Assembly (NCBI RefSeq): GCF_001258055.1
Contig: NZ_CVRM01000022.1
Location: forward strand, 248,001-312,000
From: Phaeobacter italicus
GTDB taxonomy: Bacteria > Pseudomonadota > Alphaproteobacteria > Rhodobacterales > Rhodobacteraceae
DNA: 64,000 nt
Direction of reading: 5' to 3'
In this document: piece by piece, positions 1 to 64,000 of the stretch
Position numbering within the stretch: the stretch's first letter is position 1
Layout: each line of letters starts with the position of its first letter
Translations under genes and position numbers: made by a program
Notes under the pieces: generated by a model
Told to the model about the DNA's origin: nothing
The model's input: the letters and a program-made list of their open reading frames with translations, nothing else
Databases searched by the model: none

Positions 1-1373
1 TGCCGAACACCCTGGAGAACGCCAATGGCGAGACCCTGGTTGTTGGCCGTAACATGAAGCTGATCATTCAGGACGAGCACGGCGAAGAGCGCGCCAGCCA
101 CAAGCTGGGCTACGGCTCCAAGCTGTTCGTCAAGGAAGGCCAGACCGTTGCCCGTGGCGACAAGCTGTTCGAATGGGATCCCTACACCCTGCCGATCATC
201 GCCGAGAAGCCTGGTACCGCAAAATACGTCGACCTGGTTTCGGGTCTGGCGGTCCGCGACGAAACCGACGAAGCCACAGGCATGACCCAGAAGATCGTGA
301 TCGACTGGCGTGCGGCTCCGAAGGGTGCAGACCTCAAGCCGGAAATCATCCTGGTGGATGCAGATGGCGAACCGGTCCGCAACGATCAGGGCAACCCGGT
401 TCACTACCCGATGTCCGTGGACGCGATCCTGTCCTGCGACGATGGTCAGCAGATCATGGCAGGTGACGTTGTTGCGCGTATCCCGCGTGAAGGCGCCAAG
501 ACCAAGGACATCACCGGTGGTCTGCCGCGTGTTGCGGAACTGTTCGAAGCCCGTCGTCCCAAGGACCACGCGATCATCGCCGAAATCGATGGTTACGTGC
601 GCTTTGGCCGCGACTACAAGAACAAGCGTCGCATCACCATCGAGCCTGCAGACGAGTCGATGGATGCCGTCGAATACATGGTGCCCAAGGGCAAGCACAT
701 TCCGGTTCAGGAAGGTGACTACGTCCAGAAGGGTGACTACATCATGGACGGTAACCCGGCACCGCACGACATCCTGTCGATCATGGGCGTTGAAGCGCTC
801 GCAAACTACATGATCGACGAAGTTCAGGACGTCTATCGACTGCAGGGTGTGAAGATCAACGACAAGCACATCGAGGTGATCGTTCGCCAGATGCTGCAAA
901 AGTGGGAGATCTCCGACTCCGGCGACACCACGCTGCTCAAGGGCGAGCACGTGGACAAGCAAGAGTTCGACACCGCCAACGAAAAGGCGCTGGCCCGTGG
1001 CAAGCGTCCTGCTCAGGGTGAGCCGATCCTGCTTGGTATCACCAAGGCGTCGCTGCAGACCCGCTCGTTCATCTCGGCGGCCTCCTTCCAGGAGACCACG
1101 CGCGTGCTCACCGAAGCGTCGGTTCAGGGCAAACGCGACAAGCTGGTCGGTCTGAAGGAAAACGTCATCGTGGGTCGCCTGATCCCGGCGGGTACCGGTG
1201 GCGCGACACAGCGTGTTCGCCAGATCGCGCAGGGTCGTGACAACGTCGTCCTCGAGGCACGCCGCGAGGAAGCAGAAGCCGCTGCCGCACTGGCCGCACC
1301 CTCTGCAGATGACGTCATGATGGGTGATGAAGGTCTCGACAACCTGGTCGACACCCCGGAAAGCCGCGATTGA
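1..1373 (+). CDS. rpoC: DNA-directed RNA polymerase subunit beta', 3' part
   Basis: This is the C-terminal third of RNA polymerase beta', open from the left edge (frame starts at base 3) to TGA at 1371-1373; the start lies outside the window. Recognisable segments include [15 protein letters not shown], the block [16 protein letters not shown], and the highly conserved [15 protein letters not shown] followed by [19 protein letters not shown] near the C terminus. Beta' carries the catalytic magnesium site in its missing N-terminal part and the jaw and trigger-loop surroundings in this part. A strong terminator follows 27 bases downstream, so rpoC ends its own operon here and is not co-transcribed with rpsL. 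Confidence 0.98.
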
Positions 1374-1400
1374 TCCTGATCGGACGATCTGAATGATTTG

Positions 1401-1434
1401 GCCCCTCGCAGCGCAGGTTGCGGGGGGCTTTTTG
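1401..1434 (+). terminator. rho-independent terminator of rpoC
   Basis: A 10-base stem (1401-1410 with 1419-1428, one G-T pair) is followed by a run of T. It sits just after the rpoC stop codon. Confidence 0.9.
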
Positions 1435-1541
1435 TTTGGCAACGGTGCATTCCTCCTCTTCCCAAATCAGGGCGGCGGTGCTCTCTTGCCGGGCAGCATG
1501 TTTGAGCACGAAGACCGCCGTCACATTTGGGGCCGCTTTGA

Positions 1542-2366
1542 ATGACCATTGATCTGAGCATTGTTGGTGTCGTCCGTTTTTCGGTCCTGACCTCCACCTA
1601 TTATTCCGAGCGCTTCCCAACGCTGGAGGAAAAGGCCGCTCATCTGTTTTCGCCGCAACGGATGGAGCTGCGTCTGCGTGTGTTTGAACGGCTGTGTCTC
1701 CGTTCGATCCGGCGACAAACGGATCAGGGGTTTCATCTGGTCGTTGTCACCGCCGAAGACATGCCCGTTCCCTATCTGGAACGCCTGCACGATCTGGTCG
1801 GAGGGGCGGACAACATCACCCTGCTGCCGGTCGGAGCAAGCAACCACTACGGCACCCTGCGCAGGGCGTATGATCTCGTCCCCAGTCACGGCGCGAGCCA
1901 TCGGCTATTGTTTCGACTGGATGACGATGACGCCGTTGATCTGGATTACATTGCCCGCAACCGGCGTCTGGCAATGGGGTTGATCCCTCTGCAAGGTGAG
2001 CAGACGCCTTTCATCCTGGCGAACAATCGGGGGATTTATCTGCGTCGGACAGAGGGCCCTGACGGCCCGCAGGACGAAATCTTTGATGCCTGCGAAAAGG
2101 CACCTCTCTCAGTGGGCGCCGCACTCGTTGCCCAGGTTGGCTACGGGCCCAACCCCTACCGCTTCAATCACCGCAAATTTGCCCAGCACTGGAACACATT
2201 CTCCGACATTTCGGTGCCAGGTTTTGTGCGCACAATCCACGGCGACAACAAATCCAGCCCCGCGCAGATGGGCATCACCCACAAACAAAGCGACGCCGAA
2301 ATTGCCGCGGATCTCAAACGTCACTTTGACCTCACCCCCCAACAGCTCAAGGATGTCCTGCCATGA
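1542..2366 (+). CDS. putative rhamnosyltransferase-like glycosyltransferase (copy 1)
   Basis: The 274-residue protein resembles the 'putative rhamnosyl transferase' family (Pfam Rhamno_transf). It opens with a beta-strand and VGVVRFSVL, then a GT-A-like core with an acidic cluster FRLDDDD at residues 125-130, which plausibly binds a nucleotide-sugar metal ion. The C-terminal part has FVRTIHGDNKS, which is matched by FVRTLNGHNDS in the protein encoded at 3271-4047, so the two are paralogues. It has no signal peptide and is probably cytoplasmic. The ATG at 1542 fits the N terminus of the paralogue. Its stop overlaps the start of the next gene by 4 bases, so the two are translationally coupled. 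Sugar substrate and acceptor are unknown. Confidence 0.75.
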   Translation: MTIDLSIVGVVRFSVLTSTYYSERFPTLEEKAAHLFSPQRMELRLRVFERLCLRSIRRQTDQGFHLVVVTAEDMPVPYLERLHDLVGGADNITLLPVGASNHYGTLRRAYDLVPSHGASHRLLFRLDDDDAVDLDYIARNRRLAMGLIPLQGEQTPFILANNRGIYLRRTEGPDGPQDEIFDACEKAPLSVGAALVAQVGYGPNPYRFNHRKFAQHWNTFSDISVPGFVRTIHGDNKSSPAQMGITHKQSDAEIAADLKRHFDLTPQQLKDVLP

Positions 2367-3250
2367 TCTCTGCGCTGACCGCGAACCAGAAAGGCGCGCT
2401 CCTGATGATGGGGAGCATGGCGGGCTTCACGCTCAATGACGGGTTCATCAAACTTCTCGGCCAGAATTTGCCTTTGTCCCAGATCCTGACATTGCGCGGA
2501 CTGCTGGTCTCTGTCCTCATCTTCGGCCTTGCGCGTGCCCTTGGCGCCCTACGGCTCAACCTGTCGCGCAGGGATTGGGGATTGGTCATTGGTCGCAGCG
2601 TGGCAGAGGCTGTGACCACATATTTCTTTCTCAGCGCCCTGATGGTGATGCCCATCGCCAATATCACCGCCATTCTGCAGATGCTGCCACTGACCGTCAC
2701 GCTGGCAGCGGTGCTGGTCTTTGGCGAAACCGTGGGCTGGCGGCGGTCGCTGGCGATTGCAGCAGGCTTTCTGGGGATGTTGTTGATCGTGCGGCCCGGC
2801 CCCAATGGATTTGACAGCGGCACCGGCTATGCCATCGCAGCGGTGGCCTGTATCACCGCCCGCGATCTTTTCACCCGTCGTCTGTCGGCAGAGGTGCCAT
2901 CCATGACGGTCTCTCTGGTGGCTGCTCTATCGGTTACGGCCTTTGGCGCGCTCTGGGGTTTGGGGGAAGACTGGCAACCGATCAGCTACGACGCTGGTGC
3001 AATGCTTCTTGGGGCGTCGGGGATGATCTTTGTCGGCTACCTTTTTTCGGTCATGGCCATGCGGGTGGGGGATGTCTCTGCGGTTGCGCCCTTCCGTTAC
3101 ACGGGCCTGTTGTGGGCTTTGCTTCTTGGCTGGGCAGTCTTCGACAGCTGGCCTGATGCGCTCACCTTGGTGGGGGCCGCAATCGTGGTGGCGGCCGGGG
3201 TTTTCAGCCTGATGCGCGAAGCCCCCCGTCGCATCAGCGAGCCCGAGTAA
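2363..3250 (+). CDS. EamA/DMT-superfamily permease
   Basis: The 295-residue, strongly hydrophobic protein has about ten predicted membrane segments arranged as two EamA repeats. Typical features are the N-terminal KGALLMMGSMAGFTLNDGFIK, an ending such as GFLGMLLIVRPG after the first repeat, and PFRYTGLLWALLLGWAVF with a second VVAAGVF ending in the second. The drug/metabolite transporter superfamily exports or exchanges small metabolites across the inner membrane; the substrate cannot be predicted. It overlaps the upstream glycosyltransferase-like gene by ATGA, which indicates one operon. A convergent gene begins 20 bases after its stop, with a CCGCCGC/GCGGCGG inverted repeat (3253-3280) at the junction. 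Confidence 0.85.
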   Translation: MISALTANQKGALLMMGSMAGFTLNDGFIKLLGQNLPLSQILTLRGLLVSVLIFGLARALGALRLNLSRRDWGLVIGRSVAEAVTTYFFLSALMVMPIANITAILQMLPLTVTLAAVLVFGETVGWRRSLAIAAGFLGMLLIVRPGPNGFDSGTGYAIAAVACITARDLFTRRLSAEVPSMTVSLVAALSVTAFGALWGLGEDWQPISYDAGAMLLGASGMIFVGYLFSVMAMRVGDVSAVAPFRYTGLLWALLLGWAVFDSWPDALTLVGAAIVVAAGVFSLMREAPRRISEPE

Positions 3251-3270
3251 CCCCGCCGCACGGCGCTCCG

Positions 3271-4047
3271 TCAGCGGCGGATCGCAAAACGCGCGTCAAA
3301 TTCGGCAAGGCCAGCTGCGTCAAGGCGCTGCAGGTCTGGCTCCTTCGCGCCTTTCTGGCGGGAATCATTGTGACCATTCAGGGTCCGAACGAACATCGGC
3401 GCATCCGGCAGCGTGATGGCGGGCATGAAGCGCGCAAGCCGGTGATGGGCAAAGTTCATGATCGTCTGGCGACAGCCCGGTGCGACATACATCCCCAGCG
3501 CTGCCACGAAATAGGGGTGATGCCCCAGCGCTGCGTGGATCCCGTTATCCTCCAGCCGGGCGACATAGCCCTGGCAGAAATCGATCGCGATGGTCTGATG
3601 GTTCGCAATCAACCCGCTGCAATCGCCGACGGTCTGGCGGAGCCGTTCGACAAAATCCACGGAAACCGCATCATCATCGTCATGGCGAAACTGCAGGCAG
3701 GGTGCTTCAGGATTGCGCCGTGCGTCATTCAGCACCTGTTTCATCACATCGCGATGCCGCCCGGGCGCGGCCGCCACGATCTGCACCTGCGGCATATCCG
3801 CAACCATGGCCTCCAGCCGGTTACGGTAGCGATCAGGCAGGCTGTCACCAACCAGGGTCACAAGGGTGAAATCAGGATCGGTCTGTTCCCGCAGGCAGGG
3901 CAGGGCGACCGTTTCCATTAGATGAAACCGCTCCTCCATCCGCTCCTCAGCGTAGAGGTAGGCAATGCGCTCTTCGATACTGTCGTGTTCAACCTGAAAG
4001 CCGCCCACCGCCGGATACGAAAAACGGCATAGACCGATCACCTGCAT
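3271..4047 (-). CDS. putative rhamnosyltransferase-like glycosyltransferase (copy 2)
   Basis: The 258-residue protein is in the same family as the gene at 1542-2366. It begins MQVIGLCRFSYP, has an aspartate cluster RHDDDDAVSVDF at residues 121-132 in place of FRLDDDDAVDLDY, and ends with an APMFVRTLNGHNDSRQKGA segment. The longer reading frame upstream has no family similarity. The ATG at 4047 is preceded by an AGGG-type ribosome site and matches the start of the paralogue, so it was chosen. The gene is convergent with the EamA permease, so although the three genes form a functional-looking block, this copy is transcribed separately. Substrate unknown. Confidence 0.72.
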   Translation of the reverse strand: MQVIGLCRFSYPAVGGFQVEHDSIEERIAYLYAEERMEERFHLMETVALPCLREQTDPDFTLVTLVGDSLPDRYRNRLEAMVADMPQVQIVAAAPGRHRDVMKQVLNDARRNPEAPCLQFRHDDDDAVSVDFVERLRQTVGDCSGLIANHQTIAIDFCQGYVARLEDNGIHAALGHHPYFVAALGMYVAPGCRQTIMNFAHHRLARFMPAITLPDAPMFVRTLNGHNDSRQKGAKEPDLQRLDAAGLAEFDARFAIRR

Positions 4048-4223
4048 TGCCCTAAATCCCTGCTGAACGCGACCTTGATGGCTGGCCGTCTGCTGTCTGT
4101 TTCGCTGGCAACTATGCACCGGGCCGGAAACCGCAGCAACACGGCAGCGGGCCGACCCCGTGGGAACGGGGCAGGCGCCCCCAAACCCACCCACCAGCCA
4201 GGCCGTTGCCAGAGGGGGCGCTG
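4048..4223. other. divergent intergenic segment
   Basis: This lies between the start of the minus-strand glycosyltransferase-like gene and the rpsL promoter. No credible gene was found. It presumably holds the promoter of the minus-strand gene, but no clear -35/-10 pair was seen for it. Confidence 0.4.
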
Positions 4224-4252
4224 TTGACATCAGGCGCGACTCCCCATATACG
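4224..4252 (+). promoter_or_regulatory. sigma70-type promoter of the str operon
   Basis: TTGACA (4224-4229), a spacer of exactly 17 bases, then TATACG (4247-4252). It points to rpsL and predicts a leader of about 225 bases (about 4259-4483) in which no gene is evident. The same layout recurs ahead of rpsJ, rpmC and rplO. Confidence 0.75.
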
Positions 4253-4483
4253 CCCGCCTATCCGGCAACCGGGGGTCGCCCCAAAAGCCGATATCAAAAT
4301 CAAAGTGGCTCAAGATCTCGTGCGCCTATTTGCGCGGATCCTCTGTAAACCCACCGCGTCGTTCACCTCGGAATGGGAACGATTGCGGTTTTTGCGCTTG
4401 CGGACGCGTAAGTGCGACAAGTTTAGCCGTACGTTCAAGGACGTGCATGACACATGTGTTGTTGAGACGGGGAAAGAACCGGA

Positions 4484-4855
4484 ATGCCAACGATCCAACA
4501 GCTGATCCGCAAGCCGCGGCAGCCGAAAGTAAAACGCTCGAAGTCCATGCACCTGGAACAGTGCCCGCAAAAGCGCGGCGTCTGCACCCGTGTATACACC
4601 ACCACTCCGAAGAAACCGAACTCCGCTATGCGGAAGGTTGCGAAGGTTCGCCTGACCAACGGTTTCGAAGTGATCTCCTACATCCCCGGTGAAAGCCACA
4701 ACCTTCAGGAACACTCCGTGGTTCTGATCCGTGGCGGCCGTGTAAAAGACCTTCCCGGTGTTCGTTACCACATCCTGCGTGGTGTTCTGGATACCCAGGG
4801 CGTCAAAGACCGTAAGCAACGCCGCTCCAAGTACGGCGCGAAGCGTCCTAAGTAA
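4484..4855 (+). CDS. rpsL: 30S ribosomal protein S12
   Basis: The 123-residue protein has the invariant [10 protein letters not shown] and [12 protein letters not shown] segments. S12 sits at the decoding centre of the small subunit and controls tRNA selection fidelity. Lys43 and Lys88, the positions changed in classic streptomycin-resistant mutants, are wild type. It is the first gene of the str operon, 15 bases ahead of rpsG, and follows a GGGGAAAG ribosome site. Transcription most likely begins at the promoter at 4224-4252. Confidence 0.99.
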
Positions 4856-4870
4856 GAAGGATATTGATAA

Positions 4871-5341
<471 letters not shown>

Positions 5342-5359
5342 CCCAAGAGGCTCCGACCT

Positions 5360-7480
<2,121 letters not shown>

Positions 7481-7543
7481 GCGTACCGACATTGAAGGGT
7501 TCGCGCTCCGCGCGTGCCCTTCTCAACACAAAAGGAGGCCATT

Positions 7544-8719
7544 ATGGCTAAGGAAAAGTTTGAACGTACAAAACCGCACGTCAACATCGGCACCATCGGC
7601 CACGTTGACCACGGCAAAACCACGCTGACCGCAGCGATCACCAAGTACTTCGGTGACTTCAAAGCCTACGACCAGATCGACGGCGCACCGGAAGAAAAAG
7701 CACGCGGCATCACCATCTCCACCGCACACGTGGAATATGAAACCGCAGACCGTCACTACGCACACGTCGACTGCCCCGGCCACGCTGACTATGTGAAAAA
7801 CATGATCACCGGTGCGGCGCAGATGGACGGCGCGATCCTGGTTGTGAACGCAGCTGACGGCCCGATGCCGCAGACCCGCGAGCACATCCTGCTGGGCCGC
7901 CAGGTTGGCATCCCGAAGATGGTCGTGTTCATGAACAAGGTTGACCAGGTTGACGACGAAGAGCTGCTCGAGCTCGTCGAAATGGAAATCCGTGAACTGC
8001 TGTCCTCCTACGACTACCCGGGCGACGATATCCCGATCGTTGCAGGTTCCGCTCTGGCGGCGATGGAAGGCAACAAGCCTGAGATCGGCGAAGAGAAAAT
8101 CAAGGAACTGATGGCGGCTGTTGACGAATACATCGACACCCCCGAGCGCGCTGTTGACCAGCCGTTCCTGATGCCGATCGAAGATGTGTTCTCGATCTCC
8201 GGCCGTGGTACCGTTGTGACCGGTCGTGTTGAGCGCGGCGTGATCAACGTTGGCGACGCGATCGAGATCGTTGGTATCCGTGACACCACCAACACCACCT
8301 GTACCGGTGTTGAAATGTTCCGCAAGCTGCTGGACCGTGGTGAAGCAGGCGACAACATCGGCGCGCTGCTGCGTGGTGTTGACCGTGACGGCGTTGAGCG
8401 TGGTCAGGTTCTGTGTAAGCCGGGTTCCGTGAAGCCGCACACCAAGTTCGAAGCTGAGGCCTACATCCTCACCAAAGAAGAAGGTGGTCGTCACACCCCG
8501 TTCTTCGCGAACTACCGTCCGCAGTTCTACTTCCGCACCACCGACGTGACCGGCACCGTGACCCTGCCGGAAGGCACCGAGATGGTTATGCCGGGCGACA
8601 ACCTGAAGTTCGACGTTGAACTGATCGCACCGATCGCGATGGAGCAGGGCCTGCGCTTCGCGATCCGCGAAGGCGGCCGCACCGTCGGCGCCGGCGTTGT
8701 GTCGAAGATCACTGAATAA
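7544..8719 (+). CDS. tuf: elongation factor Tu
   Basis: The 391-residue GTPase delivers aminoacyl-tRNA to the ribosome. Motifs are G19-HVDHGKTT (residues 19-27), DCPGHADY (from 76) and NKVD (131-134), followed by the two beta-barrel domains. The start at 7544 ([12 protein letters not shown]) was chosen over an in-frame upstream ATG because a perfect AAAGGAGG ribosome site (7531-7538) lies at the right distance. It is 63 bases after fusA and is closed by a strong terminator. Many Alphaproteobacteria carry a second tuf near secE, which is not in this window. Confidence 0.99.
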
Positions 8720-8734
8720 TTCGCTCTAGCGAAT
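8719..8734. repeat. 7-base inverted repeat at the tuf stop codon
   Basis: ATTCGCT-CT-AGCGAAT begins on the last base of the tuf stop codon, directly before the terminator stem. Confidence 0.6.
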
Positions 8735-8745
8735 GATCAGATGAG

Positions 8746-8774
8746 AAAGGGCGCCCGATGGGCGCCCTTTTTTG
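8746..8774 (+). terminator. rho-independent terminator of tuf
   Basis: A GC-rich self-complementary stem (GGGCGCC with GGCGCCC, extended by A/T pairs) ends in a run of six T, 27 bases after the tuf stop codon. Confidence 0.92.
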
Positions 8775-8810
8775 TTTGAATTCAATGATCCCGAGACGCA
8801 CATGCAAAGA

Positions 8811-8929
8811 GTTTCCAAAATCACTGAGTAATTTTGGAAACAGTGGCGACAGGCGGTTTTCCATCGGAAAACCGCTGAGAGCCACACGGTTCTGATTATA
8901 GAAAGGGCCTCCCTCGGAGGCCCTTTTTC
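8811..8929 (+). ncRNA. candidate structured RNA: two perfect hairpins and a terminator
   Basis: Three hairpins follow one another with no gene between them. An 11-base perfect stem with a 9-base loop (8811-8821 with 8831-8841) comes first. A 10-base perfect stem with a 3-base ATC loop (8853-8862 with 8866-8875) comes second. Third is an intrinsic terminator with stem 8905-8912/8916-8923 and a T run to 8929. Because tuf already has its own terminator at 8746-8774, this second terminator suggests a separate short transcript of roughly 100-150 bases, or a processed tuf 3' end. No promoter was clear. It may equally be a set of extragenic palindromes. Confidence 0.4.
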
Positions 8930-9081
8930 TTTTGAAATACGTCTGAACAGGGCAGGGACCGGCCTGGGGCCGGAGGCCGTCTTGCAAGAGCTCCGGCGGA
9001 GCTTTTGAGGCCTCAGGGAGCGCCAGCTCCGGTTGAGACGCAATCGCGCCCGTCCTCTAGTCTGGCCGATCGCGGGTCTTG

Positions 9082-9729
9082 ATGCGCATTGAAACACAGT
9101 ATAGTCGGATAAAAATTATTAGAAGGCAGTTAGTTAAGTTGAGACGTCTGTGCTTGTTTCTCGCAATCGCATTGATTGTGAGGGAAGTATTCCTTCAGTG
9201 GCCAAAGGTTGCCAAAGCGGAGTTCGAAGGGAAAGTTTCTCTAAGTGTAACGAACTGGGGGCATGTTCTTTATGATTCTATGCCCGCTGGCACGGACCAC
9301 GGTACTACCTTTATTAAAGTTGAGTATCCTTATGAGTATTCAGAGAGAAAAGAAGTCGTAAGTGTAAGGGTCAAAGGAACAGTGACCTTTCACGATGGGT
9401 TCGTCGAAAAAATAGATGGCCCTTGTCTTCGCCGTGGGTCCGCCAGCCTAAACAAAGTCGCACGCATTCTTCGAGAAGAAAAAGAGGGCGCACATCTTTC
9501 TCCAGTTTGCTTTATGGAGCTAAACCATCGAATTTTGTACGATAGGAAGCCTCGCTCGGAGTGGAAGGCTGGGGATGGCCCTCACACGGCACTAGATGAC
9601 GACACTCGCTACGAGGCGTTGTCGGCTGTGGTGACGCCTAAAAGGGTAAAGCTAGAGCCGATTGTACTTGTGGCATTCAAGCCGACAAAATTGCAAATAG
9701 AGATCGAAGACTGGCTTTCGAGAAAGTGA
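9082..9729 (+). CDS. AT-rich orphan protein, single N-terminal membrane anchor
   Basis: I do not recognise this 215-residue protein. After a basic N terminus (RIKIIRRQLVKLRR) comes one hydrophobic helix at about residues 26-40, then a soluble, charged, probably extracytoplasmic domain with two cysteines (DGPC and SPVC) and a C terminus IEIEDWLSRK. Base composition and codon use are visibly AT-richer than the flanking tuf and rpsJ, with codons such as AAA, GTA, TTA and AGA. That suggests horizontal acquisition. The ATG at 9082 was preferred to the adjacent in-frame TTG. It occupies the tuf-rpsJ junction and has no partner gene. No function is proposed. Confidence 0.6.
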   Translation: MRIETQYSRIKIIRRQLVKLRRLCLFLAIALIVREVFLQWPKVAKAEFEGKVSLSVTNWGHVLYDSMPAGTDHGTTFIKVEYPYEYSERKEVVSVRVKGTVTFHDGFVEKIDGPCLRRGSASLNKVARILREEKEGAHLSPVCFMELNHRILYDRKPRSEWKAGDGPHTALDDDTRYEALSAVVTPKRVKLEPIVLVAFKPTKLQIEIEDWLSRK

Positions 9730-9878
9730 ATCCATCTAACTTCATTCTTAAGTCGTAGACGAATTGGAATTAGTGATTGAACGCTCTTTTGTCCACCTTA
9801 ACCATCCTCTAACACTCCCCAGCAAGACCCCAAACCCACCTCGTTCTGCAAACCCAATCATCTACCTCCCAAACCCCC

Positions 9879-9907
9879 TTGCCACACTGGTCCAACAGGC
9901 GTATACG
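9879..9907 (+). promoter_or_regulatory. sigma70-type promoter of the S10 (rpsJ) operon
   Basis: TTGCCA (9879-9884), a 17-base spacer, and TATACG (9902-9907). The expected leader to rpsJ is about 115 bases. Confidence 0.72.
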
Positions 9908-9932
9908 GCGCCATCCCGCTTTGCGGGGCAGA

Positions 9933-9954
9933 GGCGGGGTGATTCCCGCCTTTT
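9933..9954 (+). promoter_or_regulatory. attenuator-like hairpin in the S10 leader
   Basis: A perfect GGCGGG/CCCGCC stem (9933-9938 with 9945-9950) is followed directly by four T. It begins about 20 bases after the predicted transcription start and is preceded by a small CCCGC/GCGGG hairpin. In Escherichia coli the S10 leader is an L4-controlled attenuator. This element occupies the equivalent place but has no evident sequence match to it. Confidence 0.45.
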
Positions 9955-10026
9955 GGGTTCGATGAGGGTACGCGGTGGTCGCATGCCCTCCTCTCAACCC
10001 CAACGCCTGAGAAAAAAGGCACGACT

Positions 10027-10341
10027 ATGCAAAGCCAAAATATCCGTATCCGGCTGAAGGCATTCGACTTCCGCGTACTGGACGCCAGCACGCAGGAAAT
10101 CGTGAACACTGCCAAGCGGACCGGCGCCCAGGTGCGCGGCCCGATCCCCCTGCCGAACAAGATTGAGAAATTCACCGTTCTGCGTGGCCCGCACGTTGAC
10201 AAGAAATCTCGTGACCAGTTCGAGATCCGCACCCACAAGCGGCTCCTGGACATCGTTGATCCGACCCCCCAGACCGTGGACGCGCTGATGAAGCTCGACC
10301 TCGCCGCTGGCGTGGACGTCGAAATCAAGCTGCAATCCTAA
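10027..10341 (+). CDS. rpsJ: 30S ribosomal protein S10
   Basis: The 104-residue protein begins [14 protein letters not shown], as expected for S10, and keeps the [25 protein letters not shown]-type loop contacting 16S rRNA. S10 is in the head of the small subunit and also serves as NusE in transcription antitermination. It is the first gene of the S10 operon and follows the promoter at 9879-9907. The ribosome site is weak (AAAAAAGG at a distance). rplC follows after 18 bases. Confidence 0.99.
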
Positions 10342-10359
10342 GATCGGAGGGTAATGAAT

Positions 10360-11073
10360 ATGCGCTCTGGTATTATCGCAAAGAAAGTCGGCATGACCCG
10401 GCTGTTCCTCGAAGACGGCAAGCAGGTTCCTGTGACCGTTCTTCAGCTGGACGGCCTGCAAGTGACCGCACAGCGCACCGAGGAAAAAGACGGCTACACA
10501 GCTGTTCAGCTCGGCGCAGGTTCGGCCAAGGTCAAGCGCGTCTCCAAAGCCATGCGCGGCCACTTCGCAGCAGCGAAGGTTGAGCCCAAGCGCAAGCTGG
10601 TTGAATTCCGCGTGCCTGCTGACGGCCTGATCGAAGTGGGTGCGGAAATCTCCGCAGAGCACTTCCTGGAAGGTCAGAAGGTTGACGTGACCGGCACCTC
10701 CATCGGTAAAGGTTTTGCCGGTGCGATGAAGCGCTGGAACTTTGGTGGTCTGCGCGCCTCGCACGGTGTGTCGATCTCTCACCGTTCCCACGGTTCGACC
10801 GGTCAGTGTCAGGATCCCGGCAAGGTTTTCAAAGGCAAGAAAATGGCCGGCCACATGGGTGCTGCCCGCGTGACCACCCAGAACTTGGAAGTCGTCAAGA
10901 CCGACGCCGATCGTGGCCTGATCATGATCAAAGGCGCCGTTCCCGGCTCCAAAGGTGGCTGGGTCACCGTTAAAGACGCCGTGAAAAAGAAAGCCCCCGA
11001 AGGTCTGCCCTACCCGGCAGCTCTGAAGTCGGCTGCAGCGGAAGAAGTCTCCGCGGAAGGTGGTGAAGCATGA
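10360..11073 (+). CDS. rplC: 50S ribosomal protein L3
   Basis: The 237-residue primary 23S rRNA-binding protein lies near the peptidyl-transferase centre. Signatures are the N-terminal [16 protein letters not shown] and the central [11 protein letters not shown] followed by [22 protein letters not shown]. Two ATG codons six bases apart are available. The second (10360) was chosen because the GGAGG at 10346-10350 is 9 bases from it but only 3 from the first, and because L3 proteins of this group start M-x-R/S-G. It ends with an acidic/alanine tail and overlaps rplD by 4 bases (ATGA). Confidence 0.97.
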
Positions 11074-11687
11074 AACTTGATGTGATCAAACTGGACGGCG
11101 GCAAAGCCGGCGACATCGAGCTGGATGCAGAGCTGTTCGGCCTGGAGCCGCGCACCGACATCCTGCACCGTGTGGTGCGCTGGCAGCGTAACAACGCGCA
11201 GGCCGGTACCCACAAGGTAAAGACCCGCTCCGAGACCTCCTACTCGACCAAGAAGATCTATCGCCAAAAAGGCACCGGTGGCGCACGTCACGGTGACCGT
11301 AACGCGCCGATCTTCCGCAAGGGTGGTATCTACAAGGGTCCGACCCCGCGTTCGCACGGCCACGATCTGACCAAGAAATTCCGCAAGCTGGGTCTGCGCC
11401 ACGCGCTGTCCGCCAAGGCAAAAGCGGGTGAACTGGTCGTTATTGAGAACGCCGATTCCGAAGGCAAGACCGCCGCTCTGGCCAAACAGGTCAAGGACCT
11501 GGGTTGGAAGCGCGCACTGGTCATCGATGGTGCATCCGTGAACGAGGGCTTTGCCCGCGCCGCGCGCAACATCGAAGGTCTGGATATCCTGCCGACAATG
11601 GGCGCAAACGTCTATGACATCCTGAAGCGTGACACCCTGGTGATCACCAAAGCAGGTGTCGAAGCACTGGAGGCTCGCCTGAAATGA
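11070..11687 (+). CDS. rplD: 50S ribosomal protein L4
   Basis: The 205-residue protein has the L4 fingerprint [20 protein letters not shown] followed by [12 protein letters not shown], the extended loop that lines the peptide exit tunnel. In enterobacteria L4 is also the autogenous regulator of the S10 operon. Here the leader has an attenuator-like hairpin, but regulation by L4 is only inference. It overlaps rplC at its start and rplW at its end by 4 bases each, so the three are translationally coupled. Confidence 0.99.
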
Positions 11688-11980
11688 GCGCGAAGGCAGA
11701 ACACTACGACGTGATCCGCAAGCCGATCATCACCGAAAAAGCAACCATGGCATCCGAAACCGGTGCAGTGGTCTTCGAAGTGGCGATCGACTCCAACAAG
11801 CCGCAGATCAAAGAAGCCGTTGAGGCGCTCTTTGGTGTGAAGGTCAAAGCGGTCAACACCACCATCACCAAGGGTAAGGTCAAGCGTTTCCGCGGCCAAA
11901 TCGGCCGTCGCAAGGACGTGAAGAAAGCCTATGTGACCCTGGAAGAAGGCAACACCATCGACGTGTCCACCGGACTCTGA
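11684..11980 (+). CDS. rplW: 50S ribosomal protein L23
   Basis: The 98-residue protein begins [19 protein letters not shown], with the L23 motif [21 protein letters not shown]23 sits at the tunnel exit and is the docking site for trigger factor and the signal recognition particle. It overlaps rplD by 4 bases. In the usual S10 operon rplB follows at once; here a terminator and an unrelated cassette intervene. Confidence 0.99.
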
Positions 11981-12003
11981 GATCTGTTTGTCTGAGACTT
12001 AAG

Positions 12004-12031
12004 AAGGCCCCTGCGAAAGCGGGGGCCTTTT
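12004..12031 (+). terminator. rho-independent terminator after rplW
   Basis: The stem AAGGCCCC.GC / GC.GGGGCCTT carries a GAAA tetraloop and ends in TTTT. It closes the rpsJ-rplW unit in the middle of what is normally one S10 operon. Confidence 0.9.
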
Positions 12032-12359
12032 GCGTTGGGGCAGGGGGCTTGTGGGGCATTGCGGGGTCCTTTGGAGCAGCTTGGCCTCAAGGTATAGCCG
12101 CTGCCGGTTAAGATCCGCGAAGCCCTGCGTGCGCACCTCACGCAACAGCCTTCAATGCGCTGAGCTGCGATCTCGCTCCTAGGCGCGGAATCAAGGCCGC
12201 AGGCCGCCGCGCCAGCGCCGTCCCGCTCCCATGGGGCGGCGCTTGTGCTGATGTTCTGCGTGTCGGTGAGGTCGTACGGACTTGGCTGGGATAAACTGCC
12301 AAACGCCACGTTGAGAGCGCCACCCCGCGGGACGGCGCTGACGCGGCTAGAGTAGAATA
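12032..12359. other. gene-free segment with inverted repeats before the AT-rich cassette
   Basis: No credible gene was found. A 14-base sequence at 12213-12226 recurs as a perfect inverted copy at 12327-12340. The left copy also pairs locally with 12233-12243 to form an 11-base stem with one G-T pair. A weak promoter-like pair (TTGGAG 12071-12076, 16 bases, TATAGC 12093-12098) may serve the downstream cassette. Confidence 0.5.
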
Positions 12360-12596
12360 ATGGAGCCTAACAACTGGCAAGCCTTTTGGGGTGGCAGTAC
12401 ATCATCTAGAAAAGTCAGCGAATACAAGCCAATTTTGTTCGATAGGTGTGGGATGGCGCATTTGATAGGCCGGGATGATCTTCAAAGGCTCGAACACTTG
12501 GATCACGAAAATTTGGGAGGCGTACCGTTCCGCTGCTTCCTTTGTGGGAAAACGAGAAGTGGACACTATGGCTTCCAGGTGATGGTGGCGGTCTGA
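12360..12596 (+). CDS. small AT-rich protein with CxxC motif, first gene of cassette
   Basis: The 78-residue protein is of unknown family. It contains three cysteines, one in FDRCGM and two in a CFLC knuckle (about residues 59-62), and a central acidic/His stretch EHLDHENLGG. A metal-binding role is possible but only one clear CxxC pair is present. It stops at 12596, five bases before the ATG of the next gene, so the two are probably co-translated. Alternatively the two frames could be one gene broken by a frameshift near 12590. Codon use is AT-rich compared with the ribosomal genes. Confidence 0.45.
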   Translation: MEPNNWQAFWGGSTSSRKVSEYKPILFDRCGMAHLIGRDDLQRLEHLDHENLGGVPFRCFLCGKTRSGHYGFQVMVAV

Positions 12597-12601
12597 TTAA
12601 G

Positions 12602-13474
12602 ATGCACCCAGTTGGCGCTTCTAACTGTGCCTATTTAACAAGGAGTTCTTTAGCGAGCGAAGAGGATCTTTACCTGAGCTTTCTGAATTTCGTTTGTCAA
12701 AGATTGAGCTTTCCTGAGACGAACAGCTTTGTTCACGCTGTTGAGGATGACTTCCACCTTCTTGCTGTTCATGCGGCTAAGCTAGAGCATTTTTTTCTCA
12801 ACAGAGAACGCATAGACTCCACGCTTGTTTCGTCTTTCGTTCGGTCGGAAGTTGAGGCTTTGCTGGCAACGGCGAGATCAGTTTTTGACCTATCCCAAGA
12901 GATCGTTGCTCGTATTTGGAACGACCGTATTCGTTTGAATGATGAGGAGGCTGATAGCAACAAGAACCGGAACAAGTTGCCTGCCAGCTTTCGCAAAGTT
13001 GTTTTGGAGAACAATAGAGTTCGAACTGCAGATAGAATTTCGGAAAAGTACTCTCTTTCGTCAAGAATGGCGGAAGTCTACGAGAAGCACTCAAATTTCT
13101 TTTGCACCTTGAGGCGGAGCCGAGATCTGATCGTTCATGGAACGAAGAGTGCAGGGCATGTGTTCGTTACAGAAAGAGGGTTCGCAGTACGCAAGTCTGA
13201 GCAACCCTTTGATGATTTCAATTGGCAAGATTTTCACGCTTATAATGAGAACTTGGTTTCTCTCAAGCCTTGGTTAGCACATGTAATCTTGGAGACAATT
13301 GAAGCATGCAGCGAACTAGTAGAGTCGCTGCAGTCGGCAGCACACTTCGGTGGTGATCTTTTCCCTGGCTATGAGGTCAGGTTGCGTGACCCGGCGAATA
13401 AGGCCATAGTTGAATTGTTGAACGCTGCATCAGAAGATTTGAGCGTGTCCAAGGCCGCCGCATTCTGGGCCTAA
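12602..13474 (+). CDS. HEPN-like helical protein, possible RNase
   Basis: The 290-residue, mostly helical protein was not assigned to a named family. Residues 171-179 read RRSRDLIVH. The R-D-x3-H core (R174, H179) fits the R-[N/D/H]-x3-5-H active site of HEPN-domain RNases. It is preceded, about 80-90 residues earlier, by a long amphipathic helix (VRSEVEALLATARSVFDLSQ), the arrangement expected of a HEPN four-helix bundle. After the motif comes a beta-like HVFVTERGFAV. HEPN proteins often act as toxins or antiviral RNases. Here the assignment rests on motif and predicted fold only. The ATG at 12602 was preferred to an upstream in-frame start whose extra residues overlap the preceding gene. 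The gene is AT-rich, suggesting transfer. Confidence 0.5.
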   Translation: MHPVGASNCAYLTRSSLASEEDLYLSFLNFVCQRLSFPETNSFVHAVEDDFHLLAVHAAKLEHFFLNRERIDSTLVSSFVRSEVEALLATARSVFDLSQEIVARIWNDRIRLNDEEADSNKNRNKLPASFRKVVLENNRVRTADRISEKYSLSSRMAEVYEKHSNFFCTLRRSRDLIVHGTKSAGHVFVTERGFAVRKSEQPFDDFNWQDFHAYNENLVSLKPWLAHVILETIEACSELVESLQSAAHFGGDLFPGYEVRLRDPANKAIVELLNAASEDLSVSKAAAFWA

Positions 13475-13479
13475 CCCCA

Positions 13480-13508
13480 TTGCCACCCCTCCGACTCTCT
13501 GCTATGCC
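13480..13508 (+). promoter_or_regulatory. candidate promoter of the rplB unit
   Basis: TTGCCA (13480-13485, identical to the rpsJ -35), a 17-base spacer, and TATGCC (13503-13508). It begins 6 bases after the stop codon of the AT-rich cassette and would give a leader of about 165 bases to rplB. Confidence 0.5.
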
Positions 13509-13522
13509 GCAGCAATCCTGAA

Positions 13523-13545
13523 GACCCCGGATTCGTTCCGGGGTC
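13523..13545 (+). repeat. perfect 8-base hairpin in the rplB leader
   Basis: GACCCCGG (13523-13530) pairs with CCGGGGTC (13538-13545) across a 7-base loop. There is no T run directly after it, so it is more likely a leader structure than a terminator. Confidence 0.6.
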
Positions 13546-13678
13546 GTTACGTTTGTCGGGATGTTCGAACTCGGGGACCTTTGGGGCCCTATATCACTGG
13601 CACCTACGGGGGCCTTAAACATAGCTGGACCAAAGACAAAAACCTAAGGTCTGGCACGCTAAACGGAAGACAGAAAGC

Positions 13679-14521
13679 ATGGCACTCAAGTCGTATAAAC
13701 CGACTACGCCGGGCCAGCGTGGGCTGGTTCTGATCGACCGTTCGGAGCTTTGGAAAGGGCGTCCGGTCAAATCTCTCACTGAGGGTCTGACCAAATCGGG
13801 CGGCCGGAACAACACCGGACGGATCACTTCACGTCGTCGTGGCGGCGGCGCAAAGCGTCTCTACCGGATCGTCGATTTCAAGCGCAACAAATTCGATGTT
13901 GCGGCGACCGTCGAGCGGATCGAATACGACCCGAACCGGACCGCATTCATCGCACTGATCAAATACGAAGACGGCGAGCAGGCGTATATCCTCGCTCCGC
14001 AGCGTCTGGCAGTTGGTGACAAGGTAATCGCCTCCGCGAAAGCCGACATCAAGCCGGGCAACGCAATGCCGTTCTCGGGCATGCCGATCGGTACCATCGT
14101 TCACAACATCGAAATGAAGCCCGGCAAAGGCGGCCAGATCGCCCGTGCAGCCGGTACCTATGCTCAGTTCGTTGGTCGTGATGGTGGCTACGCTCAGATC
14201 CGCCTGTCCTCGGGTGAACTGCGCCTCGTCCGTCAGGAATGCATGGCCACCGTTGGTGCCGTGTCCAACCCTGACAACTCCAACCAGAACTTTGGTAAAG
14301 CCGGCCGTATGCGCCACAAGGGCAAGCGTCCTTCTGTGCGTGGTGTGGTTATGAACCCGATCGATCACCCGCACGGTGGTGGTGAAGGTCGTACCTCCGG
14401 TGGTCGTCACCCGGTGACCCCATGGGGTAAGCCGACCAAAGGTAAGCGCACCCGCAACAAAAACAAAGCGTCGCAAAAGCTCATCATCCGCTCGCGCCAC
14501 GCCAAGAAGAAGGGACGTTAA
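13679..14521 (+). CDS. rplB: 50S ribosomal protein L2
   Basis: The 280-residue protein is among the most conserved 23S rRNA binders and is needed for subunit association and peptidyl-transfer activity. It starts [15 protein letters not shown] and carries the functional histidine loop [18 protein letters not shown] near residue 225, with a basic C terminus. It is the first gene of the second S10-cluster unit, after the insertion behind rplW. rpsS begins 3 bases after its stop. Confidence 0.99.
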
Positions 14522-14524
14522 CAT

Positions 14525-14803
14525 ATGTCTCGCTCTGTATGGAAAGGCCCCTTTGTCGATGCTTACGTGCTGAAAAAAGCCGAAGCAGCGCGCGAGTCGG
14601 GCCGCAACGAAGTCATCAAAATCTGGTCGCGTCGTTCCACCATTCTGCCCCAGTTCGTGGGTCTGACATTTGGTGTGTACAACGGTCAGAAGCACATTCC
14701 CGTCAACGTCTCAGAAGACATGATTGGTCAGAAGTTCGGTGAATACTCCCCGACTCGTACCTATTACGGTCACGCTGCGGACAAAAAAGCGAAGCGGAAG
14801 TAA
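14525..14803 (+). CDS. rpsS: 30S ribosomal protein S19
   Basis: The 92-residue protein starts [20 protein letters not shown] and has the conserved core [13 protein letters not shown] and [15 protein letters not shown]19 lies in the head of the small subunit beside S13 and contacts the A-site finger bridge. The gene is packed 3 bases after rplB and 3 bases before rplV. Confidence 0.99.
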
Positions 14804-14806
14804 GTC

Positions 14807-15187
14807 ATGGGCAAGGCAAAAAATCCCCGCCGCGTGGCAGACAACGAAGCAATGGCAAAACTGCGCATGCTCCGTACCTCCCCGCAGAAACTGAACCTCG
14901 TCGCCGGCATGATCCGTGGCAAGAAAGTTGAGAAGGCTCTGACCGACCTGACTTTCTCCAACAAGCGGGTCGCGCAGGACGTGAAGAAATGCCTTCAGTC
15001 CGCAATTGCGAACGCCGAGAACAACCATAACCTGGACGTCGATGAACTGATCGTAGCCGAGGCTTATGTAGGTAAAAACCTGACCATGAAGCGTGGCCGC
15101 CCTCGTGCCCGTGGCCGGTTTGGCAAGATCCTCAAGCCGTTTTCGGAGATCACCATCAAGGTGCGTCAAGTTGAGGAGCAAGCTTAA
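14807..15187 (+). CDS. rplV: 50S ribosomal protein L22
   Basis: The 126-residue protein has the L22 features [17 protein letters not shown] and the long beta-hairpin ([14 protein letters not shown]) that reaches into the exit tunnel, where macrolide-resistance changes occur in other bacteria. No such change can be judged here. Its stop shares one base with the start of rpsC (TAATG), indicating tight coupling. Confidence 0.99.
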
Positions 15188-15894
15188 TGGGACATAAAGT
15201 CAATCCGGTCGGCATGCGCCTTCAGGTCAACCGCACCTGGGACAGCCGTTGGTACGCCGACACCAAAGACTATGGTGATCTGCTGCTGGAAGACCTGCGC
15301 ATCCGTGATTTCATCAAGGAAGAGTGCAAGCAGGCAGGCATCGCCCGTGTGATCATCGAACGCCCCCACAAGAAGTGCCGTGTGACCATTCACACCGCGC
15401 GTCCGGGCGTGATCATCGGCAAAAAAGGCGCGGACATCGAAGTTCTTCGCAAGAAGATCGCTTCCATGACCGACTCCGAGCTGCACCTCAACATCGTTGA
15501 AGTGCGCAAGCCTGAACTCGACGCTCAGCTGGTTGGCGAATCCATCGCTCAGCAGCTGGAACGCCGTGTGTCCTTCCGTCGCGCGATGAAGCGTGCCGTT
15601 CAGAACGCAATGCGCATGGGCGCCCTGGGTATCCGGGTGAACGTCGCTGGTCGTCTGGGTGGTGCTGAAATCGCTCGTACCGAATGGTACCGTGAAGGTC
15701 GTGTGCCGCTGCACACCCTGCGCGCCGACATCGATTACGCTCACTCCGAAGCCTCGACCCCTTACGGGATCATCGGGATCAAAGTCTGGATCTTCAAAGG
15801 CGAGATCATGGAACACGATCCTCAGGCGCGTGACCGTAAAGCACAGGAACTCCAGGACGGTCCGGCACCTCGCGGTGCAGGCGGTCGTCGCTAA
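15187..15894 (+). CDS. rpsC: 30S ribosomal protein S3
   Basis: The 235-residue protein begins [20 protein letters not shown] and contains the KH domain motif [18 protein letters not shown], which binds RNA at the mRNA entry channel and contributes to helicase activity there. A Gly/Arg-rich C-terminal tail follows. It overlaps rplV by one base. rplP starts 12 bases downstream behind a strong GGAGG. Confidence 0.99.
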
Positions 15895-15906
15895 GGAGGG
15901 TATGAG

Positions 15907-16320
15907 ATGCTTCAACCAAAGCGTACTAAATTCCGCAAAATGCACAAAGGCCGGATCTCCGGTGAAGCAAAAGGCGGTTCGGACCTGAACTTCGGCACCT
16001 ATGGCCTGAAGGCAACTACTCCTGAGCGTGTGACTGCACGTCAGATCGAGGCTGCCCGTCGTGCCATGACCCGCCACATGAAGCGTCAGGGCCGTGTATG
16101 GATCCGCATCTTCCCGGACACCCCGGTTACCTCTAAGCCCGTCGAAGTTCGTATGGGTAAAGGTAAGGGCTCCGTGGACTACTGGGCATGCAAAGTTAAG
16201 CCCGGTCGCGTGATGTTCGAGATCGACGGTGTGAACGACGACATCGCACGCGAGGCCCTGCGCCTGGCCGCGATGAAACTGCCGGTGAAAACCCGCGTCG
16301 TGGTTCGCGAAGACTGGTAA
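15907..16320 (+). CDS. rplP: 50S ribosomal protein L16
   Basis: The 137-residue protein begins [19 protein letters not shown] and has the L16 core [21 protein letters not shown] and [13 protein letters not shown]. It contacts tRNA elbows near the A site of the large subunit. It ends the rplB-rplP unit; in most bacteria rpmC follows at once, but here a terminator and about 2.6 kb of unrelated genes come first. Confidence 0.99.
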
Positions 16321-16352
16321 TTGGCGAAAGCCAGATACTGATCTGAAAATAG

Positions 16353-16384
16353 AAACCCCCGCTGAAATCTCAGCGGGGGTTTTT
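16353..16384 (+). terminator. rho-independent terminator after rplP
   Basis: A perfect 13-base stem (16353-16365 with 16370-16382) has an AATC loop and ends in a T run. It closes the rplB-rplP unit. Confidence 0.95.
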
Positions 16385-16460
16385 CGTTCTGCGGGTTTTG
16401 TTGGCAGGGGATGGCGGTGTCTGCCTGCGGTGACGGGGCAGGGGGGGGGGCGTGCGCCCC

Positions 16461-16928
16461 TCAGCGGTATTTGGCTGCGGTGATGAACTCGCCAAAGGCC
16501 TCGCACCAGATCACAACGGTTGTATAGGCCTCGATGTTGATGCCCTCTGGCACGTCAAGGATCAGCCCGCCAAACATCTTGACATCCCCCACCCGCACAG
16601 AGGCATCCTTGATGGCTTCAAATCCGGCTTCATCCTCTACGAACTCGGGGGCGAGATACAGCTTGTAGTCCGGGCCGGGGGCCAGCTCTCCGATATGGGT
16701 GATCCGCGAGGGGGACAGGCTGATGCTGCCGGTGCCCCAATGCAGGAAATCGCTGCCTGCAAGATCACGGGTAAAGCTGCCGGTATAGGTCGCACCTTCC
16801 GCGCCAGCGGTCAGCGTTGCGGCATCGGGCCCCTTTGGCGCGGTCAGGATTGGCAGGATGTAGATCCCCAATGCCACGCCGATCACCAGCGCAATCCCAT
16901 GTGTCACAAGTCTGAAGATCCAACGCAT
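16461..16928 (-). CDS. DM13-domain protein with N-terminal membrane anchor
   Basis: The 155-residue protein has one hydrophobic segment (about residues 8-29), then a C-terminal domain of the DM13 type with SFTRDLAGSDFLHWGTGSI, KLYLAPEF and the terminal VVIWCEAFGEFITAA. That ending includes the single conserved cysteine (C142) expected of DM13. The DM13 family has been proposed to take part in extracytoplasmic redox or electron-transfer reactions, though experimental support is limited. The start at 16928 (MRWIFRL) has a GAGGG site; the longer frame lacks one. It is transcribed opposite to the ribosomal genes and divergently from the following oxygenase-like gene. Confidence 0.75.
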   Translation of the reverse strand: MRWIFRLVTHGIALVIGVALGIYILPILTAPKGPDAATLTAGAEGATYTGSFTRDLAGSDFLHWGTGSISLSPSRITHIGELAPGPDYKLYLAPEFVEDEAGFEAIKDASVRVGDVKMFGGLILDVPEGINIEAYTTVVIWCEAFGEFITAAKYR

Positions 16929-17059
16929 ATCCCGGTCCCTCTTGCTGAGTTTTGCGCAGCTTACGTGCGTCAACTTGTCAAAGGAAAGAGCCAGTTTGGC
17001 CTGCGGGCCGGGAAACAACGGATCTCGCACTTTGTCCGGGCATGCGCTATGGGACAGCT

Positions 17060-17680
17060 ATGGCACAGATTGAATCACTCTTCGTTACCCGTCTCTACCG
17101 CGCCGCCTTGTCCGAACATGGACCCAAGATCGACGCGAGTGAACTTGAAAACTCCTGCTTTGTGATCGCACAGGATGACGACGCCGGTCAGGACTGGTGC
17201 GAGGAGAATGGCTATCCGGGCTACACCTCTTATGCATCGCTGACGGACCTGCCCTGGCGCTTTCCGATCTTTGCCGATCTGGTAAAGTCGCTGGACCTGC
17301 ATGTGGCGGCCTTTGCCGAGGATCTGCAACTGGATCTGGACGGGCGCAAACTGGTGCTGGAAGATCTCTGGATCAACATCCTGCCCGAAGGCGGCACCCA
17401 CGCCAGCCACATCCACCCCCATTCGGTGATTTCGGGCACCACCTATGTGTCGATGCCCGACGGCACTAGCGCCCTGAAACTGGAAGACCCGCGTCACGCC
17501 ATGATGATGGCCCATCCCCCGCGCACCAAGGATTGCCGACAGGAGCTGAAGACCTTTGTCTACCAATCCCCCGCGGTCGGTGATGTGCTGCTCTGGGAGA
17601 GCTTTATCCGCCACGAAGTCCCGCTGAACATGGCCGAAGACGAGCGCGTCTCGGTGAGCTTCAACTACCGCTGGGAGTAA
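17060..17680 (+). CDS. putative 2OG-Fe(II) oxygenase family protein
   Basis: The 206-residue protein matches the TIGR02466-type family (Pfam 2OG-FeII_Oxy_5). After an N-terminal alpha/beta region come WINILPEGGTHASHIHPHS with candidate iron ligands H117/H119, the strand SGTTYVSMPDG, and the distal half GDVLLWESFIRHEVPLN with H185 and R196 for iron and 2-oxoglutarate. The family is common in marine bacteria and their phages, and its substrate is unknown. The ATG at 17060 (MAQIESLF) was chosen because the longer frame overlaps the divergent DM13 gene and has no family-like sequence. It has no operon partner. Confidence 0.8.
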   Translation: MAQIESLFVTRLYRAALSEHGPKIDASELENSCFVIAQDDDAGQDWCEENGYPGYTSYASLTDLPWRFPIFADLVKSLDLHVAAFAEDLQLDLDGRKLVLEDLWINILPEGGTHASHIHPHSVISGTTYVSMPDGTSALKLEDPRHAMMMAHPPRTKDCRQELKTFVYQSPAVGDVLLWESFIRHEVPLNMAEDERVSVSFNYRWE

Positions 17681-17799
17681 CCGCCATCCTGGAAATGATC
17701 CGGGAGGGGCATTCAAACGCGAACGGGCGTAGTCCCCGGTCGCTGACTGAACGGGAGAGCGCGTTTGTGGCACTCCTCAGGTGAGGGGGGCGCCTCTTA

Positions 17800-18168
17800 G
17801 TGTATGATCACAGCCCGATTGTTTTGAACGATGGTGAGCAGGTGGTCCACGCCGTTCACGCCCGCATAGTTCCAACCTTGACCGAAGTTGTGGTTATCGC
17901 CCTGTGTGCGCCGCTGGCTCTGGTGATATGGCTGTTTGTGCATCGGAGCTTTCGCTCGTCCACATATGTGATTACCACACAGCGTGTCCTGTCGGTTGAA
18001 AGATCGGGTGTTTGCGATGAAGTCGGTATCGGGGACATTCAGCGCCTGAAAACCCGTCGCGGAGCGATGATGATCTACGCAGGGGGCAAGCGGCTGTGGC
18101 TCCCGCGGCTGCCGGACGGCTGGCATTTCGAAACCGTTCTGAACAATGTGCAGCGCATGGGAATGTGA
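17800..18168 (+). CDS. small membrane protein with bacterial PH-like domain
   Basis: The 122-residue protein has one or two hydrophobic segments at about residues 27-48, then YVITTQRVLSVERSG, the strand pattern of the bPH2/YdbS-type domain, and a C-terminal amphipathic helix (HFETVLNNVQRM). The family is poorly characterised and membrane-associated. No ATG is available in frame near the beginning. A GTG at 17800 behind a G-rich Shine-Dalgarno-like stretch gives a complete domain and was used. It follows the 2OG-oxygenase-like gene by about 120 bases on the same strand. Confidence 0.6.
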   Translation: MYDHSPIVLNDGEQVVHAVHARIVPTLTEVVVIALCAPLALVIWLFVHRSFRSSTYVITTQRVLSVERSGVCDEVGIGDIQRLKTRRGAMMIYAGGKRLWLPRLPDGWHFETVLNNVQRMGM

Positions 18169-18365
18169 TGCTGGCGCTTGACGTAAATCCCGCTTCTTTA
18201 GGGGGCATAAGCCGCTTTGCGAGCCCCCAGGGAAGGCGCCCTTCCGTGGGGGGGGCGGGGCCGACCCGGGCTTTGAGCCCGCGCCAAGATCTTCAGGTCA
18301 AGAGATCGCGAATGGCGGTTTAGAGCCGTTTATCCAAACCACGCCCGCGTCTGAACCACAGGTGG

Positions 18366-18410
18366 CGTGCGGCAGTCTCGCATTCCTTTTCAAGGATTGC
18401 CTGCCGCACG
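18366..18410. repeat. long stem-loop downstream of the DUF2322 gene
   Basis: A perfect 10-base inverted repeat (18366-18375 with 18401-18410) encloses a second small stem TCCTT/AAGGA. It lies 4 bases beyond the stop codon of the minus-strand gene and may end or stabilise its transcript, although no T run follows. Confidence 0.55.
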
Positions 18411-18413
18411 ATG

Positions 18414-18743
18414 TCACTTTGTGACAACCCGCACCGTCAATGGTGCCCCGCCGCCAATAATCTCCAGCAGCAGGTCGATGTTGGGATGCGCACCGGGCCG
18501 GTTTCTGGCGTCTTCGGTATGTTCCGCAAAAACGGCGAGCCCGTGAGAGGCGGCTTCAGCATCCAGTGTCTCAAATGTCTGTGCCAGATATTGATAGACC
18601 GCAAGCGAGCCCTGTTTGCCGGGAATGTTGTCGATACGGGCCGTGACGCGGCCGGAAGTATCCAAGAGCTCGATACCGTCTGTCCCCTCGATCGAAGGGA
18701 TAAGTTGGAGGTTCTCTTTGAACGATGCGGTGGGCTGGATCAT
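18414..18743 (-). CDS. DUF2322 family protein
   Basis: The 109-residue soluble protein begins MIQPTASFKENLQLIPSI and contains GIELLDTSGRVTARIDNIPG, KQGSLAVYQYLAQTF, GLAVFAEHTEDAR and HPNIDLLLEI, a pattern I associate with the uncharacterised DUF2322 family. Function is unknown. The start at 18743 has an AAAGGAT site 7 bases upstream; the longer frame upstream encodes Gly/Lys-rich sequence typical of non-coding DNA. It is on the strand opposite to rpmC and shares the intergenic region that holds the rpmC promoter. Confidence 0.75.
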   Translation of the reverse strand: MIQPTASFKENLQLIPSIEGTDGIELLDTSGRVTARIDNIPGKQGSLAVYQYLAQTFETLDAEAASHGLAVFAEHTEDARNRPGAHPNIDLLLEIIGGGAPLTVRVVTK

Positions 18744-18831
18744 TGCGGCATCCTTTGCAGTGTGATTGGATGCTGGGTAGCAGCTTTTGGATGGCTTGCA
18801 AGCAACACCCCCGCGCGCGCCAACCTTTCCC

Positions 18832-18860
18832 TTGCCCCCCCCTCCTATCTCCTCTATAGG
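18832..18860 (+). promoter_or_regulatory. sigma70-type promoter of the spc (rpmC) unit
   Basis: TTGCCC (18832-18837), a 17-base spacer, TATAGG (18855-18860). The predicted leader to rpmC is about 137 bases. It lies in a gene-free gap of 260 bases. Confidence 0.65.
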
Positions 18861-19003
18861 GACCCATCGCTTGGGCCAAATCCGCCTTGGATTTTGGTCT
18901 GGTGATTCTTTTTGCCGTGCATTTTGCACGGGTGACATAACCCACCAGGTTCAAAGGTGACCCACACGGGGCCTTCTGGTGCTTAGGACAAGGAACAAAG
19001 GCG

Positions 19004-19204
19004 ATGAACGCCAATGATCTGCGCGACAAGACCGTGGATGAACTCCGCGACATGCTCGCATCCATGAAAAAAGAGAGCTTCAACCTGCGCTTTCAGCAGG
19101 CAACCGGTCAGCTGGAAAACACTTCGGGTATCAAAGCGGCACGCCGCAACGCTGCCCGCGTGAAGACCATCCTGAACGAAAAAGCTGCAGCAGCAGCCGA
19201 ATAA
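19004..19204 (+). CDS. rpmC: 50S ribosomal protein L29
   Basis: The 66-residue, two-helix protein ([18 protein letters not shown], then [24 protein letters not shown]) lies at the tunnel exit next to L23. It is the first gene after the second break in the cluster and is driven by the promoter at 18832-18860. rpsQ follows after 11 bases. Confidence 0.98.
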
Positions 19205-19215
19205 GGAGCGACACA

Positions 19216-19446
19216 ATGCCCAAACGTATCCTGCAAGGCGTTGTGACCAGCGACGCAAACGCCCAGACCGTAACTGTCTCGGTTGAACGCCGCTTCACGC
19301 ACCCGGTTCTGAAGAAAACCATTCGTAAGTCCAAGAAATACCGGGCTCACGATGAAAAGAACGCTTTCAAGGTCGGCGACTCTGTACGCATCATCGAATG
19401 CGCGCCGAAATCGAAAACGAAACGCTGGGAAGTTCTGGAAGCCTAA
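19216..19446 (+). CDS. rpsQ: 30S ribosomal protein S17
   Basis: The 76-residue OB-fold protein has [27 protein letters not shown], a primary 16S rRNA binder in the 5' domain. The sequence is the short bacterial type. A 100-base gap with a perfect hairpin separates it from rplN, unlike the tight spacing elsewhere in the unit. Confidence 0.98.
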
Positions 19447-19464
19447 GAGTCTCATTCGAGACTC
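19447..19464. repeat. perfect hairpin in the rpsQ-rplN spacer
   Basis: GAGTCTC and GAGACTC pair across a 4-base ATTC loop immediately after the rpsQ stop codon. No T run follows, so it is probably an mRNA structure or processing site and not a terminator. Confidence 0.6.
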
Positions 19465-19546
19465 CTGGCGACTAGACTTAACAGTCAGTCGAAACCCTGG
19501 GGGATCACAGCATCGCATCGCTGCCCCATAGGTCGGGAGAAACCAC

Positions 19547-19915
19547 ATGATCCAGATGCAAACAAACCTGGATGTTGCTGACAACTCCGGCGCTCGCCGA
19601 GTTCAGTGCATCAAGGTTCTGGGTGGTTCCAAGCGTAAATACGCATCCGTTGGCGACATCATCGTCGTCTCGGTAAAGGAAGCCATCCCGCGCGGCCGCG
19701 TGAAAAAAGGTGACGTCCGTAAGGCCGTCGTCGTACGCACCGCCAAAGAGGTCCGTCGTGAAGACGGCACCGCAATCCGTTTTGACCGCAACGCAGCTGT
19801 CATCCTGAACAACAACAACGAGCCGGTAGGTACCCGTATCTTTGGCCCGGTTGTTCGTGAACTGCGCGCGAAAAACTTCATGAAGATCATCTCGCTCGCT
19901 CCGGAGGTGCTGTAA
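19547..19915 (+). CDS. rplN: 50S ribosomal protein L14
   Basis: The 122-residue protein contains the signature [21 protein letters not shown] and a C-terminal [18 protein letters not shown]14 forms an intersubunit bridge and is the target of the silencing factor RsfS. It begins behind a GGGAG site. rplX starts 2 bases after the stop codon. Confidence 0.99.
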
Positions 19916-19917
19916 TC

Positions 19918-20229
19918 ATGGCTGCTAAACTCCGCAAAGGCGACAAGGTCGTCGTGCTGGCCGGCAAGGACAAGGGCAAAGAAGGCACCATTGCCTCCGT
20001 TGACCCGAAAGCCGGTAAAGCCGTTGTCGAAGGCGTGAACATGGCGATCCGTCATACCCGTCAGACCCAGACCAGCCAAGGTGGCCGCCTGCCCAAGGCC
20101 CTGCCGATCCAGCTGTCGAACCTGGCTCTGCTGGACGCAAACGGCAAAGCAACCCGCGTTGGCTTCCGCATGGAAGGCGACAAGAAAGTGCGCTTCGCCA
20201 AAACCACGGGGGACGTGATCGATGCTTGA
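19918..20229 (+). CDS. rplX: 50S ribosomal protein L24
   Basis: The 103-residue protein has the KOW motif [19 protein letters not shown] near its N terminus. L24 is an assembly-initiator protein of the 50S subunit. Its last 8 bases overlap the start of rplE in another frame, so translation is coupled. Confidence 0.99.
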
Positions 20230-20785
20230 TAACGCAACCTACACCCCGCGTCTGAAAGCTCTCTACAAGGAAACCATCCGTGGCGCCCTGAAAGAAGAGT
20301 TCGGCTACAAGAACGAGATGATGATCCCCAAGCTGGACAAGATCGTTCTGAACATCGGCTGCGGCCGTGCTGCCGTAAAAGACAGCAAGAAAGCCAAGTC
20401 TGCTCAGGCTGACCTGACCGCAATCGCGGGCCAGAAAGCTCTGACCACCGTGGCAAAGAACTCCATCGCTGGCTTCCGCGTTCGCGAAGGCATGCCGATG
20501 GGCGCAAAGGTGACTCTGCGCGGCGACCGGATGTATGAATTCCTCGACCGTCTGACCACCATCGCGATGCCCCGTATCCGCGACTTCCGCGGCGTTCCGG
20601 GCACGTCTTTTGACGGCCGTGGCAACTATGCCATGGGTCTGAAAGAGCACATGGTCTTCCCCGAGATCGACTTCGACAAGATCGACGAACCCTGGGGTAT
20701 GGACATCGTGATTGCCACCACCGCGAACACCGACGCGGAAGCAAAGGCGCTGTTGAAAGCATTCAACATGCCCTTCAACAGCTAA
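20222..20785 (+). CDS. rplE: 50S ribosomal protein L5
   Basis: The 187-residue 5S rRNA-binding protein has the L5 blocks [32 protein letters not shown], and [19 protein letters not shown]. It forms the bridge with S13 in the central protuberance. Its start lies within the end of rplX. rpsN follows after 18 bases. Confidence 0.99.
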
Positions 20786-20803
20786 GCGCGGGAAGGAAGA
20801 GAC

Positions 20804-21109
20804 ATGGCTAAGAAAAGCATGATCGAACGCGAGAAGAAGCGCGAGCGCCTGGTGGCTAAATACGCCGCAAAGCGTGCCGAGCTGAAAGAGATCGCAAACG
20901 ACGAATCTCGCCCGATGGAAGAGCGCTTCAAAGCGCGCCTCGACCTGGCGAAACTGCCGCGCAACTCGTCGGCAACCCGTCTGCACAACCGCTGCCAGCT
21001 GACCGGCCGTCCTCACGCTTACTACCGTAAGCTGAAGATCAGCCGTATCGCTCTGCGGGAACTGGGCTCGAATGGCCAGATCCCCGGCATGGTGAAATCG
21101 AGCTGGTAA
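20804..21109 (+). CDS. rpsN: 30S ribosomal protein S14 (zinc-free type)
   Basis: The 101-residue protein is the long C-minus form: the C-terminal block [22 protein letters not shown] has a single cysteine instead of the CxxC..CxxC zinc ribbon. It therefore does not depend on zinc. S14 is placed in the head of the small subunit. rpsH starts 13 bases downstream. Confidence 0.98.
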
Positions 21110-21122
21110 GGGAGAGACTGAT

Positions 21123-21515
21123 ATGAACGATCCTATCGGCGATATGCTCACCCGTATCCGTAACTCTCAGATGCGCGGCAAATCCACCGTCCTGACACCG
21201 GCTTCCAAGCTGCGTGCCTGGGTTCTGGATGTGCTCGCAGACGAAGGTTACATCCGCGGCTATGAGAAAACGACTGATGCGAAGGGCCACCCGGCCATCG
21301 AAATCAGCCTGAAATACTTCGATGGCGAACCTGTCATTCGCGAACTGAAGCGGGTCTCCAAACCCGGTCGTCGCGTATACATGGGCGTCAATGACATCCC
21401 GTCGGTCCGTCAGGGCTTGGGTGTGTCGATTGTCTCCACCCCCAAGGGTGTGATGTCGGACGCAAACGCACGCGCAGCCAACGTTGGCGGCGAAGTGCTC
21501 TGCACCGTCTTCTAA
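21123..21515 (+). CDS. rpsH: 30S ribosomal protein S8
   Basis: The 130-residue protein starts [16 protein letters not shown] and ends with the S8 signature [21 protein letters not shown]8 is a central-domain 16S binder and, in E. coli, the translational repressor of the spc operon. Whether it regulates here cannot be read from the sequence. rplF begins 12 bases later behind a perfect AAGGAGG. Confidence 0.99.
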
Positions 21516-21527
21516 GGAGGTCTGTCG

Positions 21528-22061
21528 ATGTCCCGTATTGGTAAAAAAGCGGTCGAGCTGCCCAGCGGTGTATCCGCCAGCGTCTCCGGCCAGAGCATCG
21601 AAGTGAAAGGTCCGAAAGGCACCCGTAGCTTCACCGCAACCGACGACGTCACCATCACTGTCGAAGACAACCTGGTCAAAGTGGACCCGCGCGGTAAATC
21701 CAAGCGTGCCCGCCAGCAGTGGGGCATGTCCCGCACTATGGTCCAGAACCTCGTCACCGGCGTGACCCAGGGCTTCAAAAAAGAGCTGGAGATCCAGGGT
21801 GTGGGTTACCGGGCTCAGATGCAGGGCAACACCCTGAAGCTGAACCTGGGCTACAGCCACGACGTTGACGTTGTTGCTCCGGAAGGTGTCACCATCACCG
21901 CACCGAAGCAGACCGAAATCGTTGTCGAAGGTAACGACCAACAACTCGTCGGCGAAGTTGCGGCCAAAATCCGCGACTGGCGTCGTCCCGAGCCCTACAA
22001 AGGCAAGGGTATCCGCTACAAAGGCGAGTTCATCTTCCGCAAGGAAGGCAAGAAGAAGTAA
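21528..22061 (+). CDS. rplF: 50S ribosomal protein L6
   Basis: The 177-residue protein has two related domains. It starts [15 protein letters not shown] and ends with the L6 signature [25 protein letters not shown]6 is located at the base of the stalk near the sarcin-ricin loop. It is followed by rplR after 11 bases. Confidence 0.99.
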
Positions 22062-22072
22062 GGACCAGCAAA

Positions 22073-22432
22073 ATGGCAAACAGCAAACGTACCCTGTTTC
22101 TGAAGCGCCGGCTGCGCGTCCGGAACAAGCTTCGCAAGGTCAACGCAGGCCGTCCGCGCCTGTCCGTGCACCGTTCGAACAAGAACATCTCTGTTCAGCT
22201 GATCGACGACGTGCGTGGCGTGACCGTCGCCGCCGCCTCCACCCTGGAAAAAGACCTGGGTTTTGTCGGCAAGAACAACATCGAAGCAGCCACCAAAGTG
22301 GGTTCGGTTATTGCCGAGCGCGCAAAGGCGGCAGGCGTCACCGAAGCATACTTCGACCGTGGCGGCTTCCTGTTCCACGGCAAAGTGAAGGCTCTGGCCG
22401 ACGCAGCGCGTGAAGGCGGTCTGAAGATCTAA
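22073..22432 (+). CDS. rplR: 50S ribosomal protein L18
   Basis: The 119-residue 5S rRNA-binding protein has the basic N terminus [25 protein letters not shown] and the C-terminal [26 protein letters not shown]. It works with L5 in the central protuberance. Unusually, a 147-base spacer full of hairpins separates it from rpsE. Confidence 0.99.
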
Positions 22433-22440
22433 TGATCTTT

Positions 22441-22527
22441 GTGTCTGCCCTCGGCGAGGCACAAGTCAGACACTGTGGGCGGCGTCCGCGCCGCCCCGAT
22501 GATCCGGGAGCCGGGTTAGACCGGCTC
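22441..22527. repeat. three consecutive perfect hairpins in the rplR-rpsE spacer
   Basis: GTGTCTG/CAGACAC (22441-22447 with 22467-22473, enclosing CCTC/GAGG) comes first. GGGCGGCG/CGCCGCCC (22477-22484 with 22489-22496) is second, and GAGCCGG/CCGGCTC (22508-22514 with 22521-22527) third. None has a T run. They may mark RNase processing or regulate rpsE-rpmD. Confidence 0.6.
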
Positions 22528-22579
22528 ACCTGGATTGAGTAGATAAAGGCGCTCGTCGCCAGGATGAAAGGAATGCCTT

Positions 22580-23146
22580 ATGGCAGAACGTGAAAACCGC
22601 CGGGGTAACCGTCGCGACCGCGAGGAAACCCCGGAATTCGCAGATCGCCTCGTCGCGATCAACCGCGTTTCCAAAACCGTAAAAGGTGGTAAGCGCTTTG
22701 GCTTCGCCGCTCTGGTGGTTGTTGGCGATCAGAAAGGCCGCGTCGGCTTTGGTAAAGGTAAAGCGAAAGAGGTCCCCGAGGCCATTCGCAAAGCCACCGA
22801 GCAGGCCAAGCGTCAGATGATCCGCGTGCAGCTGAAAGAAGGCCGCACTCTGCATCACGACATGCACGGCCGTCACGGCGCAGGCAAAGTTGTCATGCGC
22901 ACCGCACCGGAAGGTACCGGTATCATCGCAGGTGGTCCGATGCGTGCCGTCTTCGAAATGCTCGGCGTCAAAGACGTTGTTTCGAAGTCGATCGGTTCGC
23001 AGAACCCCTACAACATGATCCGCGCCACCATCGACGGTCTGAAAAAAGAGCAGTCGCCGCGTTCGGTTGCTCAGCGTCGTGGTAAAAAAGTCGCCGACAT
23101 CCTGCCCAAGCGGGATGAAGCACCTGCTGCTGAAGCAGAAGCGTAA
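22580..23146 (+). CDS. rpsE: 30S ribosomal protein S5
   Basis: The 188-residue protein has the double-stranded RNA-binding fold ([27 protein letters not shown]) and a second domain with [26 protein letters not shown]. The VSKTVKGG loop, where spectinomycin-resistance changes arise in other bacteria, looks ordinary. It lies behind an AAAGGAAT ribosome site and is followed 12 bases later by rpmD. Confidence 0.99.
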
Positions 23147-23158
23147 GGAGACGGACAC

Positions 23159-23347
23159 ATGGCAAAAACCATCGTTGTTAAGCAGATCGGTTCCCCGATC
23201 CGCCGCCCCGCAGACCAGCGCGCAACTCTCGTTGGCCTGGGCCTGAACAAGATGCACAAGACCCGTGAACTGGAAGACACCCCTTCCGTACGCGGTATGG
23301 TCAACAAGATCCCGCATCTGGTTGAGATCATCGAAGAGCGCGACTAA
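23159..23347 (+). CDS. rpmD: 50S ribosomal protein L30
   Basis: The 62-residue protein starts [20 protein letters not shown] and carries the L30 motif [24 protein letters not shown]. It is the last gene of this unit. In most genomes rplO follows at once, but here a terminator, a DUF1127 gene and a new promoter intervene. Confidence 0.99.
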
Positions 23348-23376
23348 GCCTCTTTCTCGATTGAGACACGACTTAG

Positions 23377-23404
23377 AAACGCCCCGGTTCGCCGGGGCGT
23401 TTTT
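23377..23404 (+). terminator. rho-independent terminator after rpmD
   Basis: An 11-base stem, AAACGCCCCGG with CCGGGGCGTTT, has a TTCG tetraloop and a T run. It closes the rpmC-rpmD unit. Confidence 0.95.
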
Positions 23405-23519
23405 CTTTTGCCCCTTTGCTGTGCGCGCGGCTCTCAAATTGCCAAAACGGCAGCATCACATCCGATTTGAGCGATTTTTCCCATGCACAGGCTGCATAGC
23501 GGGAAGTCCAATGCGTCAG

Positions 23520-23548
23520 TTGTTTGCGGTAACATGCAGGGCTATCTG
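23520..23548 (+). promoter_or_regulatory. weak candidate promoter of the DUF1127 gene
   Basis: TTGTTT, 17 bases, TATCTG, ending 72 bases ahead of the DUF1127 start codon. The match to consensus is only partial. Confidence 0.3.
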
Positions 23549-23620
23549 ATGGGTGTCACTGAAACAGACAATGATCAACACCCGCCGGAAATACGTCCGG
23601 TCAGATAAAGGAACATCACA

Positions 23621-23836
23621 ATGGCACATGTCATCAACACCACCTACGCCGGTAACTCCCTCTTTGCCCGCATCCGCACCCTGTTCCAGGAACTGCAGGA
23701 CCAGCGCGCATTGCACCGCGAGTACACCCGCACCTACAACGAATTGAACGCTCTGAGCGACCGTGACCTGGCCGACATCGGCATCGGCCGCGGTGACATC
23801 GACACGCTCGCCCGCGAGCACGTCTACGGCGCCTGA
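23621..23836 (+). CDS. DUF1127 small protein
   Basis: The 71-residue protein has an N-terminal helical region (SLFARIRTLFQELQDQRAL) and the DUF1127 core YNELNALSDRDLADIGIGRGDI. Short DUF1127 proteins in Alphaproteobacteria include arginine-rich members linked to phosphate and carbon metabolism and to RNA turnover. This one is of the longer type, and its role is unknown. It follows an AAAGGAA ribosome site and has its own terminator, so it is a single-gene unit placed inside the spc cluster between rpmD and rplO. Confidence 0.85.
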   Translation: MAHVINTTYAGNSLFARIRTLFQELQDQRALHREYTRTYNELNALSDRDLADIGIGRGDIDTLAREHVYGA

Positions 23837-23897
23837 TCCCACCGAGATAGAATTGTCGGACCCGTTCCTCCTCCCTCGGATCTGACAATTTGCTGAG

Positions 23898-23937
23898 AAC
23901 GCTCCTGCCCCTCCTCCTCCCTGGGCAGGGGCGTTTT
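23898..23937 (+). terminator. rho-independent terminator of the DUF1127 gene
   Basis: A 13-base stem (23898-23910 with 23923-23935, one G-T pair) is followed by TTTT. A further AATTGTC/GACAATT inverted repeat lies just upstream. Confidence 0.88.
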
Positions 23938-24302
23938 CTCGTTTTTGGGGGGCTGATGCCGGGGTGTTGCCTACCCTGCGCACGCCCCATGCACGATCGT
24001 TTCAGATCGCTGTGCCATGCTGGGGGCGATCGCGATCTTCGCCGGGTTTGGCACCCCGGCAAATGGAACCGGACCCACGCAAAACAGGCGCGGGCCATGA
24101 CAGATATATCCTCATGCGGGGCAAGCCCCCGATCCACATCCACCCGGCGGCGCCGCCACCCTTTATGAAACGGCTCCAGACGGAACGGACACAGCACCAG
24201 ACGAGACGGCAGAGCAACCGGCAGGGCAGGGGCCTTGGCGGGGAAACGGCGTGTATGTCCGCCGCCCTGCTGGCGATCCCGGCTGTCTGTACACCTCCAC
24301 TC
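23938..24302. other. gene-free segment before the rplO promoter
   Basis: Several open frames exist on both strands, but all have composition and repeats typical of GC-rich non-coding DNA, with no ribosome sites. A GCCGGG/CCCGGC hairpin is present near 24047-24067. No feature with clear function was seen. Confidence 0.5.
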
Positions 24303-24331
24303 TTGATCCTGCCCCGCATCGGGTCTATACG
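24303..24331 (+). promoter_or_regulatory. sigma70-type promoter of the rplO-secY-adk unit
   Basis: TTGATC (24303-24308), a 17-base spacer, TATACG (24326-24331). The -10 is identical to those of rpsL and rpsJ. The leader is about 92 bases. Confidence 0.68.
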
Positions 24332-24429
24332 CCCCCGGTGGTCCTATGGACTGCAGAATCAGAAAATCAAAAATGCCGTGTTTGACCCGCTTACGCTTCA
24401 GGGGTCAGTTCCGGCGAAGGAGAAGCGAT

Positions 24430-24900
24430 ATGAAACTTCATGAACTGCGCGACAACCCAGGCGCCGCACCGAAACGCACCCGCGTTGGCCGTGGTCCGGG
24501 CTCCGGCAAAGGTAAAATGGGTGGCCGTGGTATCAAAGGTCAGAAATCCCGTTCGGGTGTTTCGATCAACGGCTACGAAGGCGGCCAGATGCCCCTCTAC
24601 CAGCGTCTGCCCAAGCGTGGCTTCAACAAGCCGAACCGCAAGGCATACGCAGTTGTGAACCTGGGCCTGATCCAGAAGTTCATCGACGCAGGCAAGCTCG
24701 ACGCAGCCTCCATCAACGAAGACACCCTGGTTGCATCCGGTGTTGTTCGTCGCAAACTGGACGGCGTTCGCGTTCTGGCCAAGGGTGAATTCACCGCAAA
24801 AGCGACCATCGCAGTAACCGGCGCCTCCAAGGCTGCCGTGGACGCAGTCGCAAAGGCCGGTGGCTCCCTGACCGTGGCAAACACTGCCGCAGCTGAGTAA
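24430..24900 (+). CDS. rplO: 50S ribosomal protein L15
   Basis: The 156-residue protein starts [22 protein letters not shown] and has the glycine-rich N-terminal extension ([20 protein letters not shown]) that threads into 23S rRNA. The ATG at 24430 was chosen over a longer frame because the extra residues are not L15-like and a GGAGAAG site precedes 24430. It is followed by a strong hairpin and then secY. Confidence 0.98.
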
Positions 24901-24950
24901 CAGCTTGTGAGCGGCGCCGATGCCGCTTACATAGAATTCAGTTTTCCATT

Positions 24951-24990
24951 GACGCCGCCCGAGCCGGAAAACGGCCCTGGGCGGCGTTTT
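24951..24990 (+). terminator. terminator-like hairpin between rplO and secY
   Basis: A 9-base stem (24952-24960 with 24979-24987) encloses a GCCG/CGGC inner stem and ends in TTTT, 21 bases before the secY start. As secY and adk have no other visible promoter, it probably acts as a partial terminator that lowers secY relative to rplO. Confidence 0.65.
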
Positions 24991-25010
24991 CGCAAGAAGA
25001 GACCTTTTTT

Positions 25011-26375
25011 ATGGTATCAGCAGCAGAACAAATGGCGGCGAACACCAGTTGGTCGGCTCTTGGCAAGGCGACAGACCTGCGTAATCGCATTCTGTTTACC
25101 CTTGGCCTTTTGATCGTCTACCGCCTTGGGACATATATTCCGGTTCCCGGAATCGATGCAGATGCCCTGCGCCAGTTTATGGCACAGGCAGGGCAGGGGA
25201 TCGGTGGCATGGTTTCCATGTTTACCGGCGGCGCGCTTGGCCGGATGGGTATTTTTGCCCTCGGTATCATGCCTTACATCTCGGCATCGATTATCGTCCA
25301 GCTGCTGACCTCGATGGTTCCCTCGCTTGAGCAGCTCAAGAAAGAGGGCGAACAGGGTCGCAAGAAGATCAACCAATACACCCGCTACGGCACCGTTCTT
25401 CTGGCAACAGCCCAGTCCTATGGTCTGGCTGTGTCGCTCGAATCCGGTGATCTGGCGACCGATCCGGGCCTGTACTTCCGTCTGGCCTGCATGATCACGC
25501 TGGTGGGCGGCACCATGTTCCTGATGTGGCTGGGCGAGCAGATCACCCAGCGTGGCATCGGCAACGGTATCTCGCTCATCATCTTCGTCGGCATCATTGC
25601 CGAGGTTCCCGCCGCAATCGCCCAGTTCCTGGCCTCCGGCCGCTCTGGCGCGATCAGCCCTGCGGTGATCATTGCCGTGATCGTCATGATGGTTGCGATC
25701 ATCATGTTCGTGGTCTTCATGGAACGCGCCCTGCGCAAGATCCACATCCAATATCCGCGCCGTCAGGTCGGGATGAAGGTCTATGACGGTGGCTCCAGCC
25801 ACCTCCCGGTCAAGGTGAACCCGGCAGGCGTTATCCCGGCGATCTTTGCCTCCTCGCTTCTGCTGCTGCCGGTGACCATCTCCACCTTCTCGGCGGATGC
25901 AACCAACGGCCCGATCATGTCGTGGCTGCTGGCAAACTTCGGCCCCGGACAGCCGCTTTACCTGCTGTTCTTCGTGGCGATGATCGTGTTCTTTGCCTAT
26001 TTCTACACCTTCAACGTCTCCTTCAAACCGGATGATGTTGCCAACAACCTCAAGAACCAGAACGGCTTCGTGCCCGGCATCCGCCCCGGCAAGAAAACCG
26101 CGGAATACCTGGAATATGTGGTCAACCGCATCCTGGTTCTCGGCTCTGCCTATCTGGCCGCTGTCTGCCTGCTGCCCGAAATCCTGCGTGGTCAGCTGGC
26201 GATCCCCGTCTACTTCGGTGGCACCTCGGTGCTGATCGTGGTGTCGGTGGTCATGGACACCATCCAGCAAGCCCAGAGCCACCTGCTCGCGCATCAGTAT
26301 GAAGGCCTCATCGAGAAGAGCCAGCTGCGCGGCCGTAACAAGAAACGCACACGACGGGGACCGGCACGCCGATGA
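25011..26375 (+). CDS. secY: protein translocase subunit SecY
   Basis: The 454-residue inner-membrane channel of the Sec translocon has ten predicted membrane segments. Family signatures are [17 protein letters not shown] in segment 1, [16 protein letters not shown] in the plug-adjacent region, the conserved [16 protein letters not shown], and [17 protein letters not shown]. The cytosolic loop with QYPRRQVG is the ribosome- and SecA-binding side. The C terminus is basic ([13 protein letters not shown]). It starts 110 bases after rplO behind a terminator-like hairpin and overlaps adk by 4 bases. Confidence 0.98.
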
Positions 26376-27019
26376 CCAATATCATTCTTCTTGGACCGCC
26401 CGGCGCCGGCAAAGGCACCCAGGCCCGCTATCTGGTCGAATCGCGCAACATGGTTCAGCTGAGCACCGGTGACATGCTGCGCGACGCGCAGGCCTCCGGC
26501 AGCGAGATGGGCAAGCGCGTGGCAGAGGTCATCGCCCGTGGTGAGCTGGTCACAGACGAGATCGTCATTGGCCTGATCCGCGAAAAGATCGAGGAAGGCG
26601 CCGAAGGCGGCTTCATCTTCGACGGCTTCCCCCGCACTCTGGCGCAGGCCGATGCCCTGGCAGAGCTGCTGTCGGCAACCGGTCAGAAGCTCGACGCAGT
26701 GATCGAGATGCAGGTTGATGACGAGGCGCTGGTTGCCCGCATCACCGGTCGTTCCACCTGCGGCGACTGCGGTGAGGTCTATCACGATCAGACCAAACCC
26801 TGGCCCGAAGACGGCAAATGCGCAAACTGTGGTGGCACCACCCAGAAACGCCGCGCCGACGACAACGAGGAAAGCCTCCGCACCCGTCTGATGGAATACT
26901 ACAAAAAGACCTCGCCGCTGATCGGCTACTACTACGCCAAGGGCAACCTGCAGCGTCTCAACGGTCTCGATTCCATCGAAAAGGTCCGCGAAAACCTCGC
27001 TTGGATCATGGGCGAGTGA
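26372..27019 (+). CDS. adk: adenylate kinase (zinc LID type)
   Basis: The 215-residue kinase interconverts ATP plus AMP and two ADP in the cytoplasm. It has the P-loop [10 protein letters not shown] (residues 8-17), [11 protein letters not shown] for the NMP site, and a long LID with four cysteines (C130, C133, C150, C153) that should bind a structural zinc. Escherichia coli Adk lacks this zinc. It overlaps secY by ATGA, the usual secY-adk coupling. rpmJ, infA and map are not between secY and rpsM here. Confidence 0.98.
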
Positions 27020-27050
27020 TCCGAAACCGGATCTGACCCAGTGGTTTCTG

Positions 27051-27086
27051 ACGGCTCCGCCCCCTTGGGTTCGGGGCCGTTTTTTC
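27051..27086 (+). terminator. rho-independent terminator after adk
   Basis: ACGGCTCC (27051-27058) pairs with GGGGCCGT (with a G-T pair) around a GC-rich loop, followed by six T. Confidence 0.8.
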
Positions 27087-27195
27087 ACCCGGGGGCCCGA
27101 TCAGGGCTCTGCGCAAAGCTGCCGCAAAAAACGCAGGCCGGGCCGGGCGGACGGGCATGGCGCAAGGAAACTTTGCCACGGCATCGGGGCACGGG

Positions 27196-27224
27196 TTGAC
27201 CCAAGCGTCATTTCCACATAGGGA
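27196..27224 (+). promoter_or_regulatory. candidate promoter of the alpha (rpsM) unit
   Basis: TTGACC, a 17-base spacer, TAGGGA. A second TATACC hexamer lies near 27262 without a good -35. The leader to rpsM is about 150 bases. Confidence 0.45.
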
Positions 27225-27378
27225 ACCCCATCCCCTGTGGGAATCATTCCAGCTGCGCGCGTATACCGCGCATCTGAATTACCTCAAAATGCTGGACCCA
27301 CTGGCTCCACTGCCAAGGTCAAGTGTTGTGAAAAAAGGTTCCGGCACTACGGAACCGCAACGAAAAGGAAAGTGACAC

Positions 27379-27747
27379 GTGGCACGTATTGCCGGCGTTA
27401 ACATCCCGACTGCAAAGCGGGTACCAATCGCCCTCACATATATCACCGGTATCGGTTCCACCTCCGCAGAAGCAATCTGCGAAGCTGTAGGCATCGACCG
27501 TACCCGTCGCGTCAACGAGTTGTCGGATGCCGAAGTTCTGGCCATCCGTGAGCACATCGACGCCAACTACACCGTCGAAGGCGACCTGCGCCGCGAAGTG
27601 ACCATGAACATCAAACGTCTGATGGATCTGGGTTGCTACCGTGGTCTGCGTCACCGTCGTAACCTGCCCGTTCGCGGTCAGCGTACCCACACCAACGCTC
27701 GTACCCGCAAAGGCCCCGCAAAGGCCATCGCTGGTAAGAAGAAATAA
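27379..27747 (+). CDS. rpsM: 30S ribosomal protein S13
   Basis: The 122-residue protein starts [22 protein letters not shown] and ends with the basic tail [17 protein letters not shown] that contacts P-site tRNA. It forms intersubunit bridges with L5. It is the first gene of the alpha unit and follows adk after a terminator and 150-base leader. rpsK starts 15 bases later behind GGGAGG. Confidence 0.99.
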
Positions 27748-27762
27748 GGGAGGGTCTGACCA

Positions 27763-28152
27763 ATGGCACGCGATAAGACTCGCATTAAGCGCAAAGAGCG
27801 TAAGAACATCGCCTCTGGCGTTGCACATGTGAACTCCTCGTTCAACAACACCAAGATCCTGATCTCGGATGTGCAAGGCAACGCGATTTCCTGGTCCTCC
27901 GCAGGCACCATGGGCTTCAAGGGTTCCCGTAAGTCGACCCCTTATGCTGCTCAGATGGCTGCTGAAGATGCAGGCAAAAAAGCGCAGGATCACGGCGTTA
28001 AAACTCTGGAAGTCGAAGTTCAGGGCCCCGGTTCGGGTCGTGAATCCGCACTGCGCGCACTGGCTGCAATCGGCTTCAACATCACTTCCATCCGTGATGT
28101 GACCCCGATCGCGCACAACGGCTGCCGTCCGCCGAAGCGCCGTCGCGTATAA
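27763..28152 (+). CDS. rpsK: 30S ribosomal protein S11
   Basis: The 129-residue protein has [21 protein letters not shown] and the C-terminal [23 protein letters not shown], both diagnostic for S11, which lies on the platform near the mRNA exit. It is spaced 114 bases from rpoA, a gap containing a C-rich stretch but no terminator. Confidence 0.99.
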
Positions 28153-28266
28153 TCGACAAGAATTCAGCTGGGGCTTTGCAATTTCTGCAGGGCCCCAGTC
28201 CGTCATTTGAAACCTCGGGCGTCTGCACCTTCGGACATGGGGCGCGGACAGGAATGGAGGGACCGC

Positions 28267-29283
28267 ATGATCCACAAGAACTGGGCTGAACTGATTAAGC
28301 CGACCCAGCTTGATGTTAAGCCGGGCAATGATCCCGCACGTCAGGCCACCGTTGTGGCAGAACCGCTGGAACGCGGCTTTGGTCTGACCCTTGGCAACGC
28401 GCTGCGTCGCGTTCTGATGAGCTCGCTGCAAGGCGCGGCCATCACCTCTGTGCAGATCGACAACGTCCTGCACGAATTCTCCAGCGTCGCCGGCGTTCGC
28501 GAAGATGTCACCGACATCATCCTGAACCTCAAAGGTGTGTCGCTGCGCATGGAAGTCGAAGGCCCCAAGCGCCTTTCGATCAATGCCAAAGGCCCGGCAG
28601 TTGTGACCGCAGGTGACATCTCCGAATCCGCTGGCATCGAAGTTCTGAACCGCGAGCACGTGATCTGCCACCTCGATGATGGTGCGGATCTGTTCATGGA
28701 ACTGACTGTCAACACCGGCAAAGGCTATGTCTCTGCCGACAAGAACAAGCCCGAAGATGCGCCCATCGGTCTGATCCCGATCGACGCCATCTATTCGCCG
28801 GTCAAGAAGGTCTCCTATGACGTTCAGCCGACCCGCGAAGGTCAGGTTCTGGACTATGACAAGCTGACCATGAAGGTCGAAACCGACGGCTCCATCACCC
28901 CGGAAGACGCCGTGGCCTTTGCTGCGCGCATCCTCCAGGACCAGCTGTCGATCTTCGTCAACTTCGACGAGCCGGAATCGGCTGGCCGTCAGGACGACGA
29001 CGATGGTCTCGAGTTCAACCCGCTTCTCTTGAAGAAAGTGGACGAACTGGAACTGTCCGTGCGTTCGGCAAACTGCCTGAAGAACGACAACATCGTCTAC
29101 ATCGGCGATCTGATCCAGAAAACCGAAGCAGAAATGCTCCGCACCCCGAACTTCGGCCGCAAGTCCCTGAACGAGATCAAGGAAGTGCTGTCGGGTATGG
29201 GTCTGCACCTCGGTATGGACGTCGAGGACTGGCCGCCGGACAACATCGAAGATCTGGCCAAGAAGTTCGAAGACAGCTTCTAA
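28267..29283 (+). CDS. rpoA: DNA-directed RNA polymerase subunit alpha
   Basis: The 338-residue protein has an N-terminal dimerisation domain ([23 protein letters not shown]) that scaffolds beta and beta'. An acidic linker (QDDDDG) leads to a C-terminal domain with [10 protein letters not shown], where R266 corresponds to the UP-element-contacting arginine, and [12 protein letters not shown]. The start at 28267 was chosen because a GGAGG precedes it and the longer frame has no alpha-like residues. It lies in the alpha unit between rpsK and rplQ. Confidence 0.99.
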
Positions 29284-29289
29284 GAGATT

Positions 29290-29309
29290 GGGCGGCTTTC
29301 GGGCCGCCC
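29290..29309. repeat. hairpin in the rpoA-rplQ spacer
   Basis: GGGCGGC and GCCGCCC pair across a 6-base loop just after rpoA. A smaller CCCGG/CCGGG hairpin follows at 29316-29330. There is no T run. Confidence 0.55.
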
Positions 29310-29417
29310 GAAATGCCCGGACCTGCCGGGGACGATATGGGCATCCGCCCCAAGGTGAGTGGCTGACAAGTTATCAGCTGCCTGACAAAGCAAAACCTAA
29401 GATCAAGGAATGAAACA

Positions 29418-29840
29418 ATGCGTCACGCACGTGGTTATCGCCGCCTGAACCGTACTCATGAGCACCGTAAGGCCCTGTTCTCCAACATGGCTGGCTCGCT
29501 GATCGAGCACGAGCAAATCAAAACGACCCTTCCGAAAGCAAAAGAACTGCGCCCGATCATCGAAAAGATGATCACCCTGGCAAAGCGTGGCGATCTGCAC
29601 GCTCGCCGTCAGGCCGCGTCCAAGCTGAAAGAAGACAAGGACGTTGCGAAGCTGTTCGAGGTTCTGGGCCCGCGCTACAAGGACCGTCAGGGTGGCTACG
29701 TCCGCATCCTGAAAGCCGGCTTCCGTTACGGTGACATGGCTCCGATGGCAATCATCGAGTTCGTCGACCGCGACGTTTCCGCCAAAGGCGCCGCCGACAA
29801 GGCACGTCTGGCAGAAATCGAAGCTGCTGACGAAGAATAA
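29418..29840 (+). CDS. rplQ: 50S ribosomal protein L17
   Basis: The 140-residue protein starts [25 protein letters not shown] and has the L17 core [20 protein letters not shown]. It has a short acidic C-terminal tail beyond the E. coli length. It is the last gene of the ribosomal cluster, 134 bases after rpoA, and is closed by a strong terminator. Confidence 0.99.
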
Positions 29841-29865
29841 TCTTCTCGGTCATCCGACCGGACCT

Positions 29866-29896
29866 ACCCCCGCTCTGGAAACAGGGCGGGGGTTTT
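29866..29896 (+). terminator. rho-independent terminator of the alpha unit
   Basis: A 12-base stem with one G-T pair and a GAAA loop is followed by five T. It ends the 25-kb ribosomal cluster. Confidence 0.95.
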
Positions 29897-30004
29897 TCGT
29901 TTCCGGGGCAGGGGCCAAAACCGCTGTTTTTCCCCCGTAAATCCAACCTTGTAAAAGGGGGGCATGGTCCGCATATCCTGTTCACAAGAACAAACGGAGT
30001 CGTC

Positions 30005-31402
30005 ATGTTTCGTGCCATCCTGACCGCAGCAGGCCTGTTCCTGGCCACTCAGATCCCCACCACTCAGGCGCTCGCCGAGACCCGCGTGCCGCAGTCGCAG
30101 GCAGAGATCTCTTTGGGCTTTGCACCACTGGTGAAAGAGGCAGCCCCCGCAGTGGTGAACATCTACGCCAAGATCGTGCAGGAACAACGTCGCACGCCGT
30201 TCATGAACGATCCGTTCTTTGACGATTTCTTTCGTGGCCTGTCCAAGCCGCAACCACGGGTGCAGAACTCGCTGGGGTCGGGCGTAATCCTGTCAGCGGA
30301 CGGGATCGTGGTGTCGAACTATCACGTGGTGGGCATGGCGACCGATATCCGCGTGGTGACAACCGACCGGCGCGAATACGCCGCGCAGGTGGTATTGGCA
30401 GATGAGGCCAGCGATCTGGCAATCTTGCAGCTGCAAGATGCCGAAGGCCTGCCCTATCTGGAGCTGCGCGACAGCGATCAGGTCGAAGTGGGTGAACTGG
30501 CGCTGGCCATCGGCAACCCCTTTGGCGTGGGGCAGACCGTCAGCAGCGGCATCGTGTCGGGGCTGGCGCGCAGCGGTGCCGCCACCGGAGAGGGGCTGGG
30601 CTATTTCATTCAGACCGACGCCCCGATCAACCCCGGCAACTCTGGCGGGGCGCTGATTGACGTGAATGGCGATCTGATCGGGATCAACACCCGCATCGTG
30701 ACCCGCTCTGGCGGCTCCAACGGTATCGGCTTTGCCATCCCCGCCAATCTGGTGCGCGCCTTCATGCGGCAGGCCGATCAGGGCGCGGAGGAGTTCCAGC
30801 GCCCCTGGGCGGGCATGATGGGCCAGCCGGTTGATGCGGATCTTGCCGCCTCGCTTGGCATGGACCTGCCAGAAGGGATGGTGATCTCCGATCTCCACCC
30901 CGCGAGCCCCTTTGCCAAGGCCGGTTTCCAGGTGGGGGACGTGGTTCTGGATGTCGCCGGTCAGCCGGTGAATTCGCCCTCTGAAATGGTGTTTCGCATG
31001 TCAGTTGCAGGTCTGGGCGACACCGCAGAGGTCACGCGCCTGCGCGGCGGTGAACGCAGCGCGCTCCAGGTCGAAATGATGCTGGCCCCCGATGATCCGC
31101 CTGCTGATCCGCTGACCCTGAATGAGCGCAGCCCGCTGCCCGGTCTGACGGTGGCGCGCATCAACCCGCAATCGATCGTCCGTCTGCAACTGCCGATGTC
31201 GGCCAAGGGCGTGGTGATCACCGACCCCGGCGCCTATGGCGGCCGCGTGGGGCTGCGCCCCGGTGATATCATTCTCGCAATCAACGACACCGTGATCGAA
31301 ACACCGCAGGACGTGCCGAATGTGCTGGCCGCTGCGGGGCGCTGGATGAAGGTGGATCTCAACCGTCAGGGCCAGCGCGTCTCGCTGCGCTACAGGCTCT
31401 GA
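30005..31402 (+). CDS. periplasmic Do-family serine protease (DegP/HtrA-like)
   Basis: The 465-residue S1C protease has a signal peptide of about 24 residues (cut near AQALAE), then a trypsin-like domain with catalytic triad H107 (SNYHVVG), D137 (EASDLAIL) and S213 (NPGNSGGAL). Two PDZ domains follow (about 270-355 and 375-465). It degrades or refolds damaged periplasmic proteins. It follows the rplQ terminator with its own ribosome site (AACGGAG), and rarA starts only one base after its stop codon, so the two are probably co-transcribed despite unrelated roles. Confidence 0.92.
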   Translation: MFRAILTAAGLFLATQIPTTQALAETRVPQSQAEISLGFAPLVKEAAPAVVNIYAKIVQEQRRTPFMNDPFFDDFFRGLSKPQPRVQNSLGSGVILSADGIVVSNYHVVGMATDIRVVTTDRREYAAQVVLADEASDLAILQLQDAEGLPYLELRDSDQVEVGELALAIGNPFGVGQTVSSGIVSGLARSGAATGEGLGYFIQTDAPINPGNSGGALIDVNGDLIGINTRIVTRSGGSNGIGFAIPANLVRAFMRQADQGAEEFQRPWAGMMGQPVDADLAASLGMDLPEGMVISDLHPASPFAKAGFQVGDVVLDVAGQPVNSPSEMVFRMSVAGLGDTAEVTRLRGGERSALQVEMMLAPDDPPADPLTLNERSPLPGLTVARINPQSIVRLQLPMSAKGVVITDPGAYGGRVGLRPGDIILAINDTVIETPQDVPNVLAAAGRWMKVDLNRQGQRVSLRYRL

Positions 31403-31403
31403 T

Positions 31404-32738
31404 ATGGGCGATCTGTTCGACAGCGGAGAAGGCACAGACGGCAAGGCCGCAGCGGCAGCTGGCGGGCGGGATGTGAACCGCCCCCTTGCCGACCGGCTGC
31501 GCCCGCAGTCCCTGGCAGAGGTGATTGGCCAGACCCATGTTCTGGGTCCAGAGGCGCCGCTTGGCGTGATGCTGGCCTCCGGGTCCCTGTCTTCGCTGAT
31601 CCTGTGGGGCCCGCCGGGGGTAGGCAAGACCACCATCGCCCGGCTTCTGGCACGGGAAACCGATCTGCATTTTGTCCAGATCTCGGCGATTTTTTCCGGT
31701 GTGCCTGATCTCAAGAAGGTATTTGAAGCCGCCAAGATCCGTCGCCAGAACGGTCAGGGCACGTTGCTCTTCGTGGATGAGATCCACCGCTTCAACAAGG
31801 CCCAGCAGGACGGGTTTCTGCCGCATATGGAGGATGGCACCATCCTGCTGGTGGGGGCCACCACCGAAAACCCGTCGTTTGAGTTGAACGCCGCTGTGCT
31901 GTCGCGCAGTCAGGTGCTGGTGCTGGAACGGCTGTCGCTGGCAGATCTTGAGCGGCTGACCCAGCGCGCCGAACAGGAGCTGGGCCGCGGTCTTCCCCTG
32001 CTGCCCGATGCGCGCGATGCGCTGCATGAAATGGCGGATGGCGACGGGCGGATGTTGCTCAACCTGATCGAACAGGTCGCCGCCTGGAAAGTGCCTGCCC
32101 CCCTCGGCGCAGAGGCACTGGCGGCGCGGCTGATGCGGCGGGCTGCGAAATACGACAAGTCAGGGGACGAGCATTACAACCTGATTTCGGCCCTGCACAA
32201 ATCGATCCGTGGCTCTGACCCGGATGCGGCGCTCTATTGGCTTGGCCGGATGCTGGAGGGCGGTGAAGATCCCCGCTATCTGGCCCGCCGGCTGACGATG
32301 ATGTCGACAGAGGACATCGGCCTTGCCGACCCGCAGGCCAATACCGTGTGTCTGAATGCCTGGCAGACCTATGAGCGGCTTGGCAGCCCGGAGGGTGAGC
32401 TGGCGCTTGCCAATGCGGCGGTCTATCTGGCCCTGGCCCCGAAATCCAACGCGGTCTATGTCGGCATCAAGGCCGCACGGCGTCTGGCCAAGAAAACCGG
32501 CAGCGCCCCGCCGCCCAAGCATATCCTGAACGCGCCAACCAAGCTGATGTCGGAGCAGGGCTATGGTGATGGCTATGCCTACGACCACGACGCCGAAGAC
32601 GGGTTTTCCGGTCAGAACTACTTCCCCGACGGGGTGAAACGCCCGGTGCTCTACCAGCCGGTTGAACGCGGGTTTGAACGCGAGCTGAAACGGCGCAGCG
32701 AGTATTTCGCCAACCTCAGGACCAAGCGGAACAGCTGA
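31404..32738 (+). CDS. rarA: replication-associated recombination protein A, AAA+ ATPase
   Basis: The 444-residue RarA/MgsA ATPase acts at stalled replication forks. It has Walker A GPPGVGKTT (69-77), Walker B LLFVDEIHRFNK (D125-E126), the sensor region VGATTENPSFELN, and a C-terminal tetramerisation domain with SAPPPKHILNAPTKLM and YAYDHDAEDGFSGQNYFPD. Length is normal for the family. It directly follows the Do-family protease. No terminator was seen after it, but an intergenic repeat is present. Confidence 0.95.
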   Translation: MGDLFDSGEGTDGKAAAAAGGRDVNRPLADRLRPQSLAEVIGQTHVLGPEAPLGVMLASGSLSSLILWGPPGVGKTTIARLLARETDLHFVQISAIFSGVPDLKKVFEAAKIRRQNGQGTLLFVDEIHRFNKAQQDGFLPHMEDGTILLVGATTENPSFELNAAVLSRSQVLVLERLSLADLERLTQRAEQELGRGLPLLPDARDALHEMADGDGRMLLNLIEQVAAWKVPAPLGAEALAARLMRRAAKYDKSGDEHYNLISALHKSIRGSDPDAALYWLGRMLEGGEDPRYLARRLTMMSTEDIGLADPQANTVCLNAWQTYERLGSPEGELALANAAVYLALAPKSNAVYVGIKAARRLAKKTGSAPPPKHILNAPTKLMSEQGYGDGYAYDHDAEDGFSGQNYFPDGVKRPVLYQPVERGFERELKRRSEYFANLRTKRNS

Positions 32739-32773
32739 TCCGGCCTGGCTGCGCCAGACCGGGGCCTCCGGCG

Positions 32774-32798
32774 GGAGTATTTGGGGAAAGATGACAGC
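32774..32798 (+). repeat. 25-base dispersed intergenic repeat, copy 1
   Basis: Identical over 25 bases to 40541-40565, starting GGAGTATTTGGGG. Both copies lie shortly after the end of a transcription unit in a CCGG-rich context. Confidence 0.85.
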
Positions 32799-32873
32799 GA
32801 CGCCAGCTGCAAGCAAAGCAGCCATGCGCCAGCAAAACTTGACATCCACGCGCCAGCCGGCGACAGACCGTTG

Positions 32874-33254
32874 ATGGTTTTTTCGGTTCTATATGTGGCC
32901 CTGGGCGGCGCGATCGGCGCCTGCTGCCGCTATCTGGCCGGTTTGGGGATCACCCGCCTGGTTGGAGTGGGGGAATTCCCCGTGGCGATCCTGACGGTGA
33001 ATGTGATCGGCTCTTTCCTGATGGGGGCTTTTGTTGTCACGGCGGCCCATAAGGGGTTGAGCCACCTGAGCCCCCTTGTGATGACCGGCCTTCTGGGCGG
33101 CTTCACGACGTTTTCGGCCTTCTCGCTTGAGACGGCCAACCTGATCGAGCGCGGCGCCTTCGGGCAGGCTGCGCTATATGTGCTTTTGTCCGTGGGCCTG
33201 TCGGTCGGCGGGCTGTTTTTGGGCCTGATGGCGGCCAGAGGAGTGTTCGCATGA
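32874..33254 (+). CDS. fluC: fluoride exporter FluC
   Basis: The 126-residue membrane protein of the CrcB/Fluc family has four membrane segments. Diagnostic motifs are LGGAIGACCRYLAG, ILTVNVIGSFLMGAF with the channel asparagine, and GLLGGFTTFSAFS with the pore TTFS loop. Fluc channels work as antiparallel dimers that expel fluoride. The ATG at 32874 gives the standard length, while the longer frame includes repeat DNA. It overlaps the pseudouridine synthase by 4 bases. No fluoride riboswitch was recognised upstream. Confidence 0.95.
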   Translation: MVFSVLYVALGGAIGACCRYLAGLGITRLVGVGEFPVAILTVNVIGSFLMGAFVVTAAHKGLSHLSPLVMTGLLGGFTTFSAFSLETANLIERGAFGQAALYVLLSVGLSVGGLFLGLMAARGVFA

Positions 33255-34297
33255 GCGGCGTACAGATGATTACCGTCACAGAAGATGACGCAGGCCAGCG
33301 CATTGACCGCTGGTTGCGGCGTCTGTTTCCGCATGTGAGCCAGGGGCGCATCGAAAAGATGTGCCGCAAGGGCGAGCTGCGGTTGGATGGCGGGCGGGTC
33401 AAGGCCAGCTCTCGGGTTGAGGCGGGGCAGACCGTGCGCGTGCCGCCGCTGCCTGCGTCGGATCTGAAACCGGCCGAGGCACCGAGCCGCCGGATTTCCG
33501 ATGCGGATGCCAAGATGATCCGGGGCTGCGTGATCTACAAGGATGACGCGGTGATCGTGCTGAACAAACCAGCGGGGCTTGCGGTGCAGGGGGGCAGCGG
33601 CACCACCAAACATGTGGATGGGCTGTCCGAGGCGCTGAAGTTTGATGCCGAGGAAAAGCCCCGTCTGGTGCACCGGCTGGACAAGGACACGTCGGGCGTT
33701 CTGGTTCTGGCCCGCACCCGTCAGGCCGCACAGGCCCTGACCGCGGCCTTCCGTCATCATGCCACCCGCAAGATCTATTGGGCGCTGGTGGCCGGCGTGC
33801 CGACACCCTATCTGGGCGAGATCAAATGTGGTCTGGTCAAGGCGCCGGGGCACGGCAAATCCGGTGAGGGCGAGAAAATGATCGCCATCCACTCCAACGA
33901 AGTGGACAGCACGCCGGGCGCCAAACGTTCGCATACGCAATATGCCACGCTCTACCGCGTGGCGAGCCGTGCGGCCTGGGTTGCGATGGAGCCGATCACC
34001 GGCCGCACCCATCAGCTGCGCGCGCATATGGCCGAGATCGGCCACCCGATTGCCGGCGATGGCAAATATGGTGGATCGGGTCAGGAAAACCTGGGCGATG
34101 GCTGGGGCGCGCAGCTGGGGGGGATCATCTCCAAGAAGCTGCATCTGCACTGCCGTCGCATGGCGTTTGAACATCCGACCACCAAGAAACCGCTGTCGAT
34201 CACCGCACCGTTGCCGGAGCATATGAAAGAGAGCTGGGACACCTTTGGCTGGAGCGAGGATCTGGCTGAGGACGATCCCTTCGAGAGCCTGCGATAA
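33251..34297 (+). CDS. rluC: 23S rRNA pseudouridine synthase, RluC/RluD family
   Basis: The 348-residue enzyme has an N-terminal S4 RNA-binding domain (residues 10-66, RIDRWLRRLFPHVSQGRI) and a catalytic domain with the RluA-family motif HRLDKDTSG, catalytic D144, followed by KIYWALVAG and GRTHQLRAHMAEIGHPI. It converts uridines of 23S rRNA to pseudouridine; RluC is the closest match by length and motif position, but RluD-type specificity is possible. It overlaps fluC by ATGA and precedes a HAD phosphatase gene by 11 bases. Confidence 0.88.
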   Translation: MSGVQMITVTEDDAGQRIDRWLRRLFPHVSQGRIEKMCRKGELRLDGGRVKASSRVEAGQTVRVPPLPASDLKPAEAPSRRISDADAKMIRGCVIYKDDAVIVLNKPAGLAVQGGSGTTKHVDGLSEALKFDAEEKPRLVHRLDKDTSGVLVLARTRQAAQALTAAFRHHATRKIYWALVAGVPTPYLGEIKCGLVKAPGHGKSGEGEKMIAIHSNEVDSTPGAKRSHTQYATLYRVASRAAWVAMEPITGRTHQLRAHMAEIGHPIAGDGKYGGSGQENLGDGWGAQLGGIISKKLHLHCRRMAFEHPTTKKPLSITAPLPEHMKESWDTFGWSEDLAEDDPFESLR

Positions 34298-34308
34298 GGC
34301 CTGCGCCG

Positions 34309-34971
34309 ATGAGCGATGCGTTGCGCCTGATCCTGTTTGATGTGGATGGCACCTTGGCCGACAGCCTGGGGGCGATCACCTCGGCGATGGCGGCGGCGTT
34401 TGCCGGCGCTGGCCTGCCGTCGCCCAGCCGGGCGGAGATCCTGTCGATTGTGGGTCTGTCATTGCCGCTGGCGATGGCCGAACTGGCGGGGGAGCAGCCA
34501 GCGGATGTGCAGGCGGTTCTGGTCGAGGGCTACAAGTCGGCCTATAAATCCGCCCGTCTGGCTGCAGGCGCCGGGCATTCGCCGCTTTATCCCGGTGCGG
34601 CAGAGGTTCTGGCAGAGCTGAACGCTGTTCCCGAATACCTGCTGGGGGTGGCCACCGGCAAATCGCAGCGCGGGCTCGATGCGCTGATCGAAGCCCATGA
34701 GCTGCGGTGTTTCGTGACCCGCCAATGCGCCGATCACCACCCGTCCAAACCGCATCCGTCGATGGTTCTGCGCGCGATGGCGGAAACCGGGGTGCGGCCC
34801 GAAGATACGGTGATGATTGGCGACACCAGTTTCGACATCGATATGGGACGTGCGGCAGGTGTGCGCACGATTGCGGTCGACTGGGGATTTCACCCGGCAG
34901 AGCGGCTGGGTGCGGATCACATCATCAAGAGCTTTGGCGAACTGGCGCCCCTGTTGCGCAACACTTGGTAA
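34309..34971 (+). CDS. HAD-superfamily phosphatase (subfamily IA)
   Basis: The 220-residue protein has all four HAD motifs: DVDGT with nucleophile D11 and acid D13, a threonine motif VATGKSQRGL, a lysine in HHPSKPHPSMV, and GDTSFDIDMGRAAGV. A small helical cap follows motif I. It resembles phosphoglycolate phosphatase-like enzymes, but the substrate is not determinable. It belongs to the fluC-rluC-HAD-ATP12 run, with only 22 bases to the next gene. Confidence 0.88.
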   Translation: MSDALRLILFDVDGTLADSLGAITSAMAAAFAGAGLPSPSRAEILSIVGLSLPLAMAELAGEQPADVQAVLVEGYKSAYKSARLAAGAGHSPLYPGAAEVLAELNAVPEYLLGVATGKSQRGLDALIEAHELRCFVTRQCADHHPSKPHPSMVLRAMAETGVRPEDTVMIGDTSFDIDMGRAAGVRTIAVDWGFHPAERLGADHIIKSFGELAPLLRNTW

Positions 34972-34993
34972 GACACCGGAGAGGTCTGACAAC

Positions 34994-35701
34994 ATGAGCG
35001 AGTGGAAACAGAAACGATTCTGGAAAGAGGTCACCGTGGCCGACACCGAGGGCGGCTTTGCGGTTGAGCTGGATGGGCGTCGGATCAAGACGCCAGCCAA
35101 GGCTGCGCTGGTGGTTCCAAGCCGTGCGATGGCGGATGCTATTGCAGCGGAATGGGATGCACAGACCGAATCAGTCGACCCCTCGACGATGCCTACGACT
35201 CGTTCTGCGAATGCTGCAATCGACAAGGTGTCGCATCAGCATGGCGAAGTGTCGGATATGCTGGCGGACTACGGTGATTCCGATCTTTTGTGCTATCGCG
35301 CGGACAGTCCGGCGGAACTGGTGGCCCGTCAGGCCGAAAGCTGGGATCCGGCACTGGCCTGGGCAGAAGAGGTTCTGGGCGCAAAGCTGGCACCGCGCAG
35401 CGGCATCCTGCATGTGGCCCAGGATGCAGCCGCTGTCGCCCGTTTGCGCGGCTTAGTGCATGAAATGTCAGCATTTCAGCTGGCCGCCTTTCACGATCTC
35501 GTGTCCATGTCGGGCTCTCTTGTGCTGGGATTTGCCGCCGCTCGCGACTGGCGTCCGGCCGAGGAAATCTGGCAGATTTCGCGGCTGGATGAGCTGTGGC
35601 AGGAGGAACAATGGGGCAAAGACGACGAGGCGAGCGCAACAGCTGAATTGAAACGGCTCGCCTTTATGCACGCCAAGCGATTCTACGATTTTTCCAGCTG
35701 A
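34994..35701 (+). CDS. ATP12 family F1-ATPase assembly chaperone
   Basis: The 235-residue protein starts MSEWKQKRFWKEVTV and has the ATP12 hallmarks FAVELDGRRIKTPAK, AIAAEWDAQ, MPTTRSANAAID and CYRADSPAELVARQ, with a C-terminal helical part. In mitochondria ATP12 holds the alpha subunit of F1 before assembly, and the bacterial forms are found mainly in Alphaproteobacteria. The ATG at 34994 has a GGAGAGG site, while the longer frame lies inside the HAD gene. It is the last gene of its run. Confidence 0.92.
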   Translation: MSEWKQKRFWKEVTVADTEGGFAVELDGRRIKTPAKAALVVPSRAMADAIAAEWDAQTESVDPSTMPTTRSANAAIDKVSHQHGEVSDMLADYGDSDLLCYRADSPAELVARQAESWDPALAWAEEVLGAKLAPRSGILHVAQDAAAVARLRGLVHEMSAFQLAAFHDLVSMSGSLVLGFAAARDWRPAEEIWQISRLDELWQEEQWGKDDEASATAELKRLAFMHAKRFYDFSS

Positions 35702-35741
35702 TGCAATAAATTACCGAAAATGCGCGCGTGCCGCAAAAATC

Positions 35742-35753
35742 GTGCGCGCGCAC
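35742..35753. repeat. 12-base palindrome between A tracts, upstream of aapJ
   Basis: GTGCGCGCGCAC with AAAAA on both sides, and a partial copy just before it (35721-35731), in the 231-base leader region of aapJ. It could be an operator or a cruciform site. No -35/-10 pair nearby was convincing apart from a weak TTGACG at 35797. Confidence 0.4.
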
Positions 35754-35932
35754 AAAAATGTTCTCTATACGGCCATCGAAATTCCTGATCACAGACTTGA
35801 CGTTTGTTGATGAATGCGACCACACTCGCATCTGAAAGGGGGGCAAATCCCCGTTTCGCAACCGTTATCCGGCATGGCTGGTGCCGGTCAAAAAGAGCCG
35901 CCAAATAGGCGGACTATCAGGAAGAGGTAAAC

Positions 35933-36949
35933 ATGAAGAATAAGGTATTTCTGGGCGCGCTGACTGTTGCTGGTCTGGCCGCTGGTGCAGCTGCGGCGGG
36001 CACCCTTGATGACGTCAAGGCGCGTGGCAAGCTGAACTGCGGTGTGACCACCGGTCTGGTTGGCTTTGCTGCGCCCAATGCCAATGGCGAATGGGAAGGC
36101 TTTGACGTTGCGGTCTGCCGCGCGGTTGCTGCTGCTGTTCTGGGTGACTCCACCGCTGTTGAATTCGTTCCGACCACCGGTAAGACACGCTTTACCGCGC
36201 TGGCATCCGGCGAGATCGACATGCTGGCCCGTAACACCACCTGGACCTTCTCCCGCGACGTCGACCTGAAGTTCGAATTCGTCGGCATCAACTACTACGA
36301 CGGTCAGGGCTTCATGGTCCCCAAAGACCTCGGCGTATCCTCCGCGAAGGAACTGGACGGCGCGACCGTTTGTATCCAGACCGGCACCACCACCGAGCTG
36401 AACCTGGCGGACTTCTTCCGCTCCAACAACATCAGCTACGAGCCGGTTCCGATCGAAACCAACGCAGAAGCGCAGCAGCAGTATCTGGCTGGCGCCTGTG
36501 ACGTTTACACCACCGACGCATCCGGTCTGGCGGCAACCCGCGCGACCTTTGACGATCCGGCTGGCCACGTCCTGCTGCCCGAAATCATCTCCAAAGAGCC
36601 GCTGGGCCCGCTGGTCCGTCACGGCGACCACGAGTGGGGTGACGTTGTTCGCTGGAGCCTGAACGCGCTGATCGCAGCTGAAGAGCTGGGCGTGACCTCC
36701 GCCAACATCAACGAGATGGCAGCTGGCACCGAGAACCCGGAAATCAACCGTCTGCTGGGCACCGAAGGTACCCTGGGCGAGATGCTGGGCCTGTCTGCTG
36801 ACTGGGCGAAAAACGCTGTTGCCGCTGGCGGTAACTATGGCGAAGTCTTCGCGAAAAACATCGGTGAAGACACTCCGATCGGTCTGGCACGCGGCCTGAA
36901 CGCTCAGTGGACCGAAGGTGGTCTGCTGTACGCACCGCCGTTCCGCTAA
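35933..36949 (+). CDS. aapJ: general L-amino acid ABC transporter, periplasmic binding protein
   Basis: The 338-residue solute-binding protein has a signal peptide of about 22 residues (MKNKVFLGALTVAGLAAG). AapJ-type features are DDVKARGKLNCGVTTGLVGF, the family-3 SBP signature GFDVAVCRAVAAAVLGD, and MLARNTTWTFSRDV. It delivers a broad range of L-amino acids to AapQM. A GAGG site precedes the ATG. A strong hairpin after the stop probably keeps this subunit more abundant than the membrane subunits. Confidence 0.95.
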   Translation: MKNKVFLGALTVAGLAAGAAAAGTLDDVKARGKLNCGVTTGLVGFAAPNANGEWEGFDVAVCRAVAAAVLGDSTAVEFVPTTGKTRFTALASGEIDMLARNTTWTFSRDVDLKFEFVGINYYDGQGFMVPKDLGVSSAKELDGATVCIQTGTTTELNLADFFRSNNISYEPVPIETNAEAQQQYLAGACDVYTTDASGLAATRATFDDPAGHVLLPEIISKEPLGPLVRHGDHEWGDVVRWSLNALIAAEELGVTSANINEMAAGTENPEINRLLGTEGTLGEMLGLSADWAKNAVAAGGNYGEVFAKNIGEDTPIGLARGLNAQWTEGGLLYAPPFR

Positions 36950-36960
36950 GACCCATTTGG

Positions 36961-36991
36961 AAAAGGGCGCAGGTCATCCTGCGCCCTTTTT
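36961..36991 (+). terminator. partial terminator between aapJ and aapQ
   Basis: A 13-base stem (36961-36973 with 36978-36990), TCAT loop and T run follow the aapJ stop codon. It is typical of binding-protein genes that are over-expressed relative to downstream permeases. Confidence 0.85.
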
Positions 36992-37090
36992 CCTCCCTAC
37001 CTATCCTAACAAAAACGCTTCAGGTTTTTCGCGAGCAGGGAACCAACTCTGCCGAACAGATGACCTGTAAGCCACGGGGATCACTCATTC

Positions 37091-38323
37091 ATGTCAACTC
37101 TCACTGACCCACCAAAGGAGCAGTTTCAGCTGTCCATGTTGGTCAACGATACCCGCTATCGTTCGTTGACCTTCCAGGCGATTGCTGCGCTCGTCCTGGC
37201 CTTGGCCATCTGGTATCTCGGCAACAACCTGATCCAGAACCTTCGCGCTGCCGGTCTGAATATCTCTTATAACTTCCTTGGGGATCCGTCCGGCTACGAC
37301 ATCAACCAGCGCCTTGTGGAATACGACAGCCAGTCGAGCCACGCACGTGCCGCGCTTGTCGGGGTTCTCAACACCCTGCTGGTGTCTGTTCTGGCCTGTA
37401 TCACTGCAACCATCTTTGGTGTGATTGCGGGTGTTCTGCGTCTGTCCAACAACTGGCTCGTATCCAAGTTGATGGCGGTTTACGTGGAAATCTTCCGCAA
37501 TATCCCGGTCCTGATCTGGATCATCATCATCTTTACCATCATGACCGCCGTGATGCCTGGCCCACGGGAATTCCGTGGTGACAATGCCACGTCGAGCATG
37601 GTGCTTGACCTCTTTGCCTTTACCAACCGCGGCGTCTACATCCCGATGCCCTGGTTTGAGACGGGTCTTTTTGCCTCTGCCACGATGAACTGGCTGCTGG
37701 TCATCGCGACCCTCGTTGGGTCATTCTTCGTGATGCGCAAGGTCGAGAACAACGCGACCAAAACGCAGGAAGAAACCGGTATCCGCCCCAACACCAAATG
37801 GATCGCTCTGGGCGTCTGGCTGGTGCCGCTGGTGCTGCTGTTGTTCCTGATGGGTCTGTCCTGGGAAGTTCCGGCGCTCAAGGGCTTCAACTTCTCCGGC
37901 GGTATCAAAATCGGTGGTCCGCTGATCGCCCTGTGGTTCGCCCTGTCGATCTACACCGGTGCCTTCATCGCGGAAAACGTCCGTGCGGGTATCCAGGCGA
38001 TCAACAAAGGCCAGACCGAAGCCGCCGCGGCACTGGGTCTGCGTCCGGGCCGGATCATGAACCTCGTCGTACTGCCGCAGGCACTGCGCGTGATCATTCC
38101 GCCGCTGATCTCCAACTTCCTCAACATCACCAAGAACTCCTCGCTGGCGATTGCCGTGGGCTATGCCGATATCACCGCGACCCTGGGCGGCATCACGCTG
38201 AACCAGACGGGCCGTGCGATTGAATGCGTGCTTCTGCTGATGCTGTTCTATCTCACCGCGTCGTTGACCATCTCCATGGTGATGAACGTCTACAACGCCT
38301 CTGTGAAACTGAAGGAGCGCTGA
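37091..38323 (+). CDS. aapQ: general L-amino acid ABC transporter permease AapQ
   Basis: The 410-residue inner-membrane permease has an N-terminal segment, a long periplasmic insert typical of AapQ, and a C-terminal HisM-type core. The core holds the ATPase-contacting EAA loop TEAAAALGLRPGRIMNLVVLPQALRVIIPP. The region AALVGVLNTLLVSVLACITATIFGVIAG begins the permease domain. It forms a heterodimer with AapM. aapM begins 3 bases after its stop codon. Confidence 0.95.
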   Translation: MSTLTDPPKEQFQLSMLVNDTRYRSLTFQAIAALVLALAIWYLGNNLIQNLRAAGLNISYNFLGDPSGYDINQRLVEYDSQSSHARAALVGVLNTLLVSVLACITATIFGVIAGVLRLSNNWLVSKLMAVYVEIFRNIPVLIWIIIIFTIMTAVMPGPREFRGDNATSSMVLDLFAFTNRGVYIPMPWFETGLFASATMNWLLVIATLVGSFFVMRKVENNATKTQEETGIRPNTKWIALGVWLVPLVLLLFLMGLSWEVPALKGFNFSGGIKIGGPLIALWFALSIYTGAFIAENVRAGIQAINKGQTEAAAALGLRPGRIMNLVVLPQALRVIIPPLISNFLNITKNSSLAIAVGYADITATLGGITLNQTGRAIECVLLLMLFYLTASLTISMVMNVYNASVKLKER

Positions 38324-38326
38324 GAC

Positions 38327-39625
38327 ATGAGCGATACACACGCACAAACTGTCGCCTTTGTCCGCGAAACCGAAATCCCGCCCGCGCCGCCGCCCGGCCG
38401 CGAGACGGGGGTCTACAAGTGGATGCGCGAGAACCTGTTCTCCAGCATTCCGAACTCGGTCCTGACCATTGTTGCACTGGCCCTGATCTATTCCCTGCTG
38501 AGCGGCACCCTGCCGTGGTTGCTGAACGGGGTCTGGAACACCAGCTCGCTGCAGGAATGCCGTGAGGTTCTGGATGGCCAGGTTGGCGCCTGTTTCTCGG
38601 TCCTGACCGAGCGCTGGAATCAGCTGCTTTATGGCTTCAAGTATCCGGTTGAAGAGTACTGGCGCCCCAATCTGGCCCTGCTTCTGCTCTTGATCGCGCT
38701 GGCGCCGGTTCTGTTCTTTGACCTGCCGCGCAAGCTGTTGGCCTTTACGGCGGTCTATCCCTTCATCGCCTTCTGGCTGATCTGGGGTGGGTCCATTCTG
38801 GTGCCGATCGTTGCCCTGCTTGGCTTTGTTGCGGCTGGGGTGGTGTTTCAGAAATACGGCAAGGGCAGTTTTGCTGTCGGGTTCTTTGGTGGGATCCTCG
38901 CGGCGATTGTTGTCTGGAATGTCGGTGGTTTCCTGATCCCGGAAGGGGCCTCTGAGAACGCGATGCTGGCGGCTGTGCCCTCGCGGGATCTGGGTGGCTT
39001 CATGCTGAACATGATGCTGGGTGTCACCTGTGTGTCGCTGTCGGTGCCTCTGGGTATCGCGCTGGCACTGGGCCGTCAGTCGAGCATGCCGCTGATCAAG
39101 TGGATCTGCGTCGTCTTCATCGAATTCGTTCGTGGCGTGCCGCTGATCACCCTGTTGTTCGTGGCATCGGTGATGCTGTCCTACTTCTTCCCGCCAGATG
39201 CCACCGTGGACCTGTTCCTGCGCGTGGTCATCATGATCACCCTGTTCTCCTCGGCCTATATCGCCGAAGTGATCCGGGGCGGTCTGGCCGCTCTGCCCAA
39301 GGGGCAGTACGAAGCAGCAGACAGTCTGGGTCTCGACTACCCGCAGGCGATGCGTCTGATCATCCTGCCGCAGGCTCTGAAGATCTCTATCCCCGGTATC
39401 GTGAACGTGGCTGTTGGCCTGTTCAAGGATACCACGCTGGTGTCGGTCATCTCGATGTTCGACCTGTTGGGCATGATCCGTGGCCCGATCCTCGCCTCCA
39501 CCGAGTGGAATGGCGTTTATTGGGAACTCCTCGGCTTTGCCGCCTTCCTGTTCTTCGTCGTCTGCTACGGCATCTCTCAATACTCACAGTGGCTCGAGCG
39601 TCGTCTCGCCACCGATCACCGTTAA
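38327..39625 (+). CDS. aapM: general L-amino acid ABC transporter permease AapM
   Basis: The 432-residue inner-membrane partner of AapQ has several N-terminal membrane segments absent from simpler permeases, then the core VSLSVPLGIALALGR, FIEFVRGVPLITLLF and the EAA loop YEAADSLGLDYPQAMRLIILPQALKISIPG. It starts behind GGAGCG, 3 bases after aapQ, and is followed 12 bases later by the ATPase gene. Confidence 0.95.
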   Translation: MSDTHAQTVAFVRETEIPPAPPPGRETGVYKWMRENLFSSIPNSVLTIVALALIYSLLSGTLPWLLNGVWNTSSLQECREVLDGQVGACFSVLTERWNQLLYGFKYPVEEYWRPNLALLLLLIALAPVLFFDLPRKLLAFTAVYPFIAFWLIWGGSILVPIVALLGFVAAGVVFQKYGKGSFAVGFFGGILAAIVVWNVGGFLIPEGASENAMLAAVPSRDLGGFMLNMMLGVTCVSLSVPLGIALALGRQSSMPLIKWICVVFIEFVRGVPLITLLFVASVMLSYFFPPDATVDLFLRVVIMITLFSSAYIAEVIRGGLAALPKGQYEAADSLGLDYPQAMRLIILPQALKISIPGIVNVAVGLFKDTTLVSVISMFDLLGMIRGPILASTEWNGVYWELLGFAAFLFFVVCYGISQYSQWLERRLATDHR

Positions 39626-39637
39626 GGAGTTCAACTT

Positions 39638-40429
39638 ATGTCTGAACTTATGTCTGACCGCGCAATCGACCGCTCCAAAATGCAGGTGAGCGACGAGGTT
39701 GCCATCGAAATCAACAACATGAACAAGTGGTACGGCTCTTTCCACGTGCTGCGCGACATCAATCTGACCGTCAATCGCGGCGAGCGGATCGTTATCGCGG
39801 GCCCGTCGGGGTCGGGTAAATCCACCCTGATCCGCTGTCTCAACGCGCTGGAAGAACACCAGCAGGGCAAGATCGTGGTGGATGGTACCGAGCTCTCGAA
39901 CGACCTCAAGAACATCGACAAGATCCGGTCCGAGGTTGGCATGGTGTTCCAGCACTTCAACCTGTTCCCCCATCTGACGATCCTTGAGAACTGCACATTG
40001 GCCCCGATCTGGGTGCGCAAGACGCCCAAGAAAGAAGCCGAAGAGCGCGCAATGCACTTCCTGGAAAAGGTGAAGATCCCCGACCAGGCGCATAAGTACC
40101 CGGGCATGCTGTCCGGTGGTCAGCAGCAGCGTGTGGCGATTGCCCGCTCGCTGTGCATGATGCCCCGCATCATGTTGTTCGATGAACCGACATCGGCGCT
40201 CGACCCGGAGATGATCAAAGAGGTGCTCGACACCATGATCGAGCTCGCGGAAGAAGGTATGACCATGCTCTGCGTGACCCACGAAATGGGCTTTGCCCGT
40301 CAGGTGGCGAACCGCGTGATCTTTATGGCGGATGGCCAGATTGTTGAGCAGAACGAACCGGAAGAGTTCTTCAACAACCCCAAGTCCGAGCGGACCCAGC
40401 AGTTCCTGAGCCAGATCCTCGGCCACTGA
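39638..40429 (+). CDS. aapP: general L-amino acid ABC transporter ATP-binding protein
   Basis: The 263-residue ATPase energises AapJQM. It has Walker [10 protein letters not shown], the Q-loop [12 protein letters not shown], the signature [15 protein letters not shown], Walker [13 protein letters not shown] and the switch histidine VTHEMGFA. The start [11 protein letters not shown] has a second in-frame ATG four codons later; the first has a better GGAG site. The operon ends with a strong terminator. Confidence 0.96.
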
Positions 40430-40464
40430 GATCAGCCTATAGGGTCTGTGACCTGTTGAATTGG

Positions 40465-40491
40465 AAAGGCCGGGCATCTGCCCGGCCTTTT
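40465..40491. terminator. bidirectional terminator after aapP
   Basis: AAAGGCCGGGC pairs with GCCCGGCCTTT across a 4-base ATCT loop, with T on one side and A on the other. It could end both the aap operon and the convergent DUF411 gene. Confidence 0.92.
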
Positions 40492-40540
40492 CTGTTTGTC
40501 TCCGGCTGTTCAAGGCAGGGGACGCTGCCCCCTGACCCCC

Positions 40541-40565
40541 GGAGTATTTGGGGAAAGATGACAGC
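40541..40565 (+). repeat. 25-base dispersed intergenic repeat, copy 2
   Basis: Identical over 25 bases to 32774-32798. It lies just after the stop codon of the minus-strand DUF411 gene, beyond the aapP terminator. Confidence 0.85.
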
Positions 40566-40575
40566 AGGCGCGCGC

Positions 40576-41028
40576 TCAGCCGTGGCGGGCAAACGCGCGG
40601 GTCTCGCCATCTGCCAGCAGCAGAAGCGTGGTAAAGGGCTCTGTGTTGTCACCCATTTCCATACCGGGCGATCCAATGGGCATGCCGGGCACGGCAAGGC
40701 CCAGGGCATCGGGTCGTTCGTTGATGAGGCGGGTGATATCCTCGGCCGGAACATGGCCTTCGATCACGTAGCCCTCGATCATGGCGGTGTGGCAGGAGGC
40801 GGTTTCATCGCGGATGCCGAGCCGGTCCTTCATCGTCCACAGCTGTTCATCGGGCACGTCGCGCAGATCCACCGAAAAGCCCGCGGCGCTGAGATGGTCG
40901 GCCCAAGCGGTGCAGCAGCCGCAGCTTGGGGATTTCAGCACCCGGATTTCGGGGCCTTGGGCTGCGTGGGCTGGCAGGCGCAGAGCGGGCAGGGCGAGGG
41001 CTGCCAGAATAAAGGAACGGCGACGCAT
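40576..41028 (-). CDS. DUF411 periplasmic metal-binding protein
   Basis: The 150-residue protein has a signal peptide (RRRSFILAALALPALRLPAHA), then a thioredoxin-like start EIRVLKSPSCGCC with cysteines 36, 38 and 39, the DUF411 motif SCHTAMIEGYVIEGHVPAEDI, and a C-terminal methionine-rich PGMPIGSPGMEMGD. The family is often found near copper-resistance genes and is thought to bind copper. No such neighbour is present here. The ATG at 41028 has an AGGAG site; the longer frame is not family-like. Confidence 0.85.
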   Translation of the reverse strand: MRRRSFILAALALPALRLPAHAAQGPEIRVLKSPSCGCCTAWADHLSAAGFSVDLRDVPDEQLWTMKDRLGIRDETASCHTAMIEGYVIEGHVPAEDITRLINERPDALGLAVPGMPIGSPGMEMGDNTEPFTTLLLLADGETRAFARHG

Positions 41029-41141
41029 GAGAGAGCTCCTGTCATTGGTGTCTGGGCAGACAATAGCGCCGCTGCAGCCCGGCCTGCCATGGGTGTCCTG
41101 CGCTGGATGTGCGGCTTTGTCGCAGGCGGCAGGGCAGGCTG

Positions 41142-41639
41142 TCAGGCGCCCAGCAGCTCTCTTGGGACGGTGAAATCCACCACTTTGCCGCTGCGCCAGC
41201 TGAGATCGGACCAATTGTCGATCGGGAAGGTTGCGACCAATGTGGCCCCTGTCGGGTAGTCCTCAAATCGCGAGTGGTCGGGCGGGTTGCGCAGCAGTTG
41301 ATGGGCGAAATCGGCAATGCCCGGATTATGGCCGAGGATCTGCACGCGCCGGTGCTCTGCCTCGCGCAGGACCTGAAACAGCACATCAGCGGTGGCGTGA
41401 TACAGCCGTTCGATAAAGATGGCGGGGACATCCAACCCCATCAGGTCATAGGTTTCACGGGTGCGCTGCGCAGAGGAAGAGATCACCTGATGCGGGATCA
41501 TGTCGATATCGCGTAGCCAGTCACCGATGGCAGGGGCCGAGCGCTGGCCGCGTTGGTTGAGCGGGCGGGCATGGTCGCTGGGGGCTGAGGTGTCCCAGGC
41601 GGATTTGGCGTGGCGGGTGAGGATCAGCGTGCAAGTCAT
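41142..41639 (-). CDS. sixA: SixA-like phosphohistidine phosphatase
   Basis: The 165-residue histidine-phosphatase-fold protein begins MTCTLILTRHAKSAWD, with the catalytic RHA motif. It continues with RPLNQRGQRSA, SSSAQRTRETYD and the second histidine in ILGHNPGIADFAHQLL. SixA enzymes remove phosphate from phosphohistidine of signalling or phosphotransfer proteins. The start overlaps the upstream ferredoxin-like gene by 4 bases, so the two are translationally coupled. The specific substrate is unknown. Confidence 0.85.
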   Translation of the reverse strand: MTCTLILTRHAKSAWDTSAPSDHARPLNQRGQRSAPAIGDWLRDIDMIPHQVISSSAQRTRETYDLMGLDVPAIFIERLYHATADVLFQVLREAEHRRVQILGHNPGIADFAHQLLRNPPDHSRFEDYPTGATLVATFPIDNWSDLSWRSGKVVDFTVPRELLGA

Positions 41640-42382
41640 TGGTTGTGAAAATACCTCATGTGGTGGGCGGATTGCGACAAGGGGCGCGCGGCTCTGGCCG
41701 ACAGCGGGCAGGCGCGGCGCGCAAGGCATCCGCCAGACAGGCAGCTGGCCCCGGCAGCCGTGTTCAGGTGGTCATGGCAGGCGGCAACGCCGTAGGGACC
41801 ACCGGCGACAAGCGCATCAACGGGGCAGGCCGTCAGGCAGGGCCGCCCTGTGCAGCTCTCGCAGGGGGAGGTGCTGCGGGGTGGGGGCGGTAGATCAATG
41901 TAATGCGCAAAATATAGAGCGCCGCGGAAGGAAATCATCATGCCGAGGCGATCATGCACCAGCATTTGCGACGGGGATGTGAAACAGCGGCCAGAGGCAC
42001 GCGCCCAGGCGACAAAGGGCTGATAGGGCGGGCCGGTGAACGGGTAGCGCGCCTGCGCGCCCCAGGCGGCGGCGAGGGTATCGATGGTGCGTCTGGACCA
42101 GCGGTCAACCGGATCGGCTGTGCCATCGCGGAACTCGGGCGTGGTTTCAAACTGCGCCCAGAACCCCGGTCCCGTCCCGAAAAGCACCATTGTTCCGTCA
42201 GGTTGCGGACCGTCAGGCTTTGCGCTGTTTGGGGGCAGATCCGGCCCCTTGGTGGCGACAGTATTGCTGAGATCACTGCCAAGATCGTCGGCCACCGCGT
42301 GAAAGGCGCCGTAGATCTCCAGCCCGGCCTCGGCGGCGCTATGGGCGATGTCAGTGTAGGTCGGGGGCGTGGCGGGGCTCAT
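41636..42382 (-). CDS. ferredoxin-like protein with 4Fe-4S cysteine motifs
   Basis: The 248-residue protein has a non-ferredoxin N-terminal half (RYPFTGPPYQPFVAWARAS) and a cysteine-rich C-terminal half. C174-x2-C177-x4-C182-x3-C186-P forms one classical cluster ligand set. C202, C214, C219 and C225 could hold a second. The layout recalls the ferredoxin part of epoxyqueuosine reductase, but the cobalamin-binding part is absent, so QueG identity is not supported. No membrane segment is present. It is the upstream partner of the SixA-like gene. Confidence 0.7.
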   Translation of the reverse strand: MSPATPPTYTDIAHSAAEAGLEIYGAFHAVADDLGSDLSNTVATKGPDLPPNSAKPDGPQPDGTMVLFGTGPGFWAQFETTPEFRDGTADPVDRWSRRTIDTLAAAWGAQARYPFTGPPYQPFVAWARASGRCFTSPSQMLVHDRLGMMISFRGALYFAHYIDLPPPPRSTSPCESCTGRPCLTACPVDALVAGGPYGVAACHDHLNTAAGASCLSGGCLARRACPLSARAARPLSQSAHHMRYFHNQ

Positions 42383-42621
42383 GCCCCCAGACTAGCGCAG
42401 ATGGCAGCGGATCGGCGCATAAAAACGGCAACTGACGCCGCAAAGCGCACCAGATCATGACGCGGCAGCGCAAAGACATCAGGTTGAAAACAGGCAAGGA
42501 GACAGGGCCCTGCGCCCGTGGTCGGTTGGGGGCAGAGCTGCCTGCCCCCTTTTGCCATCCGTTATCTTGGCGACCGGGCTTGAGACCTGATGGCCGCTGT
42601 CTGCTGTCGATCAGCCCTGGA

Positions 42622-43482
42622 TCAGGGGCGAATCATGGAGCCTGCACCGTGATCGGTGAACAGTTCCAGCAGCACGGCATTGGGCACGCGGCCATCAACG
42701 ATGGTGCAGGCGCGCACGCCATTGCGGACGGCGGACAATGCGGTTTCGGTCTTGGGGATCATGCCGCCGGCGATGACACCGGTTGCGGTCATCTCTTCGA
42801 CATCGGCGGCCTTCAGTTCGGTGACCACATCGCCTGCGCCGTTCTTGACGCCGGACACATCGGTCAGCAGCAGCAGGCGGTCGGCCTTGAGCGCCGAGGC
42901 AATGGCCCCTGCGGCTGTGTCACCGTTGATGTTGAAGGTTTCGCCATTGGGGCCTGCGCCGATCGGGGCGATGACCGGGATCATGTCCTGTTCAAACAGG
43001 TGATGCAGCACCGACGGATCCATCTGATCCGGTGTGCCCACAAAGCCGAGATCGGGGTTGGCCTGGGTGCAGGTGATGAGATTGGCGTCCTTGCCCGACA
43101 GACCGACGCCTGCGCCGCCCTGACGGTTGATTGCCTGCACGATGCGTTTGTTCACCACGCCGGACAGCACCATTTCCACCACTTCCATCGTGGCTGCATC
43201 GGTGACCCGCTTGCCGTTCACGAATTCGGACTGGATCGCCAGCTTGTCCAGCATTGCATTGATCATCGGGCCACCGCCATGCACGATCACGGGGTTCACG
43301 CCGACTTGTCGCAACAACACGATATCACGGGCAAATGTTTCCATTGCGTCATCGCTGCCCATGGCGTGGCCGCCAAGTTTCACGACAACGATGGCACCGT
43401 CATAGCGCTGCAGATAGGGCAGGGCGCTTGACAGGGTCTCGGCAGTGGCAATCCAATCGCGGTTCATGTCTTGTTTCTTCAT
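42622..43482 (-). CDS. argB: acetylglutamate kinase
   Basis: The 286-residue kinase phosphorylates N-acetyl-L-glutamate in arginine biosynthesis. Motifs are [21 protein letters not shown] with FVNGKRVTD in the acetylglutamate site, [12 protein letters not shown] in the ATP part and LTDVSGV. Three methionine codons are close together; the one at 43482 lies 8 bases from an AGGGA site and was chosen (43485 is also possible). It is part of the engB-argB neighbourhood but separated from engB by a plus-strand SDR gene. Confidence 0.96.
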
Positions 43483-43725
43483 CATTGCAATCCCTGGACA
43501 TGGCGGCTGCCCCAAACGCGAGGCAGTCAGACCATGGGCACCGTGTTACGCGGTTCTGCCCCCCCTGCCAAGGTAAGAGGCTGCATTCGCCCCATTGCGG
43601 CCACTACGGCGCGCGCCTAAGTTTGGGCTGATCGCAATGAGCCGGGCCCCTGCTGATACCCGCTGGTGCGATCTGTTTCATGTTCGGGCCACTCTCCCCG
43701 CTGGCCCCATCCCAAGGATGATAAG

Positions 43726-44454
43726 ATGCGCCAGAAGACCCTTTTGCTGACCGGGGCGAGCCGTGGAATCGGCCATGCCACCGTCCGTCGTTTCAATGCC
43801 GAGGGCTGGCGGGTCATCACCTGTTCGCGCCAGCCGTTTCCGGCGGAATGCCCCTGGGGCGGCGGCGAGGAAAACCATGTTCAGGTGGATCTGTCCGACC
43901 CGACCGACACCATCAACAAGGTGGGTGAAATCCAGGAGCGGCTGGACGGTCGGCTGGATGCGCTTGTCAATAATGCGGGGGTGTCCCCCAAGGGGGCGGA
44001 TGGGGCGCGGCTCAATACGCTGGATACCGACCTGATGACCTGGGGCAAGGTGTTCCATGTGAACTTCTTTGCCTCTGTTGTCCTGGCGCGGGGCCTTAAG
44101 GATGAGCTGGCCGCTGCCAAAGGATCGGTTGTCAACGTGACCTCTATTGCGGGCAGTCGGGTGCATCCTTTTGCTGGTGCGGCCTATGCCACATCCAAGG
44201 CGGCGCTGGCTGCGCTTACGCGGGAGATGGCGCATGACTTTGGCCCTCTGGGGGTGCGGGTGAATGCCATCGCGCCGGGCGAAGTGGAGACCGCGATCCT
44301 GAGCCCCGGCACCGACAAGATTGTCAAGAAACTGCCGATGCAGCGTCTGGGTCAGCCAGAGGAGGTCGCAGCCGCGATCTATTTCCTGTGCTCGCAAGAG
44401 AGCTCGTATATCTCTGGGGCAGAAATCGAGGTGAACGGCGCCCAGCACGTCTGA
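43726..44454 (+). CDS. short-chain dehydrogenase/reductase
   Basis: The 242-residue classical SDR has the nucleotide-binding TGASRGIGHA (9-18), structural NNAG (82-85), catalytic S140, Y154 and K158 (YATSK), and the C-terminal SSYISGAEIEVNGAQHV. It is a soluble NAD(P)-dependent oxidoreductase; substrate unknown. The ATG at 43726 follows an AAGGAT site. It is placed divergently from argB and convergent with engB, sharing a bidirectional terminator with engB. Confidence 0.9.
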   Translation: MRQKTLLLTGASRGIGHATVRRFNAEGWRVITCSRQPFPAECPWGGGEENHVQVDLSDPTDTINKVGEIQERLDGRLDALVNNAGVSPKGADGARLNTLDTDLMTWGKVFHVNFFASVVLARGLKDELAAAKGSVVNVTSIAGSRVHPFAGAAYATSKAALAALTREMAHDFGPLGVRVNAIAPGEVETAILSPGTDKIVKKLPMQRLGQPEEVAAAIYFLCSQESSYISGAEIEVNGAQHV

Positions 44455-44495
44455 GCCAGCCTGACCATGTGGCTCTGACCTGCGGGTTAGAGACA

Positions 44496-44534
44496 AAAAC
44501 GCCCCCGGATCAGCAGATCACGGGGGCATTTTTG
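44496..44534. terminator. bidirectional terminator between SDR gene and engB
   Basis: A CGCCCCCG/CGGGGGC stem extended by AAAAA/TTTTT, with one C-A mismatch, lies in the 107-base gap between the two convergent genes. Confidence 0.8.
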
Positions 44535-44561
44535 TTCGGCTGTTTTTGCGCGATCTGAGGG

Positions 44562-45212
44562 TTATTCAAGCCCTGCGATGATGGCGCGCAGCGTGGGGAT
44601 GCCGTCGCCCTTTTCCGAAGAGGTCAGCACGATCTCGGGATAGGCGGCAGGGTGTTTGGAGAGCGCCTCGCGCACCTGTGACAGCACGGCGGCACGGTCC
44701 TTTTCCTTGACCTTGTCGGCCTTGGTCATCACCACCTGAAAGGTCACCGCAGAGCTGTCGAGCAGCTTCATGATCTCGGCGTCGACCTTTTTGATGCCGT
44801 GGCGGCTGTCGATCAGCACAAAGGCGCGGCGCAGGGTCTGGCGACCAGAGAGATACTGCTTGAGCAGGCGCTGCCATTTCTCGACCACGGGCAGCGGCGC
44901 ATTGGCGTAGCCATAGCCGGGCAGGTCGACGAGATACAGCTCTGGCCCCTGTGTGAAGTAGTTGATCTCCTGCGTGCGCCCCGGCGTGTTTGACGCGCGC
45001 GCCAGACCCTTGGTCCCGGTCAGGGCGTTGATCAGGCTGGATTTGCCGACATTGGAGCGCCCGGCAAAGCAGACCTCCATCCGGTCGGCATCCGGCAGGC
45101 CGGACATGGCGACCACGCCTTTGACAAAGGTGGATTCGCCCGCAAACAGCTTGCGACCCTTTTCGGTCATGATTTCATCCGGCTGTTCGGCCAGGGGAAA
45201 GGACATCTGCAT
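44562..45212 (-). CDS. engB: ribosome-biogenesis GTPase EngB (YihA/YsxC)
   Basis: The 216-residue GTPase is needed for 50S subunit maturation. It has the P-loop GRSNVGKSS (51-59), switch region NTPGRTQEINYF, G3 DLPGYGYA, and G4 TKADK. The start at 45212 overlaps the stop of the MOSC gene by one base (TGATG), so the three genes yidC, MOSC and engB are tightly coupled. Confidence 0.96.
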   Translation of the reverse strand: MQMSFPLAEQPDEIMTEKGRKLFAGESTFVKGVVAMSGLPDADRMEVCFAGRSNVGKSSLINALTGTKGLARASNTPGRTQEINYFTQGPELYLVDLPGYGYANAPLPVVEKWQRLLKQYLSGRQTLRRAFVLIDSRHGIKKVDAEIMKLLDSSAVTFQVVMTKADKVKEKDRAAVLSQVREALSKHPAAYPEIVLTSSEKGDGIPTLRAIIAGLE

Positions 45213-45976
45213 CACAACAGCTCCAGTTTGTCGCCGATGCGGATCTGGCCAGCATCCAGAACCTTGGCGCGAATGCCAAAGTCGGTGTGGCCCCATGTGT
45301 CACGCAGGGCTTTTAATGTTTCAGCATCGCGGACCCCGGTGTCGGGGTTGGTTTCCGTGGCGCGGCAGCGGGTGATGCGATCCACCACCTCAAGACGGGT
45401 TTCGCCGATCTGCAGCTGCTGGCCGACCCAGTCGAATTCGCCAAAGGCGGCGGTGTCATCGATCCAGATGTTGCCGCGAAACCGGCGTGGATCCAGTTCC
45501 TGACCCAGCACATCCCCAAGCGCGCGCAGAGAGCTGAGCGACAGGATGGCCACGGCCGAAAAACTGGCGTCTGCCATCCCGCCCTCTGGGGCCTTGATCA
45601 GGCTGTGGGGCTGGGGGCGTTCGCTGGGATAAAGCGGGCTTAGCCACGCGATCAGCCGGTCGCTTTCGGCGGCAATATCTGCGCCGAGGGTGAGGCTGAG
45701 ATCGGGCTGGCGGGGATGGCTGAGGGTGATCTGCGCCGCTCCGTCCTGGGCAAGGTCGGTGCGTGCGGTGATCGCCATCAGTTCCGGGCCAAAACAGCCG
45801 CGGGCAAAGTTGCGGCAGTGCTGCCATGCGCCGGTGTCCTGAGAGGTGCCGGTCAGCACCGCCCAGGCCCGGTCAAACGGCATAGGCCCGCCTGTTTCCA
45901 GACGGACCTCTGAGAGTGGTTCGGCCCCGATACCTTTGATCGGGTGCCGCCACATTTCCTTGACAGTTGCTGTCAT
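45212..45976 (-). CDS. MOSC-domain protein
   Basis: The 254-residue protein has an N-terminal MOSC_N barrel (EMWRHPIKGIGAEPLSEVRL) and a C-terminal MOSC domain with the conserved cysteine C204 in DRITRCRATETNPDTG. MOSC proteins carry molybdenum cofactor sulfur or reduce N-hydroxylated compounds. This member is soluble, and its exact role is unknown. It overlaps both yidC and engB by one base, a gene order common in Rhodobacterales. Confidence 0.9.
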   Translation of the reverse strand: MTATVKEMWRHPIKGIGAEPLSEVRLETGGPMPFDRAWAVLTGTSQDTGAWQHCRNFARGCFGPELMAITARTDLAQDGAAQITLSHPRQPDLSLTLGADIAAESDRLIAWLSPLYPSERPQPHSLIKAPEGGMADASFSAVAILSLSSLRALGDVLGQELDPRRFRGNIWIDDTAAFGEFDWVGQQLQIGETRLEVVDRITRCRATETNPDTGVRDAETLKALRDTWGHTDFGIRAKVLDAGQIRIGDKLELL

Positions 45977-47790
45977 TACTTCTCCGCCTTGGGCGACTTC
46001 TTGAAGCTCGACTTGATGTTGCCAAACACATCCGGCTTATAGCCGTGGCTGCGCATGATCAGGTACTGCTGGGTGAAGGTGATGGTGTTGTTCGCAATCC
46101 AGTACACCACCAGACCCGATGCAAATCCACCCAGCATGAACATGAATACCCAGGGCATCCATGCAAAGATCATCTGTTGGGTCGGATCGGTCGGTGCCGG
46201 GTTCAGCTTTTGCTGCAGCCACATGGAGATACCCAGGAGGAGCGGCAGAATACCGATCAGCACGGTTGCCAGAATGCTGCCCGGCTCCGGACCTGTGAAC
46301 GGCAGCAGGCCGAACAGGTTCATGATGGAGGTCGGGTCAGGCGCGCTGAGATCCTGGAAGGGACCAAAGAAGGGCGCGTGGCGCAGCTCCAGCGTGACAA
46401 AGATCACCTTGTAGAGCGAGAAGAAGATCGGGATCTGGATCAGGATCGGCAAACAGCCTGCGGCGGGGTTCACCTTTTCCTTCTTGTAGAGCGCCATCAT
46501 CTCCTGCTGGAGCTTCTGGCGGTCATCGCCGGCCTTTTCCTTGATCTTCTCCATCTCCGGCTGCAGTTCCTTCATCTTTGCCATCGAGGCATAAGATTTA
46601 TAGGCCAGCGGGAAGACGAGGATCTTGATCAGCACGGTCAGGCCGATGATCGCCCAGCCCATGTTGCCGATCAGCGCGTTCAGCCAGTGCAGAACCGCAA
46701 AGATCGGTTTGGTGAGGAAGAAGAACCAGCCCCAGTCGATGGAATCGAGGAAGCCTTCGATGCCGTCTTTTTGGTAGCCGCGGATGGTGGCCCATTCCTT
46801 GGCACCGGCGAACAGCTCGGTGGTGACCTCGGTGCCTTCGCCATTGGCAAGGGTCACGGTCGGCAGCACCACGTCGGTCTGATAGATCTCGCGGCGTTCG
46901 TCGAATTTCGCGATCGAGCGGAAGGATTGGCCGGGCTCGGGCACCAGGGTGGACATCCAGTAGTGATCGGTGAAACCGATCCAGCCGTTGCCTTCAACCT
47001 GGGTGATTTCGCTGCGGGCGCCGCTGCGGGCGTCCAGATCGAAATCCGCCATGTCGTCATAGTCGATTTCCGCCAGCGTGCCGTCTGCCATGCCAACGAC
47101 GCCTTCGTGCAGGATGAAGAAGTTCTTCAGATCCTGGGGCATGCCGTGGCGGGCGATGGTGCCGTAAGGTGCGAGCGAAACAGTGCCTGCGCCTTCGTTC
47201 ATCACGCTTTGTACGACCTGGAACATGTAGTTCTCGTCGATGGAGATCGTGCGGAAGAAGGTCAGGCCCTTACCGTTGCGCCAGGAGAGGGTCACGGGGG
47301 TCTCGGGCGTCAGGGTCTCACCTTCATGAAGCGACCAGAGCGTGTTTGCACCGGGGACATCATCGATCCCCAGACCGGCACCCGGTGCCCAGCCGTACAG
47401 CGCGTAATAGGCATTCGGGCTGCCTGCGGGAGACAGCATCTTGACGATGGGAGAGTCGGGCTCCAGCGAAACGCGGTAATCTTTCAGCGCCAGATCATCC
47501 AGACGGCCGCCCTGCAGCGAAATGGTGCCGGTGACACGCGCGGTGTCGATCGCCACGCGCGGTGCATCGGCTGCGGTTTCGGCCTCGGCTGCGCCAGCGG
47601 CTGCCGCGTCACCTGCGATGGCCTGAGCCGCCGAAGGGGCAGAGACGCCATCGCCGGCAGGCGCGGTCTGCGCGATCTCGGCGTCGGGCTGCGGGGCAGG
47701 CTCCGGGGGCGGGAAAAAGATATACCAGCCCAGAATCACCAGGAAACTGAGCGCGGTTGCGAGAAGAAGGTTCTTGTTCTGATCGTCCAT
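45976..47790 (-). CDS. yidC: membrane protein insertase YidC
   Basis: The 604-residue insertase has an N-terminal membrane segment (MDDQNKNLLLATALSFLVILGWYIFF), a large periplasmic domain (about 60-345) and a C-terminal conserved core with five segments. The core includes KILVFPLAYKSYASMAKMKELQPEM, AGCLPILIQIPIFFSLYKVI, and the final GLVVYWIANNTITFTQQYLIMR. It inserts membrane proteins alone or with SecYEG. The ATG at 47790 gives the normal N terminus; a frame extending further upstream was rejected. Confidence 0.98.
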   Translation of the reverse strand: MDDQNKNLLLATALSFLVILGWYIFFPPPEPAPQPDAEIAQTAPAGDGVSAPSAAQAIAGDAAAAGAAEAETAADAPRVAIDTARVTGTISLQGGRLDDLALKDYRVSLEPDSPIVKMLSPAGSPNAYYALYGWAPGAGLGIDDVPGANTLWSLHEGETLTPETPVTLSWRNGKGLTFFRTISIDENYMFQVVQSVMNEGAGTVSLAPYGTIARHGMPQDLKNFFILHEGVVGMADGTLAEIDYDDMADFDLDARSGARSEITQVEGNGWIGFTDHYWMSTLVPEPGQSFRSIAKFDERREIYQTDVVLPTVTLANGEGTEVTTELFAGAKEWATIRGYQKDGIEGFLDSIDWGWFFFLTKPIFAVLHWLNALIGNMGWAIIGLTVLIKILVFPLAYKSYASMAKMKELQPEMEKIKEKAGDDRQKLQQEMMALYKKEKVNPAAGCLPILIQIPIFFSLYKVIFVTLELRHAPFFGPFQDLSAPDPTSIMNLFGLLPFTGPEPGSILATVLIGILPLLLGISMWLQQKLNPAPTDPTQQMIFAWMPWVFMFMLGGFASGLVVYWIANNTITFTQQYLIMRSHGYKPDVFGNIKSSFKKSPKAEK

Positions 47791-48131
47791 TGGGGACCGC
47801 CACCTCGTGCATGGAATGACAGGGTGTGGTTCAACAGAGGTGGACCCCAAAGGTCAAGTGGAATCGCCCCCGCAGCGGTGTCGCAGTCGCGATGAGCCGG
47901 GATTTCCGGGCATTCCCGCCGGATTCGCAGCAATTGGTCATTTGCACCAAACGCGAGTCGGCTGTTCGGGGAGGGGCGAAAGCGTGCAGGCAGGCCGGAT
48001 GATCCGGGGCGATGACGGTCGGCTGAAGCCGACGGTTGGCTGGCCCGATGTATCAGACTTGGCCGTAGGGGCGCAGGCAAAAACCCGGCGCGCGGATCCC
48101 GGTGGCGTGCCGCTGGTTCAGTGTCTTTCGG
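47791..48131. other. gene-free region upstream of yidC
   Basis: This presumably holds the minus-strand yidC promoter. A GTCGGCT/AGCCGAC inverted repeat is at 48018-48033. No gene or recognisable RNA was seen. Confidence 0.4.
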
Positions 48132-49676
48132 TTATTTTCCCTGACGGCCAATCACCGGGGCGTCCTGCAGCTTTGCCTCATGGGCGGCAATCCAGTCCAG
48201 CGTCTGGTCAAAGGGCATCGGGCGGCCGATGCCAAAGCCCTGCACATGATCGCAACCCAGCTGCGCCAGCAGCGCGTGTTCGCCCACGGTTTCCACACCT
48301 TCGGCCAGGGTTGCGAGATCCAGCCGCTCGGCCATGGTCAGGATGGCGGCAATCAGTTTCTGCTGTTCGGGGTCACGGTCGGCCTTCATCACAAAGGAGC
48401 GGTCGATCTTGATCCGGGAGACACGGAACCGCTGGACCGCAGCAATAGAGGCATGGCCGGTGCCAAAGTCATCCAGATCGATATTGCAGCCCAATTCACC
48501 AAGCGCGGCAATGTTGCGTACGATCATGTCGTCGGGCTGATCGGTCATCACGGTTTCCAGGATTTCGACGCAAAGCCGGTCCGGGGTGAGGCCAAAGCGC
48601 TCCAGCTCCCATTGGATGCGCTCAACGAGATTGACGTTGCGCAGCTCGTCCGTTGCGAAATTCACGCCGACAGAGGGGACATTCAGCCCGGCCGCATCCC
48701 ACGCCTTGAGCGCGGTGAGGGCGTTGTACAGCATGATTTCACTGAGCCGTTCCATCAGCCCTGCGTCTTCCAGCGCGGGAAGGAAGGACATGGGCGGGAT
48801 CATGCCGCGCACGGGATGGTTCCAGCGCGCCAGCGCCTCGAACCCGGAAACGCGGCCCGTGTCGGTGCAGATCTGGGGTTGGAACCAGGCTTGGATCTGG
48901 CCGCTTTCCAAGGCGTTGACCAGTTCTTCCTTGACGTCGCCGCGGGCCTTGCCGCGTTTGTCCATGTCTTCGGTATAGGCGCGAATGCCGGAGGGGCCGT
49001 TTGTCTGGGCCTCCATCAGGGCGGTGGTGGCGGCATTGATCCAGTCAGAGCCCGCCGGTTTCGGCGCCCGCCCGTGAAGGCAGAACCCGATGGAGCAGGA
49101 CACGTAGACAGAGACGCCATCCACGGAAATCGGTTCCTCAATCGCGGTCTGCAGGCGGCCTGCCAGTTGAATGGCCAGTTCCAGATCCATTTGCAGCACC
49201 GGGGTCAGGCAGACGCCAAAGCGGCTGTCGCTGATGCGGGCAACGCTGTCCTGCGGGCGCAGGATCGACAGGATCCGGTCGCCGCACCGGTTGACCAGCA
49301 TATCGGCGGTCTCCTGGCCGTGGCGCTGGGCGAGATCCTTGAAATCGTCCAGTTCGACCATGAACACGGCAGAGCGCAGGCCGCTTTCGGCGGCACTGTC
49401 ATAGATTTCGCAGGTGATTTCCTCGAACCCGTCGCGCAGCAACATCCCGGTAAGGCGGTCGCGCGGCTGGCCGGGGCGGCGCAGATGGGCAAAGCCACCC
49501 ATCGCGGCAAAGACCAGCGGCAGACCAAGGGCCACGATCAAAAGGGCGGCCTCTCCCCCCATCCAGAAGGTCGCAAGCGTCAGGGCAGGCAGAAACGCCA
49601 GAAGAGGCGGGCCAAGAAGCACCGGAACAATCCGTTTTCTGACGTGCGCAAGTGTCTGCGACAGCGTTTTTGTCAT
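48132..49676 (-). CDS. cyclic-di-GMP phosphodiesterase with degenerate GGDEF
   Basis: The 514-residue protein has two N-terminal membrane helices (residues 17-62) with no large periplasmic sensor. A GGDEF-type domain follows whose active site reads SDSRF (149-153), so it cannot make c-di-GMP and is probably regulatory. Last comes an EAL domain with intact GFEALARW (E280-A281-L282), VNFATDEL, DDFGTG (402-407), RIKIDRSFV and EGVET, suggesting hydrolysis of c-di-GMP. The ATG at 49676 has an AAAGG site. A GTG five codons upstream is less likely. It separates yidC from ttcA. Confidence 0.9.
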   Translation of the reverse strand: MTKTLSQTLAHVRKRIVPVLLGPPLLAFLPALTLATFWMGGEAALLIVALGLPLVFAAMGGFAHLRRPGQPRDRLTGMLLRDGFEEITCEIYDSAAESGLRSAVFMVELDDFKDLAQRHGQETADMLVNRCGDRILSILRPQDSVARISDSRFGVCLTPVLQMDLELAIQLAGRLQTAIEEPISVDGVSVYVSCSIGFCLHGRAPKPAGSDWINAATTALMEAQTNGPSGIRAYTEDMDKRGKARGDVKEELVNALESGQIQAWFQPQICTDTGRVSGFEALARWNHPVRGMIPPMSFLPALEDAGLMERLSEIMLYNALTALKAWDAAGLNVPSVGVNFATDELRNVNLVERIQWELERFGLTPDRLCVEILETVMTDQPDDMIVRNIAALGELGCNIDLDDFGTGHASIAAVQRFRVSRIKIDRSFVMKADRDPEQQKLIAAILTMAERLDLATLAEGVETVGEHALLAQLGCDHVQGFGIGRPMPFDQTLDWIAAHEAKLQDAPVIGRQGK

Positions 49677-49742
49677 CTGTAGACCTTTCACCTACGACGA
49701 GGGGCAGTGGCTACAGATTAGAATCGGCGTCTCACCGTCTAG

Positions 49743-50630
49743 TTAACGCAGGTCGGGAATCTCGTCTGAATCAGCAGTTAATTCCGGATTTTTCAGGCTA
49801 AGAGCAGAAAAATCGAACAGTTTTGGATCCAAAAGATGCGAGGGGCGGGCATTCATCAGCGCGCGGAACATCACCTGACGGCGACCGGGGCTGTTTGATT
49901 CCCACTGATCGAGGATCTGTTTCACCTGCTGGCGCTGCAACCCGTCCTGGCTGCCGCAGAGATCACAGGGGATGATCGGATAGTCCATCGCGCGGGCGAA
50001 TTTCTCGCAATCGGCCTCGGCCACATGGGCGAGGGGGCGGAAGACAAACAGATCGCCTTCTTCGTTCACCAGTTTGGGCGGCATGGTCGCCAGGCGACCG
50101 CCGTGGAACAGGTTCATGAAGAAGGTTTCCAGAATGTCGTCTCGGTGATGGCCAAGGACCACCGCAGAGCAGCCTTCTTCGCGGGCGATGCGATAGAGGT
50201 TGCCCCGGCGCAGACGCGAGCAGAGTGCACAATATGTGCGGCCCTGGGGCACTTTGTCCATCACGATGCTGTAGGTGTCCTGATATTCGATGCGGTGCGG
50301 CACACCCATCTTTTCCAGGAATTCGGGCAGGACGGTGGCCGGGAAACCGGGCTGGCCCTGATCAAGATTGCAGGCCAGCAGATCCACGGGCAGCAGCCCG
50401 CGCCATTTCAGTTCATAGAGAACCGCGAGGAGGGTATAGCTGTCCTTGCCGCCAGACAGGCACACCAGCCATTTCGGCGTGCTGCCATCGGCGCGGCGTT
50501 CCACCATGCCGTATTGTTCGATCGCCTCGCGCGCGTAGCGCACGATCCGTTTGCGGAGTTTCTTGAACTCCGTTGTGGAGGGGGCGCCGGCAAACAGCGG
50601 GTGGATATCGTCGAGATCATCATCAAGCAT
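49743..50630 (-). CDS. ttcA: tRNA 2-thiocytidine synthetase TtcA
   Basis: The 295-residue PP-loop enzyme thiolates cytidine 32 of certain tRNAs. It has SGGKDS (59-64), CALC (C134, C137) and CDLCGSQ (C222, C225); in E. coli TtcA the matching cysteines hold the iron-sulfur cluster. Interestingly, tRNA-Arg(ACG), the gene at 56590-56666, belongs to a tRNA class that TtcA modifies in E. coli and has C at the start of its anticodon loop. The gene is divergent from the lipoprotein gene. Confidence 0.95.
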
Positions 50631-50783
50631 GGCCGCGCCCTAGCCGAGGATCGGCGTTTTGCCAAGGAAAAAAGGTGATCTGGGCGATCCGGGCGCGGGT
50701 GGCCGGGCCTGCAAAGTCATCCGAAGGCGGGCGTGATGCGTAGTCATCAGACGATGCAGCGCCCCCAACATGAGGTGAAAGAC

Positions 50784-51386
50784 ATGACCCCTGCCAGCCA
50801 AGATACCACCCGCCACCGTTCCAAGCGCAGCGCGATGCGCCGTCTGGGGCGACTGGCGCTGATCGGAGGCGCGGTTGCCGGGGTTGCGGCGCTTGCCTCT
50901 TGTGGGCGGCCAAGCCTGTCGGATGAGAAGCTGAGCGACAAGGCGCTTAATCTGGAAGAGTATTTCGTGGGGCAGACAGTGGCCTACGGCCAGTTCACCG
51001 ACCGTTTTGGCACGGTGCGGCGGCGGTTTGTTGTCGACATCACGGGAGAGTGGGATGGCAGGGATCTGACCCTGACCGAGGATTTCCGCTATGCCGATGG
51101 CAGCACGGAACAGCGGATCTGGACCCTGACCAAAACCGGGCCGGACAGCTGGGAGGGCACGGCGGACGGGGTGCAGGGCAAGGCACGCGGCGAAGAGCGG
51201 GGCGATACCTTTAACTGGGCCTATACAATCGACCTGCCGGTGCCGGGCGGAGACACGATGCGGGTGTCCTTTGACGACTGGATGTGGCTGCTGGAGGACG
51301 AGCGGCTCTTGAACAAGGCCTATATGAGCCGCTTTGGCGTGACACTGGGCGAGGTCACGATCTTCTTTGAGAAGAAGGACGACTAG
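50784..51386 (+). CDS. DUF3833 family lipoprotein
   Basis: The 200-residue protein has a basic N terminus, a hydrophobic segment and a lipobox ALASC (C40), so it should be lipid-anchored. The rest ([54 protein letters not shown]) is typical of DUF3833, a lipocalin-like family of unknown function often next to envelope genes. The start at 50784 has an AGGTGAAAG site. Its stop codon overlaps the stop of yidD on the other strand by 4 bases. Confidence 0.85.
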
Positions 51387-51703
51387 CGCGGGTTCTGATC
51401 GCGGTGGTGCGGGGCAGGGCCCTTGGGGTCTGTGGTGCTTGATGTGTCTTGCTGCTGGTCAGGGCCGTGATCGGCACAGCTGCATCCGGGTACCGGGTCG
51501 TAGCCGTCGCCGCCAAACGGGTGGCAGCGGCCGATCCGGCGCAGTGTCAGCCATGTGCCACGGATGGCGCCGTGTTTTTCCAGCGCCTCCAGCGCATAGG
51601 CCGAGCAGGTCGGTTGATAGCGGCAGTTAAATCCAACCCAGGGGCTGAAGATCAGCCGATAGGCGCGCACAGGCAGCGCAAAGAGATGGGCCAGCGGGGT
51701 CAT
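51383..51703 (-). CDS. yidD: membrane insertion efficiency factor YidD
   Basis: The 106-residue protein has the YidD core [27 protein letters not shown] and [18 protein letters not shown]. An amphipathic helix binds it to the inner membrane, where it helps YidC-dependent insertion. The C-terminal tail is hydrophilic and low in conservation. rnpA lies 90 bases upstream on the same strand. The end of yidD overlaps the convergent DUF3833 gene. Confidence 0.93.
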
Positions 51704-51793
51704 GGCGGATAGATAGGCAGAGTTGCGCGATATGGCAATCAGGACAGCGCCCCAGCCGGGGAGGGAGCCCGTTGCAGCTTTACTGGTGCAACC

Positions 51794-52249
51794 TTACTGG
51801 CCGTGGATCTTTTTCAGGGCGTAGATCAGATCCCGCTTCAGCTCTTCAAAGGGGCGATCTGCCGTCTGATCGGCCCGTCCGATCAGCACATAGTCCCATC
51901 CCGCACGGCCATGCAGAGGCAGAATCATCCGCGCAACTTCGCGCAGGCGCCGTTTGGCGCGGTTGCGGGCCACTGCGTTGCCGACCTTTTTGGAACAGGT
52001 AAAGCCCATGCGAATGCCATCGCCACCGGGTTCATCGCTCCGGCGGTTGCGGCCCTGGACCATCATGCCCTTGGTGCCCTGACGACGGGCGCGGGCAGCG
52101 GCAAGGAAATCGCGACGCTTGGCGATCACCACGGGTTGTGGCTGCGGCAACGCGCGGGCGGCGGTTGCATCAGATGCACAAACGGACACCGCCGGAGACT
52201 GATCCCCGCGGGCAGCGTTGCCATCCTTGGGGGTCTCCGGCGGTGTCAT
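51794..52249 (-). CDS. rnpA: ribonuclease P protein component
   Basis: The 151-residue protein assists the RNase P RNA in processing tRNA 5' ends. It has the RNR motif GNAVARNRAKRRLREVAR and a C-terminal YVLIGRADQTADRPFEELKRDL. The first 40 residues (PETPKDGNAARGDQSPAV...) are low-complexity and unusual; a shorter start is possible but none nearby has a good ribosome site. It lies 23 bases after rpmH, the standard rpmH-rnpA pair. Confidence 0.93.
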   Translation of the reverse strand: MTPPETPKDGNAARGDQSPAVSVCASDATAARALPQPQPVVIAKRRDFLAAARARRQGTKGMMVQGRNRRSDEPGGDGIRMGFTCSKKVGNAVARNRAKRRLREVARMILPLHGRAGWDYVLIGRADQTADRPFEELKRDLIYALKKIHGQ

Positions 52250-52272
52250 GTCCGTCAGAACGTGAACTGAGC

Positions 52273-52407
52273 TTATGCGCTCAGTTCTTTACGACCGCGT
52301 GCGCGGCGTGCGTTCAGAATCTTACGGCCTGCCTTGGTGGCCATGCGCGCACGGAAGCCGTGGCGGCGTTTGCGAACCAGGTTCGAAGGCTGATAGGTGC
52401 GTTTCAT
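52273..52407 (-). CDS. rpmH: 50S ribosomal protein L34
   Basis: The 44-residue, highly basic protein [18 protein letters not shown]... is full length. It is the first gene of the rpmH-rnpA-yidD unit. No DnaA-box cluster or dnaA gene is beside it, unlike the classical oriC arrangement of other bacteria. Confidence 0.98.
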
Positions 52408-52478
52408 CGCTCCGGTCTCCAACTGTTTACATCGGGACGGCGCGGAATCGGCCACCCGGGGTCTATCTCGAAGCCCGG

Positions 52479-52507
52479 TCTCTAGAAGGGAATGCCGTGC
52501 GAGTCAA
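52479..52507 (-). promoter_or_regulatory. candidate rpmH promoter
   Basis: On the minus strand TTGACT (52507-52502), 17 bases, TAGAGA (52484-52479). The leader is about 65 bases. Confidence 0.45.
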
Positions 52508-52825
52508 ACCCCAGCGGGGTGTTTTCTGCGCGAAATGCAACATTTCCCCGAAAATCGGGCGCTCGCGGCCTTTTAACAGAAGGGTTTTGTAACAGATAGC
52601 CCCGAAACAGCACGGAATGGGACAAATGGCTCACTTTTTTCGCGGGCACGATCAAGCCGCTGTGAGATAAGCGCTGCAGCGCTCGTGCCGGGGCTATTTT
52701 GCAGGTACCACCAACACCGCGACCCCGCCCTGTCAACGGGGATGGTCGCAGACGCGCCTGTTCTGGCACGAGGCCAGAGCAGACATCAGACAGGCAGACG
52801 GCCAGAAGAGCAGGAGCATCGCCCC
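52508..52825. other. divergent gene-free region between rpmH and the VTT gene
   Basis: No gene seen. It contains T-rich and G-rich tracts; a minus-strand TTGACA at 52737-52732 has no clear -10 partner. It presumably contains the plus-strand promoter of the VTT-oxidoreductase-kinase run. Confidence 0.4.
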
Positions 52826-53626
52826 ATGCAGGATCAGACCCCATCGCAGCCCTCTCAGAGTGAGGCCAGAGAATCGGCAAAGAAGCCGGGTCTGGGGCGG
52901 TTTCTGCCCCTTGCCGCTGTTTTGGTGGTGGCCGCGATCGGTGCCATGACGTTGGGGGACTATCTGACGTTTGAAACCCTGCGCGACAACCGCGAGGCGC
53001 TGATGGCGTTTCGCGACAACAATTATGCCGGGCTCGTCGGGCTGTTCATGCTGACCTATGTGGTCATTGTGGTATTTTCGCTGCCCGGTGCGGCGGTGGC
53101 GTCGGTCACGGGCGGTTTCCTGTTTGGTCTGGCGCTGGGCACGACGTTCAATGTGCTGGCCGCCACAACCGGGGCGCTGGGCATCTTTCTGGCTGCGCGC
53201 TGGGGCCTTGGCGCGATGCTGACGCAGCGGCTGGAGACGGCTGAGGGTCGGGTCAAGATGCTGAAGCAGGCGTTGCGGGAAAACGAGATCGAAGTCCTCT
53301 TGCTGCTGCGGCTGGTCCCGGCGGTGCCCTTCTTTGTGGCGAATCTGCTGCCTGCGCTGGTGGGGGTCAAACTGGTCAATTTCCTGTGGACCACGGCCGT
53401 CGGCATCATTCCCGGTGCCATCGTCTTTACCTGGATCGGTGTTGGGCTTGGTTCTGTCTTTGACCGCGGTGAGACGCCTGACCTGTCCCTGTTGTGGGAG
53501 CCACATGTGATTGGCCCGATCATCGGCCTGTGTGTGCTGGCAGCGCTGCCCATCCTTCTGAAGAAACGCAAACCACGTGCGGGCAATGCGCCTGCGGCGG
53601 CAACCACCCAAGAATCGGAGCAGTGA
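52826..53626 (+). CDS. VTT-family (TVP38/TMEM64, DedA-like) membrane protein
   Basis: The 266-residue membrane protein has about six hydrophobic segments. The VTT signature is present: VIVVFSLPGAAVASVTGGFLFG, ARWGLGAML, then RLVPAVPFFVANLLPALVGVKLVNF and IIPGAIVFTWIGVGLGS. VTT/DedA proteins are implicated in lipid scrambling and membrane homeostasis. The start at 52826 has CAGGAG. It ends 2 bases before the flavin oxidoreductase gene; fusions of these two families are known in other bacteria, which supports a joint role. Confidence 0.9.
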   Translation: MQDQTPSQPSQSEARESAKKPGLGRFLPLAAVLVVAAIGAMTLGDYLTFETLRDNREALMAFRDNNYAGLVGLFMLTYVVIVVFSLPGAAVASVTGGFLFGLALGTTFNVLAATTGALGIFLAARWGLGAMLTQRLETAEGRVKMLKQALRENEIEVLLLLRLVPAVPFFVANLLPALVGVKLVNFLWTTAVGIIPGAIVFTWIGVGLGSVFDRGETPDLSLLWEPHVIGPIIGLCVLAALPILLKKRKPRAGNAPAAATTQESEQ

Positions 53627-53628
53627 CC

Positions 53629-55050
53629 ATGCAAGAGTTGACCTGTGATCTTCTGGTGATTGGGGCCGGATCCGGCGGTCTGTCGGTTGCGGCGGGGGCA
53701 AGCCAGATGGGGGCGGACGTGATCCTTTTGGAGGGTCACAAGATGGGGGGCGACTGCCTGAACTATGGGTGTGTGCCCTCCAAGGCGCTGCTGGCGGCGG
53801 CGAAAACCGCCTATACCCAGTCCCACGCCAGCGCCTATGGCGTGGCCGATCAGGCCCCGGTGGTGGATTATTCGGCAGCCAAGGATCACGTGCATGACGT
53901 GATCGCCACCATCGCCCCAGTGGACAGCCAGGAGCGATTCGAGGGCTTTGGCGTGCGGGTCGTTCGTGAATATGGCCGGTTCGTCGATGATCGCGTGGTC
54001 GAGGCCGGTGCGTTTCGCATCACGGCGCGGCGCATTGTGATTGCCACCGGCTCATCCCCCTTTGTCCCTGCGATCGAGGGGCTGGAAGATGTGCCGTATT
54101 ACACCAATGAAACCCTGTTCGACCTGCGCGAGCGGCCCGATCACCTGCTGATTATCGGCGGTGGCCCCATCGGCATGGAAATGGCGCAGGCCCATATTCG
54201 CCTGGGCAGCAAGGTCACGGTGATCGAGGGGGCCAAGGCGCTTGGCAAGGACGACCCGGAGCTGGCCGAGATCGTGCTGGATCAGCTGCGCAGCGAGGGT
54301 GTCGAAATCGCAGAAGAGGCGCAGGCCGCCCATATCGGCGCAACGCCAACAGGGGGCGTGCGGGTCACCGCCAAGGACGGTCGCGTCTTTGAGGGCAGCC
54401 ACCTTTTGATGGCGGTCGGGCGCAAAGCCAATATCGACCGGCTCAATCTTGAGGCTGCGGGGGTGGAAACCAACCGCGCCGGGGTGGTTGTCGATGAGAG
54501 CCTGCGCAGCAAGAACCGCCGTGTCTATGCCATCGGGGACGTGGCCGGGGGGCTGCAGTTCACTCATGTGGCCGGCTATCATGCCAGCGTCATCATCAAG
54601 TCGATCTTGTTCGGCCTGCCGTCCAAGGCCAAGACCAGCCACATTCCGTGGTCGACCTATACGGCCCCTGAACTGGCGCAGGTCGGTCTGAGCGAAGCGG
54701 AGGCGCGCAAGGCACATGGCGACCGGCTGGAGGTGGCGCGATTTGATTACCACCACAACGACCGCGCCCTGGGGGAGCGCAAGAGCAAGGGCCTGATCAA
54801 GGTGATGGTGGTCAAGGGTCGCCCGGTTGGTGTTTCTGTTGTCGGCCATCAGGCGGGGGAACTGGTTGCGCTGTGGTCGATGGCCATCGCCAACAACATG
54901 AAGATGAGCCAGGTCGCCGCGATGGTTGCGCCCTATCCGACAATTTCCGAAATGAATAAACGTGTTGCAGGGGCCTATTTCTCGCCACGGCTTTTTGATA
55001 GTCCAAGAGTGAAACAAGTGGTGCGCTTTGTGCAGCGCTGGCTCCCGTAA
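53629..55050 (+). CDS. FAD-dependent pyridine nucleotide-disulfide oxidoreductase (mercuric reductase-like)
   Basis: The 473-residue class I flavoprotein has FAD-binding GAGSGGLS, redox-active GGDCLNYGCVPSKALL (C43 and C48), NAD-binding GGGPIGMEMA, the second FAD site YAIGDVAGG, and a dimerisation domain ending VAPYPTISEMNKRVAGAYF. It lacks the mercury-binding C-terminal cysteine pair and the usual His-x4-Glu of lipoamide or glutathione reductases, so the disulfide substrate is unknown. The gene sits 2 bases after the VTT gene and 16 before a kinase gene. The substrate may be tied to the membrane partner. Confidence 0.88.
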   Translation: MQELTCDLLVIGAGSGGLSVAAGASQMGADVILLEGHKMGGDCLNYGCVPSKALLAAAKTAYTQSHASAYGVADQAPVVDYSAAKDHVHDVIATIAPVDSQERFEGFGVRVVREYGRFVDDRVVEAGAFRITARRIVIATGSSPFVPAIEGLEDVPYYTNETLFDLRERPDHLLIIGGGPIGMEMAQAHIRLGSKVTVIEGAKALGKDDPELAEIVLDQLRSEGVEIAEEAQAAHIGATPTGGVRVTAKDGRVFEGSHLLMAVGRKANIDRLNLEAAGVETNRAGVVVDESLRSKNRRVYAIGDVAGGLQFTHVAGYHASVIIKSILFGLPSKAKTSHIPWSTYTAPELAQVGLSEAEARKAHGDRLEVARFDYHHNDRALGERKSKGLIKVMVVKGRPVGVSVVGHQAGELVALWSMAIANNMKMSQVAAMVAPYPTISEMNKRVAGAYFSPRLFDSPRVKQVVRFVQRWLP

Positions 55051-55066
55051 CGCCGGAAGGGGCGGA

Positions 55067-56455
55067 ATGCTCAACACGCTATCAGGCCGATTCCTGATCC
55101 TGACCACGGTCTTCGTGATGTTGGCCGAGGTTCTGATTTTTGTCCCGTCCATCGCGCGGTTCCGGCTGGATTACCTGTCGGACCGGCTGGAGCGGGCGCA
55201 GATCGCGTCGCTGGCGTTGCTGGCGGATGATATGCTGGAGACAGAGCTGGAGGCGGAGCTGCTGGAAAACGCGGGCGTCTTCAACGTGGTGCTGCGCCGC
55301 GACGAGGTGCGCCAGCTGGTGTTGTCCTCGCCCATCCCGTCGCCGATTGCAGGCACCTATGATCTGCGCAACAGCAGCCCGTTTTCGTTGATCGGGCAGG
55401 CCATGCAACGGTTGCTGACCCCTGAAAATGAAATCATCCGTGTCATCGGCTCGCCCGTGCGCGAGGCGGGCCTTTTGATCGAGATCACCATCGAAACCAA
55501 GGGGCTGCGCGCCGCCATGATCGACTATGGCGTGCGCATTCTGCTGCTGTCGGCGGTGATCTCGATCTTTACGGCGGTTTTGCTGTTTGCAGCGGTGCGC
55601 CGGTTCATGGTGAAGCCGATCAAGGGCGTTATCGGCTATATGCAGCGCTATGCGGCGGCGCCGGAGGATGCCCGCGGGATCATCCACCCCAGTGCCGGTG
55701 TGACCGAGCTGCGCGAGGCCGAAGAGGCGTTGATGAAGCTGCAGACAGAGCTGACGCAGGCTCTCAAGCAGCGCGAGCGTCTGGCCCAGTTGGGAGGGGC
55801 GGTGGCCAAGGTGAGCCACGATCTGCGCAATATCCTGACCTCGGCGCAGCTGTTTACCGACCGGATCGAGATGAGCGAAGACCCCCTTGTGCGGCGGTTG
55901 GCGCCCAAACTGGTGAATTCGATCACGCGCGCGGTGTCGCTGTGCGAAGGCACGCTGGCCTTTGGCAAGGCCGAGGAACCGGCGCCGACCTTTGCCCGCG
56001 TCACGCTGCATGGGCAGGTCGAGGATATCCTTGAGGCCGAGGGGCTTGCGAACCGGGACAAGGAACTGGTCACATTTGAAAATGCGGTGCCCAGTGATCT
56101 CAGCCTGCGGGCGGACCCTGAGCAGCTGTTCCGCATCGTCATGAACCTCGTGCGCAATGCCCGTCAGGCCATCGAGGCCACGGGCAAGGCGGGGCGCATC
56201 ACCATATCGGCCCGCGAGGACGGGGAAAGCTGGTGGATCTCTGTTGCGGACACCGGGCCGGGCCTGCCTGCAAAGGCGGCAGAGAACCTGTTCACCGCCT
56301 TTCAGGGCAGCTATCGCAAGGGGGGCACCGGCCTTGGGCTGACCATCGCCAATGAGCTGGCCCGCGGTCACGGCGGCATGGTGGTTTTACGTGAAACAGG
56401 GCCTGAGGGCACCGTGTTCGACATCTGCCTTCCCAAGGGGGACGGCACGATCTGA
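55067..56455 (+). CDS. sensor histidine kinase, orphan
   Basis: The 462-residue membrane kinase has two membrane segments (about 10-30 and 155-178) enclosing a periplasmic domain of 120 residues. A HAMP region (MVKPIKGVIGYM), a HisKA dimer helix with H251 in KVSHDLRNILTS, and an HATPase_c domain follow, with N-box NLVRNARQAIEA and G-box DTGPGLP, then TGLGLTIANELARGHGG. No response regulator is adjacent; the kinase is 16 bases after the oxidoreductase and likely co-transcribed. The signal it senses is unknown. Confidence 0.9.
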   Translation: MLNTLSGRFLILTTVFVMLAEVLIFVPSIARFRLDYLSDRLERAQIASLALLADDMLETELEAELLENAGVFNVVLRRDEVRQLVLSSPIPSPIAGTYDLRNSSPFSLIGQAMQRLLTPENEIIRVIGSPVREAGLLIEITIETKGLRAAMIDYGVRILLLSAVISIFTAVLLFAAVRRFMVKPIKGVIGYMQRYAAAPEDARGIIHPSAGVTELREAEEALMKLQTELTQALKQRERLAQLGGAVAKVSHDLRNILTSAQLFTDRIEMSEDPLVRRLAPKLVNSITRAVSLCEGTLAFGKAEEPAPTFARVTLHGQVEDILEAEGLANRDKELVTFENAVPSDLSLRADPEQLFRIVMNLVRNARQAIEATGKAGRITISAREDGESWWISVADTGPGLPAKAAENLFTAFQGSYRKGGTGLGLTIANELARGHGGMVVLRETGPEGTVFDICLPKGDGTI

Positions 56456-56589
56456 GCGGGATTTATCCACAGAAGCCTTTGGTTTTCTGATGTTTTTCTG
56501 GGGTTCGGCAGATAATTTGAGAAAAGCTGCAGGTTTGTGACATTTTGGGGTTGCGCCCTGCGCCCAGCCCCAGTAAACCCCGCCGCAGT

Positions 56590-56666
56590 GGACCGATAGC
56601 TCAGCTGGATAGAGTACTTGACTACGAATCAAGGGGTCGGGGGTTCGAATCCTCCTCGGTCCGCCA
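56590..56666 (+). tRNA. tRNA-Arg (anticodon ACG)
   Basis: A 77-base cloverleaf folds with acceptor stem GGACCGA/TCGGTCC, D arm TAGCTCAGCTGGATAGAG, anticodon stem CTTGA/TCAAG, anticodon ACG at 56624-56626, T arm with GGTTCGAATCC, discriminator G and an encoded CCA end. The A34 should be changed to inosine to read CGU, CGC and CGA. Confidence 0.97.
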
Positions 56667-56834
56667 CTACCCCCTCATTGTTGAAGATCAGGCAAAGCTG
56701 ACACCCGTGTCATGTCGCTGACCCAGGTTGTGAGCTGCACAGGATGGCGGACCTTCGCCCCTCGCGCAGCGAAATCGGGCTTCGAGCCCACTTTACCGAA
56801 TGCTGCAGACCGCACGAATGACGGCTTCCTGTAG

Positions 56835-57366
56835 TTATCTTAGGATGCGACCGTCCGGCGTACGTACGCTTATGACTTCCACTGAAATGTCCAAATCGGC
56901 AGTGACAACATCAGTTGGCAAGTCGGAGGCGACTAGTCTGAGCGACTGCGTTTCTTGTGGTAGTAAAATTGGCACCAAAAGTGCCGTACCAAAGCGTTGT
57001 TCGCCTTCGAAGCCAACCTCCTTGAGAACTGTCGAATTGCCTGCCGCCAAGTAACGAACACCATAATTGAAGGAGGCGACACGCTCCTCTGAGCGGTTCG
57101 AAATGGAACATTGCATCGTCAAAAAGACTTTACCAAGAAATTCCGCTCGTTCCGGTAGAAAATGGCACTCGATTACAACAACGCTTTGCCCAATTGGTGG
57201 TGGTGGGCGATATGTCAGAGGGCAGTCTTCGGCGTTCACGTTGCCACCTGAGGTTGGTGGCAAGCAGGCGTCGAAAGAACTGCTGAGACCTTTGCGCTGA
57301 TAAATTTCCAGCAATCGCCAAGCAAACGGCCACGATAACAAATGCTGATTTCATAAATCGCTTCAT
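56835..57366 (-). pseudogene. secreted protein of unknown family, frameshift after the signal peptide
   Basis: In one frame, an ATG at 57366 encodes a perfect signal peptide (MKRFMKSAFVIVAVCLAIAG, then NLSAQ). In the next frame, from about 57300 to 56835, runs a coherent mature sequence with cysteines (DACLPPTSGG, AEDCPLTYRPPPP, VIECHFLPE, TMQCSIS) and a C-terminal DLDISVEVISVRTPDGRILR. Joining them by a single-base change near 57295-57310 gives one secreted protein of about 175 residues. A TTG start in the second frame (57341) is an alternative but gives no export signal. The gene is AT-rich relative to its surroundings and lies beside tRNA-Arg. A sequencing error, a pseudogene and programmed frameshifting are all possible. 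Confidence 0.55.
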
Positions 57367-57665
57367 TCGAACATGTTCCTACAAAGCTGCCATTCGCGCA
57401 ACCGCAGCGAATTCACACTTTGTCCGCGCTACTGACCTCCATCCGGATCACCGTGATGGTCCGGTTGGGGCCGAAAATGCTTGGCAGCTGGTCGGGATAG
57501 CTTGGCCCGGTTGACGTGGTGTCTGGCGCGATTGTGACGCGTCAAGGCCAGCCAACTGGCTGACGCACTTGTTGGCTGCGGTGTGTCGTTGGCTGCTGTG
57601 TGTGGTTGCTGCACGGGGAGGCAGACCCGCCCAGGCGGGTCTGCAGCGGTGGGGTCTTGTGGTGA
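57367..57665. other. gene-free segment with tandem and inverted repeats
   Basis: No gene seen. It contains an imperfect 17-base tandem duplication (57571-57587 and 57588-57604, two differences) followed by a partial third copy, and the hairpin at 57621-57644. Confidence 0.45.
57621..57644. terminator. hairpin ending the murQ-ABC operon
   Basis: A perfect 10-base stem GCAGACCCGC/GCGGGTCTGC with a 4-base loop lies 22 bases beyond the last stop codon of the minus-strand operon. There is no T run, so termination may be incomplete or Rho-assisted. Confidence 0.55.
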
Positions 57666-58661
57666 TCAGCGCAGGCGCTGGCCGTCCTGTGCAAAGTAAT
57701 AGGCGCGGGCGGGATCGTAGCCGAATTGGGCGCTTTCTCCCGGTGCGATGGCGTGCTGGCCGAACAGCCGGATGGTGAGCGGCGTGGTCTGGGTTTGCAA
57801 AATCACATTGGTGTCGCCGCCCAGATGTTCCACGTGAGAGACCGTCCCAGCAATCGGGCCACCCCCTTCGAGGCGGATGTCTTCCGGGCGCAGACCCATT
57901 TCGCGCGGGTCATCCGGCGTCAGGGTGCTGGCGGGCAGGAAGTTCATCGACGGCGCCCCAAGGAAGCCCGCGACAAAGCGGTTTGCCGGATCATTGTAGA
58001 GATCCATCGGGCTGCCGATCTGTTCTACCCGACCGTCGCGCAGAACCACGATCTTGTCCGCAAGGGTCATTGCCTCTGTCTGGTCGTGGGTCACGTAGAT
58101 CATCGAGGCCGACAGTTGGCGGTGCAGATTGGCGATTTCGATGCGGGTGTTCATGCGTAGGGCCGCGTCGAGGTTTGATAGCGGTTCGTCAAACAGGAAC
58201 AGTTTGGGCTGGCGTACGATGGCGCGGCCAATGGCAACGCGCTGTCGCTGGCCACCGGACAGCTCTGACGGGTAGCGGTCGAGATACGGTTCCAGCCCCA
58301 GCATGCGGCTGGCGGTTTCCACGCGCTCTTCGATCACGGCTTTGGACTGGCGTTCCTGTTTCAGCGCAAGGGTCAGGTTGCCGCGTACGTTCAGGTGGGG
58401 GTAGAGCGCATAGCTCTGGAACACCATTGCGATCCCGCGCTTGGAGGGCGGGGTCAAATTGACCTGTTCGCCTGCGATATGGATTTCGCCTGATGTTGCG
58501 TCTTCCAGCCCTGCAATCACCCGCAAAAGGGTGGACTTGCCACAGCCGGAGGGGCCGACAAAGACCACGAACTCGCCGTCTTCGACCTCAAGGTTGATGT
58601 CTTTCAGGACGTGGACAGGGCCAAAGGATTTGTTGACGTTCTTCAGCGACAGGGCGGTCAT
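57666..58661 (-). CDS. sugar ABC transporter ATP-binding protein, UgpC/MalK type
   Basis: The 331-residue ATPase has Walker A GPSGCGKST (36-44), Q-loop VFQSYALYPHL, signature LSGGQRQRVAIGRA (134-147), Walker B LFLFDEPLSNLD (D158-E159), and the switch VTHDQTEAM. A C-terminal TOBE-type regulatory domain (GLRPEDIRL, VEHLGGDTNVIL) marks it as the CUT1 sugar family. It overlaps the oxidoreductase gene by 4 bases and is the last gene of the operon. Confidence 0.95.
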   Translation of the reverse strand: MTALSLKNVNKSFGPVHVLKDINLEVEDGEFVVFVGPSGCGKSTLLRVIAGLEDATSGEIHIAGEQVNLTPPSKRGIAMVFQSYALYPHLNVRGNLTLALKQERQSKAVIEERVETASRMLGLEPYLDRYPSELSGGQRQRVAIGRAIVRQPKLFLFDEPLSNLDAALRMNTRIEIANLHRQLSASMIYVTHDQTEAMTLADKIVVLRDGRVEQIGSPMDLYNDPANRFVAGFLGAPSMNFLPASTLTPDDPREMGLRPEDIRLEGGGPIAGTVSHVEHLGGDTNVILQTQTTPLTIRLFGQHAIAPGESAQFGYDPARAYYFAQDGQRLR

Positions 58662-59692
58662 GAGCGGGGCTCCTCAAGAGAAACGGGTTGGCCGGTGCGG
58701 ATGCTTTCATCCGCGGCCAGGCAAATGGCGAGGGATTGCACGGCGTCGGTCATATGGCGTGTGAGATCAATGTCTTCGGCGATGGCGCGCAGCATGTAGG
58801 CCTGTTCCGCATCGCACAGGGCCTGATGGCCCGGCTCATCCGGCAGGTCGATGCTGTGGTCGCCGCCGGGACGGTGCACCAGAATGCTGCCGACGCGCGT
58901 ATGGCCGTCCACATCGGCAGAGGCGCCTTTGTTGCCGTCGGTGATGGAGACGGATCCATTGGGGGAGATGATGTCTTTCACAAAAAAGGCGGTTTCCGAC
59001 ATCATCGGCCCCCAGCCTGCCTCGTACCAGCCGACAGAGCCATCAGCGAACACCACCTGGAACTGGCCGTAGTTATACATGTCGGCAGCGATTTCATCCG
59101 ACAGGCGCAGCCCCATACCGTGGACGCGGACCGGTGCGGCATCGGTGATCTGGCACATCACATCGACGTAGTGCACCCCGCAGTCCACGATGGGAGAGGT
59201 GATCTGCATCAGCGCCTTGTGGGTTTCCCATTCGGCGCCGCTGGATTGCTGGTTGAGGTTCAGGCGAAAGACATATGGCCCACCAAGCCCGCGGGCCTCA
59301 GCGATCAGGCGGACCCAGCTGGGGTGGTGGCGCAGAATGTAGCCGACCACGAGCTTGCGGTTGGTTTCCTGCGCTTTTGCCACCACGCGGCGGGCGTCGG
59401 CGACGGTTGTGGCGAGTGGTTTTTCGACAAAGACATGCGCGCCTGCCTCCATCGCGGCCACGGCGTAGTCGGCATGGCTGTCGGAATAGGTGGCCACGAC
59501 CACGAGGTCCGGTTTGGTCTTGTGCAGGGCGGCGTGAAAGTCGGTAAAGACAGGGTAGCCCTGCAGGTCTGGGTGGTCGACGGTGCCGGAGCGGTTCACC
59601 AGACCGATGATTTCGGCGTCGGGGTGGCCGTGATGGGCAAGGGCATGGGACAGGCCCATATTGCCAAGGCCTGCGATCAGAACACGGGTCAT
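58658..59692 (-). CDS. Gfo/Idh/MocA-family oxidoreductase
   Basis: The 344-residue NAD(P)-dependent dehydrogenase-like protein has the Rossmann start RVLIAGLGNMGLSHALAHHG, the family motif VFVEKPLATTVADARRVV, and the catalytic-side DCGVHYVDVM. Members oxidise or epimerise sugars and polyols. Placed between permease and ATPase genes of a sugar transporter, it probably acts on the imported sugar or a derivative. The start at 59692 has a suitable AGGAG-like site; the gene ends overlapping the ATPase gene. Confidence 0.9.
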   Translation of the reverse strand: MTRVLIAGLGNMGLSHALAHHGHPDAEIIGLVNRSGTVDHPDLQGYPVFTDFHAALHKTKPDLVVVATYSDSHADYAVAAMEAGAHVFVEKPLATTVADARRVVAKAQETNRKLVVGYILRHHPSWVRLIAEARGLGGPYVFRLNLNQQSSGAEWETHKALMQITSPIVDCGVHYVDVMCQITDAAPVRVHGMGLRLSDEIAADMYNYGQFQVVFADGSVGWYEAGWGPMMSETAFFVKDIISPNGSVSITDGNKGASADVDGHTRVGSILVHRPGGDHSIDLPDEPGHQALCDAEQAYMLRAIAEDIDLTRHMTDAVQSLAICLAADESIRTGQPVSLEEPRS

Positions 59693-59804
59693 GAGCAGAC
59701 TCCTGCAAGAAGATCAGGACAAGCGGTCTTGCGCAGCCTGAGCCGGGGCGCTTCACGCCCCCACGCGGACGGGAGCGGGCCTGTTGATGCAAGGGCTGAA
59801 CAGA

Positions 59805-60644
59805 TCATTTCACCGCCCCCGATGTGATGCCGCGGATCAGCTGGCGGGAGAAGATCACATAGAGGATCAGCACCGGCAGGATTGCCATCGACAGCGCCGA
59901 CAGAACCGCGTTCCAGTCGGTGACGAATTGCCCGATAAAGACCTGGCTGCCCAGTGTCAGCGTCTTGGTCTCTTCGGCCGGGGCCAGGATCAGCGGAAAC
60001 CACAGATCGTTCCAGATCGGAATCATGTTGAACACGGCGACGGTGGCCATTGCCGGGCGCACCAGGGGCAGCACCAGTCGGAAGAAGATGGTGTATTCGC
60101 TGAGCCCATCAATGCGGCCTGCGTTTTTCAGATCGTCGCTCACCTGTTTCATGAATTCGCTGAGGATGAACACCGCCAGCGGCAGGCCTTGGGCCGTGTA
60201 GACAAGGATCAGCGCCCAGAGGGTGTTCACCAGTCCTGTCGCCACCATCATCTCAAGGATCGCAACAGTGCCGATGCGGATCGGGATCATGATGCCAAGG
60301 GCCAGATACAGCCCCATCAGCGTGTTGCCCTTGAAGCGGTATTCACTCAGCGCATAGGCCGCCATGGCGCCAAACAGCAGCACAAGCGCCAGTGAGGCGA
60401 CCGTGACGATCAGCGAGTTCTGGAAATAGAGGAAGAAATCGCCCTGTTTGAGAGCTGTCTGGTAGCCGATCATCGAGAAACTGTCGGCATCCGGCAGCGC
60501 CAGTGGCTCGCGGAATATCGCCTTGCGCGTCTTGAAGCTGTTGATGAGGATCACAAAGACCGGAAACAGCGCAATCAGCGTGTAAAGGATCAGCGCGCCG
60601 TGCATGGCGAACGCGTTTAGGGGGTTTGTGCGGGCCTTGTTCAT
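59805..60644 (-). CDS. sugar ABC transporter permease 2 (MalG type)
   Basis: The 279-residue inner-membrane permease has six predicted segments. It starts NAFAMHGALILYTLIALFPVFVILINSFKT and has the MalG EAA motif DDLKNAGRIDGLSEYTIFFRLVLPLVRPAM. It forms the channel with the upstream MalF-type protein. It lies 12 bases after that gene behind GGAGG, and 112 bases before the oxidoreductase gene. Confidence 0.93.
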   Translation of the reverse strand: MNKARTNPLNAFAMHGALILYTLIALFPVFVILINSFKTRKAIFREPLALPDADSFSMIGYQTALKQGDFFLYFQNSLIVTVASLALVLLFGAMAAYALSEYRFKGNTLMGLYLALGIMIPIRIGTVAILEMMVATGLVNTLWALILVYTAQGLPLAVFILSEFMKQVSDDLKNAGRIDGLSEYTIFFRLVLPLVRPAMATVAVFNMIPIWNDLWFPLILAPAEETKTLTLGSQVFIGQFVTDWNAVLSALSMAILPVLILYVIFSRQLIRGITSGAVK

Positions 60645-60656
60645 GGTCCGACCTCC

Positions 60657-61571
60657 TTACAGCTGGTAGCGGCGCATCCGGGTCTGGATGCCAAAGAGAT
60701 AGATACAGACGCCGACGAGGATGATCGCAAACATCGCCCCGGCGATGGCCGACCCCATATGCGGATCGCCCAGCTGGAGTTGGAAGCCAAAGAACGTGCG
60801 ATACATGAACGTGCCCAGGATATCGGTTGAATAGTCGGGCCCAGCCAGCGCGCCTTGGGATGCGTAGATCAGGTCGAACGCGTTGAAATTGCCAACGAAT
60901 GTCAGGATCGAGATGATCCCGATTGACGGCAGGATCAGCGGCAGCTTGATCTTCCAGAAGGCGGCCAGACCGGTGATGCCGTCGATTTCACCGGCTTCCA
61001 GGATTTCTTCGGGGATCGACAGAAGGGCGGCGTAGATCAGCATCATCGGAATGCCGACGAACTGCCATACAGAGATGAGCGCCAGTGTGGTGAGGGCGTA
61101 TTCTTCCTTGCCCAGCCACGGAGCAAACAGGGATTTGAGACCAACCGCGTCCAGCATTGAGGGGGCAATGCCCCAGATCGGCGAGAGGATCAGTTTCCAG
61201 GCAAAGCCGATGATGACAAAGCTGAGGATGGTGGGAATGAAAATCGCAGAGCGGTAAAGCGCGGCAAAGCGAAGCCGTGGATGGCTGAGGATCGCGGCGA
61301 GTGCGATGCCGATCGGGTTCTGCACCAGCATGTGAACCAGAAAGAACCAGAAGTTGTTGCCCAGAGCGTTCCAGAACTGCTCGGCCCAGATGGGGTCAAA
61401 AAACAGGGTGCGAAAATTGTCCAATCCGGTGAAGATCCGCTCCTGATCGACGCGGCTGTAGAGCGCGAGCCGCAGGGTGTTGAACAGCGGAAAGATCATC
61501 ACGGCAGAGTAGATCAGCACGGCAGGCGCCAGAAAGACGGCGATGTGCCAGCGGACGCGGGGCTTGGTCAT
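60657..61571 (-). CDS. sugar ABC transporter permease 1 (MalF type)
   Basis: The 304-residue inner-membrane permease begins MTKPRVRWHIAVFLAPAVLIYSAVMIFPL and has the EAA motif EEILEAGEIDGITGLAAFWKIKLPLILPS. The start at 61571 has an AGGAG site, and the longer frame is not family-like. A stem-loop lies between it and the binding-protein gene. Confidence 0.93.
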   Translation of the reverse strand: MTKPRVRWHIAVFLAPAVLIYSAVMIFPLFNTLRLALYSRVDQERIFTGLDNFRTLFFDPIWAEQFWNALGNNFWFFLVHMLVQNPIGIALAAILSHPRLRFAALYRSAIFIPTILSFVIIGFAWKLILSPIWGIAPSMLDAVGLKSLFAPWLGKEEYALTTLALISVWQFVGIPMMLIYAALLSIPEEILEAGEIDGITGLAAFWKIKLPLILPSIGIISILTFVGNFNAFDLIYASQGALAGPDYSTDILGTFMYRTFFGFQLQLGDPHMGSAIAGAMFAIILVGVCIYLFGIQTRMRRYQL

Positions 61572-61589
61572 GGGGAGTCTCCTGAGGTG

Positions 61590-61614
61590 TCCGGGCGGCG
61601 ATGCACCGCCCGGA
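61590..61614. repeat. stem-loop between binding protein and permease genes
   Basis: A perfect 9-base inverted repeat, TCCGGGCGG with CCGCCCGGA, 7-base loop, 19 bases beyond the binding-protein stop codon. It likely protects the upstream mRNA and sets subunit ratio, as the hairpin after aapJ does. Confidence 0.65.
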
Positions 61615-61633
61615 GACAATTGCAGCGCAGGGG

Positions 61634-62887
61634 TTACTGCTGCGGTGCGTACCAGCTGGCCAGGCCATCCTGCAGCTTGGCACCCAGCTCTTCAGGCGAG
61701 GCCGTGCCCTTGATGGCAGCGACAGATGCGCCCCAGGTCTCGTTTTCGAGGTTCGGCGTGCCGCGGGACAGGATCTGATAGGTGGAGCGGATGGTGCTTT
61801 CACACTCGCCACGCCAGCTGACGAATTCCTTGGCTAGCGGATCGGCCAGTTCGACAGGTTCCTTGGACAGCGGGAAGAAGCCGGGCAGGGCGTTCCCGAA
61901 GATCGACGCAAATTCCGGCGAGCCGACCCATGCAAGGAAGGTCTTTGCGGCCTCAGGATGGTCGGTGGCTGCATTCATGCCGATGCCGATATCGGTGTGG
62001 TCAGAGATATAGCAGGTGTCGCCTGCATTCTGGACCGGCGGTTTGAAGGCGCCCATCTGGAAATCGGCCTGGGTGTTGAAGCCCGAAATCTCCCACGAGC
62101 CCGCGGGGTAGATGGCGGCGCGACCAAGGGTGAACAGGTTCTGGCTGTCCGGATAGGTCTGCGCCTCATAGCCATCGCCGAGATACGGCGCCCATTTGGC
62201 AAGGGTCGCATAGGGGGCGGTCCAGGCCTCGTCGGTCAGTTTCTGCTCACCTGCGATCAGAGCCCGGCGGCCTTCTTCGCCTTTCCAGTAGTTCGGGCCG
62301 ATGTTGTTGTAGCCCATCGTGGCGGCTTCCCACTGGTCGTTGGTGCCCATCGCCATCGGGATATACGTGCCGTCTTCGCGGATCTTGTCCAGCGCGGCAA
62401 AAAACTCTGCTTCGGTCTCGGGGGCGTCGATGCCGAGTTCGGCAAAGGCATCGGCGTTGTAGATGAACCCGTGGATCACCGAAGCCATCGGCACGCAGAA
62501 GCTGGCGGAGCCATCATCGGTCTGCCAGGCGGATTTGGCCACGTCGGAGAAGTTGTTCATCGCCTCCATGTCGTCGAGATCGGCCAGGTGGCCTGCTTCG
62601 AACAGGGCGAGAGAGGCATCAAAGGGGCGGCAGGTGATCAGATCGCCCGCAGAGCCCGCATCAAGTTTGGAGTTGAGCACCGCGTTATATTCCGCAGGGG
62701 CGGAGGGGGTGAATTTCACCTTGATGCCGGGGTGTTTTGCTTCGAAGGCGGGGATGATCTTGTCCTGCCACAGGGTCAGGTCGTCGTTGCGCCAGCTTTC
62801 GATGGTGAGCGTCACATCCTCGGCCCAGGCCGCGGTTGCCGTCAGCGCCGTTGTTGTCAGCGCAATGGTAAGAGACTTTCGTAGCAT
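61634..62887 (-). CDS. sugar ABC transporter substrate-binding protein (CUT1, family 1)
   Basis: The 417-residue periplasmic protein has a signal peptide of about 22 residues (RKSLTIALTTTALTATAAWA). Its mature part starts EDVTLTIESWRNDDLTLWQDKIIPAFEAKHPGIKVKF and continues with GDLITCRPFDASLALFEAGHLADL and the hinge-like GRAAIYPAGSWEISGFN. It belongs to the family-1 sugar binders. The specific sugar is unknown; the murQ neighbour points to a cell-wall or amino sugar. It starts 15 bases after murQ behind GGGAGG. Confidence 0.93.
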   Translation of the reverse strand: MLRKSLTIALTTTALTATAAWAEDVTLTIESWRNDDLTLWQDKIIPAFEAKHPGIKVKFTPSAPAEYNAVLNSKLDAGSAGDLITCRPFDASLALFEAGHLADLDDMEAMNNFSDVAKSAWQTDDGSASFCVPMASVIHGFIYNADAFAELGIDAPETEAEFFAALDKIREDGTYIPMAMGTNDQWEAATMGYNNIGPNYWKGEEGRRALIAGEQKLTDEAWTAPYATLAKWAPYLGDGYEAQTYPDSQNLFTLGRAAIYPAGSWEISGFNTQADFQMGAFKPPVQNAGDTCYISDHTDIGIGMNAATDHPEAAKTFLAWVGSPEFASIFGNALPGFFPLSKEPVELADPLAKEFVSWRGECESTIRSTYQILSRGTPNLENETWGASVAAIKGTASPEELGAKLQDGLASWYAPQQ

Positions 62888-62902
62888 TATTTCCTCCCAA
62901 GG

Positions 62903-63811
62903 TTAGTCTGTTTTGTTTTGTCTTTTCGGTAGTTCCAAAAGCGCGGGGCGCAGCCGCCCGGCGCTGTCTTGCAACAGAGTGAGCGCATGCCCGACAGAGG
63001 TGGCGCCCGCGCAGATCAGCACTGCGGGCTTTACCGCGCCACCGGTCTGATCCAGGGCGATTTGCGCGTCGGTCGCGCTTGCGCCGGTGATCCGGCTGAC
63101 GATGCCGACGGCGCGGGCGCGCAGTTTGCTGTTGTCTGCGCGCAGGTTCACCATCATGCCGTCATGGACATGGCCCAGCTCAACCGCCATCAGGCTGGAC
63201 AGCATGTTGAGTGCGATTTTCTGGGCCGTGCCGGCGCCCATTCGCGTCGAGCCGGAAATCAGCTCTGCCGGGGTTGCAAGCGCGATGGCATGGTCTGCCT
63301 GCTCCAGAAGGGGGCTGCCGGGATTGTTTGCGATGCCGATCAATGCGGCCCCCGCGGCCCTCGCCAGGCGCGCGGCTTCCAGTGTGAAGGGGGTGGTGCC
63401 GCTGGCGGATACGGCAATCACCGTGTCCTGCGGACGCAGCTGTGCGAGCTGTTCCGAGAGGCCGTGGATGTCATCCTCTGTGTCACCGGGCATATGAGCG
63501 GATTGGGGAAGGCCGCCGGCCATCAGAATGTGGATGCGGCTTTCATCAATGCTGAAGGTACCGCCCAGTTCCATTGCATCTGCTGCCGCCATCAGGCCGG
63601 AGGAGCCCGCCGCGACATAATAGAGCGATCCGTCAGAGGTGAGGCTGCGCGCCATTGCGCTGGCGCCGCTGCAGATGGCGGAGATGGCCTGCTGGGGCGC
63701 TTTTGCGGCCTCTCTCTGCCCCTTGGCTAGGGCGCGGGCGGCGTCTTTCAGCGTGGCATCGCTCAGCTTGTGCGCATCCGGGTGCACTTGCTCTGTGGTG
63801 TGTGGCAGCAC
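62903..63811 (-). CDS. murQ: N-acetylmuramic acid 6-phosphate etherase
   Basis: The 302-residue SIS-domain lyase cleaves the lactyl ether of MurNAc-6-phosphate to GlcNAc-6-phosphate and D-lactate. The active-site glutamates are present: E81 in ADAMELGGTF and E112 in GDTEDDIHG. Substrate-binding SASGTTPF and SGSTRMGAGTAQKIALNML are also present. MurQ recycles or scavenges murein sugar. It is the first gene of the operon with a sugar ABC transporter and an oxidoreductase; a kinase (MurK or AmgK type) that would supply its substrate is not in the window. Confidence 0.93.
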   Translation of the reverse strand: MLPHTTEQVHPDAHKLSDATLKDAARALAKGQREAAKAPQQAISAICSGASAMARSLTSDGSLYYVAAGSSGLMAAADAMELGGTFSIDESRIHILMAGGLPQSAHMPGDTEDDIHGLSEQLAQLRPQDTVIAVSASGTTPFTLEAARLARAAGAALIGIANNPGSPLLEQADHAIALATPAELISGSTRMGAGTAQKIALNMLSSLMAVELGHVHDGMMVNLRADNSKLRARAVGIVSRITGASATDAQIALDQTGGAVKPAVLICAGATSVGHALTLLQDSAGRLRPALLELPKRQNKTD

Positions 63812-63853
63812 GGTTTCTCTCCTCGTTGGCCAAAAGCATACCTATACAGTACC

Positions 63854-63867
63854 ATTTGTCTACAAAT
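63854..63867. promoter_or_regulatory. operator-like palindrome upstream of murQ
   Basis: ATTTGT-CT-ACAAAT, a perfect 6-base inverted repeat in an AT-rich stretch 43 bases upstream of the murQ start codon. It resembles operator half-sites of sugar-responsive GntR or ROK regulators in general form only. Confidence 0.5.
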
Positions 63868-63910
63868 ATTTTTTGAAGCGCAATTGGTTGGTGAAAACAG
63901 GCTATTAGGT

Positions 63911-63941
63911 CTGGTTTTGGAGTGCATTGGACTGGTTTTGG
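63911..63941. promoter_or_regulatory. direct repeats with 21-base period
   Basis: CTGGTTTTGG occurs at 63911-63920 and 63932-63941, exactly two helical turns apart. GG precedes each copy two bases upstream. It lies between murQ and a probable divergent gene and is a plausible operator. Confidence 0.5.
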
Positions 63942-63961
63942 TATTTACACGAGGGTGGTGG

Positions 63962-64000
63962 ATGCGTATAGGTGTGGTCATGAACCTGCCATATCCTCAT
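63962..64000 (+). CDS. start of a divergent gene, cut by the window end
   Basis: ATG at 63962 with a GAGGGTGG ribosome-like site opens a frame of 13 codons (MRIGVVMNLPYPH) to the window edge. It is divergent from murQ, where a regulator or sugar kinase is often found. Too short to identify. Confidence 0.35.
   Translation, partial: MRIGVVMNLPYPH

Follow-up and report, generated by a model that had tools for sequence, protein, structure and literature searches.

Few gene strings in bacteria are as conserved as the S10 ribosomal-protein cluster. Passages of PMC7247131 cover a ribosomal-protein leader named L2-Alphaproteobacteria (RF03142). Hotspots without recognizable mobile elements, with frequent recombination at the flanking core genes, are described in parts of Oliveira et al. 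(2017; PMC5635113). For HEPN proteins, passages of PMC3710099 give the active site as Rx4-6H, in which the arginine is mostly followed by N, D or H and a further acidic residue is often present. Bub operons are presented in a portion of PMC13373217 as putative immune pathways, with protection from phage not shown for them there.

We analyzed a 64,000-nucleotide stretch of Phaeobacter italicus (contig NZ_CVRM01000022.1, positions 248,001 to 312,000; “the window”), a piece of a 4.05-Mb genome, in which rplW and rplB of the S10 cluster are separated by an insert. On balance, we favor the reading that this insert holds a probably damaged, putative HEPN-type defense or toxin RNase, and that this gene is one interchangeable cargo of a slot that Rhodobacteraceae carry between rplW and rplB.

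The insert between rplW and rplB

In the window, 1698 bases separate the end of rplW (11980) from the start of rplB (13679). An earlier note on this DNA had described two open reading frames here, at 12360–12596 (78 codons, ORF1) and 12602–13474 (290 codons, ORF2), with a 5-base gap and AT-rich codon use. Both frames are present, and the composition agrees with the description: ORF2 has a GC content of 47% and a GC3 of 49%, compared with a GC3 of 62–74% in the five adjacent ribosomal genes that were measured. A foreign origin of the insert is supported. The features of the region are as follows.

11684..11980, plus strand: rplW (ORF), the left core flank of the slot; a 98-residue match occurs in 354 of 394 Rhodobacteraceae genomes
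12002..12031, plus strand: terminator-like hairpin directly after rplW, the left slot border (13-bp stem, z −4.19)
12206..12347, no strand assigned: palindromic repeat, MITE- or REP-like (21-nt inverted ends, 95% complementary, z −5.05)
12360..12596, plus strand: ORF1 (78 codons), no independent gene; the CxxC-bearing 3′ half (12522–12596) is read out of frame
12453..12521, plus strand: N-terminal piece of the HEPN-like gene in ORF1’s frame; six homologues match it at their N-termini, with a score that 1 of 2000 shuffles reaches
12482..13474, plus strand: main open frame of the HEPN-like gene, comprising ORF2 from its ATG at 12602 and the in-frame part upstream
13121–13138, plus strand: R-D-x3-H (ORF2 residues 174–179), within the main open frame of the HEPN-like gene
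13475..13678, plus strand: right flank of the slot, conserved (204 nt with 94.6% identity to congener G002), starting one base past the ORF2 stop
13523–13545, plus strand: hairpin in the right flank (z −2.43)
13598..13676, plus strand: L2-Alphaproteobacteria ribosomal-protein leader RF03142 (59.8 bits, gathering score 37.8, E 4.2e-13)
13679..14521, plus strand: rplB (ORF), the right core flank of the slot

No promoter turned up in a sigma-70-type scan of the window slot, and a search for direct repeats was likewise negative; the ORFs of the slot include neither an integrase nor a ubiquitin-like gene. The palindromic repeat at 12206–12347 has one copy in the window genome; the G006 slot, in the same genus, also has one, and genome G008 has 17 full or partial matches to it. 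The repeat lies just upstream of the cargo gene and may be a recombination handle.

The S10 cluster is split in Rhodobacteraceae

To the 60 regions fetched downstream of rplW in Rhodobacteraceae we added that of genome G159, giving 61. Eight of these had no rplB within ~7 kb and were excluded from the gap statistics; six stayed unplaced, and the other two, G290 and G065, were located afterwards. G290 has a gap of ~8.7 kb by coordinates. In G065 (contig C6; L042 and L177), rplB–rplP are in the opposite orientation to rplW and ~10 kb away, and the slot was a rearrangement point.

A survey of rplW–rplB junctions in related genomes, which the earlier note had proposed, gave gaps of 116–5517 bp (median 1236) with variable contents in 53 Rhodobacteraceae genomes. 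The rplB–rpsS, rpsS–rplV, rplV–rpsC and rpsC–rplP junctions of the same set (52–53 values each) are all ≤28 bp. Outside the family, the rplW–rplB gap is 2–39 bp in 27 of 27 loci, the best-scoring ones from the 122 non-family genomes searched. Given the wide gap inside the family and the narrow one outside it, we conclude that the cluster is split at rplW–rplB in Rhodobacteraceae, and that in this survey the hypervariable slot is peculiar to them.

Of 54 slots, 28 have a perfect stem of ≥6 bp within 110 nt after rplW (shuffles: mean 3.7), and 48 have TTTT within the same distance. A consensus terminator scan of the window slot reported three sites against 2.1 expected, the rplW hairpin not being among them. 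By eye, L2-leader-like sequence precedes rplB in the other slots inspected. With a hairpin after rplW and an L2 leader before rplB, the slot contents most likely lie between two separately transcribed units, so that no operon is interrupted. This bears on the suggestion that the insert was parked in an essential operon where its loss would be costly. The slot most likely separates two transcription units, and close relatives carry different contents in it or, in some cases, none. Given this gap variation and the seven contents found in seven genomes of the genus, we rejected protection from loss by an essential operon as unsupported.

The cluster has a second split in the family, between rplP and rpmC (16320–19004 in the window), where the distance is 111–3770 bp in 32 family regions (median ~1700). 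In this second slot, one gene is common to the window and G159; it has ...QIESLFVTRLYRAAL... near the start.

Turnover of slot cargo

Across seven genomes of the genus, no two rplW–rplB slots have the same content. The window has the HEPN-like gene, another genome a MatE transporter with other ORFs, and four more have proteins of 463, 318, 285 and 171 residues, respectively; the seventh slot, of 877 bp, lacks any ORF longer than 81 residues. At the DNA level, the slots agree at their borders and in some short stretches, and two of them also have one palindromic repeat in common. Homology with G002 on the right-hand side starts at 13475, the first base past the ORF2 stop. The genes flanking the slot are 92–98% identical to those of the window, and the identities vary from gene to gene. 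This variation fits homologous recombination, although it is suggestive only.

Cargo GC is below that of the flanks in 30 of 42 slots. We picked 73 cargo ORFs mechanically (≥100 residues, little overlap), some of which will be spurious, and these match 45 Pfam families. Of the 25 of these families that were listed, the majority have a metabolic or an unknown function, and a small number belong to toxin–antitoxin or Abi types (SocA/Panacea, ParE and AbiJ_NTD4). PADLOC returned one convincing match on the 73 ORFs, to the candidate defense protein PDC-S32 (G225 slot, L046:712–1923, E 2e-55), and a weak 2OG match. We take the AbiJ_NTD4 match to be this same G225 protein. Among further cargo proteins of the genus, three had no PADLOC match and the fourth had a marginal one (E 0.0065). 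Thus, the slot itself argues for foreign origin and not for defense, as most of the cargo listed is not defense-like.

Two congeneric cargo proteins have features of their own. The 463-residue protein of the G006 slot (L179:846–2234) has a weak match to ApeA_NTD1 (E 3.8e-4, under the curated cut-off) and an FRNPAAHG motif, and is perhaps a second HEPN-like cargo in the genus. The 318-residue protein of the G002 slot (L180:667–1620) had no significant family match; by eye it seems to have membrane segments and a nuclease-like end (...DGLAIDEKTVHLAEVKYS...).

ORF1 and ORF2 as parts of a single gene

The earlier note had read ORF1 and ORF2 as two genes, the first encoding a small partner with a CxxC zinc knuckle. 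Comparison with six homologues points elsewhere. When the DNA of the ORF1 tail is read in ORF2’s frame, none of 2000 shuffles scores as well against these homologues; read in ORF1’s frame, 1929 of 2000 shuffles score equally well or better. In the intact homologues, a W-x-x-W...L-I-K-like element closes the first ~45 residues. The window encodes its counterpart in ORF2’s frame upstream of the ORF2 ATG, by the same DNA that ORF1 reads as ...FRCFLCGKT.... These frame-specific matches decide for one gene, which begins near 12453 in ORF1’s frame, undergoes a −1 frame change at ~12510–12522 and ends at 13474. ORF1 and ORF2 are two frames of this single gene, with the 5′ half of ORF1 supplying the N-terminus of ORF2’s protein. 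The CFLC is present in ORF1, but its knuckle is evidently an artefact of out-of-frame reading.

A module of two genes, a small zinc-knuckle partner and a HEPN toxin, could be read from two ORFs standing 5 bases apart, and an 81-residue DUF2188 gene does precede one homologue (see below), but it encodes a different protein. Relative to the homologues the CxxC tail is out of frame, the whole of ORF1 had no match in the plasmid collection, and its comparison with ten homologue loci gave nothing better than E 0.08. We rejected the zinc-knuckle partner on these grounds, and we regard the two-gene module as scarcely credible.

The frame break may stem from mutation, a read error or frameshifting. 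If programmed −1 frameshifting joined the start of ORF1 to ORF2, the gene would be functional as it stands. The frame change preserves the length of the homologues, and positions 12509–12515 read A AAT TTG, which we take to be a slippery-type heptamer. However, the RNA downstream of the break is no more stable than shuffles (z −0.15), which speaks against frameshifting, and five homologues are intact in one frame. We consider this explanation very improbable. The window copy is instead probably damaged by the frame break near its start, with a probable loss of function. The 331-codon frame that is left has no premature stop and retains the residues of the active site.

A conserved HEPN-type signature

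Residues 174–179 of ORF2 are RDLIVH, which the earlier note had matched to the HEPN active site. R174 and H179 are identical in all eight aligned sequences, the window included, and the residue after the arginine is D in seven and N in one. Two copies outside the alignment also have the motif (L103, RDNIAH; G984, RDNIVH), so that R-[D/N]-x3-H is retained in 10 of the 10 copies covering its position. The motif histidine is the sole one of 11 in the window’s 330-residue frame that is kept in at least six alignment rows. Among acidic residues, D136 (numbered in the 330-residue frame) is present in eight of eight sequences and E123/E125 in seven of seven; the Ex3[KR] pattern, in which the upstream acidic residue of HEPN proteins often lies, varies in the alignment by eye. 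By itself the motif is weak, as R-[NDH]-x(3-5)-H arises in 29.5% of 5000 protein shuffles and the exact spacing in 10.4%. It stands above chance because it is conserved across homologues.

Pfam searches with eight family members returned no HEPN profile and no significant family. Profile–profile comparison with PF05168, PF13643 and PF18739 was empty, in a setting where known HEPN families missed each other too and the positive controls thus failed. Sequence searches of the PDB gave nothing useful. For the window’s two ORFs, PHROGs, PADLOC and NCBIfam gave nothing significant, with no PADLOC match for either. The weak matches were to ORF1 in NCBIfam (E 0.14) and to ORF2 in Pfam (E 0.79). We therefore describe the protein as HEPN-like and not as a proven HEPN member, with a HEPN fold and RNase activity being probable.

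A rare family with many broken copies

Homologues came from plasmid records and from a genome collection scanned with a three-sequence profile, a first scan of that collection with a single protein having been unproductive. Together with the window, there are 12 loci. The other 11 are G159, G984 and the following.

L003: Rhizobium
L004 and L102: Bradyrhizobium
L005: Mesorhizobium
L098: Ensifer
L099: Propionivibrio
L100: metagenome-assembled genome of Rhizobiaceae
L101: Nitrosomonadales
L103: Kuenenia

With the window genome counted, the family occurs in 2 of 394 Rhodobacteraceae genomes, 1 of 385 genomes of the class (profile) and 2 of 249 of the phylum. No family match was found in the phage collection or among the viral contigs. 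The family is thus rare, so far unnamed and without a significant Pfam match.

A single intact frame, encoding 325–343 residues, is present in five of the 12 loci (L004, L098, L099, L101 and L102), L098 starting at TTG. The other seven copies are broken, interrupted or fragments. The Mesorhizobium copy is a C-terminal fragment (E 0.2 with the window protein and 5e-6 with that of Ensifer), and we read the insert that interrupts L100 as a transposase gene. G159 has a C-terminal piece of the HEPN-like gene in its own rplW–rplB slot, which indicates that the gene has sat in the slot in at least two genera.

The window copy could accordingly be an inert relic, an ordinary transferred gene that is decaying and has no present function in this genome. 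The frame break near its start, the seven broken or fragmentary copies among 12 and the C-terminal piece left in the same slot of G159 are what such decay would leave. On the other hand, the 331-codon frame is open to its end with the active-site residues kept, and the single break could be a sequencing error. We give this reading somewhat less than an even chance; as a statement about the window copy, it is compatible with the explanation that we favor for the family, a HEPN-type defense or toxin RNase.

Defense-type genes beside three intact homologues

Three intact homologues, those of Bradyrhizobium quebecense, B. pachyrhizi and Ensifer, adjoin defense-type genes. The neighbors submitted to PADLOC were chosen for their defense-like look, with those of L003, L099, L101 and L103 outside the scan; Pfam matched neither of two ORFs next to L100. 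In B. quebecense, the homologue is the final gene after co-directional multiubiquitin, E2, E1, DUF6527 and DUF2188 genes, and the 81-residue DUF2188 gene lies 14 bases upstream of it. We take the multiubiquitin/E2/E1/DUF6527 run to be a Bub-type operon, DUF6527 presumably belonging to such operons. In B. pachyrhizi, Pycsar cyclase (E 1.8e-221), E1–E2 (8.6e-199) and JAB (2e-55) genes are situated across from the homologue, at a distance of 535 bases. The Ensifer copy follows a Ppl-like ATPase gene (1.6e-22) by 34 bases and faces PifA (5e-259).

The DUF2188 and HEPN-like genes that follow DUF6527 in B. quebecense (L004:7573–8849) are possible accessory or effector genes of Bub.

The earlier proposal of a defense or toxin module fares differently in its parts. 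The conserved HEPN-type signature and the defense-type neighbors at three homologues agree with a defense or toxin gene, and the two-gene module falls away, ORF1 being read as the N-terminus of the HEPN-like gene followed by an out-of-frame tail and not as a separate small partner. A defense role of the protein is probable, as far as motif and gene neighborhood can indicate. Alternatively, the family could be a helical protein with a housekeeping or regulatory task and no RNase activity, in which R-x4-H is conserved for another reason. No HEPN family gives a significant profile match, and the motif turns up in 10–30% of shuffles, as this would lead one to expect. Yet the arginine and the histidine are invariant in every copy covering them, the family is rare and patchy in the class and phylum (the window genome counted in both), and three intact copies have defense-type neighbors. 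We consider a non-RNase protein unlikely.

Proposed model and comparison with known systems

In the model of a HEPN-type RNase cargo that we favor, 12453–13474 would encode a single protein, a member of a rare family whose active site is that of a HEPN-type RNase. The protein would probably be an effector that, under infection or stress, cleaves RNA and halts growth, in the manner of abortive-infection or toxin proteins. Its gene would have arrived as one of many interchangeable cargos of the slot. With the S10 cluster split into two transcription units by the hairpin after rplW and the L2-type leader before rplB, foreign genes could land and be swapped without breaking ribosomal-protein expression, most likely through homologous recombination via the highly similar flanks. 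A broader scheme, which we regard as speculative and rather doubtful, would make this a new family of HEPN RNases, acting as plug-in effectors of unrelated sensing systems (Bub, Pycsar/E1/JAB and Ppl/PifA neighborhoods) and swapped between species via the split S10 platform by recombination at the highly similar ribosomal genes.

The swapping slot inside so conserved a cluster is a more surprising part of these results than the HEPN-like gene. The Rhodobacteraceae slot would show how operon splitting can create a safe landing place, and unknown genes can readily be sought in it. With the HEPN-like family comes a candidate effector tied to ubiquitin-like and cyclic-nucleotide defense-type operons. 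A literature search, judged at the level of its search results, gave no report of an rplW–rplB insertion slot.

Compared with HEPN RNases such as Abi proteins and the nuclease domains of RloC and PrrC, the window family has the same R-[D/N]-x3-H with a polar residue after the arginine, a conserved upstream acidic residue (though with an inconstant Ex3[KR]) and, at three loci, the company of defense-type genes. It differs in matching no Pfam HEPN family significantly, its HEPN fold being putative, and in its conserved N-terminal W-x-x-W...L-I-K element ahead of an R-S-x-F-D-L stretch. One homologue shares with Bub operons (PMC13373217) a multiubiquitin/E2/E1 run, which also contains DUF6527 and of which the homologue is the last gene; the other homologues adjoin different systems, and the window slot has no ubiquitin-like ORF. 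The element before rplB agrees with the L2-Alphaproteobacteria leader RF03142, to the extent that this is set out in passages of PMC7247131: it lies directly upstream of rplB, scores above the gathering score and forms the right border of the slot. Finally, the slot resembles the HGT hotspots described in parts of PMC5635113 in its conserved core flanks, the rapid turnover of its contents and the absence of an integrase among the ORFs of the window slot. It departs from them, as described there, in lying inside the S10 cluster, where the whole family has a split with a terminator-like hairpin on one side and the L2 leader on the other.
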